From Pseudomonas defluvii (lineage in GTDB: Bacteria > Pseudomonadota > Gammaproteobacteria > Pseudomonadales > Pseudomonadaceae): 64,000 nt of DNA. The DNA lies in NCBI RefSeq assembly GCF_001695625.1, contig NZ_MBPN01000012.1, forward strand, positions 1-64,000. The letters run 5' to 3'. Positions 1-64,000 of this stretch are shown here, piece by piece. Made by a program: the position numbers and the translations under genes. Within the stretch, counting starts at the first letter, position 1, and the number at the start of each line of letters is the position of its first letter. The notes beneath the pieces are model-generated. The model had not been told where the DNA came from, did not search any database, and saw nothing but the letters and a program-made list of their open reading frames with translations.

Positions 1-72
1 TCCAGCTGCCATTACGGGCCGCAGTTTTATTTTAACGGGGCCGCTGGTGCTGCGCCGGTTAACATGAGTGAC

Positions 73-96
73 GGCCAGCCGCGGCTGCGGCTGGCC
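73..96. terminator. GC-rich hairpin downstream of preA
   Basis: A perfect 10-bp stem (GGCCAGCCGC with its complement) encloses a GGCT loop about 20 bases past the preA stop. There is no T-run on either side, so termination is inferred only from position. The rest of bases 1-116 shows no gene that I can support. Confidence 0.4.
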
Positions 97-116
97 CCTG
101 GTCGCTGAGATGCCCT

Positions 117-1391
117 TCAAGGTGCTACGTGATAGGGGTTGCGCGGGTCATGCTGCCAATCGAGGAAGGGTTTGCCGTTATCCTGCGCGACCATCTCGAT
201 ACAGTCCTGCACCGGGCAGGTGATCTGGCAGAGGTTGCAGCCTACGCATTCGGCGTCGATCACCTCGTAGCGGTGGCTACCATCGGGCTGTTTCAGGCTG
301 GCGATGGCCTGGTGCGAGGTGTCTTCGCAAGCGATATGGCAGCGCCCGCAGCCGATGCAGGCCTGTTGGTCGATCCTGGCGATGACCTGGTAGTTGATGT
401 CCAGGTACTTCCAGTCGGTGGTGTGGCCGACGGCCCGCCCGCTGAAATCCCGCAACGTGTGATAACCCTGGCTGTCCATCCAGCGTGAAAGGCCGTCCTT
501 CATGGCTTCGACGATTCGAAAGCCATGCAGCATGGCGGCGGTGCAGACCTGTACCGAACCACAGCCCAGCGCGATGAACTCGGCCGCATCGCGCCAACTG
601 CCGATACCACCGATGCCGCTGATCGGCAGGCCCTGGGTGGCCGGGTCTCGGGCGATTTCGGCAACCATGTTCAGGGCAATCGGTTTCACCGCCGAACCGC
701 AGTAACCGCCATGGGTACTCTGATTCCCGACAATGGGCAGGGCGACCATGCGCTCCAGGTCGACACTGGTGATGGAGTTGATGGTGTTGATCAATGACAC
801 CGCGTCAGCGCCGCCACGGTAGGCCGCACGTGCCGACTGGCGGATATCGGTGATGTTCGGCGTGAGTTTGACGATTACTGGCAGCTTGCTGTAAATCTTG
901 CACCAGCGAGTAACCTGCTCGACGTACTCCGGCACCTGGCCGACTGCCGCCCCCATGCCACGCTCAGGCATGCCGTGGGGACAACCGAAGTTCAGCTCGA
1001 TACCGTCAGCGCCGGTGGCTTCCACCAGCGGCAGGATGGCTTTCCAGGATGCCTCGACACAGGGCACCATCAACGACACGATCAGGGCGCGGTCGGGCCA
1101 GTCCTTTTTGACCTGGGTGATTTCGCGCAAGTTGATGTCCAGTGAGCGGTCGGTAATCAACTCGATGTTGTTGATCCCGATAACCTCGCGGTTGGCGCCA
1201 TAGTGCGCCGAGTAACGTGACGACACGTTGACCGCAGCCGGGTCTTCGCCAAGGGTCTTCCAGACCACGCCACCCCAGCCGGCCTCAAACGCCCTGACCA
1301 CGTTGTAGGCCTTGTCGGTGGGCGGGGCGGAGGCCAGCCAGAAAGGGTTAGGCGCTTTGATGCCCGCGAATTCGATCGACAGGTCTGCCAT
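117..1391 (-). CDS. preA: NAD-dependent dihydropyrimidine dehydrogenase, subunit PreA
   Basis: This is the catalytic subunit that reduces uracil and thymine to their 5,6-dihydro forms, the first step of reductive pyrimidine breakdown in the cytoplasm. The 424-residue protein has an FMN-binding dihydroorotate-dehydrogenase-like barrel with the NFGCPH active-site segment near residue 133. Two C-terminal 4Fe-4S motifs follow: CIGCGRCHIAC at about 345 and CVGCNLCQITC at about 382. The ATG directly abuts the stop codon of the preceding gene (preT), so the two subunits are co-translated. Length and domain order match PreA/PydA proteins. Confidence 0.95.
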   Translation of the reverse strand: MADLSIEFAGIKAPNPFWLASAPPTDKAYNVVRAFEAGWGGVVWKTLGEDPAAVNVSSRYSAHYGANREVIGINNIELITDRSLDINLREITQVKKDWPDRALIVSLMVPCVEASWKAILPLVEATGADGIELNFGCPHGMPERGMGAAVGQVPEYVEQVTRWCKIYSKLPVIVKLTPNITDIRQSARAAYRGGADAVSLINTINSITSVDLERMVALPIVGNQSTHGGYCGSAVKPIALNMVAEIARDPATQGLPISGIGGIGSWRDAAEFIALGCGSVQVCTAAMLHGFRIVEAMKDGLSRWMDSQGYHTLRDFSGRAVGHTTDWKYLDINYQVIARIDQQACIGCGRCHIACEDTSHQAIASLKQPDGSHRYEVIDAECVGCNLCQITCPVQDCIEMVAQDNGKPFLDWQHDPRNPYHVAP

Positions 1392-2759
1392 TTATGCGGC
1401 CTCCACGTGGTTCATCAGTTGGGCATGAATGGCCTGGGCTGCCAGCTTTCCGTGCTGCACGGCCTGGACGGTGAGGTCCTGCCCGAGTTGGGTACAGTCG
1501 CCACCGGCATACACGCCGGGAAGACTGGTGCGCATCTGTTCATCGACGCGAATGCGGTCGCCGTCGCGGGCCAGGAGTTGCCCGCTGGCGTCGTTCAGGG
1601 CGTGTTCATCGAAGGTCTGGCCGATGGCCTTGAAGATGGCATCGGCGGCCAGTTCGAAGGTTTCCCCGGTAGGCTGCAGGCGACCTTCGTCCAGGTGGGT
1701 ACGAGCAAAGCGCATGCCGCGCACCCGACCCTGTTCATCCAGCAGGACTTCGTCGGGTTGTGCCCAGGTCAGCAGACGCACCTGATTGGCCTTGGCGATG
1801 TCCTGTTCATGTGCCGTTGCGCCCATGTCCGGGTAGCCACGGCGGTACACCAGGTTGACCTCACGAGCACCCAGGCGGGCCATCTGCACGGCCATGTCGA
1901 TGGCGGTATTGCCGGCACCGAGCACGATGCAGCGCTCGGCCAGTGGCAGTTGGCTCAGGTCGTCGGCCTGGCGTAGTTCGCGGATGTAGTCGGTGGCGGC
2001 GAGCAACCCCGGCGCGTTTTCGTTGGCCAGGCCGAGTTGACGGCTGGCGTTCAGGCCAAGGCCAAGGAACACCGCATCGAACTGTTGGCGCAGATCCGAC
2101 AGGCTCAGGTTGTCGCCCAGTACCTGACCATGGCGTATTTCAATGCCGCCAATCTGCAGCACGAACGCCAGTTCGCGCTGGGCGAAGTCGTCGACCAGCT
2201 TGTACTTGGCGATCCCGTACTCGTTCAGCCCTCCGGCCTTGGGCCGTGCCTCGAAGATCACCACGTCGTGGCCATGCCAGGCCAGCCGATGGGCACAGGC
2301 CAACCCGGCCGGGCCGGCACCGACCACCGCGACGCGCTTGCCGGTAACGGGCGCGCGCTGGAAAGGGTGGGCGTCGAAGTCAGCGTGGTCCAGGGCGTAG
2401 CGCTGCAGCGCGCCGATCAGCACGGGCGCGCATTCCTGATGATGGTTGCGCACGCAGGCTTGCTCGCACAACACCTCAGTCGGGCAGACCCGTGCGCAGC
2501 TGCCACCGAGGATGTTGGCCGAGAGAATTTTCTCGGCCGCACCCTGGAGGTTGTCCTGATGAATGTTGCGTATGAAGGCGGGGATGTCGATTTCGCTGGG
2601 GCAGGCGTTGACGCACGGCGCATCGTAGCAGTACAGGCAGCGTGCGCTTTCCAGCGTAGCCTGACGGGCATTGAGCGGCGGCGCCAGGTCGCCGAAGCGC
2701 TCGGCCAGGGTGGCGTTATCGACGCCGGGTCGGGGGAGGTGATTCAAGGAGTCGATCAC
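1392..2759 (-). CDS. preT: NAD-dependent dihydropyrimidine dehydrogenase, subunit PreT
   Basis: This is the electron-input subunit, related to the small subunit of glutamate synthase, which passes electrons from NADH through FAD and Fe-S clusters to PreA. The N-terminus carries the cysteine-rich Fe-S region (CLYCYDAPCVNACP and GGSCARVCPTEVLC). It is followed by an FAD dinucleotide fold (VVGAGPAGLACA) and an NAD fold (VLGAGNTAIDMA). No ATG fits the start. GTG at 2759 has an AGAGG ribosome site 8 bases upstream and gives 455 residues. GTG at 2792 in the same frame would add 11 residues and is the alternative. Confidence 0.93.
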   Translation of the reverse strand: MIDSLNHLPRPGVDNATLAERFGDLAPPLNARQATLESARCLYCYDAPCVNACPSEIDIPAFIRNIHQDNLQGAAEKILSANILGGSCARVCPTEVLCEQACVRNHHQECAPVLIGALQRYALDHADFDAHPFQRAPVTGKRVAVVGAGPAGLACAHRLAWHGHDVVIFEARPKAGGLNEYGIAKYKLVDDFAQRELAFVLQIGGIEIRHGQVLGDNLSLSDLRQQFDAVFLGLGLNASRQLGLANENAPGLLAATDYIRELRQADDLSQLPLAERCIVLGAGNTAIDMAVQMARLGAREVNLVYRRGYPDMGATAHEQDIAKANQVRLLTWAQPDEVLLDEQGRVRGMRFARTHLDEGRLQPTGETFELAADAIFKAIGQTFDEHALNDASGQLLARDGDRIRVDEQMRTSLPGVYAGGDCTQLGQDLTVQAVQHGKLAAQAIHAQLMNHVEAA

Positions 2760-2825
2760 GGTGGTGGCCTCTGTTCTGATTGTTAGAGTCACTACGGCCT
2801 GTGGGGCAGCGTCACGGCCTTGCTT

Positions 2826-4397
<1,572 letters not shown>

Positions 4398-4399
4398 CT

Positions 4400-4480
4400 A
4401 ATAAGCTTATTCCTAATTCAAACTACTGATTTTTAAGGATAAAAAGACAAAATCAACAAATTGGTGCAGGCGCTCACCAA
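4400..4480. promoter_or_regulatory. Divergent control region hydA / NCS1 transporter with inverted repeats
   Basis: The 588-base gap between hydA and the NCS1 gene holds no supportable gene and is AT-rich near 4340-4460. Two inverted repeats stand out. AATAAGCTTATT at 4400-4411 is a perfect 12-bp palindrome. TTGGTG (4461-4466) and CACCAA (4475-4480) form 6-bp arms around 8 bases. Either could be the operator of a regulator encoded outside the window or of the LysR protein at 7868. This is inference from position and symmetry only. Confidence 0.4.
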
Positions 4481-4853
4481 ATTGACGCACTTGACAGAAA
4501 GCCGAAATGGTCAAGATTTCTCATGGGAAATCAGCGGTTTGACCGGGACAGGTGCGGGCCTATGGCAATCACCCAAAAATATTCCCTGCACCCCTTTGGT
4601 TCCCCAGGGGCGTACCTGCGTCAGGTGACCGTGAACCCAGTCGCCGTCGGGGTGCGTCCATCGGTGCTGTCGGTGCGGGGAAAGCGGCGTTGTACGCCGT
4701 TTTCAACACAATCGCAGCCGCCGTCGCCTGTTTCGGCACGCTTATTGTTTGCCGCCGCTGTGCGTTGGCCGGAGCCGCGATTGTTCAATGCAAGTGCAAG
4801 AACTCCAGCCATCGTCACGATGTGCAGACAATCAGAACAACAGTGGAGCGGCC

Positions 4854-6341
4854 ATGCAGCAGATCAAATCGCAAGTGAGCGAACGCGACGGCTTGTTCGA
4901 GCTCGACGCCGGCAGTGACGTTCTCGAGAGCCCCCGGTACAACCACGATATTGCGCCGACCAAAGTCCACGAGCGCACCTGGAACAAATGGCATATCACT
5001 GCGCTGTGGGTCGGCATGTCGATCTGCGTGCCGACCTACACCCTGGGCGGTGTGTTGACCGCCTACTTCGGTCTGACGGTTGGGGAGGCGTTGCTGGCGA
5101 TCCTGCTGGCAAACGTCGTGGTGCTGGTACCACTGACACTCAATGCCTTTCCCGGGACCAAATACGGCATCCCTTTTCCGGTGTTGTTGCGCTCTTCATT
5201 CGGAATCATCGGCTCCAACGTGCCGTGCCTGATCCGTGCCTTGGTGGCGTGTGGCTGGTTTGGCATCCAGACGATGTTCGGCGGCCTGGCTATCCACCTG
5301 TTTTTTGGCGCGATCTCGCCCGAATGGAAAGCCTTGGGCGGCACCGGTGAGGTGATCGGCTTTCTGCTGTTCTGGACCTTGAACCTGTGGGTGGTGTTGC
5401 GCGGTGCCGAGTCGATCAAATGGCTGGAAACCCTCTCGGCTCCATTGCTGATGCTGGTGGGGGCTGGGTTGCTGTTCTGGGCCTTGCCGAACGTTTCCAT
5501 CAGCGAGTTGATGGCGCAACCGCCGAAACGCCCGGAAGGCGCGAGCGTGACCGGTTACTTTCTCGCCGGACTGACAGCCATGGTCGGTTTCTGGGCCACC
5601 TTGTCGCTGAACATCCCTGACTTCAGCCGCTACGCGAAAAGCCAGAAGGACCAGATCGTCGGGCAGATCATCGGTTTGCCGCTGACCATGTTCCTATTCG
5701 CCGCCCTGGGGGTTGTACTGACGGCCGCATCGGCATCGCTGGTAGGGGAAACGGTGTCCGACCCGGTCAGCCTGATCGGGCACATCCAGAACCCGCTGTG
5801 GGTTGCCTTGGCGATGGCCCTGATCATCATCGCCACGCTGTCGACCAACACGGCTGCAAACATTGTTTCACCGACCAACGACTTCCAGAACCTGGCGCCA
5901 AAATGGATCGGCCGCACCAGTGCCGTCATGCTGACCGGCGTGGTCGGGCTGTTGCTGATGGCCCATGAGCTGCTGAAAAAGCTCGGCCTGATCGTCTCTG
6001 AGGTAAGCCTGGAGTCGGTCTATTCCAACTGGCTGCTGGGGTATTCCAGCCTGCTGGGGCCGATTGCCGGAATCATGGTGGTGGACTATTTCCTGATTCG
6101 TCGGCAGACCCTGGACCTGGCTGGCCTCTACCGCGACGATGTGTATCCCGCCTGGAACCTGGCCGGTTTCGTCGCCTTCGGTGTGCCCGTGGCCCTGACC
6201 CTGTTATCGCTAGGCAGCACGGCGTTCAGTTGGTTCTATGATTACGGCTGGTTTACCGGTTCGGCCTTGGGTGGGCTGATCTACTACATGCTTGGCAGCC
6301 TCAAGGCTTACCGCGCTGCGAGCGTCAAAACCAGCGTTTAA
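4854..6341 (+). CDS. NCS1-family nucleobase/hydantoin:cation symporter
   Basis: This is an integral membrane permease of the NCS1 family, probably taking up uracil, dihydropyrimidines or related ureides for the surrounding pathway. The 495-residue protein has about 12 hydrophobic segments. It has the N-terminal RTWNKWHITALWVGM stretch and the NAFPGTKYGIPFPVLLRSSFG segment typical of this family. The ATG at 4854 follows GGAG, and upstream in-frame codons read as non-coding. An A-rich stretch (AACAACAG) sits just before the ribosome site and nearly matches the Crc/Hfq motif AANAANAA. The exact substrate cannot be read from the sequence. Confidence 0.88.
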   Translation: MQQIKSQVSERDGLFELDAGSDVLESPRYNHDIAPTKVHERTWNKWHITALWVGMSICVPTYTLGGVLTAYFGLTVGEALLAILLANVVVLVPLTLNAFPGTKYGIPFPVLLRSSFGIIGSNVPCLIRALVACGWFGIQTMFGGLAIHLFFGAISPEWKALGGTGEVIGFLLFWTLNLWVVLRGAESIKWLETLSAPLLMLVGAGLLFWALPNVSISELMAQPPKRPEGASVTGYFLAGLTAMVGFWATLSLNIPDFSRYAKSQKDQIVGQIIGLPLTMFLFAALGVVLTAASASLVGETVSDPVSLIGHIQNPLWVALAMALIIIATLSTNTAANIVSPTNDFQNLAPKWIGRTSAVMLTGVVGLLLMAHELLKKLGLIVSEVSLESVYSNWLLGYSSLLGPIAGIMVVDYFLIRRQTLDLAGLYRDDVYPAWNLAGFVAFGVPVALTLLSLGSTAFSWFYDYGWFTGSALGGLIYYMLGSLKAYRAASVKTSV

Positions 6342-6386
6342 ACCCCCAGGCCCGTGGAGGCCCGTTGACTGATGCAGGAGATGCAC

Positions 6387-7670
6387 ATGCAAACAGCTCA
6401 GGACGTTCTGCAATCTACCCTCCACCACGTCGACGGAGGTCGACTCTGGCGTTCACTGATGGAGCTGGCGCAGCTTGGTGCCACCGCCAAAGGTGGCGTT
6501 TGCCGTCTGGCACTGACTGACCTGGACCGCCAGGCCCGTGACCTGTTCGTGACGTGGGCGCAGGCTGCCGGTTGTACGGTGACGGTGGATGCGGTGGGCA
6601 ACATCTTTGCCCGTCGTCCAGGGTGCAACCCGACACTGCCGCCGGTGATGACCGGTAGCCATATCGACACGCAGCCTACGGGCGGCAAGTTCGATGGTTG
6701 CTTCGGGGTGATGGCGGGCCTTGAGGTGTTGCGCACCCTCAATGACCTGAAGGTGGAGACCGAAGCGCCACTGGAGGTGGTGGTCTGGACCAACGAGGAG
6801 GGCTCGCGTTTTGCTCCGTGCATGATGGGTTCGGGCGTCTTTGCCGAAAAGTTCACCCTTGAGGAAACCCTGGCCAAGACCGATGCCGAGGGCATCACTG
6901 TCGGCGAAGCACTCAATGCCATCGGCTACGCAGGATCGCGTGCGGTGACCGGGCACCCGGTGGGCGCCTATTTTGAGGCGCATATCGAACAGGGGCCGAT
7001 ACTTGAAGACCAGCAAAAGACCATTGGCGTGGTGCTCGGTGCCCTTGGCCAGAAGTGGTTTGACCTTAACCTGCGCGGGGTCGAGGCCCACGCCGGGCCG
7101 ACACCCATGCACCTGCGCAAGGATGCGCTGGTGGGGGCAAGCGCTGTGGTGGCCGCGGTAAACCGCGTGGCACTGGAGCACCAGCCGCATGCCTGTGGCA
7201 CCGTAGGGTGCCTGCAGGCCTACCCGGGATCGCGCAACGTCATACCTGGCGAAGTGCGCATGACCCTGGACTTCCGTCACCTGGAGCCCGCGCGCCTGGC
7301 GTCGATGATCGCGCAGGTCAAGGACGTGATCACTGACACCTGTCGTCAGCATGGCCTGAGCTACACCCTGACGCCGACCGCTGACTTCCCGCCCCTGTAC
7401 TTCCATGAGCGTTGCGTAGAGGCGGTGCGCAATGCCGCGCAGGGGTTGGGCCTGTCACACATGGACATCGTCAGCGGTGCCGGGCATGACGCGATCTTCC
7501 TGGCAGAACTGGGGCCGGCCGGGATGATATTCGTACCTTGCGAAGGCGGGATCAGCCACAACGAAATCGAGAATGCCGCACCGCAAGACCTCGCCGATGG
7601 GTGTGCGGTGTTGCTGCGGGCGATGTTGTCGGCAGCGCAGGCCATAGCGCGTGATCGGGAAGCGGCATGA
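6387..7670 (+). CDS. Zn-dependent N-carbamoyl-amino-acid amidohydrolase (beta-ureidopropionase type)
   Basis: This M20-family amidohydrolase is expected to cleave N-carbamoyl-beta-alanine or the beta-aminoisobutyrate analogue to the free amino acid, CO2 and ammonia, completing the pathway started by PreTA and HydA. Metal-binding motifs are GSHIDTQPTGGKFDG, WTNEEGSRFAP and, near the C-terminus, GAGHDA and GGISHNEIE. The ATG at 6387 has AGGAG 6 bases upstream and gives 427 residues; ATGs at 6372 and 6381 are less well placed. It follows the transporter by 45 bases, so the two are probably one operon. Allantoate amidohydrolase or L-carbamoylase activity is possible, but context favours beta-ureidopropionase. 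Confidence 0.88.
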   Translation: MQTAQDVLQSTLHHVDGGRLWRSLMELAQLGATAKGGVCRLALTDLDRQARDLFVTWAQAAGCTVTVDAVGNIFARRPGCNPTLPPVMTGSHIDTQPTGGKFDGCFGVMAGLEVLRTLNDLKVETEAPLEVVVWTNEEGSRFAPCMMGSGVFAEKFTLEETLAKTDAEGITVGEALNAIGYAGSRAVTGHPVGAYFEAHIEQGPILEDQQKTIGVVLGALGQKWFDLNLRGVEAHAGPTPMHLRKDALVGASAVVAAVNRVALEHQPHACGTVGCLQAYPGSRNVIPGEVRMTLDFRHLEPARLASMIAQVKDVITDTCRQHGLSYTLTPTADFPPLYFHERCVEAVRNAAQGLGLSHMDIVSGAGHDAIFLAELGPAGMIFVPCEGGISHNEIENAAPQDLADGCAVLLRAMLSAAQAIARDREAA

Positions 7671-7782
7671 TCTCGAATTTACATTATGTGTATAGGGTAT
7701 CTGCTTGTTTTAATTAGATTAAATTCCAGTACTTAAAGTAAATTCTAGCTTGTTATTTTGACCGATTTCAGGGTTCTGTGAC

Positions 7783-7863
7783 GGGCTTGCCTGCGATGGT
7801 TTCGACGGGGCGTCAGTGAATGCGTGGCGCCTGCATCGTTGGCAAGCCAACGTCCCGCAGGGG
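7783..7863. repeat. REP-like inverted repeat of Pseudomonas
   Basis: An outer inverted repeat, GGGCTTGCCTGCGATGG and its partner CATCGTTGGCAAGCC, encloses about 37 bases between two convergent genes. This layout is that of the small intergenic palindromic repeats common in Pseudomonas genomes (GGCTTGCC-GCGAT type). It probably folds in RNA and may protect or end both transcripts. The AT-rich bases 7671-7780 contain nothing else that I recognise. Confidence 0.6.
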
Positions 7864-7867
7864 CAAT

Positions 7868-8779
7868 TCAGGGCGTCGAACGCGGGCTGTGCGTCATGAG
7901 GTTGTTTTCATCCAGGCTTTCCTGAACCATCTGCAGAAAGGTTGCCACCAGTCGCCGTGAGCTCTGTTCGCGCAGGCACACCAGGGTTTCGGTCAAGCGT
8001 CGTTGGCAGTCGACAATCGGCAGGGCACAAACCCGCGCATCGGCGCCGAACTCGGCCGCCGACACCACCCCGACGCCAATGCCCACCACCACAGCCTCCC
8101 GCGCTGCTTCGCGGCCTTCGACCTGAATCGCCGGGCGAATGCGCAGGCCTGCGCGTTGCATTTCTTCTTCCAGGGTTTGCCGGGTCACCGAGCCCGGTTC
8201 GCGCAGCACGATGGGCGTGTCATCGAGGTCCTGGAGGCTGATCGAGGCACGGCTTGCCCACGGGTGCTGGTGGGAGACGAAGGCGACCATCGGGTCGTCG
8301 CGCAAGGGCACGCAGAGCAGCCGTTGATCGTCGACATCGCGCCCCAGCAGGGCCAGGTCGGCCTGGTAGTTGAACAGGCGCAACAGCGACTCGTCGGTGT
8401 TGCCCGTCTCGATCTTCACGCTGATGCCGGGGTAACGCTGGCAGAACCGGGCGATCTGCGGCAGTACGTGTACCGGGGCGTCTACCGCCAGTACCAGGGT
8501 GCCGGTCTGCAGCGCGCGTGAATCCTGCAGCAGTTCGTGCGCTTCGTCCTCGCAGGCAAACAGGCGCTGGGTGATGCCCAGCAGGCGCTCACCCAGATCG
8601 GTCAGTTGCACCGAGCGTTTGTTGCGGTGGAACAGCAGGATGCCGAAACGCTCCTCCAGTTTGCGCACCTGATCGGAGATCGCCGGCTGAGTGAGGAATA
8701 ATCGTTCGGCGGCACGGGTGAAGCTGCCGTGCAGCGCAACCGCGTGGAAAGCCTTGAGTTGAGCGTGTGAAACGGACAT
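7868..8779 (-). CDS. LysR-family transcriptional regulator
   Basis: This is a DNA-binding regulator of 303 residues. The N-terminal helix-turn-helix reads ALHGSFTRAAERLFLTQPAISDQV, and a substrate-binding effector domain fills the rest. It is divergent from the OPA-type transporter and FAD oxidase and shares a 286-base gap with them that contains a LysR-like inverted repeat. By the usual logic of this family it should activate the divergent pair in response to their substrate. The ligand is unknown. Confidence 0.9.
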   Translation of the reverse strand: MSVSHAQLKAFHAVALHGSFTRAAERLFLTQPAISDQVRKLEERFGILLFHRNKRSVQLTDLGERLLGITQRLFACEDEAHELLQDSRALQTGTLVLAVDAPVHVLPQIARFCQRYPGISVKIETGNTDESLLRLFNYQADLALLGRDVDDQRLLCVPLRDDPMVAFVSHQHPWASRASISLQDLDDTPIVLREPGSVTRQTLEEEMQRAGLRIRPAIQVEGREAAREAVVVGIGVGVVSAAEFGADARVCALPIVDCQRRLTETLVCLREQSSRRLVATFLQMVQESLDENNLMTHSPRSTP

Positions 8780-8818
8780 GGCGGTACCTGTTACAAGCTG
8801 AGCTTATATTTGAAATAC

Positions 8819-8839
8819 GATAAATCGATTTTATTTATC
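8819..8839. promoter_or_regulatory. Candidate LysR operator
   Basis: GATAAAT and ATTTATC form perfect 7-bp arms around a 7-base spacer, 40 bases upstream of the LysR start. Dyads with a T-N11-A core are the normal recognition type for LysR proteins, and this is the best dyad in the divergent gap of 8780-9065. Confidence 0.5.
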
Positions 8840-9065
8840 AGTCAGTAATTGTTTCCATCGCTCTCAGCCCGCTGGCAACATTCGTTCGAGTGTGTCCCGG
8901 GCCATGGGCTCTGGACGACAGCGCAAACAACAACCGCGTATCCCCGGGATCCATCTGACCAGGTGATGGCCTTGCTTGGCCGTCACGCAGTGCGCAACAC
9001 AAGAACAAGACAGGCGTTTTTTCCCAATTCTGCCGGCACACTCAGATTCCGAGGTCAGATTCATC

Positions 9066-10382
9066 ATGAATAAACACATCGCAAGCATCAAACGTTGGCG
9101 CATGCAGATCTTCGCCATCACCTGGTTGGCCTATGCGGCGTTCTATTTCACCCGCAAGGCTTTCTCGGTGGCCAAACTGGGCATTGGCGAAGACCCCAGC
9201 TTCACCCTCGACAAAATGGCCATGGCCAACCTCGATGCGATCTACCTGACGGCCTATGCCGTCGGCCAGTTCACCTGGGGCATGCTCGCCGACCGCTTTG
9301 GTCCCAGGGTGGTGGTATTGGGCGGTCTGGTGATTTCGGCCGCCGCGGCGGTGGTCATGGGGAGTTATGCGACGTTCCCGATTTTCGCCACCTGCATGCT
9401 GATTCAGGGCTTGGCGCAATCCACCGGTTGGGCAGGGCTGTGCAAGAACATTGGCAGCTTCTTCCCGGCGGTTCAGCGCGGCCGTGTACTGGGGCTGTGG
9501 AGTTCTTGCTACGCCTTCGGCGGCCTGGTCGCCTCGCCGTTTGCCGGCTGGTGGGCGTACACGCTGATTGGCAGCTGGCACGCTGCGTTTTTCTCCAGTG
9601 CTGCGGTGGTCGCTGTGGTGGCAGTGCTGTTCTTCTTCCTGCAGCGCAACAAGCCCGAGGACGTTGGCTTGCCGGCGGTTGAGCCAGAGCCGGAAAGCAT
9701 GGTGCCTGGTACCACCCTGTGCAGCGTCTGGGCACCGCTACGCGAGATTCTGCGCAACCGCACGGTGCTCACCCTGGGCCTGGCCTATTTCATGTTGAAG
9801 CCGGCGCGCTACGCGATTCTGCTCTGGGGGCCTGTCATCGTCTTCGAGCAAATGCCGTCGCTGGGCAAGGTTGGCGCGGCCATCGTGCCCACTGCGTTTG
9901 AACTGGCCGGCTTGCTGGGGCCGATCATGATTGGCCTGGCCTCGGACAAACTGTTTGGCGCCCGGCGCATGCCCGCCTGTGTGCTCAGCCTGCTGGCGTT
10001 GACCGTGACGCTGGGGTTGTTCATGGGGGCGATGCACACCGGCAGCGTGATGTTGGTCGTGGTCTTGTTGTTTGTCATGGGCCTGACCCTCTATGGGCCG
10101 GATTCGATGATCAGCGGCGCCGCCGCAATTGACTTCGGTACCGCCAAAGCGGGCGCCACTGCTGCTGGTTTCGTCAATGGCTGTGGCTCGGTGGGGGCCA
10201 TTCTTGGCGGCCTGCTGCCGGGCTACTTCGACACGGTCACGGTGTTCATTGTGTTTGCTGGCTGCGCCTTGTTCTCGGCGCTGGTACTGGTACCGCATTG
10301 GAACAGCCGCCCGGCCAGCCTGGCCGATACGGCAGCCGTCGCACCGAACACATCAATGGCAATCAAGCCAATGCGCACCTGA
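9066..10382 (+). CDS. MFS transporter, organophosphate/phosphonate (OPA, GlpT/UhpT-like) type
   Basis: This is a 438-residue transporter with 12 predicted membrane segments. The N-terminal RWRMQIFAITWLAYAAFYFTR and GQFTWGMLADRFGPR segments resemble the GlpT/UhpC branch of the major facilitator superfamily, whose substrates are organic phosphates and phosphonates. The ATG at 9066 is chosen because the upstream in-frame extension reads as non-coding. The FAD oxidase follows 19 bases later, so both probably serve one substrate. The specificity is inferred from family resemblance only. Confidence 0.82.
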   Translation: MNKHIASIKRWRMQIFAITWLAYAAFYFTRKAFSVAKLGIGEDPSFTLDKMAMANLDAIYLTAYAVGQFTWGMLADRFGPRVVVLGGLVISAAAAVVMGSYATFPIFATCMLIQGLAQSTGWAGLCKNIGSFFPAVQRGRVLGLWSSCYAFGGLVASPFAGWWAYTLIGSWHAAFFSSAAVVAVVAVLFFFLQRNKPEDVGLPAVEPEPESMVPGTTLCSVWAPLREILRNRTVLTLGLAYFMLKPARYAILLWGPVIVFEQMPSLGKVGAAIVPTAFELAGLLGPIMIGLASDKLFGARRMPACVLSLLALTVTLGLFMGAMHTGSVMLVVVLLFVMGLTLYGPDSMISGAAAIDFGTAKAGATAAGFVNGCGSVGAILGGLLPGYFDTVTVFIVFAGCALFSALVLVPHWNSRPASLADTAAVAPNTSMAIKPMRT

Positions 10383-10401
10383 GTCGACAAGGAGACACAC
10401 A

Positions 10402-11793
10402 ATGAGGCCGTTCTGGTTACAGCAGGCATTGGACCAGGAAGAGGCGGCGCCTTGTGCGCCGCTGGCCGGTGACAGCCGTTGCGATGTATGCATCGTCGGC
10501 GGCGGCTACACCGGTTTGTGGACCGCGCTGATGCTCAAGGAGCAACAGCCGACGCTGGATATCCTGCTGATTGAGGCGGATACCTGCGGCGCAGGTGCCA
10601 GCGGGCGCAATGGTGGCTGTGCATTGTCCTGGTCGGCCAAGTATTTCACGCTGGAGCGGCTGTTTGGGGTTCAGGAGGCGGTGCGCCTGGTCCGGGAGTC
10701 GGAACAGAGTATTCGGGCTATCGGCGACTACTGTACTGCCCATGGTATCGACGCCGACTACCGATTGGATGGCACCCTGTACACCGCCACCAACCCCGCT
10801 CAAGTGGGGGCGACAGACCGTGTGATCGCCGCGCTGGAGCGCCAGGGCGTGAACTCGTTCCAGCGTTTGCAATTGGCGCAGGTGCAGCGCCTGGCAGGTT
10901 CGCACAAGCACCTGGAGGGGTGGTTCTCGCCGGCGGCAGCAACGGTTCAGCCCGGCAAACTGGTACGTGGTTTGCGCCGGGTTGCGCTGCAGCGGGGCAT
11001 TCGTATCCACGAACAGACTGCGATGACCGGCCTGCAGCAGGGGCGACAATCACAGGTACAGACCGCCCACGGTACGGTACACGCCGACCGTGTGGTGCTG
11101 GCCTTGAATGCCTGGATGGCACGGGCGTTCCCACAGTTCGAACGCAGCGTAGCGATTGTCTCCAGCGACATGATCATCACAGAGCCGTACCCACAGTTAC
11201 TCGAACAGATGGGTTTGAGCACAGGTATCAGTGTGCTGGATTCGCGGATTTTCGTGCATTACTACCACAACACCCCGGATGGCCGGCTGATGCTTGGCAA
11301 AGGCGGTAATACCTTTGCTTATGGCGGAAAAATGCTGCCGGTGTTCGATCAGCCGTCGCCCTACGAGCCGTTGTTGCGGCGAAGCCTTGGCGAGTTTTTC
11401 CCGGCATTGGCTGACGCACGGATCGCGGCGACCTGGAACGGTCCTTCTGACCGCTCGGTCACCGGCTTGCCGTTTTTTGGCCGGTTGCAGGGGGAAGGCC
11501 AGGTGTTCTATGGCTTTGGCTACTCCGGGAGTGGGGTGGGGCCTTGCCATATGGGCGGGCAGATTCTGTCCTCACTGGTTTTGGGGCTCGACAACCCCTG
11601 GACGCGCTCGCCGCTGGTCAATGGCCCGTTGGGCTATTTTCCACCTGAACCGATCCGTTACCTGGGGTCGTTGATGGTGCGCAATGCGATCCGGCGCAAG
11701 GAGCAGGCCGAAGACCATGGGCGCCGACCCCGCCGCCTGGATGTGCACCTGGCCAGGTTTGCTGCAGCGGCTGGCAAGGCCGACAAGGGTTGA
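10402..11793 (+). CDS. FAD-dependent amine/amino-acid oxidoreductase (DAO family)
   Basis: This is a 463-residue flavoenzyme of the D-amino-acid-oxidase fold, in the branch that includes gamma-glutamylputrescine oxidase. FAD is bound through [19 protein letters not shown] near residue 30 and the [13 protein letters not shown] segment. The C-terminal [16 protein letters not shown] closes the flavin site. AAGGAG precedes the ATG by 7 bases. Paired with an OPA-type transporter, it may oxidise an imported amine such as an N-substituted aminophosphonate; that substrate is a hypothesis, while the oxidase family call is firm. Confidence 0.8.
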
Positions 11794-11802
11794 GGCGATT
11801 TT

Positions 11803-11832
11803 TTGTCGATTGCGGCAAAGAGGGCGTATAAA
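11803..11832 (+). promoter_or_regulatory. Sigma-70-type promoter for the YebC-family gene
   Basis: TTGTCG at 11803-11808 and TATAAA at 11827-11832 are 18 bases apart, 61 bases before the start codon of the next gene. There is no other strong candidate in the short gap. Confidence 0.5.
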
Positions 11833-11893
11833 CTGCACCCACTTTGCCGGTCGCTACCTGAACCGGCGCTTGAAGCACAGAAAGAGAGTCGAC

Positions 11894-12598
11894 ATGGGCG
11901 CACAGTGGAAAGCCAAACATAAAGAAGCAGCAGCCAATGCCAAGGGCAAGATCTTCGGCAAGCTGGCCAAGGAAATCCAGATCGCCGCACGCGGTGGTGC
12001 CGACCCTGACATGAACTCCCGCCTGCGTCTGGTGGTCGAGCAGGCCAAGAAGGCCTCGATGCCTCGCGAAACCCTGGAGCGCGCGATCAAGAAAGGTGCT
12101 GGCCTGTCGGGTGACGTCGTGCAGTACACCCTGGTCAAGTACGAAGGTTTCGCTCCGCATCAGGTGCCACTGATCGTCGAGTGCCTGACCGACAACGTCA
12201 ACCGCACCGTTGCTGAAATTCGCGTACTGTTCCGCAAGGGCCAGTTGGGTGCCGAGGGTTCGGTGTCCTGGGACTTCAACCACGTTGGCCTGATCGAAGC
12301 CAGCCCGGACAGCGCCGACGCAGACCCGGAAATGGCCGCCATCGAAGCCGGCGCCCAGGATTTCGAGCCTGCCGAAGAGGGCACGACCCTGTTCATTACT
12401 GAAACCACCGATCTGGATGCGGTGCAGAAGGCGCTGCCTGAGCACGGTTTCAGCGTCATTTCGGCGAAGATCGGTTATGTACCGAAGAACCCCGTCACCC
12501 TCGACAGCGAAGAAAAGCTCGCTGAAGTCGAAGCCTTCCTTGAGGCCATCGATAACCACGACGACGTGCAAAACGTCTACGTCGGTCTGGCAGGCTAA
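11894..12598 (+). CDS. YebC/PmpR-family protein (short, YeeN-like paralogue)
   Basis: This 234-residue protein starts with [19 protein letters not shown] and contains the conserved [19 protein letters not shown] and GSVSWDF segments. YebC-family proteins were described first as DNA-binding regulators and later as factors that help ribosomes through difficult (proline-rich) stretches. Pseudomonads usually have another, longer yebC beside ruvC; this isolated copy resembles the YeeN branch. AGAGAG precedes the ATG. It stands alone with its own promoter. Confidence 0.88.
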
Positions 12599-12616
12599 CA
12601 CCTTCCCGTCACACTG

Positions 12617-12641
12617 CCGGGCAGCCTCGTTGCCTGCCCGG
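12617..12641 (+). terminator. Hairpin after the YebC-family gene
   Basis: CCGGGCAG and CTGCCCGG form an 8-bp perfect stem with a 9-base loop, 18 bases past the stop. A T-run is missing, so the strength as a terminator is uncertain. Confidence 0.45.
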
Positions 12642-12710
12642 TGGTCGAGACGCCAGCATGGCGTTAACATCGGTCCTGTAATTGTTCCCATAACAACAAT
12701 CAGGACGTTT

Positions 12711-13211
12711 ATGAACAACACCCATGTACTTTCCATCCAGCAGTTGGCCTCGCCCGAGGGTTCCTGCTACGGCTGCGGCTGCTCCCATCCTACCGGTCTG
12801 CACGTTGAAAGCCATTGGGCCGAAGACGGCGTGCATGTGCTGTGCAAGCACACCCCGGCAAGTGAATTCCATGGTTGGCCGGGGCTGGTCTACGGCGGTC
12901 TGCTGGCGATGCTGGTCGATTGTCATTCCAACTGGACGGCAATGGCCTATCACTACCGTGCCGAGGGCCGTGAACCGGGCAGCCTGCCACGTATCGACTG
13001 CGTGACCGGGCAACTGAGCCTGACCTACCTCAAGCCTACCCCCATGGGCGTCGAGTTGGTGCTCAAGGCCCGCGTTGAAGGCGAAGTAGGGCGCAAGAGC
13101 CGAGTGATCTGCGAAATCTGGGCTGGTGATGTCCTGACGGTGACCGCCGACTCGGTGTTTGTTCGCGTAGACACCGAACGCCTGCGCCAACAGGCTCACA
13201 CCCCCGCTTAA
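12711..13211 (+). CDS. PaaI-type hotdog-fold acyl-CoA thioesterase
   Basis: This is a 166-residue single-domain hotdog protein, expected to hydrolyse acyl-CoA esters in the cytoplasm. The segment FHGWPGLVYGGLLAMLVDCHSN carries the usual hotdog helix with an acidic residue. The N-terminal CYGCGCSHPTGLH motif is typical of a thioesterase subgroup with a short cysteine-rich entry. The start at 12711 follows an AGGA sequence. It has no obvious operon partner, and its substrate is unknown. Confidence 0.78.
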   Translation: MNNTHVLSIQQLASPEGSCYGCGCSHPTGLHVESHWAEDGVHVLCKHTPASEFHGWPGLVYGGLLAMLVDCHSNWTAMAYHYRAEGREPGSLPRIDCVTGQLSLTYLKPTPMGVELVLKARVEGEVGRKSRVICEIWAGDVLTVTADSVFVRVDTERLRQQAHTPA

Positions 13212-13328
13212 GGCTGTACGTCTTTGGAATGGCAGCCCTGTTGGCCGTGCAACGGGGGTGTCACTCCGGCCCGCCTGTGTTGATGACTTGACCCGTTGAA
13301 AAGAGGTGTATACGCTCGCGTCGCTCAG

Positions 13329-13350
13329 AAACCTACCGATCGTTAGGTTT
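13329..13350. promoter_or_regulatory. Palindromic operator of the TetR/efflux unit
   Basis: AAACCTA and TAGGTTT are perfect 7-bp arms, and their centre CGATCG is itself palindromic on the same axis, so the 22-bp site has only one mismatched pair. It ends 29 bases before the efflux-pump start, just after a possible promoter (TTGACC at 13288 and TATACG at 13309, spacer only 15). This is the classic form of a TetR-family operator and probably binds the TetR encoded at 14635. Confidence 0.65.
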
Positions 13351-13378
13351 TGTTTGGGGCGAATTGGAAATCGAGCAC

Positions 13379-14602
13379 ATGCACACCATAACGCAAACGC
13401 CATCAACGCCTGTTCGGTTTGCCGTGGCGCTGGCGCTGATCGGCGCCCTTGGCCCTTCGGCAGTCGACATGTACCTGGCCAGCATGCCGGCGATTGCTGC
13501 CGAATTTCGAACGTCATACGCCGCCGTGCAGTTGACCTTGACGGTGTTCCTGCTGGCCATGGGCGCCGGGCAACTGTTGTTTGGCCCACTGATCGATATG
13601 CTGGGTCGACGTCGGCCATTGTTGGCAGGGCTGCTGGTGTTCATCCTCAGTTCGGTATGGGCGGCCCGCGCAGATTCCCTCGACGCGTTGGTTGTGGCGC
13701 GTTTTGTCCAGGGCTTGGGCAGTGCCCTGACGCTGGTCGTGATCATGAGCATGGTGCGCGATGTCGCCGAAGGCGCCCGGGCAGCGCAACTCTTTGCCTT
13801 GCTGATGACCATTGAAGGCCTGGCGCCGGTTGTTGCGCCGGCCTTGGGGGGCGTTGTTGGTGCGCACTATGGCTGGCGAATGGTCATGCTGGTGTTGGCC
13901 GCGCTGGGTGCCGTCGTGCTGCTGAACGCCAGCCTGGTGCTCAAGGAAACCTTGCCTGCAGACCAGCGCATGGCCTTTCGACCCAGGGCATGTCTGCGCA
14001 CTTATGCAGGGATTGCCAGTGACCGTCAGTTTCTGCGCCCGGCGTTGGCGCTGGCGGCGGTGTTTTTCTTCCTGTTCGCCTACATTGGCGGCGCCGCGTA
14101 TGTCTATCAGCACCACTATGGGCTGTCGGTCGAGGCGTTTGGCACGCTGTTTGGCGCAACCGGCATTGCGATTTTGCTGGGGGCGATCACGGCGGGGCGG
14201 CTGGTGGCACGCAAAGGGCTTGGGCGGTTGGCGTTGGTCGGCGCCGGCTGCATGCTGCTCGGGTCGCTACTGGTACTGATTGGCGCCGTTACCGCCAGCG
14301 GGCTGGTCGGGATCGTCGCAGGCATGGCCCTGGCCATGTTTGGGCTGGGCGTAGCCGAGGCCACGCTGATGTCGATGGCCATGGCTTCACAAACCCGTGC
14401 ACTAGGCTCTACGGCGGCATTGCTGGGGGCGTTTCAGTTGATCATTTCGTCGTTCGCCACGCCGTTGTCAGGCATCATGGCGCCTTTGGGCGCATCGCAT
14501 TGGGCGTTGCTGCTGGCGCTGTCGGCTGCGTTGGTAGCGGTGCTGGTACGCGCCAGTGTGCGCTGTGCGCCTGGCGAGCGGCCGCACCTGGCCGGGCACT
14601 GA
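13379..14602 (+). CDS. Bcr/CflA-family drug efflux MFS transporter
   Basis: This 407-residue inner-membrane pump has 12 predicted helices. The signature GPSAVDMYLASMPAIAAEF in the first helix and loop, GQLLFGPLIDMLGRRRPLL in the second and third, and RFVQGLGSA are typical of the Bcr/CflA drug:proton antiporters. ATGs at 13364 and 13379 are both possible; the second is used here because MHTITQ is the usual kind of N-terminus. A TetR gene follows 32 bases later, and a TetR-type palindrome lies upstream, so the unit is probably self-repressed and drug-induced. Confidence 0.87.
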   Translation: MHTITQTPSTPVRFAVALALIGALGPSAVDMYLASMPAIAAEFRTSYAAVQLTLTVFLLAMGAGQLLFGPLIDMLGRRRPLLAGLLVFILSSVWAARADSLDALVVARFVQGLGSALTLVVIMSMVRDVAEGARAAQLFALLMTIEGLAPVVAPALGGVVGAHYGWRMVMLVLAALGAVVLLNASLVLKETLPADQRMAFRPRACLRTYAGIASDRQFLRPALALAAVFFFLFAYIGGAAYVYQHHYGLSVEAFGTLFGATGIAILLGAITAGRLVARKGLGRLALVGAGCMLLGSLLVLIGAVTASGLVGIVAGMALAMFGLGVAEATLMSMAMASQTRALGSTAALLGAFQLIISSFATPLSGIMAPLGASHWALLLALSAALVAVLVRASVRCAPGERPHLAGH

Positions 14603-14634
14603 GGCCCGGGTAACTGTTTTCTGGAGAACGCTGC

Positions 14635-15225
14635 ATGAGAACCCTGTCGCCTTCGGCAGAAAAGATATGCGTGATTGCCGTCGAGCATTTTGCCAACAGC
14701 GGCTACGACGCCTGTTCGCTCAATGACATTGCGGTGGCGGCGGGTATGCGCAAGCCATCGTTGTATGCGCATTTCAGCAGCAAGGACGACCTGTTCCAGG
14801 CCGTCTTCGAGCGTGCGGTGGAAGCAGAGCGGTTGTATGTCGAGGACTGTTTTGCTCATCCGCATGGCGATGTTCCCGGTGGGCTGTACTGCCAGCGTCT
14901 GGGTGAGCGCTATCTAGGGTCGGCGCATTTACGTTTCTTGCTGCGCACGGCGTTTTTTCCGCCGACGGAGCTGCGGGCCTGGATCTCCGCGGGGTTCGAA
15001 GGTTATCTGGCGCGGCTGGCGGCGTTGTTCGTTGCACGCATGAAGGCCTATCGGCCGACGTTCGAGGATGAGCAGGCCGTACTCTACCGGGATGCCTACA
15101 TGGGAATTGTCGACAGTTTGGCGGTGGAACTGATCTACGCCGGGCCTGAGGCCTATGCCCGACGGCTGGCCGCATTGTGGAAGGTGTTCGAGGATTCATT
15201 GGCGCGTAGCGGCGCCGAAAAATAA
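14635..15225 (+). CDS. TetR/AcrR-family repressor of the adjacent efflux pump
   Basis: This 196-residue protein has an N-terminal helix-turn-helix (ANSGYDACSLNDIAVAAGM followed by KPSLYAHFSSKDDLF) and a helical C-terminal ligand domain. TGGAG precedes the ATG by 8 bases. It is co-directional with, and 32 bases behind, the Bcr/CflA pump, the usual arrangement for a local repressor. The ligand is probably a pump substrate. Confidence 0.87.
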   Translation: MRTLSPSAEKICVIAVEHFANSGYDACSLNDIAVAAGMRKPSLYAHFSSKDDLFQAVFERAVEAERLYVEDCFAHPHGDVPGGLYCQRLGERYLGSAHLRFLLRTAFFPPTELRAWISAGFEGYLARLAALFVARMKAYRPTFEDEQAVLYRDAYMGIVDSLAVELIYAGPEAYARRLAALWKVFEDSLARSGAEK

Positions 15226-15281
15226 GACCTTAGTACCATGGCGGCTTCATTGAAGCGGTCCATACTCATCGTTCGCCCTTA

Positions 15282-15292
15282 AATAACAACAA
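15282..15292 (+). promoter_or_regulatory. Crc/Hfq catabolite-repression motif upstream of prpE
   Basis: AATAACAACAA contains two overlapping matches to the AANAANAA motif (AATAACAA and AACAACAA) 18 bases before the prpE start, where Hfq-Crc binding would block ribosome entry. In Pseudomonas this motif marks mRNAs silenced when preferred carbon sources are present. Confidence 0.6.
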
Positions 15293-15310
15293 GCTCAGGG
15301 TTCGACATCG

Positions 15311-17200
15311 ATGACTTACCAGCACTGCTATGATCGCTCCATTGCTGACCCCGCTGCGTTTTGGGCCGAGCAAGCCAATGACCTGGCCTGGTACCGAAAA
15401 CCGACACAGACGCTGACCGAAAACGCCGATGGTACGCACCAGTGGTTCAGCGATGGCCGCTTGAACAGCTGCTACCTGGCCCTCGATTATCAAATCGAGC
15501 AAGGCCGTGGCGAGCAAGTCGCGCTGATCTATGACTCCCCGGTAACCCACACCCAGCAAACCTTTACCTACCTGCAAATGCGCGACGAAGTCGCACGCCT
15601 GGCCGGCTTGCTGCGCCAGTTGGGTGTGGAAAAGGGTGACGGTGTCATCATCTACATGCCCATGGTGCCCCAGGCCGCCATGGCCATGCTCGCCTGTGCC
15701 CGCATTGGCGCGGTGCATTCGGTAGTGTTTGGTGGCTTTGCCGCCAATGAGTTGGCCCTGCGCATCGATGATGCCCGGCCAAAACTGCTGCTGACTGCCT
15801 CCTGCGGGTTGGAGTTCGGCCGGGTGATTGCCTACAAACCCTTGGTCGACCGGGCCCTGCAACTGGCACAACATCAGCCCAGGCAGGTACTGGTGCTTCA
15901 GCGCCCGCAAGCCCGTGCCGAGATGATCGAGGGACGCGATCTGGATTGGCAGGCCGCTGTCGCCAGCGCTGAACCGGTCGCGCCGGTCGAGCTGGGCGCT
16001 GCCGACCCGCTCTACATCATGTACACCTCGGGCACCACCGGAAAACCCAAAGGTATCGTGCGCGAAAACGGCGGCAATGCCGTGGCGCTGAAGTTCGCCA
16101 TGCAGCACATCTATGGCATGCAGCCGGGTGATGTCTGGTGGGGAATCTCCGACGTGGGCTGGGTGGTCGGGCACTCGTTGATCGTTTACGGGCCGCTGAT
16201 GAATGGCTGCACCAGTGTGTTCTATGAGGGCAAGCCGATTCGTACACCAGACGCCGGTGCTTACTGGCGTGTGGTAGAGCAGTACAAGGTTAACGGGATG
16301 TTCTGCGCGCCGACAGCGATGCGGGCGGTGCGCAAGGAGGACCCGGAAGGCCTGTTGCTGCGTAAATATGACCTGAGCTCGTTGCGTCAGTTGTTCCTGG
16401 CCGGCGAGAAACTTGACTCCAGCACCCACCAATGGCTTGAGGCAACCAGTGGCAAGGCGGTCCACGATCACTGGTGGCAGACCGAAACCGGCTGGCCGGT
16501 GACAGCGCCCTGTGTCGGTCTTGATGGCAGTGGCGTGCGAGCGGGATCGAGCAACCGTGCGGTACCGGGGTACCACGTTCAGGTACTGGATGACGACGGG
16601 CATTTGCTGGGGCCGAATCAGCAAGGTGCCATTGTCATTGCCTTGCCGCTGCCGCCCGGCTGCAGCCAGACCTTGTGGGGCGACCATGCACGTTACGTAC
16701 AGTCGTACCTGCAGACGTATCCGGGTTACTACCATACCGGAGACGGCGGTTACCTGGATGATGACGGCTTTGTCTACATCATGGGGCGCACCGATGATGT
16801 GATCAACGTCTCAGGCCATCGCCTCTCGACCGGTGAAATGGAAGACCTGGTGGCCGCCCATCCGGCCGTGGCCGAATGTGCGGTGATCGGTGTCTACGAC
16901 GAGATCAAGGGCCAGGTGCCACTGGCACTGGTAGTGCTCAAGGACGCGACGCCAATCAGTGAGCAGCAGTTGCAGAGCGAGCTGGTTGCCCGCGTTCGCG
17001 AGCAGATCGGCGCACTGGCCTGCTTCAATCAGGTTCGTGTGGTCAAGCGCCTGCCCAAGACGCGCTCAGGGAAAATTCTCCGGGCCGTGTTGCGCAAGAT
17101 CGCCGATCAACAGCCCTATACGCCGCCATCGACGCTCGATGACCCCGCCGTGCTGGATGAGATCGAGGCGGTGCTCGCCAGCCTTGCTCGGGCAGGCTAA
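15311..17200 (+). CDS. prpE: Propionyl-CoA synthetase
   Basis: This AMP-forming acyl-CoA ligase of 629 residues activates propionate (and other short acids) to the CoA ester, feeding the methylcitrate cycle. An N-terminal acetyl-CoA-synthetase cap (ALDYQIEQGRGEQVALIYDS) precedes the AMP-binding motif YIMYTSGTTGKPKGIVRENGG. HDHWWQTETGWP and DDVINVSGHRLSTGE follow. The C-terminal PKTRSGKILR holds the catalytic lysine that acetylation silences in this family. The length and the WWGISDVGWVVGHS segment favour PrpE over acetyl-CoA synthetase. It stands alone here; the prpBCD genes are not in the window. Confidence 0.9.
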   Translation: MTYQHCYDRSIADPAAFWAEQANDLAWYRKPTQTLTENADGTHQWFSDGRLNSCYLALDYQIEQGRGEQVALIYDSPVTHTQQTFTYLQMRDEVARLAGLLRQLGVEKGDGVIIYMPMVPQAAMAMLACARIGAVHSVVFGGFAANELALRIDDARPKLLLTASCGLEFGRVIAYKPLVDRALQLAQHQPRQVLVLQRPQARAEMIEGRDLDWQAAVASAEPVAPVELGAADPLYIMYTSGTTGKPKGIVRENGGNAVALKFAMQHIYGMQPGDVWWGISDVGWVVGHSLIVYGPLMNGCTSVFYEGKPIRTPDAGAYWRVVEQYKVNGMFCAPTAMRAVRKEDPEGLLLRKYDLSSLRQLFLAGEKLDSSTHQWLEATSGKAVHDHWWQTETGWPVTAPCVGLDGSGVRAGSSNRAVPGYHVQVLDDDGHLLGPNQQGAIVIALPLPPGCSQTLWGDHARYVQSYLQTYPGYYHTGDGGYLDDDGFVYIMGRTDDVINVSGHRLSTGEMEDLVAAHPAVAECAVIGVYDEIKGQVPLALVVLKDATPISEQQLQSELVARVREQIGALACFNQVRVVKRLPKTRSGKILRAVLRKIADQQPYTPPSTLDDPAVLDEIEAVLASLARAG

Positions 17201-17211
17201 GGCGCTGACGG

Positions 17212-17238
17212 AACATGGCCTGTGCTCCAGGCCATGTT
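17212..17238 (+). terminator. Hairpin terminator after prpE
   Basis: AACATGGCCTG and CAGGCCATGTT form a perfect 11-bp stem with a TGCTC loop, 11 bases beyond the prpE stop. Only a short T-rich tail follows. Confidence 0.6.
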
Positions 17239-17271
17239 GGAGTTTGCGCAGGAGCGGAATAGATAGTGCAC

Positions 17272-17442
17272 TTAGGTGTCCAGCGCCTTCTTTCTAGGCA
17301 TATGCCTCGATAAAGCAATTGCGTATCTCGGCTTCCTGGCTGATAGCCAGTCATATAGGGTCTTATCCAGCTCTTCATCGCGTCGATAGGGTGCTGTCAG
17401 TTCATAAATCTGCAACTGGATGGGTATTGATTTAGTGTAACT
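17272..17442 (-). other. Open, in-frame remnant after the small membrane gene
   Basis: Directly after the TAA that ends the membrane protein at 17443, the same frame stays open for 56 more codons, to TAA at 17272. The hypothetical peptide (containing ELDKTLYDWLSARKPRYAI and ALSRHMPRKKALDT) is basic and protein-like, not membrane-like. It has no ATG in its first half and no ribosome site. It may be the 3' end of a decayed gene, perhaps an older effector or immunity gene. I do not recognise it. Confidence 0.3.
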
Positions 17443-17763
17443 TTACTTTCGTGAAAACCAGCGTCTCGGCTCATATTGGGTGGGAATACAGCATGTGTGG
17501 AGAAAAATACTTACAAATGCAATCCATCCAACGACATCATTGCCTTGAATGAAAGGTTTTAATGTGGGGAAAACGACATCGTACCCGTACTTTACGGTGC
17601 TCATGTGAAAAGATCCAAAGAAAATGGCTAGGGACAATAGTATAAAAAACCATTTCCACCTGAAGTTTTCGCCAGAAAAAAATCTCGATAAAAAATATAA
17701 AGAAAAAAGTGTTATCAAGGACAGTGCGAGATATATAACTGAAACGATAATAGTGCTTGTCAT
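17443..17763 (-). CDS. Small membrane protein, putative immunity protein of the Hcp/DUF4225 module
   Basis: This is a 106-residue protein with three hydrophobic helices (about residues 3-27, 37-54 and 78-97) and a basic tail (RRWFSRK). It belongs to no family that I can name. It lies 46 bases behind the DUF4225 gene, on the same strand and in the same AT-rich tract. A small multi-helix inner-membrane protein right after a putative membrane-acting effector is the pattern expected for a cognate immunity protein, so that role is inferred from context only. GGAG lies 11 bases before the ATG. Confidence 0.6.
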   Translation of the reverse strand: MTSTIIVSVIYLALSLITLFSLYFLSRFFSGENFRWKWFFILLSLAIFFGSFHMSTVKYGYDVVFPTLKPFIQGNDVVGWIAFVSIFLHTCCIPTQYEPRRWFSRK

Positions 17764-17809
17764 TGTTTTTTGTGCTCCAGGTACATTGATCTACCTGTAA
17801 CGCTATCGC

Positions 17810-18475
17810 TTACCGCTTCAAATGTAAGTGTGCTGCCCTCATTGTTTTGTATGATCTTATGTAGTCGGTGTGTATATATCTAAACAGTCGCCATGAGTCT
17901 TGCCTTAATACCATTCTCCCGACGCCGTAGGCAGAAAGCCCTAAGTCAATAGCACCATAAGCAATATTGCCTTCAAGGACCCCGCCACCGATTAGTTTAG
18001 CGCCCTCCTGATAAACTTTCCTGACGGGCCCTTGGGTGTCAGCGCGATTTTCCAAGAGGTTACGACCGTTCTCATAGAGGTTATTTGATCCATGGGCCAT
18101 CATCGGGACACCCGCGAAAAGGCAAAGTGTTCCGGCTGATCCGTAGCAGATCCCGGCCCCTGTTGCTATCTGAAATGCCCCTGCGATTGCGCCAACGCCT
18201 TTCTGAGCGATCTCAAATGACTGGCTTAGCAGGCTGTCTTGTTCGTTTTTTAGGTCCTGTAGGCCTTGCTCAGGGCTTTTTTTGCCCTGCGAGACATCAT
18301 TAACAATGCTTTTGGCGTAATAAGCGATCTCGCGGTTGAATTGTAAACGCAGTGCGCCGTCTTTGATATGTCGAACACCTAAGGTGCTGGCTTGGTTTCC
18401 AAGCTTTCCAGCAGCGGCACTGACCATCCAGTAATCACAGCTACCTGGCATGCAGCTTTCACTTGCTGGCTTCAT
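17810..18475 (-). CDS. DUF4225-type protein, putative Hcp-delivered T6SS effector
   Basis: This 221-residue protein has a polar N-terminal half (residues 1-90) with a charged helical stretch (about 58-88). Two glycine/alanine-rich hydrophobic stretches follow at about 93-127 and 160-190, then a basic C-terminus (RLFRYIHTDYIRSYK). I recognise it as the DUF4225 type common in Pseudomonas; no enzymatic motif is visible. Its ATG overlaps the hcp stop codon as ATGA, so it is translated with Hcp, and a small membrane protein follows. I infer a secreted toxin that inserts into or targets the inner membrane. There is no signal peptide, consistent with type VI delivery. Confidence 0.65.
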   Translation of the reverse strand: MKPASESCMPGSCDYWMVSAAAGKLGNQASTLGVRHIKDGALRLQFNREIAYYAKSIVNDVSQGKKSPEQGLQDLKNEQDSLLSQSFEIAQKGVGAIAGAFQIATGAGICYGSAGTLCLFAGVPMMAHGSNNLYENGRNLLENRADTQGPVRKVYQEGAKLIGGGVLEGNIAYGAIDLGLSAYGVGRMVLRQDSWRLFRYIHTDYIRSYKTMRAAHLHLKR

Positions 18476-18957
18476 TCGTTATTTTCCCATGTGCTATATC
18501 CGCTAGTACCAGCAACGTGGTGAGTCCACGTGATGTCTCGGTAACGGATGGCTACATGTTCTTGCGGCTCGGCGTCACTCTGCAAAATAGCGTGAGGCAT
18601 TTCAAATGTCAGGTCAGCAATAATCCCGCCATTGATGGTTACAGAATAGAATTTCTCCTGCAATCCAAAAGAAGACACTCGATAAAAACTGATTGTGCAG
18701 CTTATTTCCTCTCTGGATGAGAGCGCTTGAGCGAGGAGCGGTGAAGCCTTGTCCACGTTTTTGGTGATAATGATTGGACTATGTGTAGGCTTATTAATAT
18801 TTCCGATGTTGACCATGTTGTGGGTGTAAGACAACACCATGATTTCGTCTGCATGCGCTGTCTGACACTTGTTGCCAATAGAGTCTTGGGTTGAACAACC
18901 CGCCGAAATCAGTCCTTGAGCCTTGCCGGTGATGGTCATGTAACCGTGGTTAGCCAT
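18472..18957 (-). CDS. hcp: Type VI secretion tube protein Hcp (orphan)
   Basis: This is the ring-forming tube protein of type VI secretion, also a carrier for effectors that sit in its pore. The 161-residue sequence begins MANHGYMTITGKAQGLISAG, followed by CSTQDSIGNKCQ and DEIMVLSYTHNM, which are hallmarks of the Hcp family found as orphan copies in Pseudomonas and enterobacteria. The ATG at 18957 has AAGGAG 8 bases upstream. No other type VI gene lies nearby, so it must work with an apparatus encoded elsewhere. It heads an AT-rich three-gene unit with the DUF4225 gene and a membrane gene. Confidence 0.88.
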   Translation of the reverse strand: MANHGYMTITGKAQGLISAGCSTQDSIGNKCQTAHADEIMVLSYTHNMVNIGNINKPTHSPIIITKNVDKASPLLAQALSSREEISCTISFYRVSSFGLQEKFYSVTINGGIIADLTFEMPHAILQSDAEPQEHVAIRYRDITWTHHVAGTSGYSTWENNE

Positions 18958-19032
18958 GCGTGACACTCCTTTAGTCCGCCGGTCATCCTATTACAAGGGT
19001 TTGAGCTGTGCTGTAGGGCATTTCTGAAAATC

Positions 19033-19070
19033 TATAAAAAATATTTCGACCCCAAGAGCCGACTTCGGGG
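19033..19070 (-). terminator. Intrinsic terminator downstream of the ZapE-like gene
   Basis: On the minus strand a 7-bp stem with one bulged base (CCCC-AAG paired with its complement, loop of 6) is followed by the T-rich run TATTTTTTAT. It lies about 110 bases past the ZapE-like stop and before the hcp start, separating the two units. Confidence 0.55.
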
Positions 19071-19178
19071 CCGTGAAAAATATGTCCTGATAAGGTTGTG
19101 GGTAGGTCGAGAAACCAGGGGGTCTGACCCTGATTGCACTTTCTGTTCCGTTGTCCCAAACCCCACGACCGCGAGGCT

Positions 19179-20279
19179 TCACCCTTGCGCAATCTGCTGC
19201 AACTGCCCAAGGCGGCTGCGGGTGCGGGCCAGGTCGTTGGCTGTCCCTTGCAGGGCGGCGTCCAATGGCTGTTCGCCAATCAGCACCAGATACTTGTCCT
19301 GGTCGTAGAGCACGTCAATCAGGTTGATGAAACGCTGCTGGGCGGCGATCGAACAGTCCGCCAGGTTTGGCAGGCCATCGATGACCCAATGCTCGAATCG
19401 CTGCGCCAATTGCAAGTAGTCGATGACGGCGGTGGGTTGCTCGCAGAGGGCCGCGAAGTCGAACGCAACACGCTCGCCGTCAACTAGCCAGGCCTGTACA
19501 TCACGTTTTCCCACTGCAAGGGCGGTGGGCTGCGCCGATGGCAGGTCGAGGGCTGCGCGTTGCTCGGCGTTGCCTGGCCACAGGTAGCAACCCTGGGTAA
19601 AACGCTGGTGGCTGCCACTGCCCGGCAGGCCCCGGTAGTCCTCGCCGCCTACTTCGACGACGTGCATATGCTGTTTGATCAGGCGGATGACCGGCTCGAA
19701 ACGCTGGTGGTAGAGCGGGTTTGGCAGCAGCCCTTCGGGCGGGTAGTTGGAGGTGACCAGCAGCAGGATACGTCGCTCGAACAACGCCTTGAACAGTTGG
19801 GTGATGAGCATGGCATCACCGATGTCATGGACATGGAACTCATCGAAGCACAGGACTTTGCAGTCCTCGAGCAACTCGTCAAGGGTGCAGGCCAGCGCAT
19901 TGTCGGCATGCCGATGACGGAACATGCCGTCGTGCAGCCGGGCGAAGAAGTCATGAAAGTGCAGGCGGCGTTTTTGCTCCAGGGTGATTGCCCGGAAGAA
20001 ACCCTCCAGCAACCAGCTTTTGCCGCGCCCGACACCGCCATAGAGGTACAGGCTGCGTGCCTGGCCCCGCGCCAGTTGTTCGACCTGCCCGGCCATGAAG
20101 CCGATCACCTGTTGCTGGCTGTGGCTCAGGGTATAGCCCTGTTCGTGGGCTTTGTGCTGGAACCACAGGCGCAACTGCTGAGCGGGGCCATCGTTGAGGG
20201 TAGAGCCGCGTTGCATACGCTGGCGCAAGCTGCGCAAGGGTGAGCGAATCCAGGACGAAGAGGGCGGCTTTGCAGTCAA
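19179..20279 (-). CDS. AFG1/ZapE-like P-loop ATPase
   Basis: This is a 366-residue ATPase of the AFG1/ZapE family, which in E. coli acts on the division ring. Walker A is YLYGGVGRGKSWLLEGF near residue 80 and Walker B is KVLCFDEFHVHDIGDAM. A sensor-like LLVTSNYPPEGL follows. The N-terminus differs from the usual ZapE, so it may be a second paralogue with its own role. The best start is TTG at 20279 with AAGGA 8 bases upstream; an internal ATG at 20216 is the alternative. It is monocistronic. Confidence 0.85.
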   Translation of the reverse strand: MTAKPPSSSWIRSPLRSLRQRMQRGSTLNDGPAQQLRLWFQHKAHEQGYTLSHSQQQVIGFMAGQVEQLARGQARSLYLYGGVGRGKSWLLEGFFRAITLEQKRRLHFHDFFARLHDGMFRHRHADNALACTLDELLEDCKVLCFDEFHVHDIGDAMLITQLFKALFERRILLLVTSNYPPEGLLPNPLYHQRFEPVIRLIKQHMHVVEVGGEDYRGLPGSGSHQRFTQGCYLWPGNAEQRAALDLPSAQPTALAVGKRDVQAWLVDGERVAFDFAALCEQPTAVIDYLQLAQRFEHWVIDGLPNLADCSIAAQQRFINLIDVLYDQDKYLVLIGEQPLDAALQGTANDLARTRSRLGQLQQIAQG

Positions 20280-20403
20280 CGTGGGGTCCTTGGCTTAAGG
20301 GGAACGAACAGCCCACCTAGAGCGAGCGCGGCTAATTTACCCAATAGCGACACAGGCGACCAGCGATCTTGAGACCCTGCGGTGTTACGGTGCCTTGAGG
20401 CTG

Positions 20404-21252
20404 TCAGTGTGCGGCGCGACGCTCACACAAGGCCTCCAGACTGTCGCGCAGTGCCGCGCCATCGTCGTCCAGCGCCGGGCGGGCGTAGAGTGCCAGTGTC
20501 AACCCGGCGATGGGCGCGAAGCCTTCATTGACACCCAGTACGCGATGGCTGGGTTCAACACTGCGTGCCGGGATCAGGCTAACCCCCAGGCCTGCACTCA
20601 CTGCCGCGCTGATGCTGGCCAGGCTGGTGCTTGAGTAACTGATACGCCAAGGGCGCCCGGCCGCTTCCAGCGCATGGATCATTTCCTGGCGATACAGCGC
20701 ACCTACCGGGAACACCACCAAGGGCACGGGGTCGGTTATCGGGTGTCTGGCACTGCTGACCCAAGCCAACGGTTCCGGCCAGTACGCATGACAGTCACTG
20801 TCAGCGCCCCATTGCTTGACCAGCAGCAGGTCCAGTTCGCCATTACGGTACAGGTGCAGCAGCGGCAGGCTGAGGCCGCACTCGACCTCCAGGCGCATAC
20901 GTGGTCGCTCGGCCAGCAGGTGGCTCAATGGCGTCGTGAGAATTTCGCCCGCGAAGTCATCCGGCACCCCAAGACGCAACGCCACCTCCGGTTGCTGAGG
21001 GCTCAGGGCGTGGCGCGCTTCCTCTTCCAGGCGCAGGATGCGCCGGGCGTAGCCCAGCAGCCGTTCGCCTGCTTCGGTCGGCCAGACCTGCCGCTGGCTG
21101 CGGTCCAGCAAACGGCAGCCCAGGCGTTGCTCCAACCGGATGATCTGTTGGCTGATGGTTGATTGGGTGAGGTGCAGGCGCTCGCCAGCGCGGGTGAAAC
21201 TGCCGGCTTCGACGACAGTGACGAAGCTGCGCAACAGTAAAGGGTCAAGCAT
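20404..21252 (-). CDS. LysR-family transcriptional regulator
   Basis: This 282-residue regulator has an N-terminal helix-turn-helix (AGSFTRAGERLHLTQSTISQ) and a LysR substrate-binding domain. ATG at 21252 (MLDPLLLRSF) is the usual start for this type; the frame opens 10 codons earlier. It is divergent from a CynX-like transporter, with a 101-base gap that contains a symmetrical site, so it probably controls that transporter. Confidence 0.9.
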   Translation of the reverse strand: MLDPLLLRSFVTVVEAGSFTRAGERLHLTQSTISQQIIRLEQRLGCRLLDRSQRQVWPTEAGERLLGYARRILRLEEEARHALSPQQPEVALRLGVPDDFAGEILTTPLSHLLAERPRMRLEVECGLSLPLLHLYRNGELDLLLVKQWGADSDCHAYWPEPLAWVSSARHPITDPVPLVVFPVGALYRQEMIHALEAAGRPWRISYSSTSLASISAAVSAGLGVSLIPARSVEPSHRVLGVNEGFAPIAGLTLALYARPALDDDGAALRDSLEALCERRAAH

Positions 21253-21272
21253 TCGAAATCCCACTGGCATGC

Positions 21273-21292
21273 ATGAAATCAATTAATTTCAT
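21273..21292. promoter_or_regulatory. Candidate operator between LysR and the CynX-like transporter
   Basis: ATGAAAT and ATTTCAT are perfect 7-bp arms around CAATTA, 20 bp in total, 20 bases from the LysR start. The site lies in the only gap shared by the two divergent genes. Confidence 0.5.
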
Positions 21293-21353
21293 ACTACCCC
21301 GGCGTCTCAGGATAATCACCGGCCTGTGTTGAATCTCATTAAAAGGCGCAAGC

Positions 21354-22583
21354 ATGAACAGCGAAATGAACGCGCACCTGAGTCGGACCGGCGCGCTCGG
21401 CTGGCTGTTGGTGGTGGCGGTGGCGATTAACCTGCGGCCGATCCTGACCAGCATCGGCCCGTTGCTGGAGGAGATTCGCAACAGCACCGGCCTGGGTTAC
21501 CAGCAGGCGGCACTGCTCACCGCGTTGCCGGTGTTGTGCATGGGCCTGGTACCGTTGCTGCAACCCTGGCTACGCCGCTGGCTGAGCGAGCACCACGGGA
21601 TGCTTGCCGGGCTTGCAGCCATTGCCCTGGCGTGTACCTGGCGCCTGTTTCTGCACAGTGGTACGGCGCTGATTGCCAGTGCCGCGTTGGCTGGCCTGGG
21701 TGTGGCTTTTATTCAGGCCTTGATGCCAGGCCTGGTAAATCGTTGGTTCCCCTCACGCCTGGCGTTGGCCATGGGCGTGTATTCGGCAGCGTTGATGAGC
21801 GGTGGTGGAATCGCCGCCGTGCTCGGCCCGCGGATCGCGGAAACGGCGGGGCACTGGCAGGCAGGACTTGGAGTGTGGCTGCTCCCGGCGCTGCTGGCCC
21901 TGGTCTTGTGGTGCGTGGCGCGCCCCAGCGCGGAGCAGGCGCGTAGTGGGGCAGAGGCCAGGCGACACTTTTTCGGCAGCCGCCGCGCGTGGTTGCTGGC
22001 GGGCTACTTTGGCCTGATCAACGGTGGTTACACCAGCATGGTTGCCTGGTTGCCGGCCTACTATCGGCAGATCGGTGGCAGCGCCCAGGGCGGCGGCGAG
22101 TTGATCGGCTTGATGACCATTTTCCAGGTGTTGGGTGCGTTGGGCCTGCCGTTGCTGTTGCGGCGTTTGGCTGATCGGCGCCCGGGGCTGTTATTGGCCC
22201 TGTTGTCACAGTTGCTGGGCTTTATCGGCCTGCTGATGCAGCCTTCATTATGGTCGGGGCTGTGGGTGGCGCTAATTGGTTTCGGCCTGGGCGCCTGCTT
22301 CAGCCTGAGCCTCACGCTCACCCTTGAACACTTGCGCGGCAAGCCTGCCGCGGCAGGCGCACTGGCAGCGTTTGTTCAAGGTATCGGTTTTATCATCACC
22401 GGCATCATTCCCTACCTGACAGGCTGGCTGCGGGATATCAGCGGCGATTTCCAGGCCTCCTGGCTGTTGCTGACCTTGACCGTGGTACTGATGCTCGTGG
22501 TGACCTTGCGTTTTTCTCCGGGCGGTTATGCCGGCGCCATGAGTGAAGAGGGTGAGCGTCAGGTGAGCCCTGTGGCCAGATGA
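21354..22583 (+). CDS. MFS transporter, CynX/NimT family
   Basis: This 409-residue membrane transporter has 12 predicted helices and belongs to the cyanate/nitroimidazole (CynX/NimT) branch. The first helix, LVVAVAINLRPILTSIGPLL, is the family signature, and GLVNRWFPSRLALAMGVYS is the conserved cytoplasmic segment. No cyanase gene is near, so cyanate is not implied; these proteins are mostly uncharacterised exporters. It is probably controlled by the divergent LysR protein. Confidence 0.85.
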   Translation: MNSEMNAHLSRTGALGWLLVVAVAINLRPILTSIGPLLEEIRNSTGLGYQQAALLTALPVLCMGLVPLLQPWLRRWLSEHHGMLAGLAAIALACTWRLFLHSGTALIASAALAGLGVAFIQALMPGLVNRWFPSRLALAMGVYSAALMSGGGIAAVLGPRIAETAGHWQAGLGVWLLPALLALVLWCVARPSAEQARSGAEARRHFFGSRRAWLLAGYFGLINGGYTSMVAWLPAYYRQIGGSAQGGGELIGLMTIFQVLGALGLPLLLRRLADRRPGLLLALLSQLLGFIGLLMQPSLWSGLWVALIGFGLGACFSLSLTLTLEHLRGKPAAAGALAAFVQGIGFIITGIIPYLTGWLRDISGDFQASWLLLTLTVVLMLVVTLRFSPGGYAGAMSEEGERQVSPVAR

Positions 22584-22704
22584 TGGGCGGCAGGTGTTTC
22601 CCCCGTGTAACCGAAGGCGTGCCGTTGATCCGCAAAACCTACGCGTCGTCTGTGCGACGCCACACTCAAGGGTGTCAGCCATTTCCATTTGGAGGGCAAC
22701 CCTC

Positions 22705-22947
22705 ATGAAAGCCCGTTGGGTGTTGGCATCGGCCTTGCTGGCCTGTACTGCTGTGCAGGCACAAGAAGCAGTACCGTTGTATCACTATGGCATGCCGCTG
22801 GATGTGGCCAAGGTGGTCAACCTGAGTGAGCCGGAGTCGATGCTGTGTGAGGTGGTAAAGGCACGTATGGTCTACAAGGACTCGGCCGGGCAAGTGCGTA
22901 GCCTGGACTACCTGAAACTGGCGCAAGCCTGCAACCATGGCGGTTGA
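22705..22947 (+). CDS. DUF2790-type small secreted protein
   Basis: This is an 80-residue protein with a signal peptide (MKARWVLASALLACTAVQAQ, cleavage after AQA or nearby) and a short mature part. The YHYGMPLDVAKVVNL and CEVVKARMVYKDSAGQVRSL segments are typical of DUF2790 proteins, which are small periplasmic proteins of unknown role and numerous in Pseudomonas. GGAGG lies 10 bases before the ATG. It is monocistronic. Confidence 0.85.
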   Translation: MKARWVLASALLACTAVQAQEAVPLYHYGMPLDVAKVVNLSEPESMLCEVVKARMVYKDSAGQVRSLDYLKLAQACNHGG

Positions 22948-23086
22948 TCCGCCGTCGTTGATGTTATGGCCTGAGTGCAGTCATGGTGTGGGTAGGTGCT
23001 GCTGAGTCTCGTTGAATGACCATGACCGCACACAAGGCTTTTGCCTGAGGTGAGTGAATCGGCGTAGCCTTGCCGTGTCAGCCGCA

Positions 23087-23719
23087 ATGGATTCGCCCAT
23101 GGCCCCGCGCAAACCCAGTATTCGCCAACGCAATATCGACAGTATTCTCCTCGCTGCGGAAAAGGTATTTGCCGAAAAAGGCTTTGCCGGCACTGCCATG
23201 GCCGACATTGCCGAGGCTGCCGAACTGCCGCGTAGCAATGTGCACTATTACTTCAGTACCAAGGCAGAGTTGTATCAGGCTGTAGTGCTCGGCTTGCTTG
23301 AGGTGTGGAAGCAGGATGCGCTGTGTTTCGAACTGTATGACGATCCGCGGATCGTGCTCAGCAGCTACATACGCGCCAAGATGAACCATTCGCGCAGCCG
23401 CCCCCATGGCTCCAAGGTCTGGGCCGATGAAATTATCCATGGTGCGCCCAACCTCGGCACGGCCCTTGATGACAGCCTGTGCGGCTGGGCGAAACTGAAA
23501 GAGGCGAAAATTCGTCAATGGGTCGAAGACGGACGCATCCTGCCGGTCGAGCCCTCAGGGTTGCTATATATGATCTGGGCCTCGACCCAACACTACGCCG
23601 ACTTCAGCCATCAGGTCAGCCTGCTGAACGCGCATCAGCCCCTCGATGACCTGCAGTTTGAGCGCGCCGTGCAGACCGTCACCTGCGTCATCTTGCGGGG
23701 TATCGGGCTGGAACCTTGA
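23087..23719 (+). CDS. TetR-family regulator, RutR-like
   Basis: This is a 210-residue repressor with an N-terminal helix-turn-helix (GFAGTAMADIAEAAELPRSN then VHYYFSTKAELY) and the long C-terminal domain seen in RutR/YcdC-type proteins (FELYDDPRIVLSSYIRAKM and SKVWADEIIHGAP). RutR controls pyrimidine breakdown in E. coli. A link to the pyrimidine operon 16 kb away is possible but unproven. No start has a good ribosome site: GTG at 23054 and ATGs at 23087 and 23099 are all possible. Confidence 0.82.
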   Translation: MDSPMAPRKPSIRQRNIDSILLAAEKVFAEKGFAGTAMADIAEAAELPRSNVHYYFSTKAELYQAVVLGLLEVWKQDALCFELYDDPRIVLSSYIRAKMNHSRSRPHGSKVWADEIIHGAPNLGTALDDSLCGWAKLKEAKIRQWVEDGRILPVEPSGLLYMIWASTQHYADFSHQVSLLNAHQPLDDLQFERAVQTVTCVILRGIGLEP

Positions 23720-23785
23720 GCGGCCACCCACTGGCAACGCCTGTTGTGGCATGCTTGCTGGCTTTGGTAACACCGGAATCAGGGA

Positions 23786-25204
23786 ATGAACGGGCAAGAT
23801 CTCAAGGACAGGCAGCAACTGCAGGCACGGCTTGAAAGGTGTGTTTCCGTGTATGCGCTGATCGACCCGTCTCAGGCGGGTGAGGGTGAAGACACGGTGT
23901 TGGATGGGGTTGAGGTCCGCTCGTTTGAGGCCGCCCCGCAATCCCTCGGCTTGGCGCTGAACAGTGAGTGGGAGCCCGAGTCCTGGTTGCTGCGCCTGAG
24001 CCCCTTGGCCATGGCGAGCTGGCCAGGGGAACGGCAGCCCGGCCTGAACTGGTTCAAGGTCGACTTCCGCCTGTCGTCATCACCCGATGCACAAGCGTCA
24101 CTGTATGCCTTCAGGGCGCTTGACGATGCGCGAACGCCTTTGGAAATCCTCGATGTGCAAGTGCTGGACAAAGGCGAGACGCTTCGCAAACTGGTGCGCT
24201 TTAGCCAATTGCGCGGCCTGCCGGTTTCCTCCAAAGCGAGTATTGCCGAGTTGTTCCAGCAGGCTACCGATAATTGTGATTGGCCGATGTTGGTCGTGCA
24301 TGATGTCGGCCAGGCTAACTGGAATTCACTGTATCCCGGTGCGATCTGCCCGTGCCGAGGCAAACACGCCGTGCTGTTCTACGACTGCGGTGTCCCGACA
24401 GGGTACAACTATGCCACCTTGCCCAGCCCGCCGTTGGACCCCTTTGCCAACGCGTCAGCCGAGGCACCGGTCATCCTGTCGCACTGGGACATGGACCACT
24501 GGGCTGGCGCTGCTGCCGGACAGCCGCTTTTCGGTGGCCGTGGTATTCGCATCGCGTGGGATCCACGGGCGCTTGATCGCCCCTGGATCGTACCCAATCA
24601 AGGGCGTGCGCAGAGCGGTCAGCGTGTTTCCAGCATGGGCTGGCGACTGGCGCTCGCCTTGGCGCGGCGGGGTAACCTCCACATCTGGCCGAGTCAGCTC
24701 AATGGCGTTGTCAGCCGTCAGGGCCATCGCATCATCAAGTGTCAGCCACAGGGTGGCCACAATGACAATAACAACACGGGCCTGGCCCTGCTGATCAATG
24801 CCGGTGCTTCAAGGCGTGAGCCACAGTACCTGTTAACGGTGGGCGATGCCGACTACTCGTCGTTGTACCTTCATTACCCGCAAGTTCGGGCGTGCGGCTA
24901 TCGAGGGCTGGTCGCCAGTCATCATGGTGGCAACATCAACAGTGCGCCGCCTGCGCCACTGGATCGCTGGAGCAAGCTGGTTTATTCACACGGCGCCCTG
25001 TACCACCATCCAACGCATGCTGCACGACTGGCCCACAGCGCCGCGGGCTGGCAACAGGTCCGCGAAACCCATCAGCGGCGTAATCGTCGTATTCGCGGAG
25101 GTGTTCAGCAACAGGTGGGCAGCGTGAGCCTGGGCATTCACGTTGAGCCCTGCCTTTGCGCGCACCTGGGTGTGCCTGCCGATGCCAACTGCCCGATTCA
25201 GTAA
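23786..25204 (+). CDS. MBL-fold metallohydrolase, ComEC-like, with extra N-terminal domain
   Basis: This 472-residue protein has no signal peptide. Residues 1-165 match no domain that I know. A metallo-beta-lactamase fold follows: VHDVGQANWNSLYPG near 171, FYDCG near 198, the metal motif HWDMDH at 233-238, VGDADYSSL, and VASHHGG. This layout resembles the soluble hydrolase domain of ComEC/Rec2 rather than small-molecule lactamases, so a phosphodiester or nuclease substrate is possible. The gene stands alone between TetR and GNAT genes. Function is unknown; the fold call is confident. Confidence 0.7.
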   Translation: MNGQDLKDRQQLQARLERCVSVYALIDPSQAGEGEDTVLDGVEVRSFEAAPQSLGLALNSEWEPESWLLRLSPLAMASWPGERQPGLNWFKVDFRLSSSPDAQASLYAFRALDDARTPLEILDVQVLDKGETLRKLVRFSQLRGLPVSSKASIAELFQQATDNCDWPMLVVHDVGQANWNSLYPGAICPCRGKHAVLFYDCGVPTGYNYATLPSPPLDPFANASAEAPVILSHWDMDHWAGAAAGQPLFGGRGIRIAWDPRALDRPWIVPNQGRAQSGQRVSSMGWRLALALARRGNLHIWPSQLNGVVSRQGHRIIKCQPQGGHNDNNNTGLALLINAGASRREPQYLLTVGDADYSSLYLHYPQVRACGYRGLVASHHGGNINSAPPAPLDRWSKLVYSHGALYHHPTHAARLAHSAAGWQQVRETHQRRNRRIRGGVQQQVGSVSLGIHVEPCLCAHLGVPADANCPIQ

Positions 25205-25217
25205 TGCCCGATCCGCT

Positions 25218-25703
25218 TTAGCGGTCGCCGCGCGCAAACGCGTGCAAGGTCTGGCCTTCCATCCGGTAGCGCACCCACTCATCCTGAGGCTGTGCGCCAA
25301 TCGATCGGTAGAACTGAATGGCGGGTTCGTTCCAGTCCAGTACGCTCCACTCCAGGCGGCCGCACCCCTTGTCGCAGGCTTCACGGGCGATATGGCGCAG
25401 CAACTGCTTGCCTGCGCCGCTACCGCGTTGGTCGGGGGTGATGTAAAGGTCTTCGAGGTAGATGCCGTTGCTGCCCAGCCAGGTGGAGTAGCTGAAAAAG
25501 TACACCGCGTAGCCGATGACCTGGCCATCGCGCTCGCAGATCAGCGCTTTGGCCGTCGCCTCAGGGCTGAACAGGCTGCGCTCGATATCGGCGAGGTTGG
25601 CGACCACTTCATGGCGGGCGCGTTCGTAGTCGGCGAGCTCGATGATCAGCTCGAGAATGCGCCCTGCGTCTTCAAGGCGGGCTGGGCGAATGTGCACGGT
25701 CAT
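25218..25703 (-). CDS. GNAT-family N-acetyltransferase
   Basis: This 161-residue single-domain acetyltransferase has the acetyl-CoA-binding segment DLYITPDQRGSGAGKQLL near residue 95 and the C-terminal EWSVLDWNEPAIQFYRSIGA. It resembles the spermidine/diamine acetyltransferase group (YFFSYSTWLGSNGIYLEDLY), but the substrate cannot be fixed. ATG at 25703 is preferred over the longer frame opening at 25739. It faces the MBL gene tail-to-tail with 13 bases between the stops. Confidence 0.85.
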   Translation of the reverse strand: MTVHIRPARLEDAGRILELIIELADYERARHEVVANLADIERSLFSPEATAKALICERDGQVIGYAVYFFSYSTWLGSNGIYLEDLYITPDQRGSGAGKQLLRHIAREACDKGCGRLEWSVLDWNEPAIQFYRSIGAQPQDEWVRYRMEGQTLHAFARGDR

Positions 25704-25777
25704 AAGTGAGGTTTCTGCGGGCAAGGGGTGGGCGACCATCGTAACCGTCAGGGTGTGATCGTCAACTCTGCCGGCAG

Positions 25778-25810
25778 GCCAGCACCCACACTGATTGCAT
25801 GGGTGCTGGC
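25778..25810 (-). terminator. Hairpin at the end of the paaA-paaZ operon
   Basis: GCCAGCACCCA and TGGGTGCTGGC form a perfect 11-bp stem with an 11-base loop, 37 bases beyond the paaZ stop. There is no T-run, so it may act as a 3' stabiliser or a factor-assisted terminator. Confidence 0.5.
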
Positions 25811-25847
25811 GTTCCTGCGGTCTAGCGGCGCACGCTTGCCGCGCGAA

Positions 25848-27902
25848 TCAGCCTTGGCGTTTTACCACCAGCGTCAAGATGTCGTAGCTGGCCACCAGCT
25901 CGCCGAGCTGGTTGGTAACTTCCACATCCCAGGCCACGACCCCTTGCGGGATACCCTGTGGGCTCTTTTTGCCCTGGTCGATCTTGCGCTTGCAGGTCAG
26001 GCGCGCCTGGATGGTGTCGCCGATGCCCACCGGATTGATAAACCGCAGGGTGTCCAGGCCATAGTTGGCCAGCACCGGGCCGGGTGCGGCGCTGACGAAC
26101 AGCCCAGCTGCCGCCGACAGCACAAAGTAACCATGGGCGATGCGTTTGCCGAACTGCGATTCCTTGGCGGCGATGTCATCGAAGTGCATGTAGAAATGGT
26201 CGCCCGACAGGCAGCCGAAGTTGACCAGATCGGCTTCGGTCACGGTACGTCGATGGGTCAGCAGTGACTCACCAATCTGCAGGTCTTCAAAGTGACGGCG
26301 GAACGGGTGTACCTCGGTTTCGATCACCTCGGCGCCACGTACGTATTCACCGGTAACGGCCATCAGCATGCTCGGTGAGCCTTGCACCGCGGCGCGCTGC
26401 AGGTAGTGCTTGACCGCGCGCAGGCCGCCCAGTTCCTCACCTCCGCCGGCTCGACCGGGGCCGCCGTGCTTGAGCTGTGGCAGTGGCGAGCCGTGCCCTG
26501 TGGACTCTACTGCCGCTTCGCGGTCCAGCACCAGAAGGCGCCCGTGCCAGGCGGCAGCGGCGGGTATCGCCTTGGCGGCGACCTGGCGATCATGGGTGAC
26601 CAGCGTTGCGACCAGGCTGCCTTTGCCGCGCGCTGCCAGCGCCAGGGCTTCGTCCAGATCGTCGTAGGCCATCAGTGTACTGACCGGGCCGAAGGCTTCG
26701 ATATCGTGAGCACCGCCCTCGGCATGTGGATTGCGCGCCTGGAGCAGGGTCGGGGCGAAGAACGCACCTTCCGCGACACCTTCGCCAACCGGGGCGAAAC
26801 CATCGCGCTCGCCGAACAGCAGGTCGCAGCTTTGCAGCAGGCTCTGTACACGTTCAGCGACATCGGCCTGTTGGCTATGGGAGGCGAGGGCGCCCATGCG
26901 TACGCCTTCCACCGATGGGTCGCCGACCACCACCTTGCTCAGGCGCTCGCGCAGGCGGCTAGCGACCGCGTCGATGTGCTTGGCCGGGACGATGGCGCGG
27001 CGGATGGCGGTACATTTCTGCCCGGCCTTGGTGGTCATCTCGCGGACCACTTCCTTGATGTAGAGGTCAAACTCCGGGTCGTCCGGGGTTACGTCCGGGC
27101 CCAGAATCGCGCAGTTCAGCGAATCGGCCTCGGCCGTGAAAGGTACCGAATTGCGGATCAGGTTCGGCGTGACGCGCAGTTTGGCGGCAGTGTCGGCAGA
27201 ACCGGTGAACGTGACCACGTCCTGGCCCTGCAAGCGGTCGAGCAAGTCGCCGGTGCCGCCGATCACCAATTGCAGGCTGCCGACCGGCAACAGGCCGGAC
27301 TGATCCATCAGGCGCACGACTGCCTCGGTCAGGTAGCTGGTGGAGGTGGCCGGCTTGACGATACACGGCATGCCCGCAAGGAAAGTCGGCGCAAACTTTT
27401 CCAGCATGCCCCAGATCGGGAAGTTGAAGGCGTTGATGTGCACGGCCAGGCCCGCGCGCGGCACCAGGATATGGCTACCGGCGAAGTGGCCTTGCTTGCC
27501 CAGCGGCATGGCCGGGCCTTCATGGACGATATTGCCCGAAGGCAGTTCACGGGTACCGATACCCGAGTAGGCGAACAGGGTGGCGTTGCCGCCTTCGATG
27601 TCGATCCAGCTGTCGGCACGGGTGGCGCCGCTGTGGTGCGACAGGGCATACAGCTGCTCCTTGCGTTCGCTCAGGTACAGCGCCAGGGCCTTCAGCCGGG
27701 CGGCACGCTGCTGGAAGTCCATGGCCATGAGCTCGGCCAGCCCACGGGCCCGTGCGTGTTCAATGGCTTCGGCGAAGTCTGGGCGCTCTTCGTGGCTGTA
27801 GGCCAGGACATGGCCGTCCAAAGCGCTGCGCAGGGGTTGAGCGCCGTGCTGGCCGATCCAGCGGCCGCCGATGAAGCTTTGCAAGGTTGGGGCGTGAGAC
27901 AT
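25848..27902 (-). CDS. paaZ: Bifunctional oxepin-CoA hydrolase / semialdehyde dehydrogenase PaaZ
   Basis: This enzyme opens the seven-membered oxepin-CoA ring and oxidises the resulting aldehyde to 3-oxo-5,6-dehydrosuberyl-CoA in phenylacetate breakdown. Of 684 residues, about 1-520 are aldehyde dehydrogenase, with the NAFNFPIWGMLEKFAPTFL segment and the nucleophile in GQKCTAIRR. The last 150 are a MaoC-type hydratase (SGDHFYMHFDDIAAKESQFG, AHGYFVLS). ATG at 27902 (MSHAPTLQSFIGG) is the normal family start; about 70 codons upstream in the frame are non-coding. It is the last gene of the paaA operon. Confidence 0.95.
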   Translation of the reverse strand: MSHAPTLQSFIGGRWIGQHGAQPLRSALDGHVLAYSHEERPDFAEAIEHARARGLAELMAMDFQQRAARLKALALYLSERKEQLYALSHHSGATRADSWIDIEGGNATLFAYSGIGTRELPSGNIVHEGPAMPLGKQGHFAGSHILVPRAGLAVHINAFNFPIWGMLEKFAPTFLAGMPCIVKPATSTSYLTEAVVRLMDQSGLLPVGSLQLVIGGTGDLLDRLQGQDVVTFTGSADTAAKLRVTPNLIRNSVPFTAEADSLNCAILGPDVTPDDPEFDLYIKEVVREMTTKAGQKCTAIRRAIVPAKHIDAVASRLRERLSKVVVGDPSVEGVRMGALASHSQQADVAERVQSLLQSCDLLFGERDGFAPVGEGVAEGAFFAPTLLQARNPHAEGGAHDIEAFGPVSTLMAYDDLDEALALAARGKGSLVATLVTHDRQVAAKAIPAAAAWHGRLLVLDREAAVESTGHGSPLPQLKHGGPGRAGGGEELGGLRAVKHYLQRAAVQGSPSMLMAVTGEYVRGAEVIETEVHPFRRHFEDLQIGESLLTHRRTVTEADLVNFGCLSGDHFYMHFDDIAAKESQFGKRIAHGYFVLSAAAGLFVSAAPGPVLANYGLDTLRFINPVGIGDTIQARLTCKRKIDQGKKSPQGIPQGVVAWDVEVTNQLGELVASYDILTLVVKRQG

Positions 27903-27961
27903 CAGGTGTTCTCCTACGTGAATAAGGCCGCTGCGCCAGCGCTGGCGCAGCGGGAGGGCGC

Positions 27962-29215
27962 TTACCAGAGCGCCAGGGTGTAGCCGACAATGAGGCGGTT
28001 CTCGTCCACGGCGTTGGTCAGGCCATTGCCGGAGCGGAAGGTGACGTTGCGCCAGCGCAGGCTGACGTTTTTCAGTGGCCCGCTCTGCACCACATAGGCG
28101 ATATCGGTATCGCGTTCCCACTCACGACCGTTGTCCACGCTGGCCGTCTTGGCGTGACGACCGTCGGTGTAGCGGGTCATGAAGCTCAGGCCCGGTACGC
28201 CGAGGGCGGCGAAGTCGTAGTCATAGCGCACTTGCCAGGAGTCCAGGCCAGCGCGGGTGAAGGTGTTGTAGGTCACCAGGTTGACCACATAGGGGTCGCC
28301 ACCGTTGAGGAACGGGAACGCACTGTCGCCGGACTGCTGCTGGAAGTTGGTGCTGAACTTGTGGGCACCGACACCCAGGGTGAACATGCCGTTGAAGTTG
28401 CGGTTATCGATGCGCCCGGCGCGTTCGGCGCCGTCTTCACCGCTGTCGAAGTAGCGGATATCGCTGCGCAGGCTCAAGCCTTCGGCCAATGGCCAGGTAT
28501 GCACCAGGCCGACGAACTGCTGGCGGTAGATATCCTCCAGCTTGCCGTAGTAGTAGCTCAGTGCCAGTTGCGGGTTGATTGCCCAACTGCCGCCGGCAAA
28601 GTCGAAGGCGTCACTTGTGGCTGCGCCATACCCGATGTCGTCACGGCTGGAGGAGTCGCGCAGATTGGTTTTGGTCAGCCGCCCGCCGTTGAAGGTCAGC
28701 CCGTCGAGTTCCTGGCTGGTCAGCAAACCACCCTGAAAGGTCGAAGCGAGCAGGCGGGTGTCGTTGTAGACCACCACCGGCAGCAGCGGCTGCAGGGTGC
28801 CCAGGCGCAGGACACTCTTTGACGCGCGCAGCTTGGCCGTCAAACCCAGCTCGCTGTAATCATCGTCCGGCTCCAGGCTGTTACGGCCGTAAGGCAGCAG
28901 GCCCGTACCGCGACGATCGCGGCTTGAGTCCAGTTTGATACCCAGTTGGCCCATTGCGTCGACACCGAAGCCCACCGTGCCTTCGGTGAAACCCGATTCG
29001 ATTTTCGTGGTAAACCCCTGTGCCCACTCGTCGGCCTTGGCCTGTGGCGCGTTGCTTTGACGAAAATCACGATTCAGGTAGTGGTTACGCAGTTCGATCT
29101 TGGCGTGGCTGTCCTCGATAAAGTCAGCCAAGGCCGGTGCGGCGGCCATCGGCAGGGTGAGGCCAGCCAGCATGGCGGCAAGCTGTGGAGCGGAAGCAGT
29201 ACGTTTGTGGTTCAT
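27962..29215 (-). CDS. OprD-family outer-membrane porin for phenylacetate (PhaK type)
   Basis: This is an outer-membrane channel of 417 residues with a signal peptide (AMLAGLTLPMAAAPALA, cut near residue 29) and a beta-barrel ending in YTLAL-W. Features such as FIEDSHAKIELRNHYLNRDF after the signal and GFGVDAMGQLGIKLDSS are typical of the OprD/PhaK group. Its place between paaL and paaZ points to phenylacetate uptake. The ribosome-site region reads AAAAATAATG, a match to the Crc motif AANAANAA that overlaps the start codon at 29215. Confidence 0.88.
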   Translation of the reverse strand: MNHKRTASAPQLAAMLAGLTLPMAAAPALADFIEDSHAKIELRNHYLNRDFRQSNAPQAKADEWAQGFTTKIESGFTEGTVGFGVDAMGQLGIKLDSSRDRRGTGLLPYGRNSLEPDDDYSELGLTAKLRASKSVLRLGTLQPLLPVVVYNDTRLLASTFQGGLLTSQELDGLTFNGGRLTKTNLRDSSSRDDIGYGAATSDAFDFAGGSWAINPQLALSYYYGKLEDIYRQQFVGLVHTWPLAEGLSLRSDIRYFDSGEDGAERAGRIDNRNFNGMFTLGVGAHKFSTNFQQQSGDSAFPFLNGGDPYVVNLVTYNTFTRAGLDSWQVRYDYDFAALGVPGLSFMTRYTDGRHAKTASVDNGREWERDTDIAYVVQSGPLKNVSLRWRNVTFRSGNGLTNAVDENRLIVGYTLALW

Positions 29216-29257
29216 TATTTTTATACCCAACAGTCCTGTGACAGCGTTACGTAATGG

Positions 29258-30898
29258 TCAGTGTTTACTGGCACCGGCGGCGCCGATTCCGGTCATCGAA
29301 CGAATGAACTGGGCCAGGTAGCGACCGCGTTCTTGCGCTGCTTGTGGTGAGCTGTCGGTTACTGAGAACACCCAGGCGCCAAGGAACGCCAGGCTCATGG
29401 AGAACAGGGCCGGATTGTTGTAGGGGAACAGTGCCTTGTCGAAGTGCAGGACGTTGACCCAGACCGCCGGGCTGAGCACCAGCAGGGCGATGGCCGAGAC
29501 CAGGCCAGCCATGCTGCCGGCGACTGCGCCGCGGGTGGTCAGGCCTTTCCAGAACATCGAGAGGAACAGCACCGGGAAGTTCACCGAGGCCGCAATGGCC
29601 AATACCAGGCCGGAGAGGAAGGCGATGTTCTGCGACTCGAAGAGCAGGCCGAGGATGATCGCCAGAACGCCGATGGCCAGGGTGGCAATACGCGATACGC
29701 GCATTTCTTCTTGCTCGGTGGCTTTGCCCTTGCGTACGACACAAGCATAAAGGTCATGGGAGACCGCCGAGGCACCGGACAGCGCTAGGCCGGCGACCAC
29801 CGCCAGAATGGTGGCAAAGGCCACTGCCGAAATGAAGCCGAGGAACAGGTTGCCGCCAACCGCCTGGGCCAGGTGCACGGCGATCATGTTGCCGCCGCCG
29901 ATGATCGCGCCGCTGGCATCGCGGTAGGCTGGCTCGGTGCCCACCATGACGATGGCGCCAAAGCCGACGACAATCAGCAGCAGGTAGAAGTAGCCGATGA
30001 AACCGGTCGCGTAGAACACGCTCTTGCGCGCTTCCTTGGCGTCGCTGACGGTGAAGAAACGCATCAGGATGTGCGGCAGGCCGGCGGTCCCGAACATCAT
30101 GCCCAGGCCCAGCGAAATCGCGTCGATCGGGTTGGACAACAGCCCGCCGGGCGCCATGATCGCTTGCCCCTTGGTGTGTACCGCTGCCGCGCCGGCAAAC
30201 ATCGCTTCAGTGCTGTAGCCAAAGTGACGCAGTACCATGAGCGCCATGAAGGTGGTGCCCGACAGCAACAGCACGGCCTTGATGATCTGCACCCAGGTCG
30301 TGGCCAGCATGCCGCCGAAGGTGACATAGAACACCATCAGTACGCCCACCAGAATGACCGCATACAGGTAGCTGATGCCAAACAACAACTCGATCAGCTT
30401 GCCGGCACCGACCATTTGCGCCACCAGGTACATCAGGGCCACGGTCAGGGTGCCAAACGCCGAGGTCAGGCGCACGGGTGTCTGTGCCAGACGATAGGAG
30501 ACCACGTCGGCGAAGGTGTACTTGCCCAGGTTGCGCAAGCGCTCGGCAATCAGGAACAGGATGATCGGCCACCCGGCCAGGACACCCAGTGCATAGAGCA
30601 GGCCGTCATAGCCATTGAGGAACATCATGGCGGAAATGCCGAGGAACGACGCCGCGCTGATCATGTCGCCAGCAATCGCCAGGCCGTTCTGGAAACCGGT
30701 CAGGCCGCCACCGGCGGTATAGAAGTCGCTGGCTGAGCGGGTGCGCCGTGCAGCCCAACGGGTAATACCCAGGGTGAATAGGACGAACATCAGGAACATG
30801 CCGATGGCGTTCCAGTTCAACGGGCGGGCAGCATCGGCGGCGAGCGCCAGGTCGCTGATCATCAGGCCCGGCAGCAGTAAGGTAAATACGGGTTTCAT
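29258..30898 (-). CDS. paaL: Sodium:solute symporter, phenylacetate permease PaaL type
   Basis: This inner-membrane symporter of 546 residues belongs to the ActP (cation/acetate) subfamily of sodium:solute symporters. It has an N-terminal signal-like segment, [22 protein letters not shown], and 13 or so helices; [20 protein letters not shown] is the family signature. ATG at 30898 overlaps the stop of the small DUF485 gene as ATGA, the pair arrangement known from acetate permeases. In this cluster it should import phenylacetate with Na+. Confidence 0.9.
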
Positions 30899-31203
30899 TG
30901 GGCGCACTCCTGCCGGACTTTGTCGTTGAGCGGGTCGAGTACGTTGTTGGCGCGGTAGACGTAGATGCCGGTCAAGGCAAAAGACAGCAGCACGATCACG
31001 ACCCCGACCAGCATGCCGACCGAGGTGACCCCGCCACTCAGGGATCGACCCAAGGTGCTGGGTGAGAAGGCAACCAGCAGGACGAAGCCGTAGTAGATGA
31101 CAAGCATGGCCAGGGTCAGTGACCAGTTCAGGCGCTGTTTACGCCTGACCAGCTGTTGAAAGTCCGGGTGCTTGCAGATGCTTTCGATATCGTTGGGTGT
31201 CAT
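30895..31203 (-). CDS. DUF485 membrane protein, partner of the PaaL symporter
   Basis: This is a 102-residue protein with a cytoplasmic N-terminus ([21 protein letters not shown]) and two membrane helices (about 29-50 and 63-85). DUF485 proteins such as YjcH are encoded directly before ActP-type symporters and are thought to assist them. It overlaps paaL by four bases and lies 85 bases after paaE. Confidence 0.92.
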
Positions 31204-31254
31204 GGCGCTCTCTTGATCTTTTTTGTAGTTGTTTTGGGGTATTGCCGTCTTGCA

Positions 31255-31281
31255 GCAGGGGCAGGCATTGCCAGCCCCTGC
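31255..31281. other. Hairpin between paaE and the transport genes
   Basis: GCAGGGGC and GCCCCTGC enclose GGC-ATT-GCC, giving an 11-bp stem with one A-A mismatch. It lies right after the paaE stop with no T-run. It probably dampens or stabilises the transcript between the epoxidase genes and the transport genes, not a full stop. Confidence 0.4.
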
Positions 31282-31288
31282 GAGTGGA

Positions 31289-32365
31289 TCAAAGCTGGTC
31301 GAAATCCAGGACGACCTTGTCGCTGACCGGGTAGCTCTGGCACGAGAGCACGTAGCCGGCGGCCACTTCGTAGTCTTCAAGGGCGTGGTTGCTGTCCATC
31401 TCCACTTCACCTTCGACGACCTTGCACTTGCAGGTCGAGCACACGCCTGCCTTGCACGAGTAGGGCAGTTCGGCGCCGATGGCATTGCCGGCGTCGAGGA
31501 TGCTCTGGCTGTTGCGCGGCAGGTCGAAGGCCAGGGCGCGGCCGTCGCTTATCACGGTGATCTGGCTGACCGCCGAATCTGCCTGGCGTGCTGCCTCGCG
31601 AGCTTCGCGACGCTGCTCGTTGCCGGCTGCAGCGAACAGCTCGAAATGGATGCGTTCGGCCGCCATGCCGCTGTCCTTGAGGCGGTCGCGGACGATCTCG
31701 GTCATGGCCTGTGGTCCGCAGATGAACGCAGCATCAAGGCGCGGCACATCAAGCCAACGGCTGAACAGTTGCCCACACTTGTCCGCATCAATACGGCCGT
31801 TATAAAGGTCGATGTCCTGCTGTTCGCGGCTGAAGACAAAAATCAGGTTCAAGCGCTGCAGGTAGCGGTTTTTCAGGTCCTCAAGCTGTTCGCGGAACAG
31901 CGCACTGCTGCTGGCGCGATTGCCATAGAGCAGGGTGAAGTGGCTGTTGGGTTCGGTTTCCAGGGTGGTCTTGATGATCGACAGGATCGGGGTAATGCCG
32001 CTGCCAGCGGCAACCGCCAGATAGCGGCCCTGTCGTTCAGGGGCGAGGGCGATGTTGAAGCTGCCAGCTGGCGGCATCACCTCGAGCACATCGCCTGCGC
32101 TCAGCACGTCGTTGGCGAAGGCCGAGAAGCGACCACCCGGTACCCGCTTGACGGCCACACGCAACTCGCCGTCGTTGACCCCGGTGCAGATTGAATAGGA
32201 ACGGCGTACTTCCTCACCGTCCAGCTGGGTGCGCATGACCAGGTATTGGCCCTGGGTAAAACGAAACTGCTGGCTGAGCGTCGCCGGCACGTCGAACAGA
32301 ATCGACACCGCATCGCGGGTTTCTGTGCGCACTTGCTTGACGGTCAGGCTGTGAAATTGGCTCAT
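31289..32365 (-). CDS. paaE: 1,2-phenylacetyl-CoA epoxidase, reductase subunit PaaE
   Basis: This 358-residue reductase passes electrons from NADPH to the di-iron PaaAC core. FAD binding is through RRSYSICTG near residue 56 and nucleotide binding through AAGSGITPILSI near 118. A C-terminal plant-type 2Fe-2S ferredoxin domain holds CKAGVCSTCKCKV near residue 305 and a last cysteine in LSCQSYP. It is the fifth gene of the paaABCDE block. Confidence 0.96.
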   Translation of the reverse strand: MSQFHSLTVKQVRTETRDAVSILFDVPATLSQQFRFTQGQYLVMRTQLDGEEVRRSYSICTGVNDGELRVAVKRVPGGRFSAFANDVLSAGDVLEVMPPAGSFNIALAPERQGRYLAVAAGSGITPILSIIKTTLETEPNSHFTLLYGNRASSSALFREQLEDLKNRYLQRLNLIFVFSREQQDIDLYNGRIDADKCGQLFSRWLDVPRLDAAFICGPQAMTEIVRDRLKDSGMAAERIHFELFAAAGNEQRREAREAARQADSAVSQITVISDGRALAFDLPRNSQSILDAGNAIGAELPYSCKAGVCSTCKCKVVEGEVEMDSNHALEDYEVAAGYVLSCQSYPVSDKVVLDFDQL

Positions 32366-32385
32366 GGTGGCTCTCCATCACGCGC

Positions 32386-32919
32386 TTAGATGCACTTGAA
32401 GTAATCGAAGGGTTCGCGGCAATCGCAGCAGCGGTACAGGGCTTTGCAGGCGGTCGAGCCAAACTGGCTGAGCAGTTCGGTGTGTGCGCTGCCACATTGC
32501 GGGCAGTTCACGGTGCCGTCATCGCCGAGCAGGCTGCGTTTGTTGGCACTGCCCAGCGGGGGCGCGATGCCGTAGGCCAGCAAGCGCTCGCGGCCGGTGC
32601 TGGTGATCCAGTCGGTGGTCCAGGCCGGGTGCAACTGTCGTTCGAGCTGCGGCGCGCTGAACCCTGCGTCTTCCAGGGCCTGACGAATATCGGCTTCGAT
32701 GACTTCAGTGGCGGGGCAACCGGAATAGGTCGGGGTGACCACGACATGCAAATGCCCGGCATTCCAGGCCAGTGCACGAACAATCCCCAGCTCTACCACG
32801 CTGATCACGGGCACTTCCGGATCCATGACCCGGCCCAGCACCTGCCAGGCTTGGTCGAGGTCGCCGGGCGCCGCAGCGCGGGCGCCGAGGTCGCTGGCAA
32901 TCAGCTCACCAGGTTGCAT
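32386..32919 (-). CDS. paaD: Phenylacetyl-CoA epoxidase accessory protein PaaD
   Basis: This 177-residue MIP18/SufT-type Fe-S maturation protein is required for active PaaABCE. The N-terminal DUF59 domain has VMDPEVPVISVVELGIVRAL and TPTYSGCPATEVIEADI with its conserved cysteine. The C-terminal zinc-ribbon-like part has four cysteine pairs or singles (CPQC, C-KALYRC, CDC). The start at 32919 overlaps the end of paaC by 14 bases. Confidence 0.95.
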   Translation of the reverse strand: MQPGELIASDLGARAAAPGDLDQAWQVLGRVMDPEVPVISVVELGIVRALAWNAGHLHVVVTPTYSGCPATEVIEADIRQALEDAGFSAPQLERQLHPAWTTDWITSTGRERLLAYGIAPPLGSANKRSLLGDDGTVNCPQCGSAHTELLSQFGSTACKALYRCCDCREPFDYFKCI

Positions 32920-33661
32920 CGGGGTAGGCTCGTGGCAAGAACTGCATTTCAGCCAGCAGCAAGCCCAGGTGCTCGCTGTGCAGGCCCTGACGACCGCTTA
33001 GGTAGAAGTGGCAGGCCGGTGCCGGCACGGGCAGGGTGGCGCTGTCGAACGTTCGCTCGACCTGCTGTTGCCAGGCAGTGGCGATCTGCTGCGGGTCGCC
33101 GATAAGGCCCGCCGCGTGCAGGCGCTGCTCGACGGCATCGCTGTCGCTCAGCTCGACGGTGAAGCGCCACAGCTGCGGGATGGCTGTGAGCATGCGCTGG
33201 TGGCTTTCCTCTGTGCCGTCGCCCAGGCGCTCGACCCACTCGCTGGAGCGGCGCAGGTGATAGGTCACTTCTTTCACGGCCTTGGCGGCGATGCCTTGCA
33301 GGCGGCTGTCGCTGGAGTGGGTCAGGCCTTCCAGTACCGCCAGGTGCCAGGCGTCATAGAAGAACTGCTTGAGCACGGTGATGGCATAATCGCCATTGGG
33401 TTGCTCGACCAGCAACAGGTTGCGGTAGGCACGCTCGTCGCGGCGGAAGGCCAGGTGATCGGCATCGCGACCGTCATTGGCCAGCTCGGCGGCGTACTCC
33501 AGCCAGTTGCGGGCCTGGCCAACCAGGTCCAGGCCAACGTTCATCAAGGCCAGCTCTTCTTCCAGTGCGGGCGCCCGACCGCACCATTCACACAGGCGCT
33601 GGCCCTGGATCAGGGCGCTGTCGCCCAAGCGTAGCAGGTATTGGATCAGGTCCTGGTTCAT
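32906..33661 (-). CDS. paaC: 1,2-phenylacetyl-CoA epoxidase, structural subunit PaaC
   Basis: This 251-residue ferritin-like subunit binds and stabilises PaaA but lacks the full set of di-iron ligands, as usual for PaaC. ALEEELALMNVGLDLVGQA near residue 30 and AVKEVTYHLRRSSEWVERLG near 130 are characteristic. ATG at 33661 is used (MNQDLIQYLL); the frame opens earlier without coding support. It is separated from paaB by one base. Confidence 0.95.
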   Translation of the reverse strand: MNQDLIQYLLRLGDSALIQGQRLCEWCGRAPALEEELALMNVGLDLVGQARNWLEYAAELANDGRDADHLAFRRDERAYRNLLLVEQPNGDYAITVLKQFFYDAWHLAVLEGLTHSSDSRLQGIAAKAVKEVTYHLRRSSEWVERLGDGTEESHQRMLTAIPQLWRFTVELSDSDAVEQRLHAAGLIGDPQQIATAWQQQVERTFDSATLPVPAPACHFYLSGRQGLHSEHLGLLLAEMQFLPRAYPDATW

Positions 33662-33662
33662 C

Positions 33663-33944
33663 TTACATATGCCCCACTTCAGCCGGCAGCTCATAGAAGC
33701 TGGCATGGCGGTAGACCTTGTCTTCGGCGGGGTCGAACAACGGGTCTTTTTCGTCTGGCGACGAGGCGGTGATCAGTGCCGAGGGCACTACCCAGAGGCT
33801 CACCCCTTCGTTGCGGCGGGTGTACAGCTCACGGGCATTTTCGATGGCCATGGCGGCGTCGGCGGCATGTACGCTGCCGACATGCTTGTGGTTCAAACCG
33901 TGCTTGCTACGCACGAAAACTTCGAAAAGGGTCCACTCGGACAT
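33663..33944 (-). CDS. paaB: 1,2-phenylacetyl-CoA epoxidase subunit PaaB
   Basis: This is a 93-residue bridging subunit of the epoxidase, with SEWTLFEVFVRSKHGLNHKH at the N-terminus and VHAADAAMAIENARELYTRR in the middle, both conserved in PaaB. It lies 15 bases after paaA and almost touches paaC. Confidence 0.96.
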   Translation of the reverse strand: MSEWTLFEVFVRSKHGLNHKHVGSVHAADAAMAIENARELYTRRNEGVSLWVVPSALITASSPDEKDPLFDPAEDKVYRHASFYELPAEVGHM

Positions 33945-33959
33945 CTCGGCTACTCCAGA

Positions 33960-34949
33960 TCAGGCGGCGTTCTTGTTGTGTTTTTTACGGGCGTGAGCAA
34001 CGGCGGCGGCACGTACCCAGGCACCGTCTTCGATGGCCTTGCGACGGGTAGCGAGGCGTTCCTGGTTGCAGGGGCCGTTGCCCTTGAGCACCTCGTAGAA
34101 CTCTTCCCACTGAATCGCACCGAAGTCGTAGTGGCCGCGTTCAGCGTTCCATTTCAGCTCCGGGTCGGGTGCGGTGCAGCCCAACAGTTCCAGTTGCGGT
34201 ACGGTCTGGTCGATGAAGCGCTGGCGCAGTTCATCGTTGCTCTGGCGCTTGATCTTCCAGGCCATCGATTGCGCGCTGTTGGGTGAGTGTTCGTCGCTTG
34301 GGCCGAACATCATCAGGGCAGGCCACCATAGGCGATTGATGGCGTCCTGAACCATGTCCTTCTGTGCCTGGGTACCGTGACGCATCATGGTCAGGAGGAT
34401 TTCGTAGCCCTGGCGCTGGTGAAAGCTCTCTTCCTTGCAGATACGGATCATTGCCCGCGAATAGGGGCCGTAACTGGTGCGCTGCAGCACGACCTGGTTG
34501 ACGATCGCGGCACCGTCGACCAGCCAGCCTACGGCACCCATGTCCGCCCAGTTCAGGGTCGGGTAGTTGAAGATGCTGGAGTACTTGGCTTTGCCGCTGT
34601 GCAGCTTGGCGACTTCTTCGTCACGGTCGGCACCCAGGGTTTCCATGGCGCTGTACAGGTACAGGCCGTGGCCCGCTTCGTCCTGGATCTTGGCCATCAG
34701 TTGCAGTTTGCGTTTCAGGCTAGGGGCGCGGGTGACCCAGTTGCCTTCGGGCAGCATGCCGACGATTTCCGAGTGGGCGTGCTGGGAAATCTGTCGAATC
34801 AGGGTTTGCCGGTAGGCATCGGGCATCCAGTTCTTCGGTTCGATCTTGATTTCCGCATCGATCTTTTCCTGGAACGCGCGCTCCTGCTCGGACATCTCCT
34901 CCAGCGTCTTGAGGCGTTTTACGCCGGTCTCAACCAGTTGTGCGTACAT
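33960..34949 (-). CDS. paaA: 1,2-phenylacetyl-CoA epoxidase, catalytic subunit PaaA
   Basis: This is the di-iron oxygenase subunit that epoxidises the ring of phenylacetyl-CoA, the committing step of the aerobic-hybrid pathway. The 329-residue protein shows the ferritin-like iron ligands in [15 protein letters not shown] (E-x-x-H) and [15 protein letters not shown] (E-x-x-H). ATG at 34949 ([12 protein letters not shown]) matches the family start. It is the first gene of the paaABCDE-DUF485-paaL-porin-paaZ operon, behind a strong promoter with a PaaX-like box. Confidence 0.97.
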
Positions 34950-34992
34950 GCTGTGTCTCCAGCCTTGAGGGGTGGGCTTGGGCCTGGCAGTA

Positions 34993-35044
34993 GTTATAAG
35001 TGATACATAATCAAATATCAAACACAAAAATACGTGTCGTATAA
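34993..35044 (-). promoter_or_regulatory. paaA promoter with PaaX-like box
   Basis: On the minus strand, TTGATA (35016-35021) and TATAAC (34993-34998) are spaced by exactly 17 bases, a good sigma-70 promoter 44 bases before paaA. GTGATAC at 35000-35006 (plus-strand reading) sits in the spacer, where a repressor would block polymerase. CGTGTC-TATA follows at 35033-35043. The same two elements recur with the same spacing before paaF. They resemble the known PaaX core TRTGATTCG; binding is inferred. Confidence 0.6.
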
Positions 35045-35078
35045 AATTTTTGTATCGCTTTTACCCGAACAGCGGGCG

Positions 35079-35104
35079 AAAAAAAGCCCCGCCGAAGCGA
35101 GGCT
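35079..35104 (-). terminator. Intrinsic terminator of the paaFGHIJK operon
   Basis: On the minus strand an 8-bp stem (AGCCTCGC pairing with GCGGGGCT through one G-U pair, loop TTCG) runs straight into seven Ts. It lies 37 bases after the paaK stop and just before the paaA promoter, so the two paa operons are transcribed separately. Confidence 0.85.
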
Positions 35105-35140
35105 CTTTTCGTGCTGCTGGAATAGCCCTTATGGGGCGGG

Positions 35141-36451
35141 TTACGTGCGCTTGTCGAACACCCGGCAGGCCTTGCCCTCGGAGCGTTTAATCGAAAACAC
35201 GGGCTGCAGCACGATACGTGCACTGATGCCGATGTGGGTTTTGATGTGTCGGCTCAGATCGCCGCACAGGGTTTTCTGCTGATCCTCGCCAAGGTGCTGT
35301 TGGTCGGGCCTGAGCTCAACGTGTACATCGAGGCTGTCGAGATTGCCATTGCGATACAGATGCATCTCGTAGCACTCGGAAAGCTGTTTTATTTTCAGGA
35401 CCTGTTCCTCGATCTGGGTCGGGAACACGTTGACACCCCGGATGATCAGCATGTCGTCGCTACGTCCGGTGATCTTGTCGATGCGTCGCATCGGTCGGGC
35501 AGTGCCTGGCAACAGGCGAGTGAGGTCGCGGGTGCGATAGCGAATCATCGGCAGCGCCTCTTTGCTCAAGGAGGTGAACACCAGTTCGCCCAACTCACCA
35601 TCAGGGAGTACCGCCCCGGTCACCGGGTCGATGATCTCGGGGTAGAAATGGTCTTCCCAGACGGTAGGCCCGTCCTTGCTTTCCGCACACTCCATGGCGA
35701 CGCCCGGCCCCATGATTTCCGAAAGGCCATAAATGTCCAGGGCCGTGATGCCCAGGCGCGACTCAAGGGCGCTGCGTAGCTCAGGTGTCCAGGGCTCGGC
35801 GCCGAAAATACCCAGGCGCAGGGCCAGTTGGTGCGGGTCGATGCCTTGGCGCTCGATTTCATCGGCAATGTTCAGCATGTAGGACGGCGTGACCATGATG
35901 ATGTCGGGCTGGAAGTCACGGATCAGTTGCACCTGCTTCTCGGTCTGGCCGCCGGACATCGGAATCACTGTACAGCCGAGGCGCTCGGCACCGTAGTGGG
36001 CGCCAAGGCCGCCTGTGAACAGGCCATAGCCGTAAGACACGTGAACCTTGTCGCCTTTGCGCCCACCGGCGGCACGGATCGAGCGGGCGACCACGTTGGC
36101 CCAGGTGTCAATGTCGTTCTGGGTGTAGCCGACCACGGTCGGCTTGCCGGTGGTGCCGCTGGACGCATGCAGCCTGACGACATCGTGCATGGGCACAGCG
36201 AACATGCCGTAGGGGTAGTTGTCGCGCAGATCGGCCTTGTAGGTAAACGGGAGTTTTGCCAGGTCGTCGAGGCTGCGGATGTCGTCGGGGTGTACGCCCA
36301 CTTCGTCGAAGCGCTGACGGTACATGGGGACATTCTGGTAGGCGTGACCGAGGCTCCAGCGCAAGCGCTCCAGCTGATGCTGGCGCAGTTGGTCGATGCT
36401 GGCGGTTTCCATCGGGTCGAGCACGGCGGCATTGCTGATCTGCATGTTCAT
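35141..36451 (-). CDS. paaK: Phenylacetate-CoA ligase
   Basis: This AMP-forming ligase converts phenylacetate to phenylacetyl-CoA, the true pathway substrate and inducer. Of 436 residues, LHASSGTTGKPTVVGYTQND is the nucleotide-binding loop, IYGLSEIMGPG the second ATP motif, and YRTRDLTRLLPG and KITGRSDDMLIIRGVNVFP belong to the mobile C-terminal part. ATG at 36451 is preferred (36445 is also possible). It is the last gene of the paaFGHIJK operon, 94 bases after paaJ. Confidence 0.95.
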   Translation of the reverse strand: MNMQISNAAVLDPMETASIDQLRQHQLERLRWSLGHAYQNVPMYRQRFDEVGVHPDDIRSLDDLAKLPFTYKADLRDNYPYGMFAVPMHDVVRLHASSGTTGKPTVVGYTQNDIDTWANVVARSIRAAGGRKGDKVHVSYGYGLFTGGLGAHYGAERLGCTVIPMSGGQTEKQVQLIRDFQPDIIMVTPSYMLNIADEIERQGIDPHQLALRLGIFGAEPWTPELRSALESRLGITALDIYGLSEIMGPGVAMECAESKDGPTVWEDHFYPEIIDPVTGAVLPDGELGELVFTSLSKEALPMIRYRTRDLTRLLPGTARPMRRIDKITGRSDDMLIIRGVNVFPTQIEEQVLKIKQLSECYEMHLYRNGNLDSLDVHVELRPDQQHLGEDQQKTLCGDLSRHIKTHIGISARIVLQPVFSIKRSEGKACRVFDKRT

Positions 36452-36545
36452 GGGTTCACTCAAATTGTTTTTGTAAGGGCCGGGGCTACCGGCCTGAGTG
36501 CATGACGCCAAGAATACCTTGGGCGCCATGGCCTGGGGTGTACGT

Positions 36546-37757
36546 TCAGCCGTCAAGGCGCTCGATGATCAGCGCAATGCCCTGGCCGACACCGATGCAC
36601 ATGGTGCACAGGGCATAGCGCGCCTGACGCTCCTCCAACTCGATCAACGCGGTGGTCACCAGGCGGGCGCCGCTCATGCCCAGCGGGTGCCCCAGCGCGA
36701 TCGCACCACCATTGGGGTTGACCCGTGGATCATCGTCGGCGATGCCCAGTTCGCGCAGCACTGCCAACCCTTGTGCGGCAAAGGCTTCATTGAGCTCAAT
36801 GATATCCATGTCGGCCAGGCTCAGGCCCGACCGCTCCAGAACCTTGCGGGTAGCCGGTACCGGGCCAATGCCCATGATCCGTGGTTCAACCCCGGCGGTG
36901 GCCATCGCCACGACCCGGGCGCGAGCTTTAAGGCCATAGCGCTGGGCTTCGGCGCGGCTGGCCAGGAGCAGAGCGCAAGCGCCGTCGTTGACGCCGGAGG
37001 CATTGCCTGCGGTGACCGTGCCATTGGCGCGGAACGGGGTGCCGAGTTTCTGCAATTGTTCCAGCGTGGTTTCGGCACGCGGGTGCTCGTCGTGTTCGAC
37101 AACCTTGGGTGGGCCTTTGCGCTGGGCGATCTGGACGGCGACGATTTCCTTGGCCAGTCGGCCACGGGCCTGCGCCGCGGCGGTGCGCTGCTGGCTACGC
37201 AAGGCGAACGCGTCCTGATCGGCACGGGAAATGTTGAACTGTTCGGCGACGTTCTCTGCCGTTTCCGGCATGGAATCGATGCCGTACTGCTGTTGCATCA
37301 GCGGGTTGACGAAACGCCAGCCAATGGTGGTGTCGAACAGCTCCGCCTGGCGCGAAAAAGCCTGCTCGGCCTTGCCCATGACCAGTGGTGCACGGGACAT
37401 CGACTCGACGCCTCCGGCCAGCATCAATCCGGCTTCGCCACTGCGAATGGCCCGGGCCGCACTGCCGATGGCATCCAGGCCCGAGCCGCACAGGCGGTTC
37501 AGGGTGGTGCCGGGCACGCTCAGCGGCAAACCGGCCAACAGGGCAGACATGCGCGCGACGTTGCGATTGTCTTCGCCCGCCTGGTTGGCGCAGCCGTAGT
37601 ACACATCGTCAATGGCGCTCCAGTCCAGTTGTGGGTGGCGCTGCATCAGTGCACGCAGCGGAACCGCACCGAGGTCGTCAGCGCGCACGCCACTGAGCGC
37701 TCCGGCGTAGCGGCCAATGGGGGTGCGCAGGGCATCAATGATCAATGCGTCGTTCAT
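36546..37757 (-). CDS. paaJ: 3-oxoadipyl-CoA / 3-oxo-5,6-dehydrosuberyl-CoA thiolase
   Basis: This 403-residue thiolase cleaves the two beta-keto intermediates of phenylacetate breakdown, releasing acetyl-CoA. The catalytic Cys is in [15 protein letters not shown] near residue 92. [17 protein letters not shown] and [14 protein letters not shown] supply the His and second Cys. It overlaps the end of paaI by four bases (ATGA). The sequence is close to PcaF, but the context makes PaaJ the right name. Confidence 0.95.
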
Positions 37758-38194
37758 GCCGGGGTCTCCGTGTTCAGCACGCTGCCGCGCACTTTGTAGG
37801 ACTTGCCGTGAAACAGGGCGATCAGTTCGCCCTGCTGGTTTTCAATGCGTACGTCGTAGTTGCCGGTACGGCCGCTGCGGCTTTGTTCGGTGCACGCGGC
37901 CGTCAAGGTGTCGCCGAGTCGTGCCGGGGCGATGTAGTCGATGCTGCATCCAATCGCCACGGTGGCATCGTTGTAGCTGTTGCAGGCAAATGCGAAGGCC
38001 GAATCCGCCAGGGCGAACAGGTAACCGCCGTGGCAGGTGCCATGGCCCTGGAGCATGTCCTCGCGCACGCTCATGCCGACCCGCGCACTGCCAGGGCCGG
38101 TGGCGAGCAGGCGCATGCCCATGCCCTGGCTGGCCTGGTCGCGTTGGAACAGGGCCTGGGCGCAGCGGCTGGCCAGATCAAGACAGTCATTCAT
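37754..38194 (-). CDS. paaI: Hydroxyphenylacetyl-CoA thioesterase PaaI
   Basis: This is a 146-residue hotdog-fold thioesterase, thought to rescue CoA from dead-end ring-hydroxylated CoA esters. GHGTCHGGYLFALADSAFAFACN carries the catalytic Asp of the PaaI family. ATG at 38194 has AGGAG 9 bases upstream and overlaps the end of paaH by 8 bases; the earlier part of the frame is a shadow of paaH. Confidence 0.93.
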   Translation of the reverse strand: MNDCLDLASRCAQALFQRDQASQGMGMRLLATGPGSARVGMSVREDMLQGHGTCHGGYLFALADSAFAFACNSYNDATVAIGCSIDYIAPARLGDTLTAACTEQSRSGRTGNYDVRIENQQGELIALFHGKSYKVRGSVLNTETPA

Positions 38195-39704
38195 GGAACA
38201 GGGCTCCTTCGGCCAGTAGCCGACGCAGTTGCAAAGAAGGACGGTAACGTTCTTCGCCGTAAGCGGCCTGCAGGTTGCCCAGCACCTGGACAACCCGCTC
38301 GATACCGATGGCATCCGCCCAGGCCAGAGGGCCGCAGGGATAGTTGACCCCCGCGCACATGGCCAGATCCAGGTCCTGAGCGCTGGCAACGCCTTGCAAC
38401 AGGGCGTCAGCTGCTTCATTGGCCAGCATGGCGACGGTACGCAGTACGCACAGGCCCGGGCTGTCCCGCAGGGCGCTGACGGCGATACCGGCACGGTTGA
38501 GCAGTGCGACGACCTGGTCGCGGGCCTGCGTAGGGGTGTCTGCCGCAGTGCTGATGGCCAACCGAGAGGCTTGTTGGTAATCAAGGGCGAGGTCGAGCAG
38601 GACCAGGTTGTCCAGACCCTCCTCACGGGCCCGTTGGCTGGCCAATCGACCATCACTCAGCGCCACGGTGGCATCGCCGACCCGCAGCACGCCGCGGCCT
38701 GCTCGGCGTACCACGCTGATGCCGCAGGCTGCCAGTCGCGTGACCAGCGGTTCGAGCAGGCCGCTTTCGCCTTCCACGATCAATTGCTCGACCACGGCGG
38801 TGCTGTGCAGGTTGCTCGGCTGGGGGCGCACAGCACCTTCACGGTAGTCATAAAAGCCAAGTCCACGCTTGCGACCCAAGTGGCCAGCGTCGACCAACTC
38901 TTTCTGGATCAATGAAGGCTGAAAGCGCATGTCCTGGTAGTAGGCGTCAAACACTGAGCAGGTGACGGCATAGTTGACGTCGTGTCCGATCAGGTCTGTC
39001 AGCTCGAAGGCGCCCATGCGAAAACCACCGGCTTCGCGCAACAGTGCGTCGAGGCTGGCGCAATCGGCCACACCTTCCTGCAGCAGGCGCAGGCTTTCGG
39101 CATAGAACGGGCGAGCCACGCGGTTGACGATAAATCCCGGCGTTGAGCGCGCCAGCACCGGTGTTTTGCCCCAGGCACGGGCGGTGGCAAGGATGCAGGC
39201 TGCAACCTCTGGATCGGTGGCCAGGCCGCTGATCACTTCAACCAGTGCCATTAACGGTGCCGGGTTGAAAAAGTGCATGCCGACAACCTGGGCCGGGCGT
39301 TGAAGGCCTGCCGCCAGGCGGGTGATGGACAGTGACGAGGTGTTGCTGGCCAGGATGCAGTCACTGCGGCACAGGCCTTCCAGTTCGCTGAACAGTGCCT
39401 GTTTGACCTCCAGGTTCTCGACAATGGCCTCGATCACCAGCCCTGCATCGGCCAGAGCCTCAAGGCTGTCGGCTGGCTGCAGCCGGGCGATGCAATCGGT
39501 CTGAGCGCTGGCCGCCAGCTTGCCGCTGGCAACGCGTTTGGCCAGCTGTTGGTCGATGTTGGCGATCGCCTGCGCGGCCGCGCCCGGACGATTGTCGTAC
39601 AGCCGTACCGGGTGCCCGGCCTGGGCGGCCACTTGTGCGATGCCGGCCCCCATGGCGCCTGCGCCGATCACTGCGATCAGGGTGTGCGGGTTCAAGGTGG
39701 GCAT
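38187..39704 (-). CDS. paaH: 3-hydroxyacyl-CoA dehydrogenase PaaH
   Basis: This 505-residue enzyme oxidises 3-hydroxyadipyl-CoA to 3-oxoadipyl-CoA with NAD+. The Rossmann motif VIGAGAMGAGIAQVAA is near residue 10, and the catalytic His region is VGMHFFNPAPLMALVEVI. PGFIVNRVARPFYAE starts the helical domain, which is duplicated in this long form. ATG at 39704 has AGGGG 9 bases upstream and lies 2 bases past the paaG stop; the GTG at 39713 is less likely. Confidence 0.95.
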   Translation of the reverse strand: MPTLNPHTLIAVIGAGAMGAGIAQVAAQAGHPVRLYDNRPGAAAQAIANIDQQLAKRVASGKLAASAQTDCIARLQPADSLEALADAGLVIEAIVENLEVKQALFSELEGLCRSDCILASNTSSLSITRLAAGLQRPAQVVGMHFFNPAPLMALVEVISGLATDPEVAACILATARAWGKTPVLARSTPGFIVNRVARPFYAESLRLLQEGVADCASLDALLREAGGFRMGAFELTDLIGHDVNYAVTCSVFDAYYQDMRFQPSLIQKELVDAGHLGRKRGLGFYDYREGAVRPQPSNLHSTAVVEQLIVEGESGLLEPLVTRLAACGISVVRRAGRGVLRVGDATVALSDGRLASQRAREEGLDNLVLLDLALDYQQASRLAISTAADTPTQARDQVVALLNRAGIAVSALRDSPGLCVLRTVAMLANEAADALLQGVASAQDLDLAMCAGVNYPCGPLAWADAIGIERVVQVLGNLQAAYGEERYRPSLQLRRLLAEGALFHE

Positions 39705-39706
39705 GT

Positions 39707-40498
39707 TCAGCACCCCTTGAACACTGGGGTGCGCTTGGCCATGAAGGCACTGACCCCTTCACGGTAGTCTTCGCTACGCCCGGCCAGGCGCTGGAGGTCG
39801 CGCTCGAGGGTCAGTTGCTGCTCGAAGCTGTTGTCCAGGCTGGCGTGCAGGCTGCGTTTGATCAGGGCCAGGCCATAGGTCGGCTGAGTCGCCAGGTGTC
39901 GGGCCAATTTCAGTGCTTCATCACGCAAGTCGGCATCATCGACACAGCGGTAGATCAAGCCCCACTCCACGGCTTGCTCGGCGCTCAAGCGATCACCCAA
40001 CAGGGCCAGGGCCTTGGCCCGAGCCATGCCGACCAATCGGGGCAGGGCCCAAGTGCCGGCAGAGTCGGGAATCAGGCCAATCTTGCAGAATGCCTGGATG
40101 AAGCTCGCGGAGCGGGCGGCCAGCACCAGGTCGCAGGCCAGCGGAATGTTGGCGCCGGCACCGGCTGCCACGCCGTTGACCGCACAGATAACCGGCATTG
40201 GCAGCTCACGCAGCGTGCGGATCAACGGGTTGTAGAAACGCTCGATGGATTCGCCCAGGTCTGGCACTGCTGCACCTGGCGCGACATTGCGGTCGCCCAG
40301 GTCCTGACCTGCGCAGAAGCCACGCCCCTCGGCAGTGAGTAACAGTACCCGCGCCTCGCCACTCTGACGCACAGTCTTGAGTGCCTGGCGAACCTCTTCA
40401 TGCATCTGGGTATTGAAACTGTTCAGTTGCTCGGGGCGATTGAGGCTGAGGCGTGCAACGCCGTCTTCAATGGAAAACAGAATGTGTTCAAACGTCAT
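39707..40498 (-). CDS. paaG: 1,2-epoxyphenylacetyl-CoA isomerase PaaG
   Basis: This 263-residue crotonase-fold isomerase converts the ring epoxide to oxepin-CoA. [20 protein letters not shown] and [14 protein letters not shown] form the CoA and oxyanion region, and [22 protein letters not shown] the second oxyanion segment. The acidic residue in [19 protein letters not shown] is the family's catalytic Asp. ATG at 40498 (MTFEHILFS) is the usual start. Confidence 0.94.
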
Positions 40499-40551
40499 GG
40501 TGGCTGCCTTTGGTTGCAGGTCTGTCAATGTCGCGAAACGGACGCAGGGGC

Positions 40552-41322
40552 TTACTGGCCGTTGAAGCGGGCTGGGCGTTTTTCCTGGAAGGCGCGAATA
40601 CCCTCGTTTCGGTCGGCGGTGCCGGCGAGCAAGGTAAAGGCGTGGCGTTCAAAGCGCAGGCCACTGGCCAGGTCGAGGTCCTGCGCCTTCAACAGCGCTT
40701 CCTTGGCCAGGCGTACCGCCAGCGGCGCCTTGTTGGCGATGGTGGTAGCGATCTGCAGGGCGCGTTCGATCGTCAGCTCTGGTGGTGTGATTTCACTGAC
40801 CAACCCGGCCTCCAGTGCACGGCGCGCACTGATGGGCTCGCCGCTCAGAACCATCTGCATGGCAAGCGATTTGCCAACTGCGCGCAGTAACCGTTGGGTG
40901 CCGCCTGCGCCCGGCATGATCCCCAGATTGATTTCGGGTTGACCGAACTGGGCATCTTCACCCGCGATCAAGATGTCCGCGTGCATGGCCAGCTCACAGC
41001 CGCCGCCCAGGGCATAGCCGTTGACTGCAGCGATCAAGGGCTTGGCGAAGCCGGTGATGCGCTGCCAGTGGGCCTGGCGGGGGTCGTTGAGCATGCCGAC
41101 GAGGTCGCGCTCAGCCATTTCATTGAGGTCGGCGCCTGCCGCAAACGCCTTGCGGCTACCGGTCAGCACCACAGCGCGGATGTTGTCGTCGTGGCTGCAG
41201 CGTTCCAGTTCGTTCGCCAGTTCGGCGAGCAGTTCGGTGCTGAGTGCGTTCAGCGCCTGGGGGCGCTGCAGGGTGATCAGGCACACCGCCTGGTGGGATT
41301 GCACGGCAAGTGTTTGCGGCAT
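40552..41322 (-). CDS. paaF: 2,3-dehydroadipyl-CoA hydratase PaaF
   Basis: This 256-residue crotonase-fold hydratase acts on 2,3-dehydroadipyl-CoA. Conserved pieces are [35 protein letters not shown] and [20 protein letters not shown]. The two glutamates of hydratases appear in [10 protein letters not shown] and [23 protein letters not shown] at 41322 (MPQTLAVQS) is chosen; upstream codons are promoter sequence. It is the first gene of the paaFGHIJK operon. Confidence 0.94.
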
Positions 41323-41399
41323 GGCAAGGACTCTCGCAAGGCGGACGCGGCCTTTGGCCGGACTGGTTTTTTGGACGGGCCCCAGGGCCGTTTTTCCAG

Positions 41400-41457
41400 A
41401 GTATAGCCACAACGTGATACGCAAATACAATACTAAAATAAAATAGCGTGTCCTATA
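41400..41457 (-). promoter_or_regulatory. paaF promoter region with PaaX-like box
   Basis: TATACT (minus strand, 41400-41405) is a good -10, with TTGTAT 19 bases upstream as a poor -35. GTGATAC at 41414-41420 and CGTGTC-TATA at 41447-41457 reproduce the paaA arrangement, with the same 33-base offset between the two elements. Confidence 0.55.
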
Positions 41458-41544
41458 TTGACGTGTCTCTTGCTCGCGCCGCGTACTATTTCTGCCGATT
41501 TTTGTTGTGGAATTAGTGATTTCTGGATGTTTGGCGCTGTTGCA

Positions 41545-41555
41545 ATGTGATACAA
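41545..41555 (+). promoter_or_regulatory. PaaX-like box upstream of paaY-paaX
   Basis: ATGTGATACAA is a third copy of the GTGATAC core, 56 bases before the paaY start, where it could mediate autoregulation of paaYX. The rest of 41323-41610 is AT-rich promoter DNA without a gene. Confidence 0.5.
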
Positions 41556-41610
41556 GAAAGACGATTTTGCAGCGAACAAAATTCCAGCTTTAGACGCGAG
41601 GAGCGTGCCT

Positions 41611-42210
41611 ATGACGTGTTACAGCCTCGATGAACTGACGCCAGTGGTTGATCCAACGGCTTACGTTCACCCATCCGCCGTGTTGATCGGTGATGTGATC
41701 ATCGGCCCGCGTTGCTATGTCGGCCCACTGGCCAGCTTGCGCGGTGACTTCGGTCGGATCGTGCTGGAGGAGGGCGCGAACGTTCAGGACACCTGTGTGA
41801 TGCATGGTTTTCCGGACAGCGACACGGTAGTTGAACGCAATGGCCACGTCGGTCACGGCGCGGTACTGCACGGATGCCGGGTCGGTGCAGATGCCTTGAT
41901 TGGTATGAATGCAGTAGTGATGGATAACGCGCATATCGCCGCGCGTTCATTCGTTTCGGCCGGTGCGCTGGTCAAGGCTGGTTTCAGTTGCCCAGAGCAA
42001 TCGTTGGTGCTGGGTTCACCTGCGCAGGTCAAGCGCCGGCTCAGCGATGAGGAAGTGGCCTGGAAGCAGGCCGGTACGCGCGAGTATCAAGTGTTGGCGC
42101 AACGCTGCATGGCCTCGCTGCAGGAATGCACGCCACTGAGCGTCGTCGAGGCCGACCGCCGCCGTATCCATGACAGCGGGTTGCGCCCCAAGTCGTCGGG
42201 CAGCGCCTGA
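41611..42210 (+). CDS. paaY: PaaY, gamma-carbonic-anhydrase-fold thioesterase
   Basis: This is a 199-residue left-handed beta-helix protein of hexapeptide repeats (for example AVLIGDVIIGPRCYVGPLAS and GHVGHGAVLHGCRVGADALIG) with metal-binding histidines. PaaY hydrolyses CoA esters of toxic shunt products and works with PaaI as a safety valve. ATG at 41611 has GAGGAG 8 bases upstream; the GTG at 41605 is not needed. It is divergent from paaF and followed by paaX. Confidence 0.93.
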   Translation: MTCYSLDELTPVVDPTAYVHPSAVLIGDVIIGPRCYVGPLASLRGDFGRIVLEEGANVQDTCVMHGFPDSDTVVERNGHVGHGAVLHGCRVGADALIGMNAVVMDNAHIAARSFVSAGALVKAGFSCPEQSLVLGSPAQVKRRLSDEEVAWKQAGTREYQVLAQRCMASLQECTPLSVVEADRRRIHDSGLRPKSSGSA

Positions 42211-42287
42211 ACAGCGCCCCGGCTGTGCCCTGAATGGTCATTGCTGACTGCCAGGGGTATATTTCTTATTTTTCGACCGGAACGCCC

Positions 42288-43250
42288 ATGTCGTCCCTAG
42301 CTCCGCTCACTAAACTGATCGACCGTTTCCAGCAGCAAACGCCCATTCGCGCCAGTTCGTTGATCATCACGCTCTACGGTGATGCCATTGAGCCACATGG
42401 CGGTACCGTGTGGCTGGGAAGCCTGATCCAGCTGCTCGAACCCGTTGGGATCAACGAGCGCTTGATTCGCACATCCATTTTTCGCTTGACCAAGGAGAAC
42501 TGGCTAACGGCTGAAAAAGTCGGGCGGCGCAGCTATTACAGCTTGACCGGCACGGGACGGCGTCGTTTCGACAAGGCCTTCAAGCGGGTCTACGCCAGCA
42601 CTTTACCGGCCTGGGACGGCTCGTGGTGCCTGGCAATGTTGACTCAACTGCCGGCCGACAAGCGCAAGCAGGTGCGCGAAGAGTTGGAGTGGCAAGGCTT
42701 TGGTGCGATTTCTCCGGTGGTGCTGGCGTGTCCACGTTGCGACCGGGCCGATGTGAACGCCACGCTTCTGGACCTCGGCGCACAGGAAGACACACTGCTG
42801 TTCGAGACCACTGCACAGGATGTCATGGCTTCAAAAGCACTGCGCATGCAGGTTCGCGAGAGTTGGAACATCGATGAGTTGGCTGCGCATTACAGCGAGT
42901 TCATCCAGTTGTTCCGGCCACTGTGGCAAAGCCTGCGCGAGCAGGAGCAACTCGACCCACAGGAATGCTTCCTGGCGCGCATCCTGCTGATTCATGAGTA
43001 CCGCAAGCTGCTGCTGCGTGACCCGCAGTTGCCTGACGAATTGCTCCCTGGCGATTGGGAAGGGCGTGCAGCGCGACAGTTGTGCCGGAATATCTATCGG
43101 TTGATCTATGCGGCAGCCGAGCAGTGGCTGGAGTCGGCGATGGAGACCGCCGACGGGCCGTTGCCGGATGCCAGCGCAGGGTTCTACAAGCGCTTTGGCG
43201 GCTTGCCGGTCGGCGCCGGGCCTGGCAGTGAAGCCGATACGGCGGACTAG
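42288..43250 (+). CDS. paaX: PaaX transcriptional repressor of phenylacetate catabolism
   Basis: This 320-residue repressor has an N-terminal winged helix (RASSLIITLYGDAIEPHGGTVW, then RLIRTSIFRLTKENWL) and the long PaaX C-terminal domain (HEYRKLLLRDPQLPDELLPGDWEG). It releases DNA on binding phenylacetyl-CoA. ATG at 42288 (MSSLAPLTKL) is the family start; the codons from 42234 are intergenic. It ends 11 bases from the convergent DUF4434 gene. Confidence 0.95.
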   Translation: MSSLAPLTKLIDRFQQQTPIRASSLIITLYGDAIEPHGGTVWLGSLIQLLEPVGINERLIRTSIFRLTKENWLTAEKVGRRSYYSLTGTGRRRFDKAFKRVYASTLPAWDGSWCLAMLTQLPADKRKQVREELEWQGFGAISPVVLACPRCDRADVNATLLDLGAQEDTLLFETTAQDVMASKALRMQVRESWNIDELAAHYSEFIQLFRPLWQSLREQEQLDPQECFLARILLIHEYRKLLLRDPQLPDELLPGDWEGRAARQLCRNIYRLIYAAAEQWLESAMETADGPLPDASAGFYKRFGGLPVGAGPGSEADTAD

Positions 43251-43261
43251 CAGAAGCTGGC

Positions 43262-44113
43262 TCAGGTACCGTCTGGCGCGGTCAGGAGGTGCTTGGCCCA
43301 CGGCCGGTAATGCAATTCAAACACGGCCTGCGGATGGCAGCCTGTGGTGGTTTGCGGTGGAGCGGGGGTGGCCTTGAACGGTTGACCTTCCGCGCTGGTT
43401 TGGCGAAACGCTTCACGGATGATGCCAATCTCGCAGGCCAGCGCTGCCGCGTACTGCTGGCGGACGAACTCGGGCAAGCGCTCGGTCCCCGCGCCGTCCT
43501 GCCACCATACCGTCAGGCCGAGACGGGCCAATGCCTCCAGCCACTGTGCTTGTCCGTTCGGTGACAGCTTGCCAGTGCTGAAAACACTAAGGTGCATGGG
43601 GCCACCTGCTTCGCGCAGGAAGGCTTGCAGCAGCGTGTGCAGCGCCTCACGGCGGTCGGCCTGTTGGAAGTGCAGGTCATCCAGCTCCATGGGCAGGTAC
43701 CAACCGCTGACCGGAAGCGCCCAGGTGTCCTTTAGCCGTTGCTGCTGAGCCAGCGATTGGCCCAGTTGTGCTTTCCAGTAGGCGATCAGGCCCGCGCCGT
43801 CCAGTTCGTCGATACGCCTGTAGTAGGCGTCGTCCATGTGCAGCCCGAGTACCAATTGCAGGCCCTGTTCATGGGCCAGGCGCAGGCTGTTGGCGAGCCA
43901 ACCCTGGGCGCCGCCAAAGTCCTCGCTGCCGTAGCGGCTCCATTGCACGATCAGGGTCTGGACGCCCTGGTTTGCGGTTTCGCGCCAGAGGGTGCGCCAC
44001 TGTGCCGGGCTCAGCGCCGCATCGCGGCTGAGCGGCTGGTAAAACAGACGTTCGTCAGCATTGACCAGAACACTCAGTATCAGCAGTAGCACGCCCAGTA
44101 CGTATCGCCCCAT
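43262..44113 (-). CDS. DUF4434-type periplasmic protein of the glycan locus
   Basis: This 283-residue protein has a signal peptide (GRYVLGVLLLILSVLVNADE) and a probable TIM-barrel glycosidase-like fold (TLIVQWSRYGSEDFGGAQGW, LQLVLGLHMDDAYYRR, GWYLPMELDDLHFQQ). Its ATG overlaps the nfrA stop as TGATG, so it belongs to the same operon. By position it is the counterpart of ybcH beside nfrAB in E. coli. A role in trimming or binding the exported glycan is an inference. Confidence 0.7.
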   Translation of the reverse strand: MGRYVLGVLLLILSVLVNADERLFYQPLSRDAALSPAQWRTLWRETANQGVQTLIVQWSRYGSEDFGGAQGWLANSLRLAHEQGLQLVLGLHMDDAYYRRIDELDGAGLIAYWKAQLGQSLAQQQRLKDTWALPVSGWYLPMELDDLHFQQADRREALHTLLQAFLREAGGPMHLSVFSTGKLSPNGQAQWLEALARLGLTVWWQDGAGTERLPEFVRQQYAAALACEIGIIREAFRQTSAEGQPFKATPAPPQTTTGCHPQAVFELHYRPWAKHLLTAPDGT

Positions 44114-46974
44114 CAGAAGTTCAACTCCACGCCCAGGAGCACGCCGTTGGCATGCTCATATAGATTGCCGCCCAGCGCCTGCTGGTATTCGGTGCGAACT
44201 GTCAGATTGCTGCGATAGGCGTTGTAGCGGTCGTCATCGAACCACCATTGCCAGCGCAGGCCGAGGCCGGTGCGCAGGTCCTGACGCCAGTCGTTGCCGG
44301 GATCCTGGCTGGAAAACGCCAGAAAACCATAGGGCATCAGTGTTTGCGGGCGGGTCACTGGCAGTTTCCAGGTATGCCCCTGCTGGAAGCGTGATGTCCA
44401 CTGGTGTTCGCCAGCATGCGTCCACCAGGCGGCGTCCAGGTAGAGAAACCGTTCACTCCAGTGGTTCTCCTCGACACGCCAGTCATTGCGGTAGTCGCCT
44501 TGATCGAGGAACGAAGCAGTTGCGCGTAGCAGCAGGTCATTGCTGCTCTGGGCATTACCGCGCAGGTCGACATAGTTGTCAGCGACCTTGCCGGGGCTGA
44601 GCAGTTGGCCGAGGCTGAGACCGCTGTAGTGCTGATCGTCGATCTGGCGTTGGTTGTACAACTCGGCGTACAGGTTCAGGTTGGTGGTGCCGAATGGTTT
44701 GTAGCGCAGGCCAAGCCCGGTCCCCATGCTTTGGGCATAGTTGCTGCGGTCCTGGCCGCCGAACAGCACTCGGCCATACACCGACAGTGTGCTGCCGTTG
44801 CGGCTCGGCTAATCACCCAGGGCATGGTCCCACAGGGCCAACTGAACGTTCTGCGAGGCGGCACGGCGTTGTGGGTTGCTGCTGCGCAGGGTGTCGTTGG
44901 TCGAGACGCCGGCCGGCGACCAGGTGCTGGCCAAACTGATGCTGTCGCGTTGCGAAAGGCTTTGATGGGCGCGGCGTTGCCGATAAACACGGGCGGCGAG
45001 GCGGATGTCATCGGTACCGTCGTCCACCATGTTCTGTTCCAGGTCGATGATACGGCGCAGTTCCTGGCGGGCTGCCGCGCTGTTTTCAACCTCGTCGTAG
45101 CGCCAGGCCAGGGTTTCGCCAATGCGGTAGTCTTCCGGAAAGTCGTGGCTGGCCTGTATCAGGTAGGGCAGCGATTGCCTACGCAGTTGTGGTGTATCGG
45201 CGGCGGCCAGGCGCACGCCGTAGTCGGCGCGATAGCGCGGGTTTTCGGGGGCGAGCCGTGCCGCTTCTGCCAGCCATTCATGGCTCTGCTGCGGCTCGTT
45301 GGCGTGCTGTGCGGTCACGGAGGCTGCATAGTAGTGATCGGCGCGCGGCTGATGTCGCAGCGCTTCGCGTTGCAGGGCCATGGCTTCGGCGAAAGCGCCA
45401 CGGCGTTGCGCAATGGCCGCGCCCAATGCCCAGTCGTCGGCGCTGCTGTGTGGCGCAGCACGCCAATGCACCCAGGCCTCTTGAGTGTGGTTGCTGTTCA
45501 AGGCGCTACGGGCGGCGGTAAGTCGGGCATTGGCCGTCCACTGCTCGGAGGGCAGTTGCTGCCAGATCCTGTAGGCGGCTTCGGCGTCGCCCGCCGCGTC
45601 CAGTGCATAGGCCAATGGCACTTGGCTGGCCGGGTCGCCACGTCGTACGGCCGCCTGGTAATAGGCGACGGCCACTCCGGGGCGTTCTGGCATCGCGCAG
45701 CGGCCCAGCGCACGCAACTCACCGATTTCATGAGGTATTGGCGGGGTCGCTGCGCGAACGACTTCGCAGTGACCACTCTGTGCCAAGCGTGCCAGCAGTT
45801 GCTCGCGGCTGGCGCTGTCGAGTTGCGGGATCAGGGTTTTCGCACGGCCTGCATCCAGTGGCCTGTCGACGCGACTGTACAATCCACCTAGCCGTTGCAG
45901 TAACACCGGTGGCCAGGGACCTTGGCGACGGTCGTAGGCCAGTTCGAGCAAGTGTTGTGCACGGTCATCCTGATGGTGTGTGAGTTGTAGGTAGGTGACC
46001 TGATCCAGCGCCTCCAGGCTACCGTTGAGGTGATAAAGGCGCTCCCAGGCATCAATGGCTTCACCTGGGTGATCGAGAGGATGCGCCATGGCTTCGACCG
46101 GCAGGCGTTGAGCCAAGGCCCTGCGGTCGCTTTGCTGGACGAGCTCCCTCAGTTGCTGACGCCGTTGCGGTTGCTCAAGCTCCTGCTTGGGTAATGCTTG
46201 CAGCCAGCGCAGTGCCAGGTTCTTTTGATCCAGCGCGATGGCTCGGTCGATCATCGCCAGGCGCATTTGGCGTGCCGCTTCGGCAGACGGCGGCTTGGTC
46301 AACAGTGCGCTGAGTGCTGTTTCGTCCAGGCGCTGGACGTAAGCATTGGCCAGGCGCCGCCACGGTTCTTCAGGCAACGGCCCGCGCGCGGCCAAAGGCG
46401 CGAGCTGTGCTATGGTTTGCTCACTGTTGTGCAGTTGCTCGGCCCAGTTGGCGCGCGCCATGCGCAGCAGACGATCATCACCTTTGCCAGGCAGTTGGTT
46501 GAGCCATTCCAATGCCCGTTGGGCGCCCCCGAATTTGGCCAGGCTCAGGCTATAGGCTTGCCATAAGCGTATGCGTTGCGTGAGGTCACTGTCCGCGATC
46601 CACCGCTCGACCTGGCTTTTACCGGGCGGGTCTTGCTCAATCCAGGTCAGGCGCAGTTGCAGCAGGGCGTCGGCGTGATCTGCGCTGGCGCCAAAGGCTT
46701 CGGCCACCTGTACAGCCTCGCGGTAGCGTCGTTGCCGGGTAAGCGCCTCGATCAGCAGGGCGCGTGCATCATCGTTGTTGGGTACTTTCTCCAGCAGGTG
46801 CCGGGTCAACCGCTCGACCTCTTGCCAGTTGTTGTTGCGCGCCTCGCGGTAGCTGCGGTCCATATAGGGAAAGCTGCGGAATCGCTCAAAACTACTGAGC
46901 GGCGCGGCGAGCGTCTGTGAACTGATGCACGCTACCAGCAGGCTGGTGAAAATCAGCAGTGGACGTCGTTTCAT
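44113..46974 (-). pseudogene. nfrA: nfrA-like outer-membrane exporter, interrupted by an in-frame amber codon
   Basis: This gene would encode a 953-residue protein: a signal peptide (LLIFTSLLVACISSQTLAAP), a long TPR-type helical region (residues about 40-640), and a C-terminal NfrA-type beta-barrel domain. A single TAG at 44809-44811 stops it after residue 721 (ALWDHALGD). The same frame then continues without a gap through the barrel (SVYGRVLFGGQDRSNYAQ) to the stop at 44113. In E. coli NfrA exports a glycan and is the phage N4 receptor. A CAG to TAG change would explain the break; a sequencing error is also possible. The start overlaps nfrB as ATGA. Confidence 0.85.
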
Positions 46975-49145
46975 GCCACTTCCTGTGCCATCTGATAGGC
47001 GATCCGCAGCTCGGCGGCCTGCTCGGCCAGCGCTTCCTGAAGAACCTCGGCGGTAATCAAACCGCGCGCAACCAGGTGCTCGCCGATCGACATCTGCTCC
47101 GGGTTGTAGTCAATGAGTACCTGATTGAACAGGCTGCTTGGCAAAATACCACGCACCTGCAGCAGTGCGCCAAGCATGACCTGGTGATGGCTGACCCGCT
47201 CAAGGAGCGCAGCGTCGTCCTGATGCTTGGCCAGCACTGCGAGCATTTGCCGCGTGTCCTCCGGTTGCCAGGGGCTGGGGTAGTGATAACTCAATCCCAG
47301 GGTGACTCGCCCTTGGGGGGCCAGTTGGCAGCGTACGGGACGTTTCAACTGGCGACTGATCACACCCAGCGCCACCTGGCTGACAGGCCCCTCGCTGGCC
47401 AGAACCAGCGTCGGGCCGTCTTCAGCGACCGGCAGCACCGCATAGAGAATAGCCAGCCGACGAGGCAAGAGGGTAATCAGCGCCGGGGGAATGTTGAACG
47501 GGTTGAGCAGTGCCCACGCCATGTCAAATTGCTCGGCAAGTGCCTGGACCAACTGCTCGCTGTCGATCAGTCCTCGCAACAGCAGCTCACGCCCCAGGCG
47601 CCGGCGTACCGGGCTGGTCAGGGCATCCTGCAGTTGTGCTTCGCTGATCAGCCCCTTGGCGACCAAACGCTGCCCCAACGGTTCGCGCATGGGGGTGGTC
47701 AGCGCTGGAAACTCATGAGTGGTCTTGTCCCAGGCGACCCGTCGTGAGTCGCCCATCTCCAAGACTTGGCGCAGGGCTCGCAGGTTGGCGAAAAAATTGA
47801 CGAAATTGCTCCACATCATTCGGGGTGCCGAAAGCAGGCCCTCAATGATGCCGTAGTAACGGGTGACGAAATAACCGCGCTGAAGCAAACGGTTGATCAA
47901 CAGCAGGCCGTTGAGCCAGAGCAGCGTCGACAACAGGGCGCTGTCGGACAGGATGGACGGGAAGCGCCAGGCGTCGGGCGCGATCACCGTCACCAGCCAC
48001 ATGGCCAGCAACACCAGGAACAACAGGTTAACCAGAAAGCTCAGCAGGTAGGCAAACAGCCCACGGCGATCGCGCCAGAGGAAGTAGTTGAGTGCCGCTA
48101 TGCGGCTCCAGCCCAGGTTGCTGGTGCCCTGAAAGACAATCCCCACGATCCAGCGCGACTTCTGGCGGATCGCGTGTCGCCAGTCACGCGGAAAGTGTTC
48201 GCGCACGCAGATTACCTGGGCAAATTCACGGCTCATGCCCCAATGCCACTCGCGCTTGAGCGCAAGTTGCGGGTCGCTTATCGAATAACGGGCAAAGATG
48301 CACTTCATGCCTTTGCGCTTGAGCCTGAAGCCGATGTCGTAGTCTTCGGTCAGGCTCTGTACATCGAATGCGATACCGTCGCCGTCTTCAAGTAGTGCCG
48401 TGATAGCCCGGCGGCTGAAGCAGGTACCGACACCGGCGCTGGGAACCTGGCCGCTGAGCGCTTCGCGGACAATGACATCCTTGCCATGGTTTTCGGCGAA
48501 CTCATCGACGTAATGACCTGCCGTGAACCCGTGCCATTGGGGGGCGAAGGGGTAGACCGGTATCTGAATCATGTCCTTGTCGGGCAGCAAGTAGTTGAAC
48601 AGCCGCAACTCCATCGGCGAGATGACATCCTCGGCGTCATGCAGGATGTAACCGGCGAACTCGATTCTCGCATCGCGCTGGAAGCGCAGGATCGCGTCGA
48701 TGATGTTGTTCAGGCAGTCGGCCTTGCTGGTGGGGCCGGGGCGGGCACAGATGACTTTGTGAACATTGGGATAATGTAGGCACACCGCGTCGACATCGGC
48801 CTGGGTTTGCGGGTCGTTGGGGTAGGTGCCGACAAAGATCTGGTAGTTCTCGTAATCGAGTGTGGAGGCTGCCAAGCGGGCCATCTCGCCAACGACGCCC
48901 ACTTCGTGCCAGGCAGGCACCATGATTGCCAGCGGTTTTTCCGGTACCTCGAACAGGCGGCGTTCGTCGGCGCGCGCATATTTGTCATAGATGCGAAAGC
49001 GTCGTATGAGTTTGCGCAACCAATAGATCAGGTCGATGAACAGATCGTCGAGCCCGAGCAGGAACATCAGGCTGGCCAGTACGATGGCCAGCAGCTTGAG
49101 GCCGAACAGCACGTAGGTCAGGGCGTCGACCAGGCCCAGGCTCAT
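46971..49145 (-). CDS. nfrB: NfrB-like membrane glycosyltransferase with C-terminal MshEN-type domain
   Basis: This 724-residue inner-membrane enzyme polymerises a sugar nucleotide into a glycan. A GT2 domain contains VPAWHEVGVVGEMARLAAST, the metal motif HDAEDVISPMELRLFNY, EDYDIGFRLKRKGMK, and RQKSRWIVGIVFQ. Membrane helices lie at about 1-35 and 360-430. The C-terminal 230 residues hold repeats such as LGRELLLRGLIDSEQLVQAL and IGEHLVARGLITAEVLQEAL, the MshEN type known to bind c-di-GMP. It overlaps wecB upstream and nfrA downstream by four bases each. Confidence 0.9.
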   Translation of the reverse strand: MSLGLVDALTYVLFGLKLLAIVLASLMFLLGLDDLFIDLIYWLRKLIRRFRIYDKYARADERRLFEVPEKPLAIMVPAWHEVGVVGEMARLAASTLDYENYQIFVGTYPNDPQTQADVDAVCLHYPNVHKVICARPGPTSKADCLNNIIDAILRFQRDARIEFAGYILHDAEDVISPMELRLFNYLLPDKDMIQIPVYPFAPQWHGFTAGHYVDEFAENHGKDVIVREALSGQVPSAGVGTCFSRRAITALLEDGDGIAFDVQSLTEDYDIGFRLKRKGMKCIFARYSISDPQLALKREWHWGMSREFAQVICVREHFPRDWRHAIRQKSRWIVGIVFQGTSNLGWSRIAALNYFLWRDRRGLFAYLLSFLVNLLFLVLLAMWLVTVIAPDAWRFPSILSDSALLSTLLWLNGLLLINRLLQRGYFVTRYYGIIEGLLSAPRMMWSNFVNFFANLRALRQVLEMGDSRRVAWDKTTHEFPALTTPMREPLGQRLVAKGLISEAQLQDALTSPVRRRLGRELLLRGLIDSEQLVQALAEQFDMAWALLNPFNIPPALITLLPRRLAILYAVLPVAEDGPTLVLASEGPVSQVALGVISRQLKRPVRCQLAPQGRVTLGLSYHYPSPWQPEDTRQMLAVLAKHQDDAALLERVSHHQVMLGALLQVRGILPSSLFNQVLIDYNPEQMSIGEHLVARGLITAEVLQEALAEQAAELRIAYQMAQEVA

Positions 49146-50296
49146 GAGATCTCTCGCCCGTTGGCGTTGTCCTCGAGCCAGCGGCTCAGCCGTTCGGCAA
49201 TGCGCTCGCTGGCATGTCCGTCACCATAAGGGCTGAACACCCGGCTCATGCGCTGGTAGTGGTCAGGCTCTTCAAGCAGGCGGCTGGTTTCCTTGACGAT
49301 CCGTTCGGTCTGGGTGCCCACCAGCAACACCGTGCCACCCTCCAGTACCGAGGGCCGCTCCGTTACCTTGCGCAGCACCAGCAGTGGCTTGCCCAGTGCC
49401 GGTGCTTCTTCCTGGATTCCTCCGGAATCGCTCAGGATCAAGTAGGCGCGGTCCATTAGCCAGACAAAGTGTCGATAGTCCTGAGGGGCGACCAGCAGGA
49501 TGTTCGGCTGATGTGAAAGAACCGAGTAGACGGCCTTCTGGACGTGCGGATTAAGATGCACCGGGTAGACGAACTGAACCTCGGGGTAACGCAGGGCCAG
49601 CTCGGCGATGGCCAGGCAGATACGCTCAAAGCCATGCCCGAAGTTTTCCCGGCGATGGCCAGTGATCAGCACCATGCGCTGGTCATCGCGCAAGGCTGAC
49701 AGTGGCGAGGCGGTTGCCGGTTTCCAGTGGCTGCTCTTGAGGTGTTCGCGCATCCACAGCAAGGCATCGATGACCGTATTGCCGGTCACTTCGATCTGCT
49801 CCAGCACGACCCCTTCGTGCAGCAGGTTATCGCGGGCCTTCTTGGTCGGGGGGAAATGCAGGTCGGCGATGATCGTGGTCATACGGCGATTGGCTTCCTC
49901 GGGCCAGGGCGCCTTGAGGTTTCCGGTGCGCAGGCCGGCCTCGACATGGGCAATGGGGATATGGCGGTTGAAGGCACAGAGCGCAGCAATGAAACTGGTG
50001 GTGGTATCACCGTGAACAAGGACGATATCCGGTTTTACCTGCTCGTAGTAAAGGTCGAGCTTACCCAGCAACTGTTGGGACAATTCGTTGAGACTCTGGT
50101 TGTCGGTCATGACCTGAAGGTCGATGTCGACGGTCAGGCAGAAGTCCTTCAGAACGTGATTGAGCATTTCCCGGTGTTGCCCGCTGGAGCAGATGTTCAG
50201 CGCGATGTCGGGCCATTGGCGCAATACCCTCGCCAGCGGCGCCATCTTGATCGCTTCGGGGCGTGTGCCGAAAACCATCATGACTTTATAGGGCAT
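49142..50296 (-). CDS. UDP-N-acetylglucosamine 2-epimerase (non-hydrolysing)
   Basis: This 384-residue WecB-type epimerase interconverts UDP-GlcNAc and UDP-ManNAc. Motifs are VFGTRPEAIKMAPL, SGQHREM, GDTTTSF, HVEAGLRTG, TGHRREN and SDSGGIQEEAP. ATG at 50296 (MPYKVMMVFG) is preferred over the earlier in-frame ATG at 50311. It is the first gene of a four-gene overlapping operon and supplies UDP-ManNAc to the NfrB-like enzyme. CGCTTGG (50397) and CCAAGCG (50418) form a 7-bp inverted repeat in the leader. Confidence 0.93.
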   Translation of the reverse strand: MPYKVMMVFGTRPEAIKMAPLARVLRQWPDIALNICSSGQHREMLNHVLKDFCLTVDIDLQVMTDNQSLNELSQQLLGKLDLYYEQVKPDIVLVHGDTTTSFIAALCAFNRHIPIAHVEAGLRTGNLKAPWPEEANRRMTTIIADLHFPPTKKARDNLLHEGVVLEQIEVTGNTVIDALLWMREHLKSSHWKPATASPLSALRDDQRMVLITGHRRENFGHGFERICLAIAELALRYPEVQFVYPVHLNPHVQKAVYSVLSHQPNILLVAPQDYRHFVWLMDRAYLILSDSGGIQEEAPALGKPLLVLRKVTERPSVLEGGTVLLVGTQTERIVKETSRLLEEPDHYQRMSRVFSPYGDGHASERIAERLSRWLEDNANGREIS

Positions 50297-50485
50297 GTTC
50301 GTGCTCCTCATAGCCTCCTTGCGCGTGCTAGAAGTTGTACGGTAATCATGTCCTGTAAACGCTAGATACAAGCAGTTGCCCGAAAGCTTGTCCAATCGCT
50401 TGGTCGGACGCTTGAGGCCAAGCGGGGCGGCAAGCCTAGCACAAGTCGTTGACGTGAGGGGGAGACCTGAGCTAGTTTCCTCCTC

Positions 50486-50551
50486 ATGACTTTACTCCCG
50501 CATTTGCCTCAGCACAGCATTATTACCGCCATTATCGTTTTGGCGGGCTAG
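50486..50551 (+). CDS. Leader peptide of the ilvA attenuator
   Basis: This is a 21-codon open frame from ATG to TAG, with cTCCTC just upstream rather than a clear ribosome site. It is loaded with branched-chain codons: four Ile, four Leu and one Val, including two ATT pairs or ATT-ATC at 50519-50524 and 50531-50536. It lies just before a perfect hairpin and ilvA. Such leaders sense charged tRNA-Ile or tRNA-Leu by ribosome stalling. The end codons GGCGGG (50542-50547) can pair with the first arm of the terminator. Confidence 0.7.
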   Translation: MTLLPHLPQHSIITAIIVLAG

Positions 50552-50565
50552 CTGGCACTTGCACC

Positions 50566-50600
50566 GAACCCGCCCTGGAGGCGGGTTCTTTCTCTCTCTC
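50566..50600 (+). terminator. Attenuator terminator upstream of ilvA
   Basis: GAACCCGCC (50566-50574) and GGCGGGTTC (50580-50588) form a perfect 9-bp stem with a CTGGA loop, followed by a T/C-rich tail. GGCGGG at 50542-50547 can pair with CCCGCC at 50569-50574 instead, giving an antiterminator. This is the classic layout of transcription attenuation. Confidence 0.75.
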
Positions 50601-50632
50601 CTGGGCACTTTGAAAAAAACCAGGAGTCACCG

Positions 50633-52195
50633 ATGACCAGCCTTACCGCTTGCCCCAGCGTACCCACCGTCTTGACCACGATGCTGTCGGACTATGTGCG
50701 CAGGATTCTTGCCGCACCGGTGTATGACCTGGCCATTGAAACACCACTGCAATCGGCCCGTGCACTATCGGCTGCCTTGGGCAACGAGGTGTTGCTCAAG
50801 CGTGAAGACCTGCAGCCCACCTTTTCCTTCAAGATCCGTGGCGCGTATACCCGATTGAGTGCCTTGACTGCCGCCCAGCGCGCCTCTGGCGTGGTCACCG
50901 CGTCGGCAGGCAACCATGCTCAAGGCGTTGCCTTGGCCGCCCGCGAGTTGGCCATGACCGCCACTATCGTAATGCCAACCACCACCCCTGAACTGAAGGT
51001 CGAAGGTGTGCGTTCCCGTGGTGGCCACGTGGTGTTGCACGGTGACAGCTTCCCTCAAGCCCTGGCTCATGCGCTGACGTTGGCCGACACCGAGGGCATG
51101 ACCTTTGTGCCGCCCTTCGATGACCCGGACGTCATTGCCGGGCAGGGCACTGTCGCCATGGAAATCCTTCGTCAGCAGCCTGGCAACCTGGATGCGATCT
51201 TCGTGCCGGTCGGTGGTGGTGGGTTGATCGCGGGGATCGCGGCGTATGTGAAGTACCTGCGTCCGCAGGTCAAGGTCATTGGTGTAGAACCGGCAGACTC
51301 CAACTGCCTGCAAGCGGCCATGGCGGCCGGGGAGCGGGTGGTACTGTCACAGGTCGGCAGTTTCGCAGACGGTGTGGCCGTGGCGCAGATCGGTGCGCAT
51401 TGTTTTGACGTGTGTCGTCACTTCGTGGATGAGGTGATCACGGTTGGCAACGATGAAATCTGCGCGGCGATCAAGGATATCTATGACGACACCCGTTCGA
51501 TCACCGAACCATCGGGCGCATTGGCTGTCGCCGGCATCAAGCGGTATGTGGCGTCGCGCGGTGTGACGGGGCAGACGCTGGTGGCCATCGATTCGGGGGC
51601 CAACGTCAACTTCGACCGGTTGCGGCACGTAGCCGAACGCGCAGAACTGGGGGAGCAACGTGAAGCGATCATCGCGGTGACCATCCCGGAACAACCCGGC
51701 AGCTTCAGGGCGTTCTGCCAGGCGCTGGGCAAGCGTCAGATCACCGAGTTCAATTACCGCTACTACCCCGGCAAGGAGGCTCGCCTGTTCGTGGGCGTGC
51801 AAACCCACCCCCAGCGGGATCCTCGTGCGCAGTTGTTGTCGAGCCTGCGTGATCAGGGCTACAGCGTGCTAGACCTGACGGATAACGAACTGGCCAAGCT
51901 GCACATTCGCCATACGGTTGGCGGCCATGCTGGTCCCGGTGCCAACGAACGGGTCCTGCGCTTTGAGTTTCCTGAGCGCCCAGGTGCCTTGCTGGCGTTC
52001 CTTGAACGGCTGGGCAAGCGCTGGAACATCAGCCTGTTTCACTACCGCAACCACGGTGCGGCTGAAGCCCGGGTGTTTACCGCTCTTGAAGTGCCAGAAG
52101 AGGAGCGTGCGGAGTTACCCGCGATGCTGGACGCCATAGGCTATCGCTACTGGGACGAAACGGATAATCCGGCCTACCAGTTGTTTCTGGGTTAA
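50633..52195 (+). CDS. ilvA: Threonine ammonia-lyase, biosynthetic
   Basis: This PLP enzyme makes 2-oxobutanoate from threonine, the first step to isoleucine. Of 520 residues, LKREDLQPTFSFKIRGAY near 62 carries the PLP lysine, ASAGNHAQG binds substrate, and VPVGGGGLIAGIAAYV grips the PLP phosphate. Two ACT-like C-terminal domains (IIAVTIPEQPGSFRAFCQAL and RVLRFEFPERPGALLAFLERL) give feedback inhibition by isoleucine. The start at 50633 follows CCAGGAG; ATG at 50681 is a second option. It is preceded by the leader peptide and terminator. Confidence 0.94.
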   Translation: MTSLTACPSVPTVLTTMLSDYVRRILAAPVYDLAIETPLQSARALSAALGNEVLLKREDLQPTFSFKIRGAYTRLSALTAAQRASGVVTASAGNHAQGVALAARELAMTATIVMPTTTPELKVEGVRSRGGHVVLHGDSFPQALAHALTLADTEGMTFVPPFDDPDVIAGQGTVAMEILRQQPGNLDAIFVPVGGGGLIAGIAAYVKYLRPQVKVIGVEPADSNCLQAAMAAGERVVLSQVGSFADGVAVAQIGAHCFDVCRHFVDEVITVGNDEICAAIKDIYDDTRSITEPSGALAVAGIKRYVASRGVTGQTLVAIDSGANVNFDRLRHVAERAELGEQREAIIAVTIPEQPGSFRAFCQALGKRQITEFNYRYYPGKEARLFVGVQTHPQRDPRAQLLSSLRDQGYSVLDLTDNELAKLHIRHTVGGHAGPGANERVLRFEFPERPGALLAFLERLGKRWNISLFHYRNHGAAEARVFTALEVPEEERAELPAMLDAIGYRYWDETDNPAYQLFLG

Positions 52196-52279
52196 GCCCT
52201 TCGTTGCCACAGATCAACACGCCGTTCTGCCTACAGGTAGATCCTGAGTGCAATCGCACATTGCATGAGGGATCGGACC

Positions 52280-53428
52280 ATGAGCAGTACGTTTTTCATT
52301 CCAGCGGTCAACATCATGGGCATCGATTGCCTGGCAGAGGCAATGGATGCTATTGCCGGCTACGGTTTTCGCAAGGCCTTGATCGTCACCGATAGTGGCC
52401 TGGCCAAGGCCGGTGTTGCCGAGAGGATTTCCGAGCAGCTGGCGGTGCGCGACATCGATGCCGCCATTTTTGACGGTGCCAAACCCAACCCCAGCATTGC
52501 CAACGTCGAACAAGGGCTGGCCCTGCTGCAGCGTGAGCGGTGCGACTTTGTCATTTCATTGGGCGGCGGTTCGCCCCATGACTGTGCCAAGGGCATCGCG
52601 CTGTGTGCAACCAACGGCGGGCATATCCGTGACTACGAAGGTGTCGACCGTTCGGCCAAGCCGCAATTGCCACTGATTGCGATCAACACCACGGCCGGCA
52701 CCGCCAGTGAAATGACGCGTTTCTGCATCATTACCGACGAGGCCCGCCACGTAAAAATGGCCATTGTCGACCGCAACGTGACACCGCTGTTATCGGTCAA
52801 CGACCCGGCCTTGATGGTAGCCATGCCCAAGTCACTGACCGCTGCAACCGGTATGGATGCGCTGACCCATGCGATTGAGGCGTATGTGTCGACGGCAGCC
52901 ACACCGATTACCGATGCCTGCGCGCTGAAAGCGATAGCGTTGATCAACGAGAACCTGCGTCAGGCCGTGAACGAAGGCGCCGACCTCAAGGCCCGCGAGA
53001 ACATGGCCTATGCGCAGTTCCTGGCGGGCATGGCATTCAACAATGCCTCGCTGGGGTATGTGCATGCGATGGCTCATCAATTGGGTGGCTTCTATGACTT
53101 GCCGCATGGCGTTTGTAATGCCGTGCTGCTGCCTCATGTGCAGCGTTTCAACGCCAGCGTCAGTGCCACGCGCTTGCGCGATGTGGCCACGGCCATGGGT
53201 ATCGAAACCAACGGCCTGACCCCGGAGCAGGGCAGTGATGCGGCCATCGCCGGGATCGTCAGCCTGGCACGGTCTATCGACATTCCGGTTGGCCTGGCGG
53301 TGCTCGGTGCCCGCGAAGAGGATATCCCGACGCTGGCGGCCAATGCGCTGAAAGACGCCTGCGGTCTGACCAACCCACGCCCGGCGAACCAGGCCGAGAT
53401 TGAAGCCATCTTCAAGGCTGCGTTCTGA
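52280..53428 (+). CDS. Iron-containing alcohol dehydrogenase (group III)
   Basis: This is a 382-residue NAD-dependent dehydrogenase of the FucO/EutG/YiaY type. NAD binding is in [16 protein letters not shown] near residue 97, and the metal histidines are in [35 protein letters not shown] and nearby. The start at 52280 ([11 protein letters not shown]) has AGGGA 8 bases upstream; an ATG at 52265 is less likely. It is alone between ilvA and the gluconate genes, and its substrate cannot be told. Confidence 0.9.
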
Positions 53429-53431
53429 TGT

Positions 53432-53462
53432 AACGTGGCGCCGGTCAGCCCGGCGCCACGTT
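53432..53462. terminator. Bidirectional hairpin between the alcohol dehydrogenase and gntP
   Basis: AACGTGGCGCCGG and CCGGCGCCACGTT form a perfect 13-bp stem with a TCAGC loop in the 36-base gap between two convergent genes. It serves both strands; there is no marked T-run. Confidence 0.6.
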
Positions 53463-53464
53463 GA

Positions 53465-54817
53465 TCAAACCACCCATGACAGCAGCATGATGAAGATGAT
53501 TCCGACCACGGAGAGGATGGTCTCCATCATGCTCCAGGTCTTGAACGTCTGCGCTACGGTCATGTTGAAGTACTGCTTCACCAGCCAGAACCCCGCATCG
53601 TTGACGTGAGACAGGATCAACGAGCCAGCCCCGGTGGCCAGTACCAGCAATTCGCGGTTCACCCCGGGAATCATCCCGATCACCGGCGCAACGATTCCGG
53701 CGCCTGTGATGGTTGCGACCGTCGCTGATCCTGTGGCGATGCGAATCACCGCCGCTACCAGCCAGGCGAGCATGATGGGCGAAATCTGCGCCTGGACGGC
53801 CATCTGCCCGATGACATTGCCGACACCGGTATCGACCAACATTTGCTTGAAGCCACCGCCGGCGCCAACGATCAGCACGATGGCGGCAGTAGGGGCCAGG
53901 CTTTGGTCCAGCAGTTTCATGATCTGCTGGCGGTTGAACCCGCGGGCTGAGCCAAAGGTATAGAACGCCAGCAACAGCGCGGCGAGCAGGGCGGTGATCG
54001 GGTGTCCGATCAGGTCCATCCACTGGCGGAAGATGTGCTCGGCGGGCAGCACAACGTCGGCGAAGGTTTTCAGCAGCATCAGGAACACTGGCAACAGCAC
54101 GGTCATCAGCGTCACGCTGAAGCTCGGCAGGTTCTGCTGGTCGGACTCACGCGCAATCTGCTCCATCAATGCCTGTGAGGGTGAACCTGGGATATGACGC
54201 GAGATGAAGTTGCCATACAGCGGGCCAGCAATGATGGCGGTCGGCAGGGCAACGATCAGTCCGTAGAAAATCGTCTTGCCAATATCGGCATTGAAAATGC
54301 CAATCGCCAGCAGCGGACCTGGATGTGGCGGCACCAACCCGTGTACCACTGACAGGCCGGCGAGCAGCGGAATGCCGATCTTGATCAGCGACACACCGGA
54401 GCGTCGGGCAACGATGAATACCAGCGGGATGAGCAAGACGAAACCGATCTCGAAGAACAGCGGAATGCCCACCAGAAAGGCCGCGAACATCATGGCCCAA
54501 TGGACGTACCGTTTGCCGAACGCACGGATGAGTGTCTGTGCTATCTGGTCGGCCCCGCCAGAGTCGGCCATCAGTTTGCCGAGCATGGTACCCAGTGCCA
54601 GGACAATACCGACGAAACCGAGCACACCGCCGAAACCGTCTTGAAATGACTTCATCACCTTGGCCACCGGCATGCCGGAGGTCAGGCCGAGGAAGCCGGC
54701 AGCCAGTGTCAGGGCGACGAAGGGGTGGACTTTAAAGTGGGTAATCAGCAGCACCAGGCCGATGATGGTGAGCAGGGCGTCCAATAGCAGGTACGTGTCA
54801 GTTGCCAGTCCGAACAT
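53465..54817 (-). CDS. gntP: Gluconate:H+ symporter, GntP family
   Basis: This 450-residue inner-membrane permease has about 12-14 helices. Family segments are TLAAGFLGLTSGMPVAKVMKS, HGLVPPHPGPLLAIGIFNAD and GAGGGFKQMLVDTGVGNVIG. It imports D-gluconate. A GntR palindrome lies 60 bases upstream of the start. It is 99 bases downstream of gntK on the same strand. Confidence 0.92.
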   Translation of the reverse strand: MFGLATDTYLLLDALLTIIGLVLLITHFKVHPFVALTLAAGFLGLTSGMPVAKVMKSFQDGFGGVLGFVGIVLALGTMLGKLMADSGGADQIAQTLIRAFGKRYVHWAMMFAAFLVGIPLFFEIGFVLLIPLVFIVARRSGVSLIKIGIPLLAGLSVVHGLVPPHPGPLLAIGIFNADIGKTIFYGLIVALPTAIIAGPLYGNFISRHIPGSPSQALMEQIARESDQQNLPSFSVTLMTVLLPVFLMLLKTFADVVLPAEHIFRQWMDLIGHPITALLAALLLAFYTFGSARGFNRQQIMKLLDQSLAPTAAIVLIVGAGGGFKQMLVDTGVGNVIGQMAVQAQISPIMLAWLVAAVIRIATGSATVATITGAGIVAPVIGMIPGVNRELLVLATGAGSLILSHVNDAGFWLVKQYFNMTVAQTFKTWSMMETILSVVGIIFIMLLSWVV

Positions 54818-54876
54818 GGTTCAGAGCCTCATATTGTCTTTATTTTGGGCAGTATGGGTGGTGCTTGAAATGCCTG

Positions 54877-54890
54877 AGATAGCGCTATCT
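54877..54890. promoter_or_regulatory. GntR operator 1 (before gntP)
   Basis: AGATAGCGCTATCT is a perfect 14-bp palindrome in the gntK-gntP gap. Its sequence recurs, with one or two changes, before gntK and gntR. This is the type of site bound by LacI-family gluconate repressors. Confidence 0.75.
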
Positions 54891-54916
54891 TTGGTGAGCC
54901 GGAAAATCAGCTTTGG

Positions 54917-55456
54917 TCAGGCTGTTTGCGCCAGTAACGACTCACCGCAGGGCTTTAGCCATTGGTCCACCCTGGTTGCCAACTGATCGACCGGCAAGGT
55001 GGCATCCAGCACCAGTGTCAGCGGCTCGTCATGGGGGGCTTCAAGTGCTGCGAACTGGCTGTCGATCAGGCTGGCGGGCATGAAATGCCCCGGACGGGCG
55101 CGGACGCGTCGGGTGGCTTCTTCTGGGGACAATTCGAGAAAGACGAAACATAACGCCGGCACGGCATCACGCAAGGTCTGCCGGTAACGTTGCTTGAGGG
55201 CCGAGCAGGTGAGAATAGGGCGTTCACCTGCGGCGATCGTAGCCTGCAGCTCTTCAGCCAGGCGTATCAACCAACCGGCGCGGTCGTGGTCGTCGAGTGG
55301 AATGCCGGCGCTCATTTTTTCGATGTTGGCGGCTGGATGAAAGGCATCGCCTTCGATCAAGTGCCCACCACTGCGTTCGGCAATAGCTGAACCCATGCGG
55401 CTCTTGCCGCATCCAGCTACACCCATTACCACTATCGCGGCCTGGGAAGTGTTCAT
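54917..55456 (-). CDS. gntK: Gluconokinase
   Basis: This 179-residue P-loop kinase makes 6-phosphogluconate from gluconate and ATP. Walker A is VVMGVAGCGKSRMGSAIAE near residue 10. GDAFHPAANIEKMSAGIPLDD and LTCSALKQRYRQTLRD are the family motifs. A strong AGGAGG precedes the ATG by 6 bases. A GntR palindrome lies 19 bases upstream of the start. Confidence 0.94.
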   Translation of the reverse strand: MNTSQAAIVVMGVAGCGKSRMGSAIAERSGGHLIEGDAFHPAANIEKMSAGIPLDDHDRAGWLIRLAEELQATIAAGERPILTCSALKQRYRQTLRDAVPALCFVFLELSPEEATRRVRARPGHFMPASLIDSQFAALEAPHDEPLTLVLDATLPVDQLATRVDQWLKPCGESLLAQTA

Positions 55457-55475
55457 CGGTACCTCCTGCAGAGCA

Positions 55476-55489
55476 AGATAGCGCTGTCT
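55476..55489. promoter_or_regulatory. GntR operator 2 (before gntK)
   Basis: AGATAGCGCTGTCT differs from the perfect palindrome at one position and lies 20 bases from the gntK start. Confidence 0.75.
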
Positions 55490-55603
55490 TTGGCCGGTAG
55501 AAAGATTGGCTCGGACGCTACCTGCCCAGATGTTATTGATTTTGTATTAGCAGTCTGGGTGTTCCTTGCAGCACGCACGCAGTTTTGCATTGCCTGACGC
55601 ATG

Positions 55604-55617
55604 AGACAGCGCTACCT
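55604..55617. promoter_or_regulatory. GntR operator 3 (before gntR)
   Basis: AGACAGCGCTACCT matches the same AGAYAGCGCTRYCT pattern, 44 bases before gntR, so autoregulation is likely. Confidence 0.7.
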
Positions 55618-55661
55618 TAGTGCTCGTTCCCCATTCTTTGCAAGACAAAAATATCAGGCCC

Positions 55662-56681
55662 ATGACCCGAATCGGCTCCCGCACTACCGGTCGTCCCACC
55701 CTGGCAGAAGTGGCCAGGCTTTCCGGGGTTTCCCCGATCACAGCGTCCCGCGCATTGCGCGGTGTCAGTACGGTTGCCCCGGAGCTGGTAGAAAAAGTCC
55801 AGGTGGCCGCGGCGACACTGGGCTATGTCGCCAACCCGGCTGCGCGTGCATTGGCTTCGGCGCAAAGCCAGTCGGTGGTCGTGCTGATTCCGTCGTTGTC
55901 CAACCACTTGTTCATCGACACGCTCGAAGCGATCCATGAGGTCATGCGCCCGCGCGGGTTGGAGGTATTGATCGGTAACTACCACTACGACCTTGCCGAA
56001 GAGGAGAACCTGATCCGCAACTACCTGGCCTATCAGCCCTGCGGCATTCTGCTGACTGGCTTCGATCGCACCGAGGCAGCGCAGCGGATGTTGAGCGCCA
56101 GTGCTGTGCCCTGCGTACACATGATGGAACTTGGCAACGCAGAAGGGGTGATCTCGGTAGGCTTCTCCCAGCGCGACGCTGGCCGCGCAGCAGCGCAACA
56201 CTTGTTGGCCCGGGGGCGACGCCGGCTGGGCTTTATCGCCGCACAGCTGGATCCTCGTGTCATGCAGCGGGCTGAAGGTTTTCGCCAGGTGCTTGCCGAA
56301 GCGGGGCTGCAAGCGCCGGAGCTGGAATTGCTGGCACCACAACCTTCATCCATTGGCCTGGGGAGTGAGCTGTTCAGCCAGCTGATTGCCCAACACCCTG
56401 ACCTCGACGGGATTTTCTTCTGTAACGACGACCTGGCGCAGGGCGCGATACTTCAAGCGTTGCGCCAGGGGATTGCCGTGCCAGAGCGTGTCGCGATGGT
56501 GGGGTTCAACGACTTGCCATCATCGGCTCACCTGGTACCCCGGTTGACCTCGATACGAACACCACGCGCCGCTGTCGGGCGTTGCGCGGCGCAAGCACTG
56601 CTGGCGGTACTGGACGGCAAGAAAGGCCTGCAATCGGCACAGGACCTGGGCTTCGAGCTGGTTGTTCGCGAAAGCACCTGA
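55662..56681 (+). CDS. gntR: LacI-family gluconate utilisation repressor
   Basis: This is a 339-residue repressor with a LacI helix-turn-helix (RPTLAEVARLSGVSPITASR) and a periplasmic-binding-like ligand domain (VVVLIPSLSNHLFIDTL, DGIFFCNDDLAQGAIL, VAMVGFNDLPSSAHL). ATG at 55662 (MTRIGSRTTG) is chosen. It is divergent from gntK and flanked by three identical-type operators. The effector is expected to be gluconate or 6-phosphogluconate. It ends two bases from the convergent sensor kinase. Confidence 0.92.
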   Translation: MTRIGSRTTGRPTLAEVARLSGVSPITASRALRGVSTVAPELVEKVQVAAATLGYVANPAARALASAQSQSVVVLIPSLSNHLFIDTLEAIHEVMRPRGLEVLIGNYHYDLAEEENLIRNYLAYQPCGILLTGFDRTEAAQRMLSASAVPCVHMMELGNAEGVISVGFSQRDAGRAAAQHLLARGRRRLGFIAAQLDPRVMQRAEGFRQVLAEAGLQAPELELLAPQPSSIGLGSELFSQLIAQHPDLDGIFFCNDDLAQGAILQALRQGIAVPERVAMVGFNDLPSSAHLVPRLTSIRTPRAAVGRCAAQALLAVLDGKKGLQSAQDLGFELVVREST

Positions 56682-56683
56682 GC

Positions 56684-59600
56684 CTAGTGGGTTGGGGTGC
56701 GTTGATTCAAATGCGCATCCAGGTCGGTCATGCTCTTTTCCAGTTTCAGGATCAGGGCATGCAGTTCCTGTTGCGAGGGTTTTCCGGCACAGGCCTGCTC
56801 TACGGCTTCACAACACTGCACGACGCCGCGGGCCTTGAGCATTTTGGCCCCCCCTTTGATCCGATGCGCCAGTGCGCGCACATCCTGGTGCGTAGGAGAA
56901 GCGCCAAGCGACTGCAGTGCCTCAAGGTCTTTGGCGTTGCTCTCTGCCAGTTCACCCAACAGGCGTGTGATCAGTTTCGGATCGCCCAGCGTCAGGTAGC
57001 GCAGGTTGTCGATATCGAAGCCGCTGCTGTCTGCGCTGGATGCGCTGTCTACAGGGCCAAGGCCACTTCCAGGTGCAGGATCGGCTTGAGGGCCGGCCCC
57101 GGCTGTCTGCAACTGGCGGCGCAACTCGTTCAGACCGATGGGTTTGAACAGACAGTCATTCATGCCGGAGGACAGGCAGCGTTCTCGCTCTTCAGCTTGG
57201 GCATTGGCGGTCAGGCCAAGGATCAAGCAGGGGGGCAGGTTGTTCTCGGCTTCTGCACTGCGAATACGCCGGGTCAGTTCATGCCCGTCCATGATGGGCA
57301 TGTTGCAGTCGCTGATAACCACATCGAAACGCTGATTCTGCCAGGCTTGCAACGCACGGCTGCCATCATCCGCCAGGGTGACATCATGCCCCAGCACGCT
57401 CAGTTGCTTTTCAAGCAGCATCAGGTTGGCGGGGTAGTCGTCGACGACCAGAATGCTCAGCTTCGGACTGATGCCGTTCTGCGGAGCATCCTCGGTTGGC
57501 AGGGTTGCCACGCTACTGGGGTCTACTCGTGGCAGGTAGAGTTCAATACAGATCCGGGTGCCTTGGCCAAGTGTGCTGTGCAACGTCAGGCGCCCACCCA
57601 TGAGTTCGCACAGTGTGCGGCTGATCACCAGCCCCAGGCCGGTACCTTGCTGGGAGCGCTGATGACTGGCTTGCACAAAGGGGCTGAACAAGCGGGCCTG
57701 GTCTTCGAGGCTGATGCCGACACCGGTGTCTTCCACGTCAAGCTGCAGGTCCATGTGTGGGTCTGAAGAGGTGCTGTCAGCGCGCAGGCGGACGGTGACA
57801 TGGCCGTGTTCGGTGAACTTGATGGCATTACTCAACAGGTTCGACAGTACCTGCCGGAAACGCAGGGGGTCGATCAATACCAGGCCGGGCAAGGGCCTTT
57901 GCAAGTCGGATCGCAACGTCAGCCCCTTGAGCCTTGCACTGCCTTCATGCATGCGCACGGTCGCGTCAATCACGGCCAGCAGGTCGGTCGGCTGAGGGGT
58001 CAGGGTCATGTGCCCTGACTCGATCCGGGCGATGTCAAGAATATCGCCGATCAGTTCCAACAGACCATTGGCAGCATCAGAGGCAACCTTCAGTGAAGCG
58101 GGGTCTGCGCGATCTTGTTCGGCATCGATGACGGCCAGCTCCAACAGGCCGATGACTGCGTTCATCGGGGTTCGGATCTCATGGCTCATGGTTGCCAGGA
58201 AGGTACTTTTGGCCCTGTTGGCTGAATCGGCCTGTTCTTTGGCTTCACGTAACTCTTCAAGCAAGCGTTTGCTGAAACCCAACTGTTCCTGCAGCGCCTG
58301 TTCGGCCTCGGTACGTTGTCGAATCAGTTTGCGCAGGTAGTGGTTCCAGAAAAAAATGGCGCCAATGACCAGGCCGGCGCCGATCAGAATCTGCAGGATC
58401 AGTGCACGGTAGTTCTGCCAACGGTCGTTGCTGATCAGTGCATTGGTTCGCCAGCGGTTGGTCAACTGGACCATCTCGTCTGGGGGGATGCTCAGCAGCG
58501 CCTTGTTAAGAATCGAATGCAGAACCGTGGCATCGGGCGCGGTGGCGAAAGCAGCGGTAACCGGTGTATCACCCAGCGTTGCACAGATCCGCAGACTGTC
58601 CTTGAACAACCTGCGGGTGAAGTAGACGGCATTCAGGTGAGTGCTGATAGCGGCATCTGCCCGGCCTTGAGCGACGTACTCCATCAGCGCCATGGCATTG
58701 GGCGCCTCGACTAACTGAATATCCGGGTGCTGCTTCAACAACTGGTCCTTGAACGCATAGTCGCGCACGACCGCCAGGCGTCGGCCCTTTAGCTGCTCAA
58801 GGCTCTGCGGTGCATCCTCGCGCAGGCTGGTGACAATCACTTGGGGATTGGCCAGGTAGGGGCGGGTAAAATTGAGCCGGGCTTGCCGGGACGGGCCATA
58901 CATCAGCGCCCCTGCGATGTCAGCCTGGCCATGTTCAACCTGCTCGATGATTGCCGATACCGAGGGGGCCTCTACAAATTCGAACCTCAAGCCGGTGCGT
59001 AATGTGATCTGCTCCAGCAAGTCAACGGTGATACCGCGAAAGTGCTGGTTGTCATCCATGAACGTAAGCGGCGCGTAGGTGCTGTTCACTGCAACCCGTG
59101 CGATGGGGTGTTGTTCAATCCAGGCACGCTCAGTCGCATTCAGCGATGACGCTTCGCGGTTCAGCAGGATGCTCGCATTACCGCTGCTCCAGCGGCGCAG
59201 TACGTTAAGGCGGTCGCTGTCTGCGATATTACCCAGGGCCTGGTTGACCAGGCGTAGCAAGGTCTGATTGTCGCGTGACAGCGCGAAGGAAAAGCTGCTT
59301 CGATCATTTTTGACAAAATGCGAGATCCGCAAGCTGTCTTGAAAGTACCGGCCAATCAGATAGTCAGAACTGACAACATCACCGAAATAGGCCTCGGCCT
59401 GGCCCAAGGCCACGGCAGAAAGGGCGCTCAGGGTCGAGTTGTAGAGTTGCAAGTGTGCCGCAGGGTAAAGCTGGTGAACCTCGGCCTCCGGCAGGTAGTG
59501 GTCCACCATGGCCAATGTCACGTTTGCCAGTGGGTCCTCTGTACTGCGGGGTTTGCCCAGTGGGGTGACGATGATGGGCTGGTCATCGGCATACGGCTGG

Positions 59601-60013
59601 CTCAGGATCAGCGTAGTGTCTGCCGCCTCATAGCCGTTGGCGCTGCCCAGCAGGTCGATGCGGCCTGCATCCAGGGCGGCGATGGCCTCGTGACGGCTTG
59701 AGAAACGTTGCACTTCAATCGGAATTTTCAACTGCTCGCCGAGCAGGCCTGCGTAATCTGCAGTCAGGCCCTCATAGTCGGTCTGGCTGAGGTTGATGTC
59801 GAACGGAGGGTAGTCCGGCGCCGAGGTGCCCAATACCAGCGTGCGCTTGTCTTTCAACCACTGACGGTCATCCTCCGACAGCGACAAGGGTTTACTACTG
59901 CTCAAGGAGCGGGCGAGCAGCGTGCGCGGTTCGCCCTGACTGTCAGCGAAAGAGTGACTGGCTGTCAGCAATACCAGACAGCAGGCCAGAAAGGCCAGCC
60001 TTGGGCGCTTCAT
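56684..60013 (-). CDS. BvgS/EvgS-like hybrid sensor histidine kinase
   Basis: This is a 1109-residue phosphorelay kinase with, in order: a signal peptide, two periplasmic solute-binding (SBP_bac_3) domains (about 45-270 and 285-515), one membrane helix (about 535-556), a dimerisation domain with the phosphoacceptor His in [18 protein letters not shown] (about 612), an ATPase domain, a receiver ([30 protein letters not shown]), and a C-terminal HPt domain ([18 protein letters not shown]). The paired Venus-flytrap domains suggest sensing of a small periplasmic molecule. It overlaps the response-regulator gene by four bases. Confidence 0.92.
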
Positions 60014-60618
60014 AGCATATTACGGTTGGCCAGATCGACCATTTCGACCAGCGAATTGACCTGTAGCTTCTCCATGATTCGGGTTTTGTAGGTACTGATG
60101 GTCTTTGGGCTGAGCTGAATGTCGTCAGCGATATCTTTGTTGGAGCGGCCTTTGGCGAGCAAGCGCAGCACGACCATTTCTTGAGCGGACAACTCTTCCA
60201 GGCGCTGCTTCTCAGTGGTCATCGGGCCGCGCAAGGACATGTCAGGGAAGTAAGAGTAACCGGACACAACCGCTTTCAAGGCCGCCATCAGGGAGTCGGC
60301 CGTCTCTTCCTTTTGAACAAAGGCGGAAGCACCTGCATCCAGGCACCTTCGGGCATACAGCTCTGCTGCCTGTCCGGTGTACACCACAATGCGCGGCGGC
60401 TGATCCGCTTTCAGCAGACGCTGGATCACACTCAGGCCATCACGGCGTGGCAGCCCAAGGTCAAGAATGACAACGTCGGGCTTGAGCTTTTCAACCAACT
60501 GAATAGATTCTGCGCCGTCGCCGCACTCGCCCAGGACCTGGTGCCGCTGCTGTTCCAGCAGCATCTTCAAGCCAATACGAATAGTGGGGTGATCGTCGAC
60601 GATTAAGACCTTCGCCAT
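60010..60618 (-). CDS. BvgA/EvgA-like response regulator (LuxR-type output)
   Basis: This 202-residue protein has a receiver domain ([34 protein letters not shown] with the phosphorylated Asp) and a LuxR-type helix-turn-helix ([23 protein letters not shown]). ATG at 60618 has AAGGAG 7 bases upstream. It is the partner of the hybrid kinase and overlaps it as ATGA. The regulated genes are unknown. The 254-base gap to the next gene (60619-60872) is AT-rich and shows no supportable gene. Confidence 0.92.
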
Positions 60619-60872
60619 GCGCAACTCCTTGTCGTGAATGTGGGCCTTTTCTTGATTTTCTCAGGAAGGCGCGCCAGGCCGTTGTCGGCAAGCAGCTTAC
60701 GATACGCAGAATAATAGCCAATGAGTATGGAGAGTATAGGAGCGTAGAAAAATACAGGTTGTTTAAGTGAAAAATCCTACGATCAAAGTGAAGCATGCCT
60801 AACTGCTATTGGAAAAACCGGAATCGCGGCCTCATATGAAGACGCGCTTTGGTGTGTCCTGCAGTTGAGAGG

Positions 60873-61127
60873 CTACTTGCTCGAGCGGGTTGGACAGCCG
60901 TTTTCCTTGACGATACGTTGTGTCGAAGCAGGGTTGCGCACTAATGCTGCACCGACACGTGGCGGGCGGGCCGTCAGTTGACCGCCGCAGTTTGGGCAGA
61001 GGCCCTTCAATTCATTGTTGTTGCAGTCTCGACAATAAGTGCATTCGAAGGAGCAGATAAACGCATCCTGGCTGTCGCCAGGCAGATCGGTACCACAGCA
61101 TTCACAGTTGGGACGCAGTTCAAGCAT
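60873..61127 (-). CDS. DUF1272-type zinc-ribbon protein
   Basis: This is an 84-residue cytoplasmic protein with nine or more cysteines arranged as CECCGTDLP, CSFECTYCRDC and LCPNCGGQL, clearly a metal-binding ribbon. It belongs to the DUF1272 type, whose function is unknown. ATG at 61127 (MLELRPNCEC) is the usual start. It stands 48 bases after the cobM stop and may share its transcript. Confidence 0.88.
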   Translation of the reverse strand: MLELRPNCECCGTDLPGDSQDAFICSFECTYCRDCNNNELKGLCPNCGGQLTARPPRVGAALVRNPASTQRIVKENGCPTRSSK

Positions 61128-61174
61128 GGTCGACTCCTTCATTCTCAGTGAGTGTGCTGTCGCACACAGGCCGT

Positions 61175-61921
61175 CTAAGGCCGGTAGAGGTGTGCGTGGC
61201 CGGCACGGTACAGCGCCGATTCGGCAAAGGCATCTGCTGCCAGTACCCGTCCTACCAGAATCAATGCAGTACGCCGGAAGCCCTTAGCCTGGACTTGCGT
61301 CAGGATATCGTCCAGCGTGCCTTTGACCCAGTCCTGGTCGGGCCATGTCGCACGGTGCACGACCGCGATTGGGCAGTCCCCGCCATAGTGGGGGCGCAAT
61401 TCTTCGACAATCTTTGCCAGATGCTGCACCCCCAAGTGTATGGCAAGCGTAGCCTTGTGTGCGGCCAGGCTGGCCAGTTCCTCGCCAGCGGGCATAGGCG
61501 ATTTGTCGGCATAGCGCGTGAGGATGACGCTCTGCGAAACCTCAGGCAGGGTCAGCTCGCAACCGAGCAAGGCGGCGCTGGCGGCAGCAGCGGTGACACC
61601 GGGAATGATCTCGAAGGGAATCGCCAGTTCGCGCAAATAGCGAATCTGCTCACCAATGGCCCCATACAGGCTCGGATCGCCACTGTGTACCCGGGCCACA
61701 TCCTGGCCTTTGGCATGGGCTTCTCGCATGGCCTCGATAATTTGCGCCAGGTGAAGCTCAGCGCTGTTGATCACGGTTTCGGCACGGTGCCCTTCGAGCA
61801 CGGCAGCGGGCACCAGAGAGCCAGCATAGATAATGACCGGGCAGCGATGAATCAGGCGCTGGCCCTTGACGGTAATCAGCTCCGGGTCGCCGGGGCCGGC
61901 ACCGATGAAATAGACGGTCAT
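61175..61921 (-). CDS. cobM: Precorrin-4 C11-methyltransferase
   Basis: This SAM-dependent methyltransferase of the aerobic cobalamin pathway methylates C-11 of precorrin-4. The 248-residue protein has TVYFIGAGPGDPELITVKGQ at the N-terminus, VARVHSGDPSLYGAIGEQI in the middle and PFEIIPGVTAAAASAALLG, all CobM/CbiF hallmarks. It is 39 bases behind cobE in an operon headed by the cbtB riboswitch. Confidence 0.93.
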   Translation of the reverse strand: MTVYFIGAGPGDPELITVKGQRLIHRCPVIIYAGSLVPAAVLEGHRAETVINSAELHLAQIIEAMREAHAKGQDVARVHSGDPSLYGAIGEQIRYLRELAIPFEIIPGVTAAAASAALLGCELTLPEVSQSVILTRYADKSPMPAGEELASLAAHKATLAIHLGVQHLAKIVEELRPHYGGDCPIAVVHRATWPDQDWVKGTLDDILTQVQAKGFRRTALILVGRVLAADAFAESALYRAGHAHLYRP

Positions 61922-61960
61922 GGGGTGAATCCTGAAGGTAAGGTCGATGCGAGGCGCAGA

Positions 61961-62386
61961 TTATCCGTCAAAGGACGCGCCGCAGGCCAATGCCAGGGTG
62001 GCATTAAGGCTGGCATGACGTGGAACAAGGAGCTGTGCAGACATTGCGCCGTAGTGCTCGGCCAATGCAAGTGCAGCACTTTCAGCGACGCCGTAACAGC
62101 CGCTGTGGGCGAAGGCGGGGAGCGAACGGTGGGTCAGGCGTGATTCAAAGGTGGCCAACTGGGCAGCGCTGAAAAACAGCAGTGGAATGCCGAGTTGAGC
62201 GGCGAGGGCATGCAGGCCGGGCTCCTCGCTTTTCAGTTCGATACTGGCAAGGCCACGCAGGTTATCGTGGCTGAGGCCATGGGCCCGCAGGGTTTGATCC
62301 AGTAGATCGCTCAAGGCTGCCACCGAACAGCCTCGGCGACAGCCCAACCCGGCGAATACTCGTAACGGATTGGGCTGTTCAGGCAT
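61961..62386 (-). CDS. cobE: Cobalamin biosynthesis protein CobE (CbiG C-terminal type)
   Basis: This small 141-residue protein has GLGCRRGCSVAALSDLLDQTL and LASIELKSEEPGLHALAAQLG, then GCYGVAESAALAL, all typical of CobE and the C-terminal domain of CbiG. Its exact reaction is not settled. The start at 62386 overlaps the cbtA stop by one base (TAATG). Confidence 0.88.
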   Translation of the reverse strand: MPEQPNPLRVFAGLGCRRGCSVAALSDLLDQTLRAHGLSHDNLRGLASIELKSEEPGLHALAAQLGIPLLFFSAAQLATFESRLTHRSLPAFAHSGCYGVAESAALALAEHYGAMSAQLLVPRHASLNATLALACGASFDG

Positions 62387-63075
62387 TACGCCTGGCTCAG
62401 GCGACGGTAGAGCCAACTGCTGATCAAGCCCAATGCCAGCCAGAAGGCAGCGTTGGTCAGCAGTGAAGCGAGTTTGAATTCGGCCTCCAGTGCTTCCGGA
62501 GCCAAGGCCTCATGCACGTCTGGCTGCGGTGCACCGATTACATGAGGGATGACCAGCAGTGCGGCGCCCAGTAACTTGAGCAAACCGTTGTTGGCGAATG
62601 CAATAAGCCCCAAACCAATGGCGGTGGCCGCTGCAGTACCGATCCACCAGAACTGGCGTTGCGCCAGATCGGCCGCGGCCGTTCCTGGCAACTCCGCTGG
62701 CAAGCCCAGCGTGGGCGCCAGGCAGAACACCGCAAAGCCTGCCAGGCCCCACAGTGCGCCTGCGACCCAACCTCCAGGCGCACGCAAGGTATACAGCCCC
62801 GCCAGTACCAGGGCAAAACCGACGGCCACTACCAGGTTGCTACCGGTCGTGGACAGCAGCCGTTGCCAGCCGTCTTCGGGGGCCCAGGCTTGCGCATCGT
62901 GATGATGCTCGGCGGCACCCGCATCATGGCTATGGGTTTCGACTGCAGGCGCTGCACTCTCGTAGGTTTCCGCCTTGATAATCAGCGGGGTGACCCACAG
63001 GCTTTGCAGCAAGGTCAGCAGCAGGGCAGCGAGCAGGCCAGTGAAGCCAGCCGTGCGGGCAATGTGCTTGATCAT
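62386..63075 (-). CDS. cbtA: Cobalt transporter subunit CbtA
   Basis: This 229-residue inner-membrane protein has about six helices, a histidine-rich loop (ETHSHDAGAAEHHHDAQAW near residue 46) that may bind cobalt, and DLAQRQFWWIGTAAATAIGL. CbtA is found with CbtB under B12 riboswitches. It is 12 bases behind cbtB. Confidence 0.9.
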   Translation of the reverse strand: MIKHIARTAGFTGLLAALLLTLLQSLWVTPLIIKAETYESAAPAVETHSHDAGAAEHHHDAQAWAPEDGWQRLLSTTGSNLVVAVGFALVLAGLYTLRAPGGWVAGALWGLAGFAVFCLAPTLGLPAELPGTAAADLAQRQFWWIGTAAATAIGLGLIAFANNGLLKLLGAALLVIPHVIGAPQPDVHEALAPEALEAEFKLASLLTNAAFWLALGLISSWLYRRLSQA

Positions 63076-63087
63076 GGCGCTGTCCCC

Positions 63088-63276
63088 TTAGTGGCAAGGA
63101 AACGCGGCGCTGTGACGGGTGTCATGGGCAGCGTTGTGAACCGCCTCGATGTGCGAAAAACCCGCGAAGTAAACCAGGCACAAGCCCAGCAGCGATGCGC
63201 CAATAGCGACGACCAGGCGCTGGCTGCGAGTGGTACTGATGGCGGCGGAGTGGCTGTGGGCGGTTGTGACGGGCAT
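63088..63276 (-). CDS. cbtB: Cobalt transporter subunit CbtB
   Basis: This 62-residue protein has a single membrane helix (LVVAIGASLLGLCLVYFAG) and a C-terminal histidine cluster (HNAAHDTRHSAAFPCH). ATG at 63276 (MPVTTAHSHSAA) is preferred. It is the first gene after the minus-strand cobalamin riboswitch. Confidence 0.9.
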   Translation of the reverse strand: MPVTTAHSHSAAISTTRSQRLVVAIGASLLGLCLVYFAGFSHIEAVHNAAHDTRHSAAFPCH

Positions 63277-63384
63277 GGCGCTTTCCTCTGAGGGGTTATC
63301 AGCAGCAGGCATGCGCAAGAACCCCTTGGGCGGACTCACCCAGAGGTTGCAACAGCGCCCGCCCACCGCGGGTTTGTCAATTCT

Positions 63385-63575
63385 GTACTGGGCCGGTCTC
63401 CGGGCTTGCGAGGGCTGGCACAGTGCTCAGCCTGGAGCGTCACCTTCCCATGCCGCGTTGCTGGCACAGTGGTCTAGACGCTTTCCTCGCTTACCGTTGC
63501 GGGGGCAGCACCGGAATTGTCGCGCGTAACTCAGGCCGCGACGCACCGGTTTCCCGTTTCACCTCGTTAAAGGCA
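63385..63575 (-). ncRNA. Cobalamin riboswitch controlling cbtBA-cobE-cobM
   Basis: Read on the minus strand, it starts near TTAACGAGGTGAAACGGGAA, contains CCCCCGCAACGGTAAGCGAG in the core and ends with the B12 box AGCCCGGAGACCGGCC (63390-63407). These are the conserved blocks of B12 riboswitches. It lies 109 bases before cbtB and should shut the operon off when cobalamin is plentiful. Confidence 0.9.
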
Positions 63576-63664
63576 CCCAAACGAAGGCGGTAGCAAATCA
63601 TGGGCGCAGGTGCGCGTCAATCACAACGACGGTTGACCGACCCTGAACGACTGCGTAGCCTTGC

Positions 63665-63842
63665 CGTTTCGAGGTTCTCCGGTCAGCCCGGAGCTAAGAC
63701 GGGAACGCGGTTGAAGCCGCGGCTGCCCCCGCAACTGTAAGCGTTGCAAAGCCTGGCATTGCCACTGCGTAGTTTTGCGGGAAGGCGCCGGTGCCGCTGG
63801 TATGTTCGCCAGCACGACGCAAGCCAGGAGACCTGCCTCGGA
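63665..63842 (+). ncRNA. Cobalamin riboswitch controlling cobW
   Basis: Read on the plus strand, it has GACGGGAACGCGG, then CTGCCCCCGCAACTGTAAGC in the core and the B12 box AAGCCAGGAGACCTGCC (63821-63837). It lies 111 bases before cobW and back-to-back with the minus-strand riboswitch, with 89 bases between them for two divergent promoters. Confidence 0.92.
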
Positions 63843-63952
63843 CAGTTTCCGACATTCAACCGGGCGGGGTGATCCGGTAGCGAACGCGCACGGGCACATG
63901 ACCCCCGTGGTTTTCGTCGTGCCCGCCCGCCATTGCTGCCAAGGGCAACGAC

Positions 63953-64000
63953 ATGAAAACACTGGCAAAACTCCCCGTTACCATCGTCACCGGCTTTCTC
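63953..64000 (+). CDS. cobW: CobW-type GTPase, N-terminal fragment
   Basis: Only the first 16 codons (MKTLAKLPVTIVTGFL) lie in the window. They match the start of CobW/COG0523 G3E-family GTPases, just before the P-loop. AAGGG precedes the ATG by 7 bases. The cobalamin riboswitch upstream supports the cob role; the gene continues past the window edge. Confidence 0.8.
   Translation, partial: MKTLAKLPVTIVTGFL

Follow-up and report, generated by a model that had tools for sequence, protein, structure and literature searches.

The stretch of DNA analysed here, called the window and 64,000 nucleotides long, carries on its minus strand a row of four genes with overlapping ends, namely wecB, nfrB, nfrA and a DUF4434 gene of the ybcH type. 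The first of these, wecB (49142..50395), encodes a whole non-hydrolysing UDP-GlcNAc 2-epimerase, which matched TIGR00236 with 465.2 bits (cut-off 210.15) and whose true start may lie inside the annotated ORF. nfrB (46971..49145) encodes a whole c-di-GMP-activated glycosyltransferase with an MshEN domain (PF05157) and the TED and QxxRW motifs, and scored 1222.9 bits with NF008411, for which the cut-off is 1170. The DUF4434 gene (43262..44113), also whole, matched NF007404 with 345.6 bits (cut-off 344). Thus, two neighbours belonging to the Nfr system, NfrB with its MshEN domain and the DUF4434 gene, were both present and above cut-off. wecB and nfrB share 4 bases, nfrB and nfrA likewise share 4, and nfrA and the DUF4434 gene overlap by 1 base (TGATG), the start of DUF4434 lying on the nfrA terminator. 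An earlier note on this DNA had described the genes around nfrA as whole. This was confirmed for wecB, nfrB and DUF4434, the frames of which are open and pass the NCBIfam cut-offs, and the pathway looks whole apart from a stop codon inside nfrA. A phenylacetate catabolic-like gene set with a PaaX regulator adjoins the nfr genes at 35141-43250, its genes other than that for PaaX being named by eye. Elsewhere in the window (17810-18966, minus strand), an Hcp/TssD gene (TIGR03344, PF05638) shares 4 bases with a 221-aa ORF carrying a DUF4225 domain (PF13988); the pair resembles an orphan hcp and a partner linked to it.

Translation of the minus strand from 46974 to 44113 gave 953 codons followed by the terminal TGA, with a single internal stop, the TAG at codon 722 (44809..44811), where relatives have Glu. 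The single amber codon reported in the earlier note was therefore present as described, and so was the otherwise open frame, although the length of 954 codons given there includes the TGA terminator. The part 5' of the stop (44812..46974, minus strand, 721 codons) comprises a signal-peptide-like start (judged by eye), the TPR part and the first strand, or the first two, of the barrel, as placed by a match to NF007302 up to profile position 785 and by models of an orthologue. The part 3' of the stop (44113..44808, minus strand, 231 codons plus TGA) holds most of the barrel and matched PF13283 (NfrA_C) with 100.9 bits, the cut-off being 25. With NF007302 (PRK09782, phage receptor), the best stretch was 362-785 for the upstream half (651.8 bits, E value 1.9e-195) and 788-990 for the downstream half (299.1 bits, E value 6.5e-89). 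These separately scored halves lie below the curated full-length cut-off of 1223, under which nfrA may score even without the stop. The codon-usage score was 0.27 for the 60 codons before the TAG and 0.37 for the 60 after it, where the median for long ORFs of the window is 0.26. These scores, together with the match on adjoining profile positions, bear out the view that both sides of the TAG are coding. The frame is thus not continuous from signal peptide to barrel end and, because of the TAG at codon 722, we class the gene as an nfrA nonsense allele and not as one encoding a working NfrA. The whole draft genome (5.65 Mb) gave one match to the nfrA stretch, so the gene is present in single copy. 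Among the papers listed by literature searches, none reports the present nfrA amber allele in its title or abstract.

To place the stop in the protein, the intact orthologue of P. laurentiana was modelled together with its relatives. In the model of the full protein (mean pLDDT 76.0, pTM 0.45), helices extend as far as residue 674, a single strand follows at 680-686, and the next long one is at 727. TPR and other helical-repeat matches filled the best 50 listed in the whole-protein fold search, and the barrel was therefore predicted and searched alone. The barrel-only model, of middling confidence (pLDDT 71.1, pTM 0.70), had 12 strands starting from 678, of which 678-686 and 708-720 precede the TAG position, the latter with low confidence. 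On these orthologue models the protein is a TPR solenoid followed by an outer-membrane beta-barrel. The helical part matched TPR structures (MamA 3vty_A, Z 18.3, rmsd 4.1, 170 aligned) and the C-terminal part matched outer-membrane barrels (BrkA 3qq2_C and EspP 2qom_A, Z 12.2). A further match was to 4y25, a polysaccharide outer-membrane secretin which we take to be PgaA (Z 10.7, rmsd 4.7, 199 aligned). The NfrA barrel shares the fold class of 4y25 but, since BrkA and EspP score as high or higher, the likeness to PgaA is one of fold class only. A sequence search of solved structures returned two matches, the best with an E value of 0.097, and no clear relative. The earlier note had let the helical part run to ALWDHALGD, a boundary that by the models lies about 45 residues too late, the last helix ending at 674 and the barrel beginning near 678. 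As the barrel begins before the TAG, the predicted product retains the TPR part but no more than two of the strands. For the NfrA of E. coli, 16 strands are given in an excerpt of PMC8669472, as compared to the 12 modelled here.

We determined the codon at the TAG position in relatives. It specified Glu in all 80 named loci (GAA in 42, GAG in 38) and was a stop in none, so the sister comparison proposed in the earlier note did yield a sense codon, though not the CAG (Gln) given there as one possibility. A second set consisted of 29 of the 30 genus loci returned, the 30th being the window itself, and its genomes are partly shared with those of the named loci; again all 29 had a Glu codon (GAG 18, GAA 11). 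In an alignment of 50 of the named-locus proteins, E722 was invariant. The closest relative found, P. laurentiana (L070), aligned without gaps over 953 residues at 85.6%. The earlier note had also allowed that relatives might normally encode two separate proteins at this point. Since a sense codon is present in 80/80 named loci, that is not their normal state, and nfrA is whole in most related species.

Division of nfrA into two proteins was considered as well. In alginate export, AlgK and AlgE are a separate TPR protein and barrel, and nfrA could by now have been divided in the same manner, with the TPR protein in the periplasm and the barrel as a protein of its own. Both parts do keep open frames, and a GTG start is available 9 codons past the TAG (44781). 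The downstream piece, however, has no signal peptide by eye and misses the first barrel strands, and such an arrangement at this place was found in 0/80 named loci, which makes this reading extremely improbable.

The barrel part showed no decay. Compared with P. laurentiana, dN/dS was 0.13 before the TAG and 0.13 after it. Among 191 sites after the TAG that are conserved in four outgroups, the window had 5 private amino-acid changes and P. laurentiana 8; among 492 such sites before the TAG, the respective numbers were 17 and 11, a slight surplus in the window that weighs against a recent nonsense allele. Equal dN/dS on both sides means that the stop is recent or else an error, and the proposal of a recent change agrees with this constraint. 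The absence of decay is compatible with a recent mutation and equally with an error or with read-through; it speaks against an old pseudogene.

An error is the main alternative to a real nonsense allele. The TAG would then have arisen in base calling or in assembly, or be a variant in part of the sequenced culture, and the strain's nfrA would be whole. The genome is a draft of 369 contigs, the TAG differs from the codon of relatives by one base, and nothing downstream of it has decayed, all of which is in favour of an error. On the other hand, nfrA contains no indel and no N, and the alignment with P. laurentiana is gapless. Assemblies seldom contain isolated substitution errors if their depth is good, and this would count against an error here to the extent that the draft has such depth. 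We also scanned the window for in-frame stops between coding-like stretches, which flagged 12 places, the nfrA TAG among them. The ORF map of the window showed no second gene recognisably split by a single stop; of the flagged stops, the one in nfrA was tested individually. Family matches of nine ORFs, drawn from two stretches where the map was untidy, likewise revealed no split gene. On balance we regard an error as unlikely.

Read-through of the TAG, by a suppressor tRNA or by leaky termination, at a level sufficient for a working NfrA would also account for the equal constraint on its two sides. The earlier note had named amber suppression among its alternatives, and a search for a suppressor tRNA did not favour it. 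The tRNA family gave 52 matches in the genome, of which ARAGORN assigned 50, and no CUA anticodon was among these 50. Of the two left unassigned, one is a partial match at the contig 18 edge and the other a weak match close to the end of contig 54. This set of tRNAs is incomplete, for example in that the Ile GAT anticodon was not assigned in the draft, so a suppressor gene could be missing from it. Three other ORFs of the window map end in TAG, which argues against a general reassignment of this codon, and relatives have no stop here, so the site is not a conserved read-through site. Read-through therefore appears very improbable.

Taken together, the locus probably carries a recent amber nonsense allele of nfrA, which encodes the outer-membrane exporter of a WecB-NfrB-NfrA-YbcH surface-glycan pathway in this strain, a Pseudomonas by its named relatives. 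The loss of NfrA function and the recency of the stop are what we infer from the codon and from the constraint around it. Translation would halt at codon 722, by which point the first strand or two of the C-terminal barrel would have been made, leaving a truncated NfrA that would keep the TPR part and lack most barrel strands and the C-terminal end. With these missing, no outer-membrane pore would be formed. The downstream piece appears, by eye, to have no export signal of its own. As NfrB and WecB are whole, synthesis of a ManNAc-type polymer like that proposed for E. coli could still begin, but the polymer could not be exported. Judging from E. coli, NfrA would also be absent from the surface as a docking site for phages. 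Translation of the DUF4434 gene would probably be lowered too, given its overlap with the nfrA terminator. Glycan export and surface NfrA would be expected to be lost, in line with the earlier note. If the codon is real, the strain would be a natural nfrA-null with the remaining pathway whole, useful for probing the role of the Nfr glycan in Pseudomonas and for asking whether Pseudomonas phages with an N4-type tail protein need that glycan. If the codon is an error, the annotation is unfit as evidence of gene loss.

Broken nfr genes were also found elsewhere in the genus. Short nfrA frames occurred in 5/80 named loci (L076, L111, L113, L132 and L135). Two of these, L132 and L135, were dropped as nfrA breaks owing to runs of N at the breaks, which left 3/80. 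L076 and L111 contain nfrB remnants and lack the 5' part of nfrA, and L076 contains 188 N starting at 1115. In these loci, from P. donghuensis and P. wadenswilerensis (L076 2672-4693, L111 2855-4693), only nfrB remnants (residues 536-656 and 623-656) stand before the 5'-truncated nfrA. The two losses look alike and perhaps represent one shared event. L113 has one frame change, which is possibly a sequencing error, as the sequence there includes a short C run.

A scan of 398 genomes of the genus, with full nfrB taken as a match over at least 713/724 residues at no less than 61% identity, found full nfrB in 78 of them, G000 included, and in each of the 78 its frame was open over at least 723 codons. 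The barrel-holding frame was short in three of the 78: G000, G411, which has two frame changes and no N, and G183, which is broken at the same place as L135 and with an N run. Outside the 78, G007 was broken at the same place as L076, G248 had nfrB cut after residue 143 and no nfrA match, and G387, which is 77% complete, gave partial matches only. In G007 and G248 the losses extend into nfrB. At the G248 locus (L201, G248:C121:84500-89500, positions 2367-3615), 38 bases separate the end of the nfrB match, at residue 143, from the beginning of the match to the DUF4434 protein, at residue 17. Most of nfrB, the whole of nfrA and the beginning of the DUF4434 gene thus appear to have been deleted. 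DUF4434 lesions were seen in L092 (two frames) and L111 (shortened). nfrA lesions were not in excess over those of the DUF4434 gene (5 vs 2, length-corrected, p = 0.65), the 5 counting the dropped L132 and L135. Such numbers are too small for selection to be demonstrable from them.

The earlier note had suggested phage escape as the cause of the stop. This cause, which overlaps the nonsense-allele reading, would have phages that use NfrA or its glycan select the mutation. In E. coli, phage N4 requires NfrA and NfrB according to portions of PMC8669469; there and in portions of PMC8669472, N4 failed to lyse cells lacking NfrB or NfrA, and YbcH was dispensable. As the 160-kDa protein of N4 we took gp65, the tail sheath, given its position behind gp64 and the way its matches are named. 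Matches to gp65 were present in 118 of the 50,697 phage records searched, with a coverage of at least 80% in 36 cases, and 13 of the 118 are named Pseudomonas. Among the 60 matches listed, Pseudomonas phage inbricus has the full tail protein at 54.0% identity, and PspYZU01 has 73% of it at 34.9%. With such homologues in Pseudomonas phages, phages of this genus able to use NfrA plausibly exist, as far as sequence likeness can indicate. Against a phage cause, the primary receptor of the N4-like P. aeruginosa phage Ab09 is LPS (excerpt of PMC6467409), and laboratory E. coli lineages bear nfr lesions for which no phage cause is shown in the sections consulted of PMC8669472 and PMC5809092. Selection of this stop by phages is thus possible but unlikely. 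Still more doubtful is the broader proposal that Nfr in Pseudomonas is a phage target repeatedly switched off by independent lesions (the amber in this strain, and in other species deletions and frame changes), such that the alleles record selection by phages with N4-type tails. A record of Escherichia phage Halfdan_Juelich_variant (PP954860), with Pseudomonas taiwanensis as the written host, contains a piece resembling part of the N4 tail protein. The nfrA frame of P. taiwanensis (L074) is open. A literature search for the Halfdan phage with P. taiwanensis returned nothing.

A stop codon in nfrA is an ordinary kind of mutation, and the amber allele, as a probable nonsense allele of this gene, is another instance of an event already known from E. 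coli. The Nfr system of that species is similar to the one described here in the family match on both halves of NfrA, in PF13283 and in the TPR part. The gene order nfrB-nfrA-DUF4434, with nfrB and nfrA overlapping, is the same here as that given for E. coli in part of PMC8669469. In passages of PMC8669469 and PMC8669472, NfrB of E. coli is c-di-GMP-controlled and thought to make a ManNAc polymer from the WecB product, and export of this ManNAc-based polymer by NfrA is proposed but unproven. The present locus differs from the E. coli system in that wecB lies in the same gene row and an amber codon interrupts nfrA within the barrel. Among the naturally occurring nfr lesions of E. coli are insertion elements, deletions and premature stops in nfrB or dgcJ; all B strains carry nfrB or dgcJ lesions, for which the authors invoke a laboratory fitness cost (portions of PMC8669472). 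In those cases the same pathway loses one part, but through another gene and in another genus, whereas here it is nfrA that carries a substitution. The W289* allele, which arose in the hypermutable Ara+3 lineage of an E. coli evolution experiment and was lost again in the recombinant studied, is described in an excerpt of PMC5809092. It is also an nfrA nonsense mutation, but lies further upstream than the amber codon described here and belongs to a hypermutable laboratory lineage.
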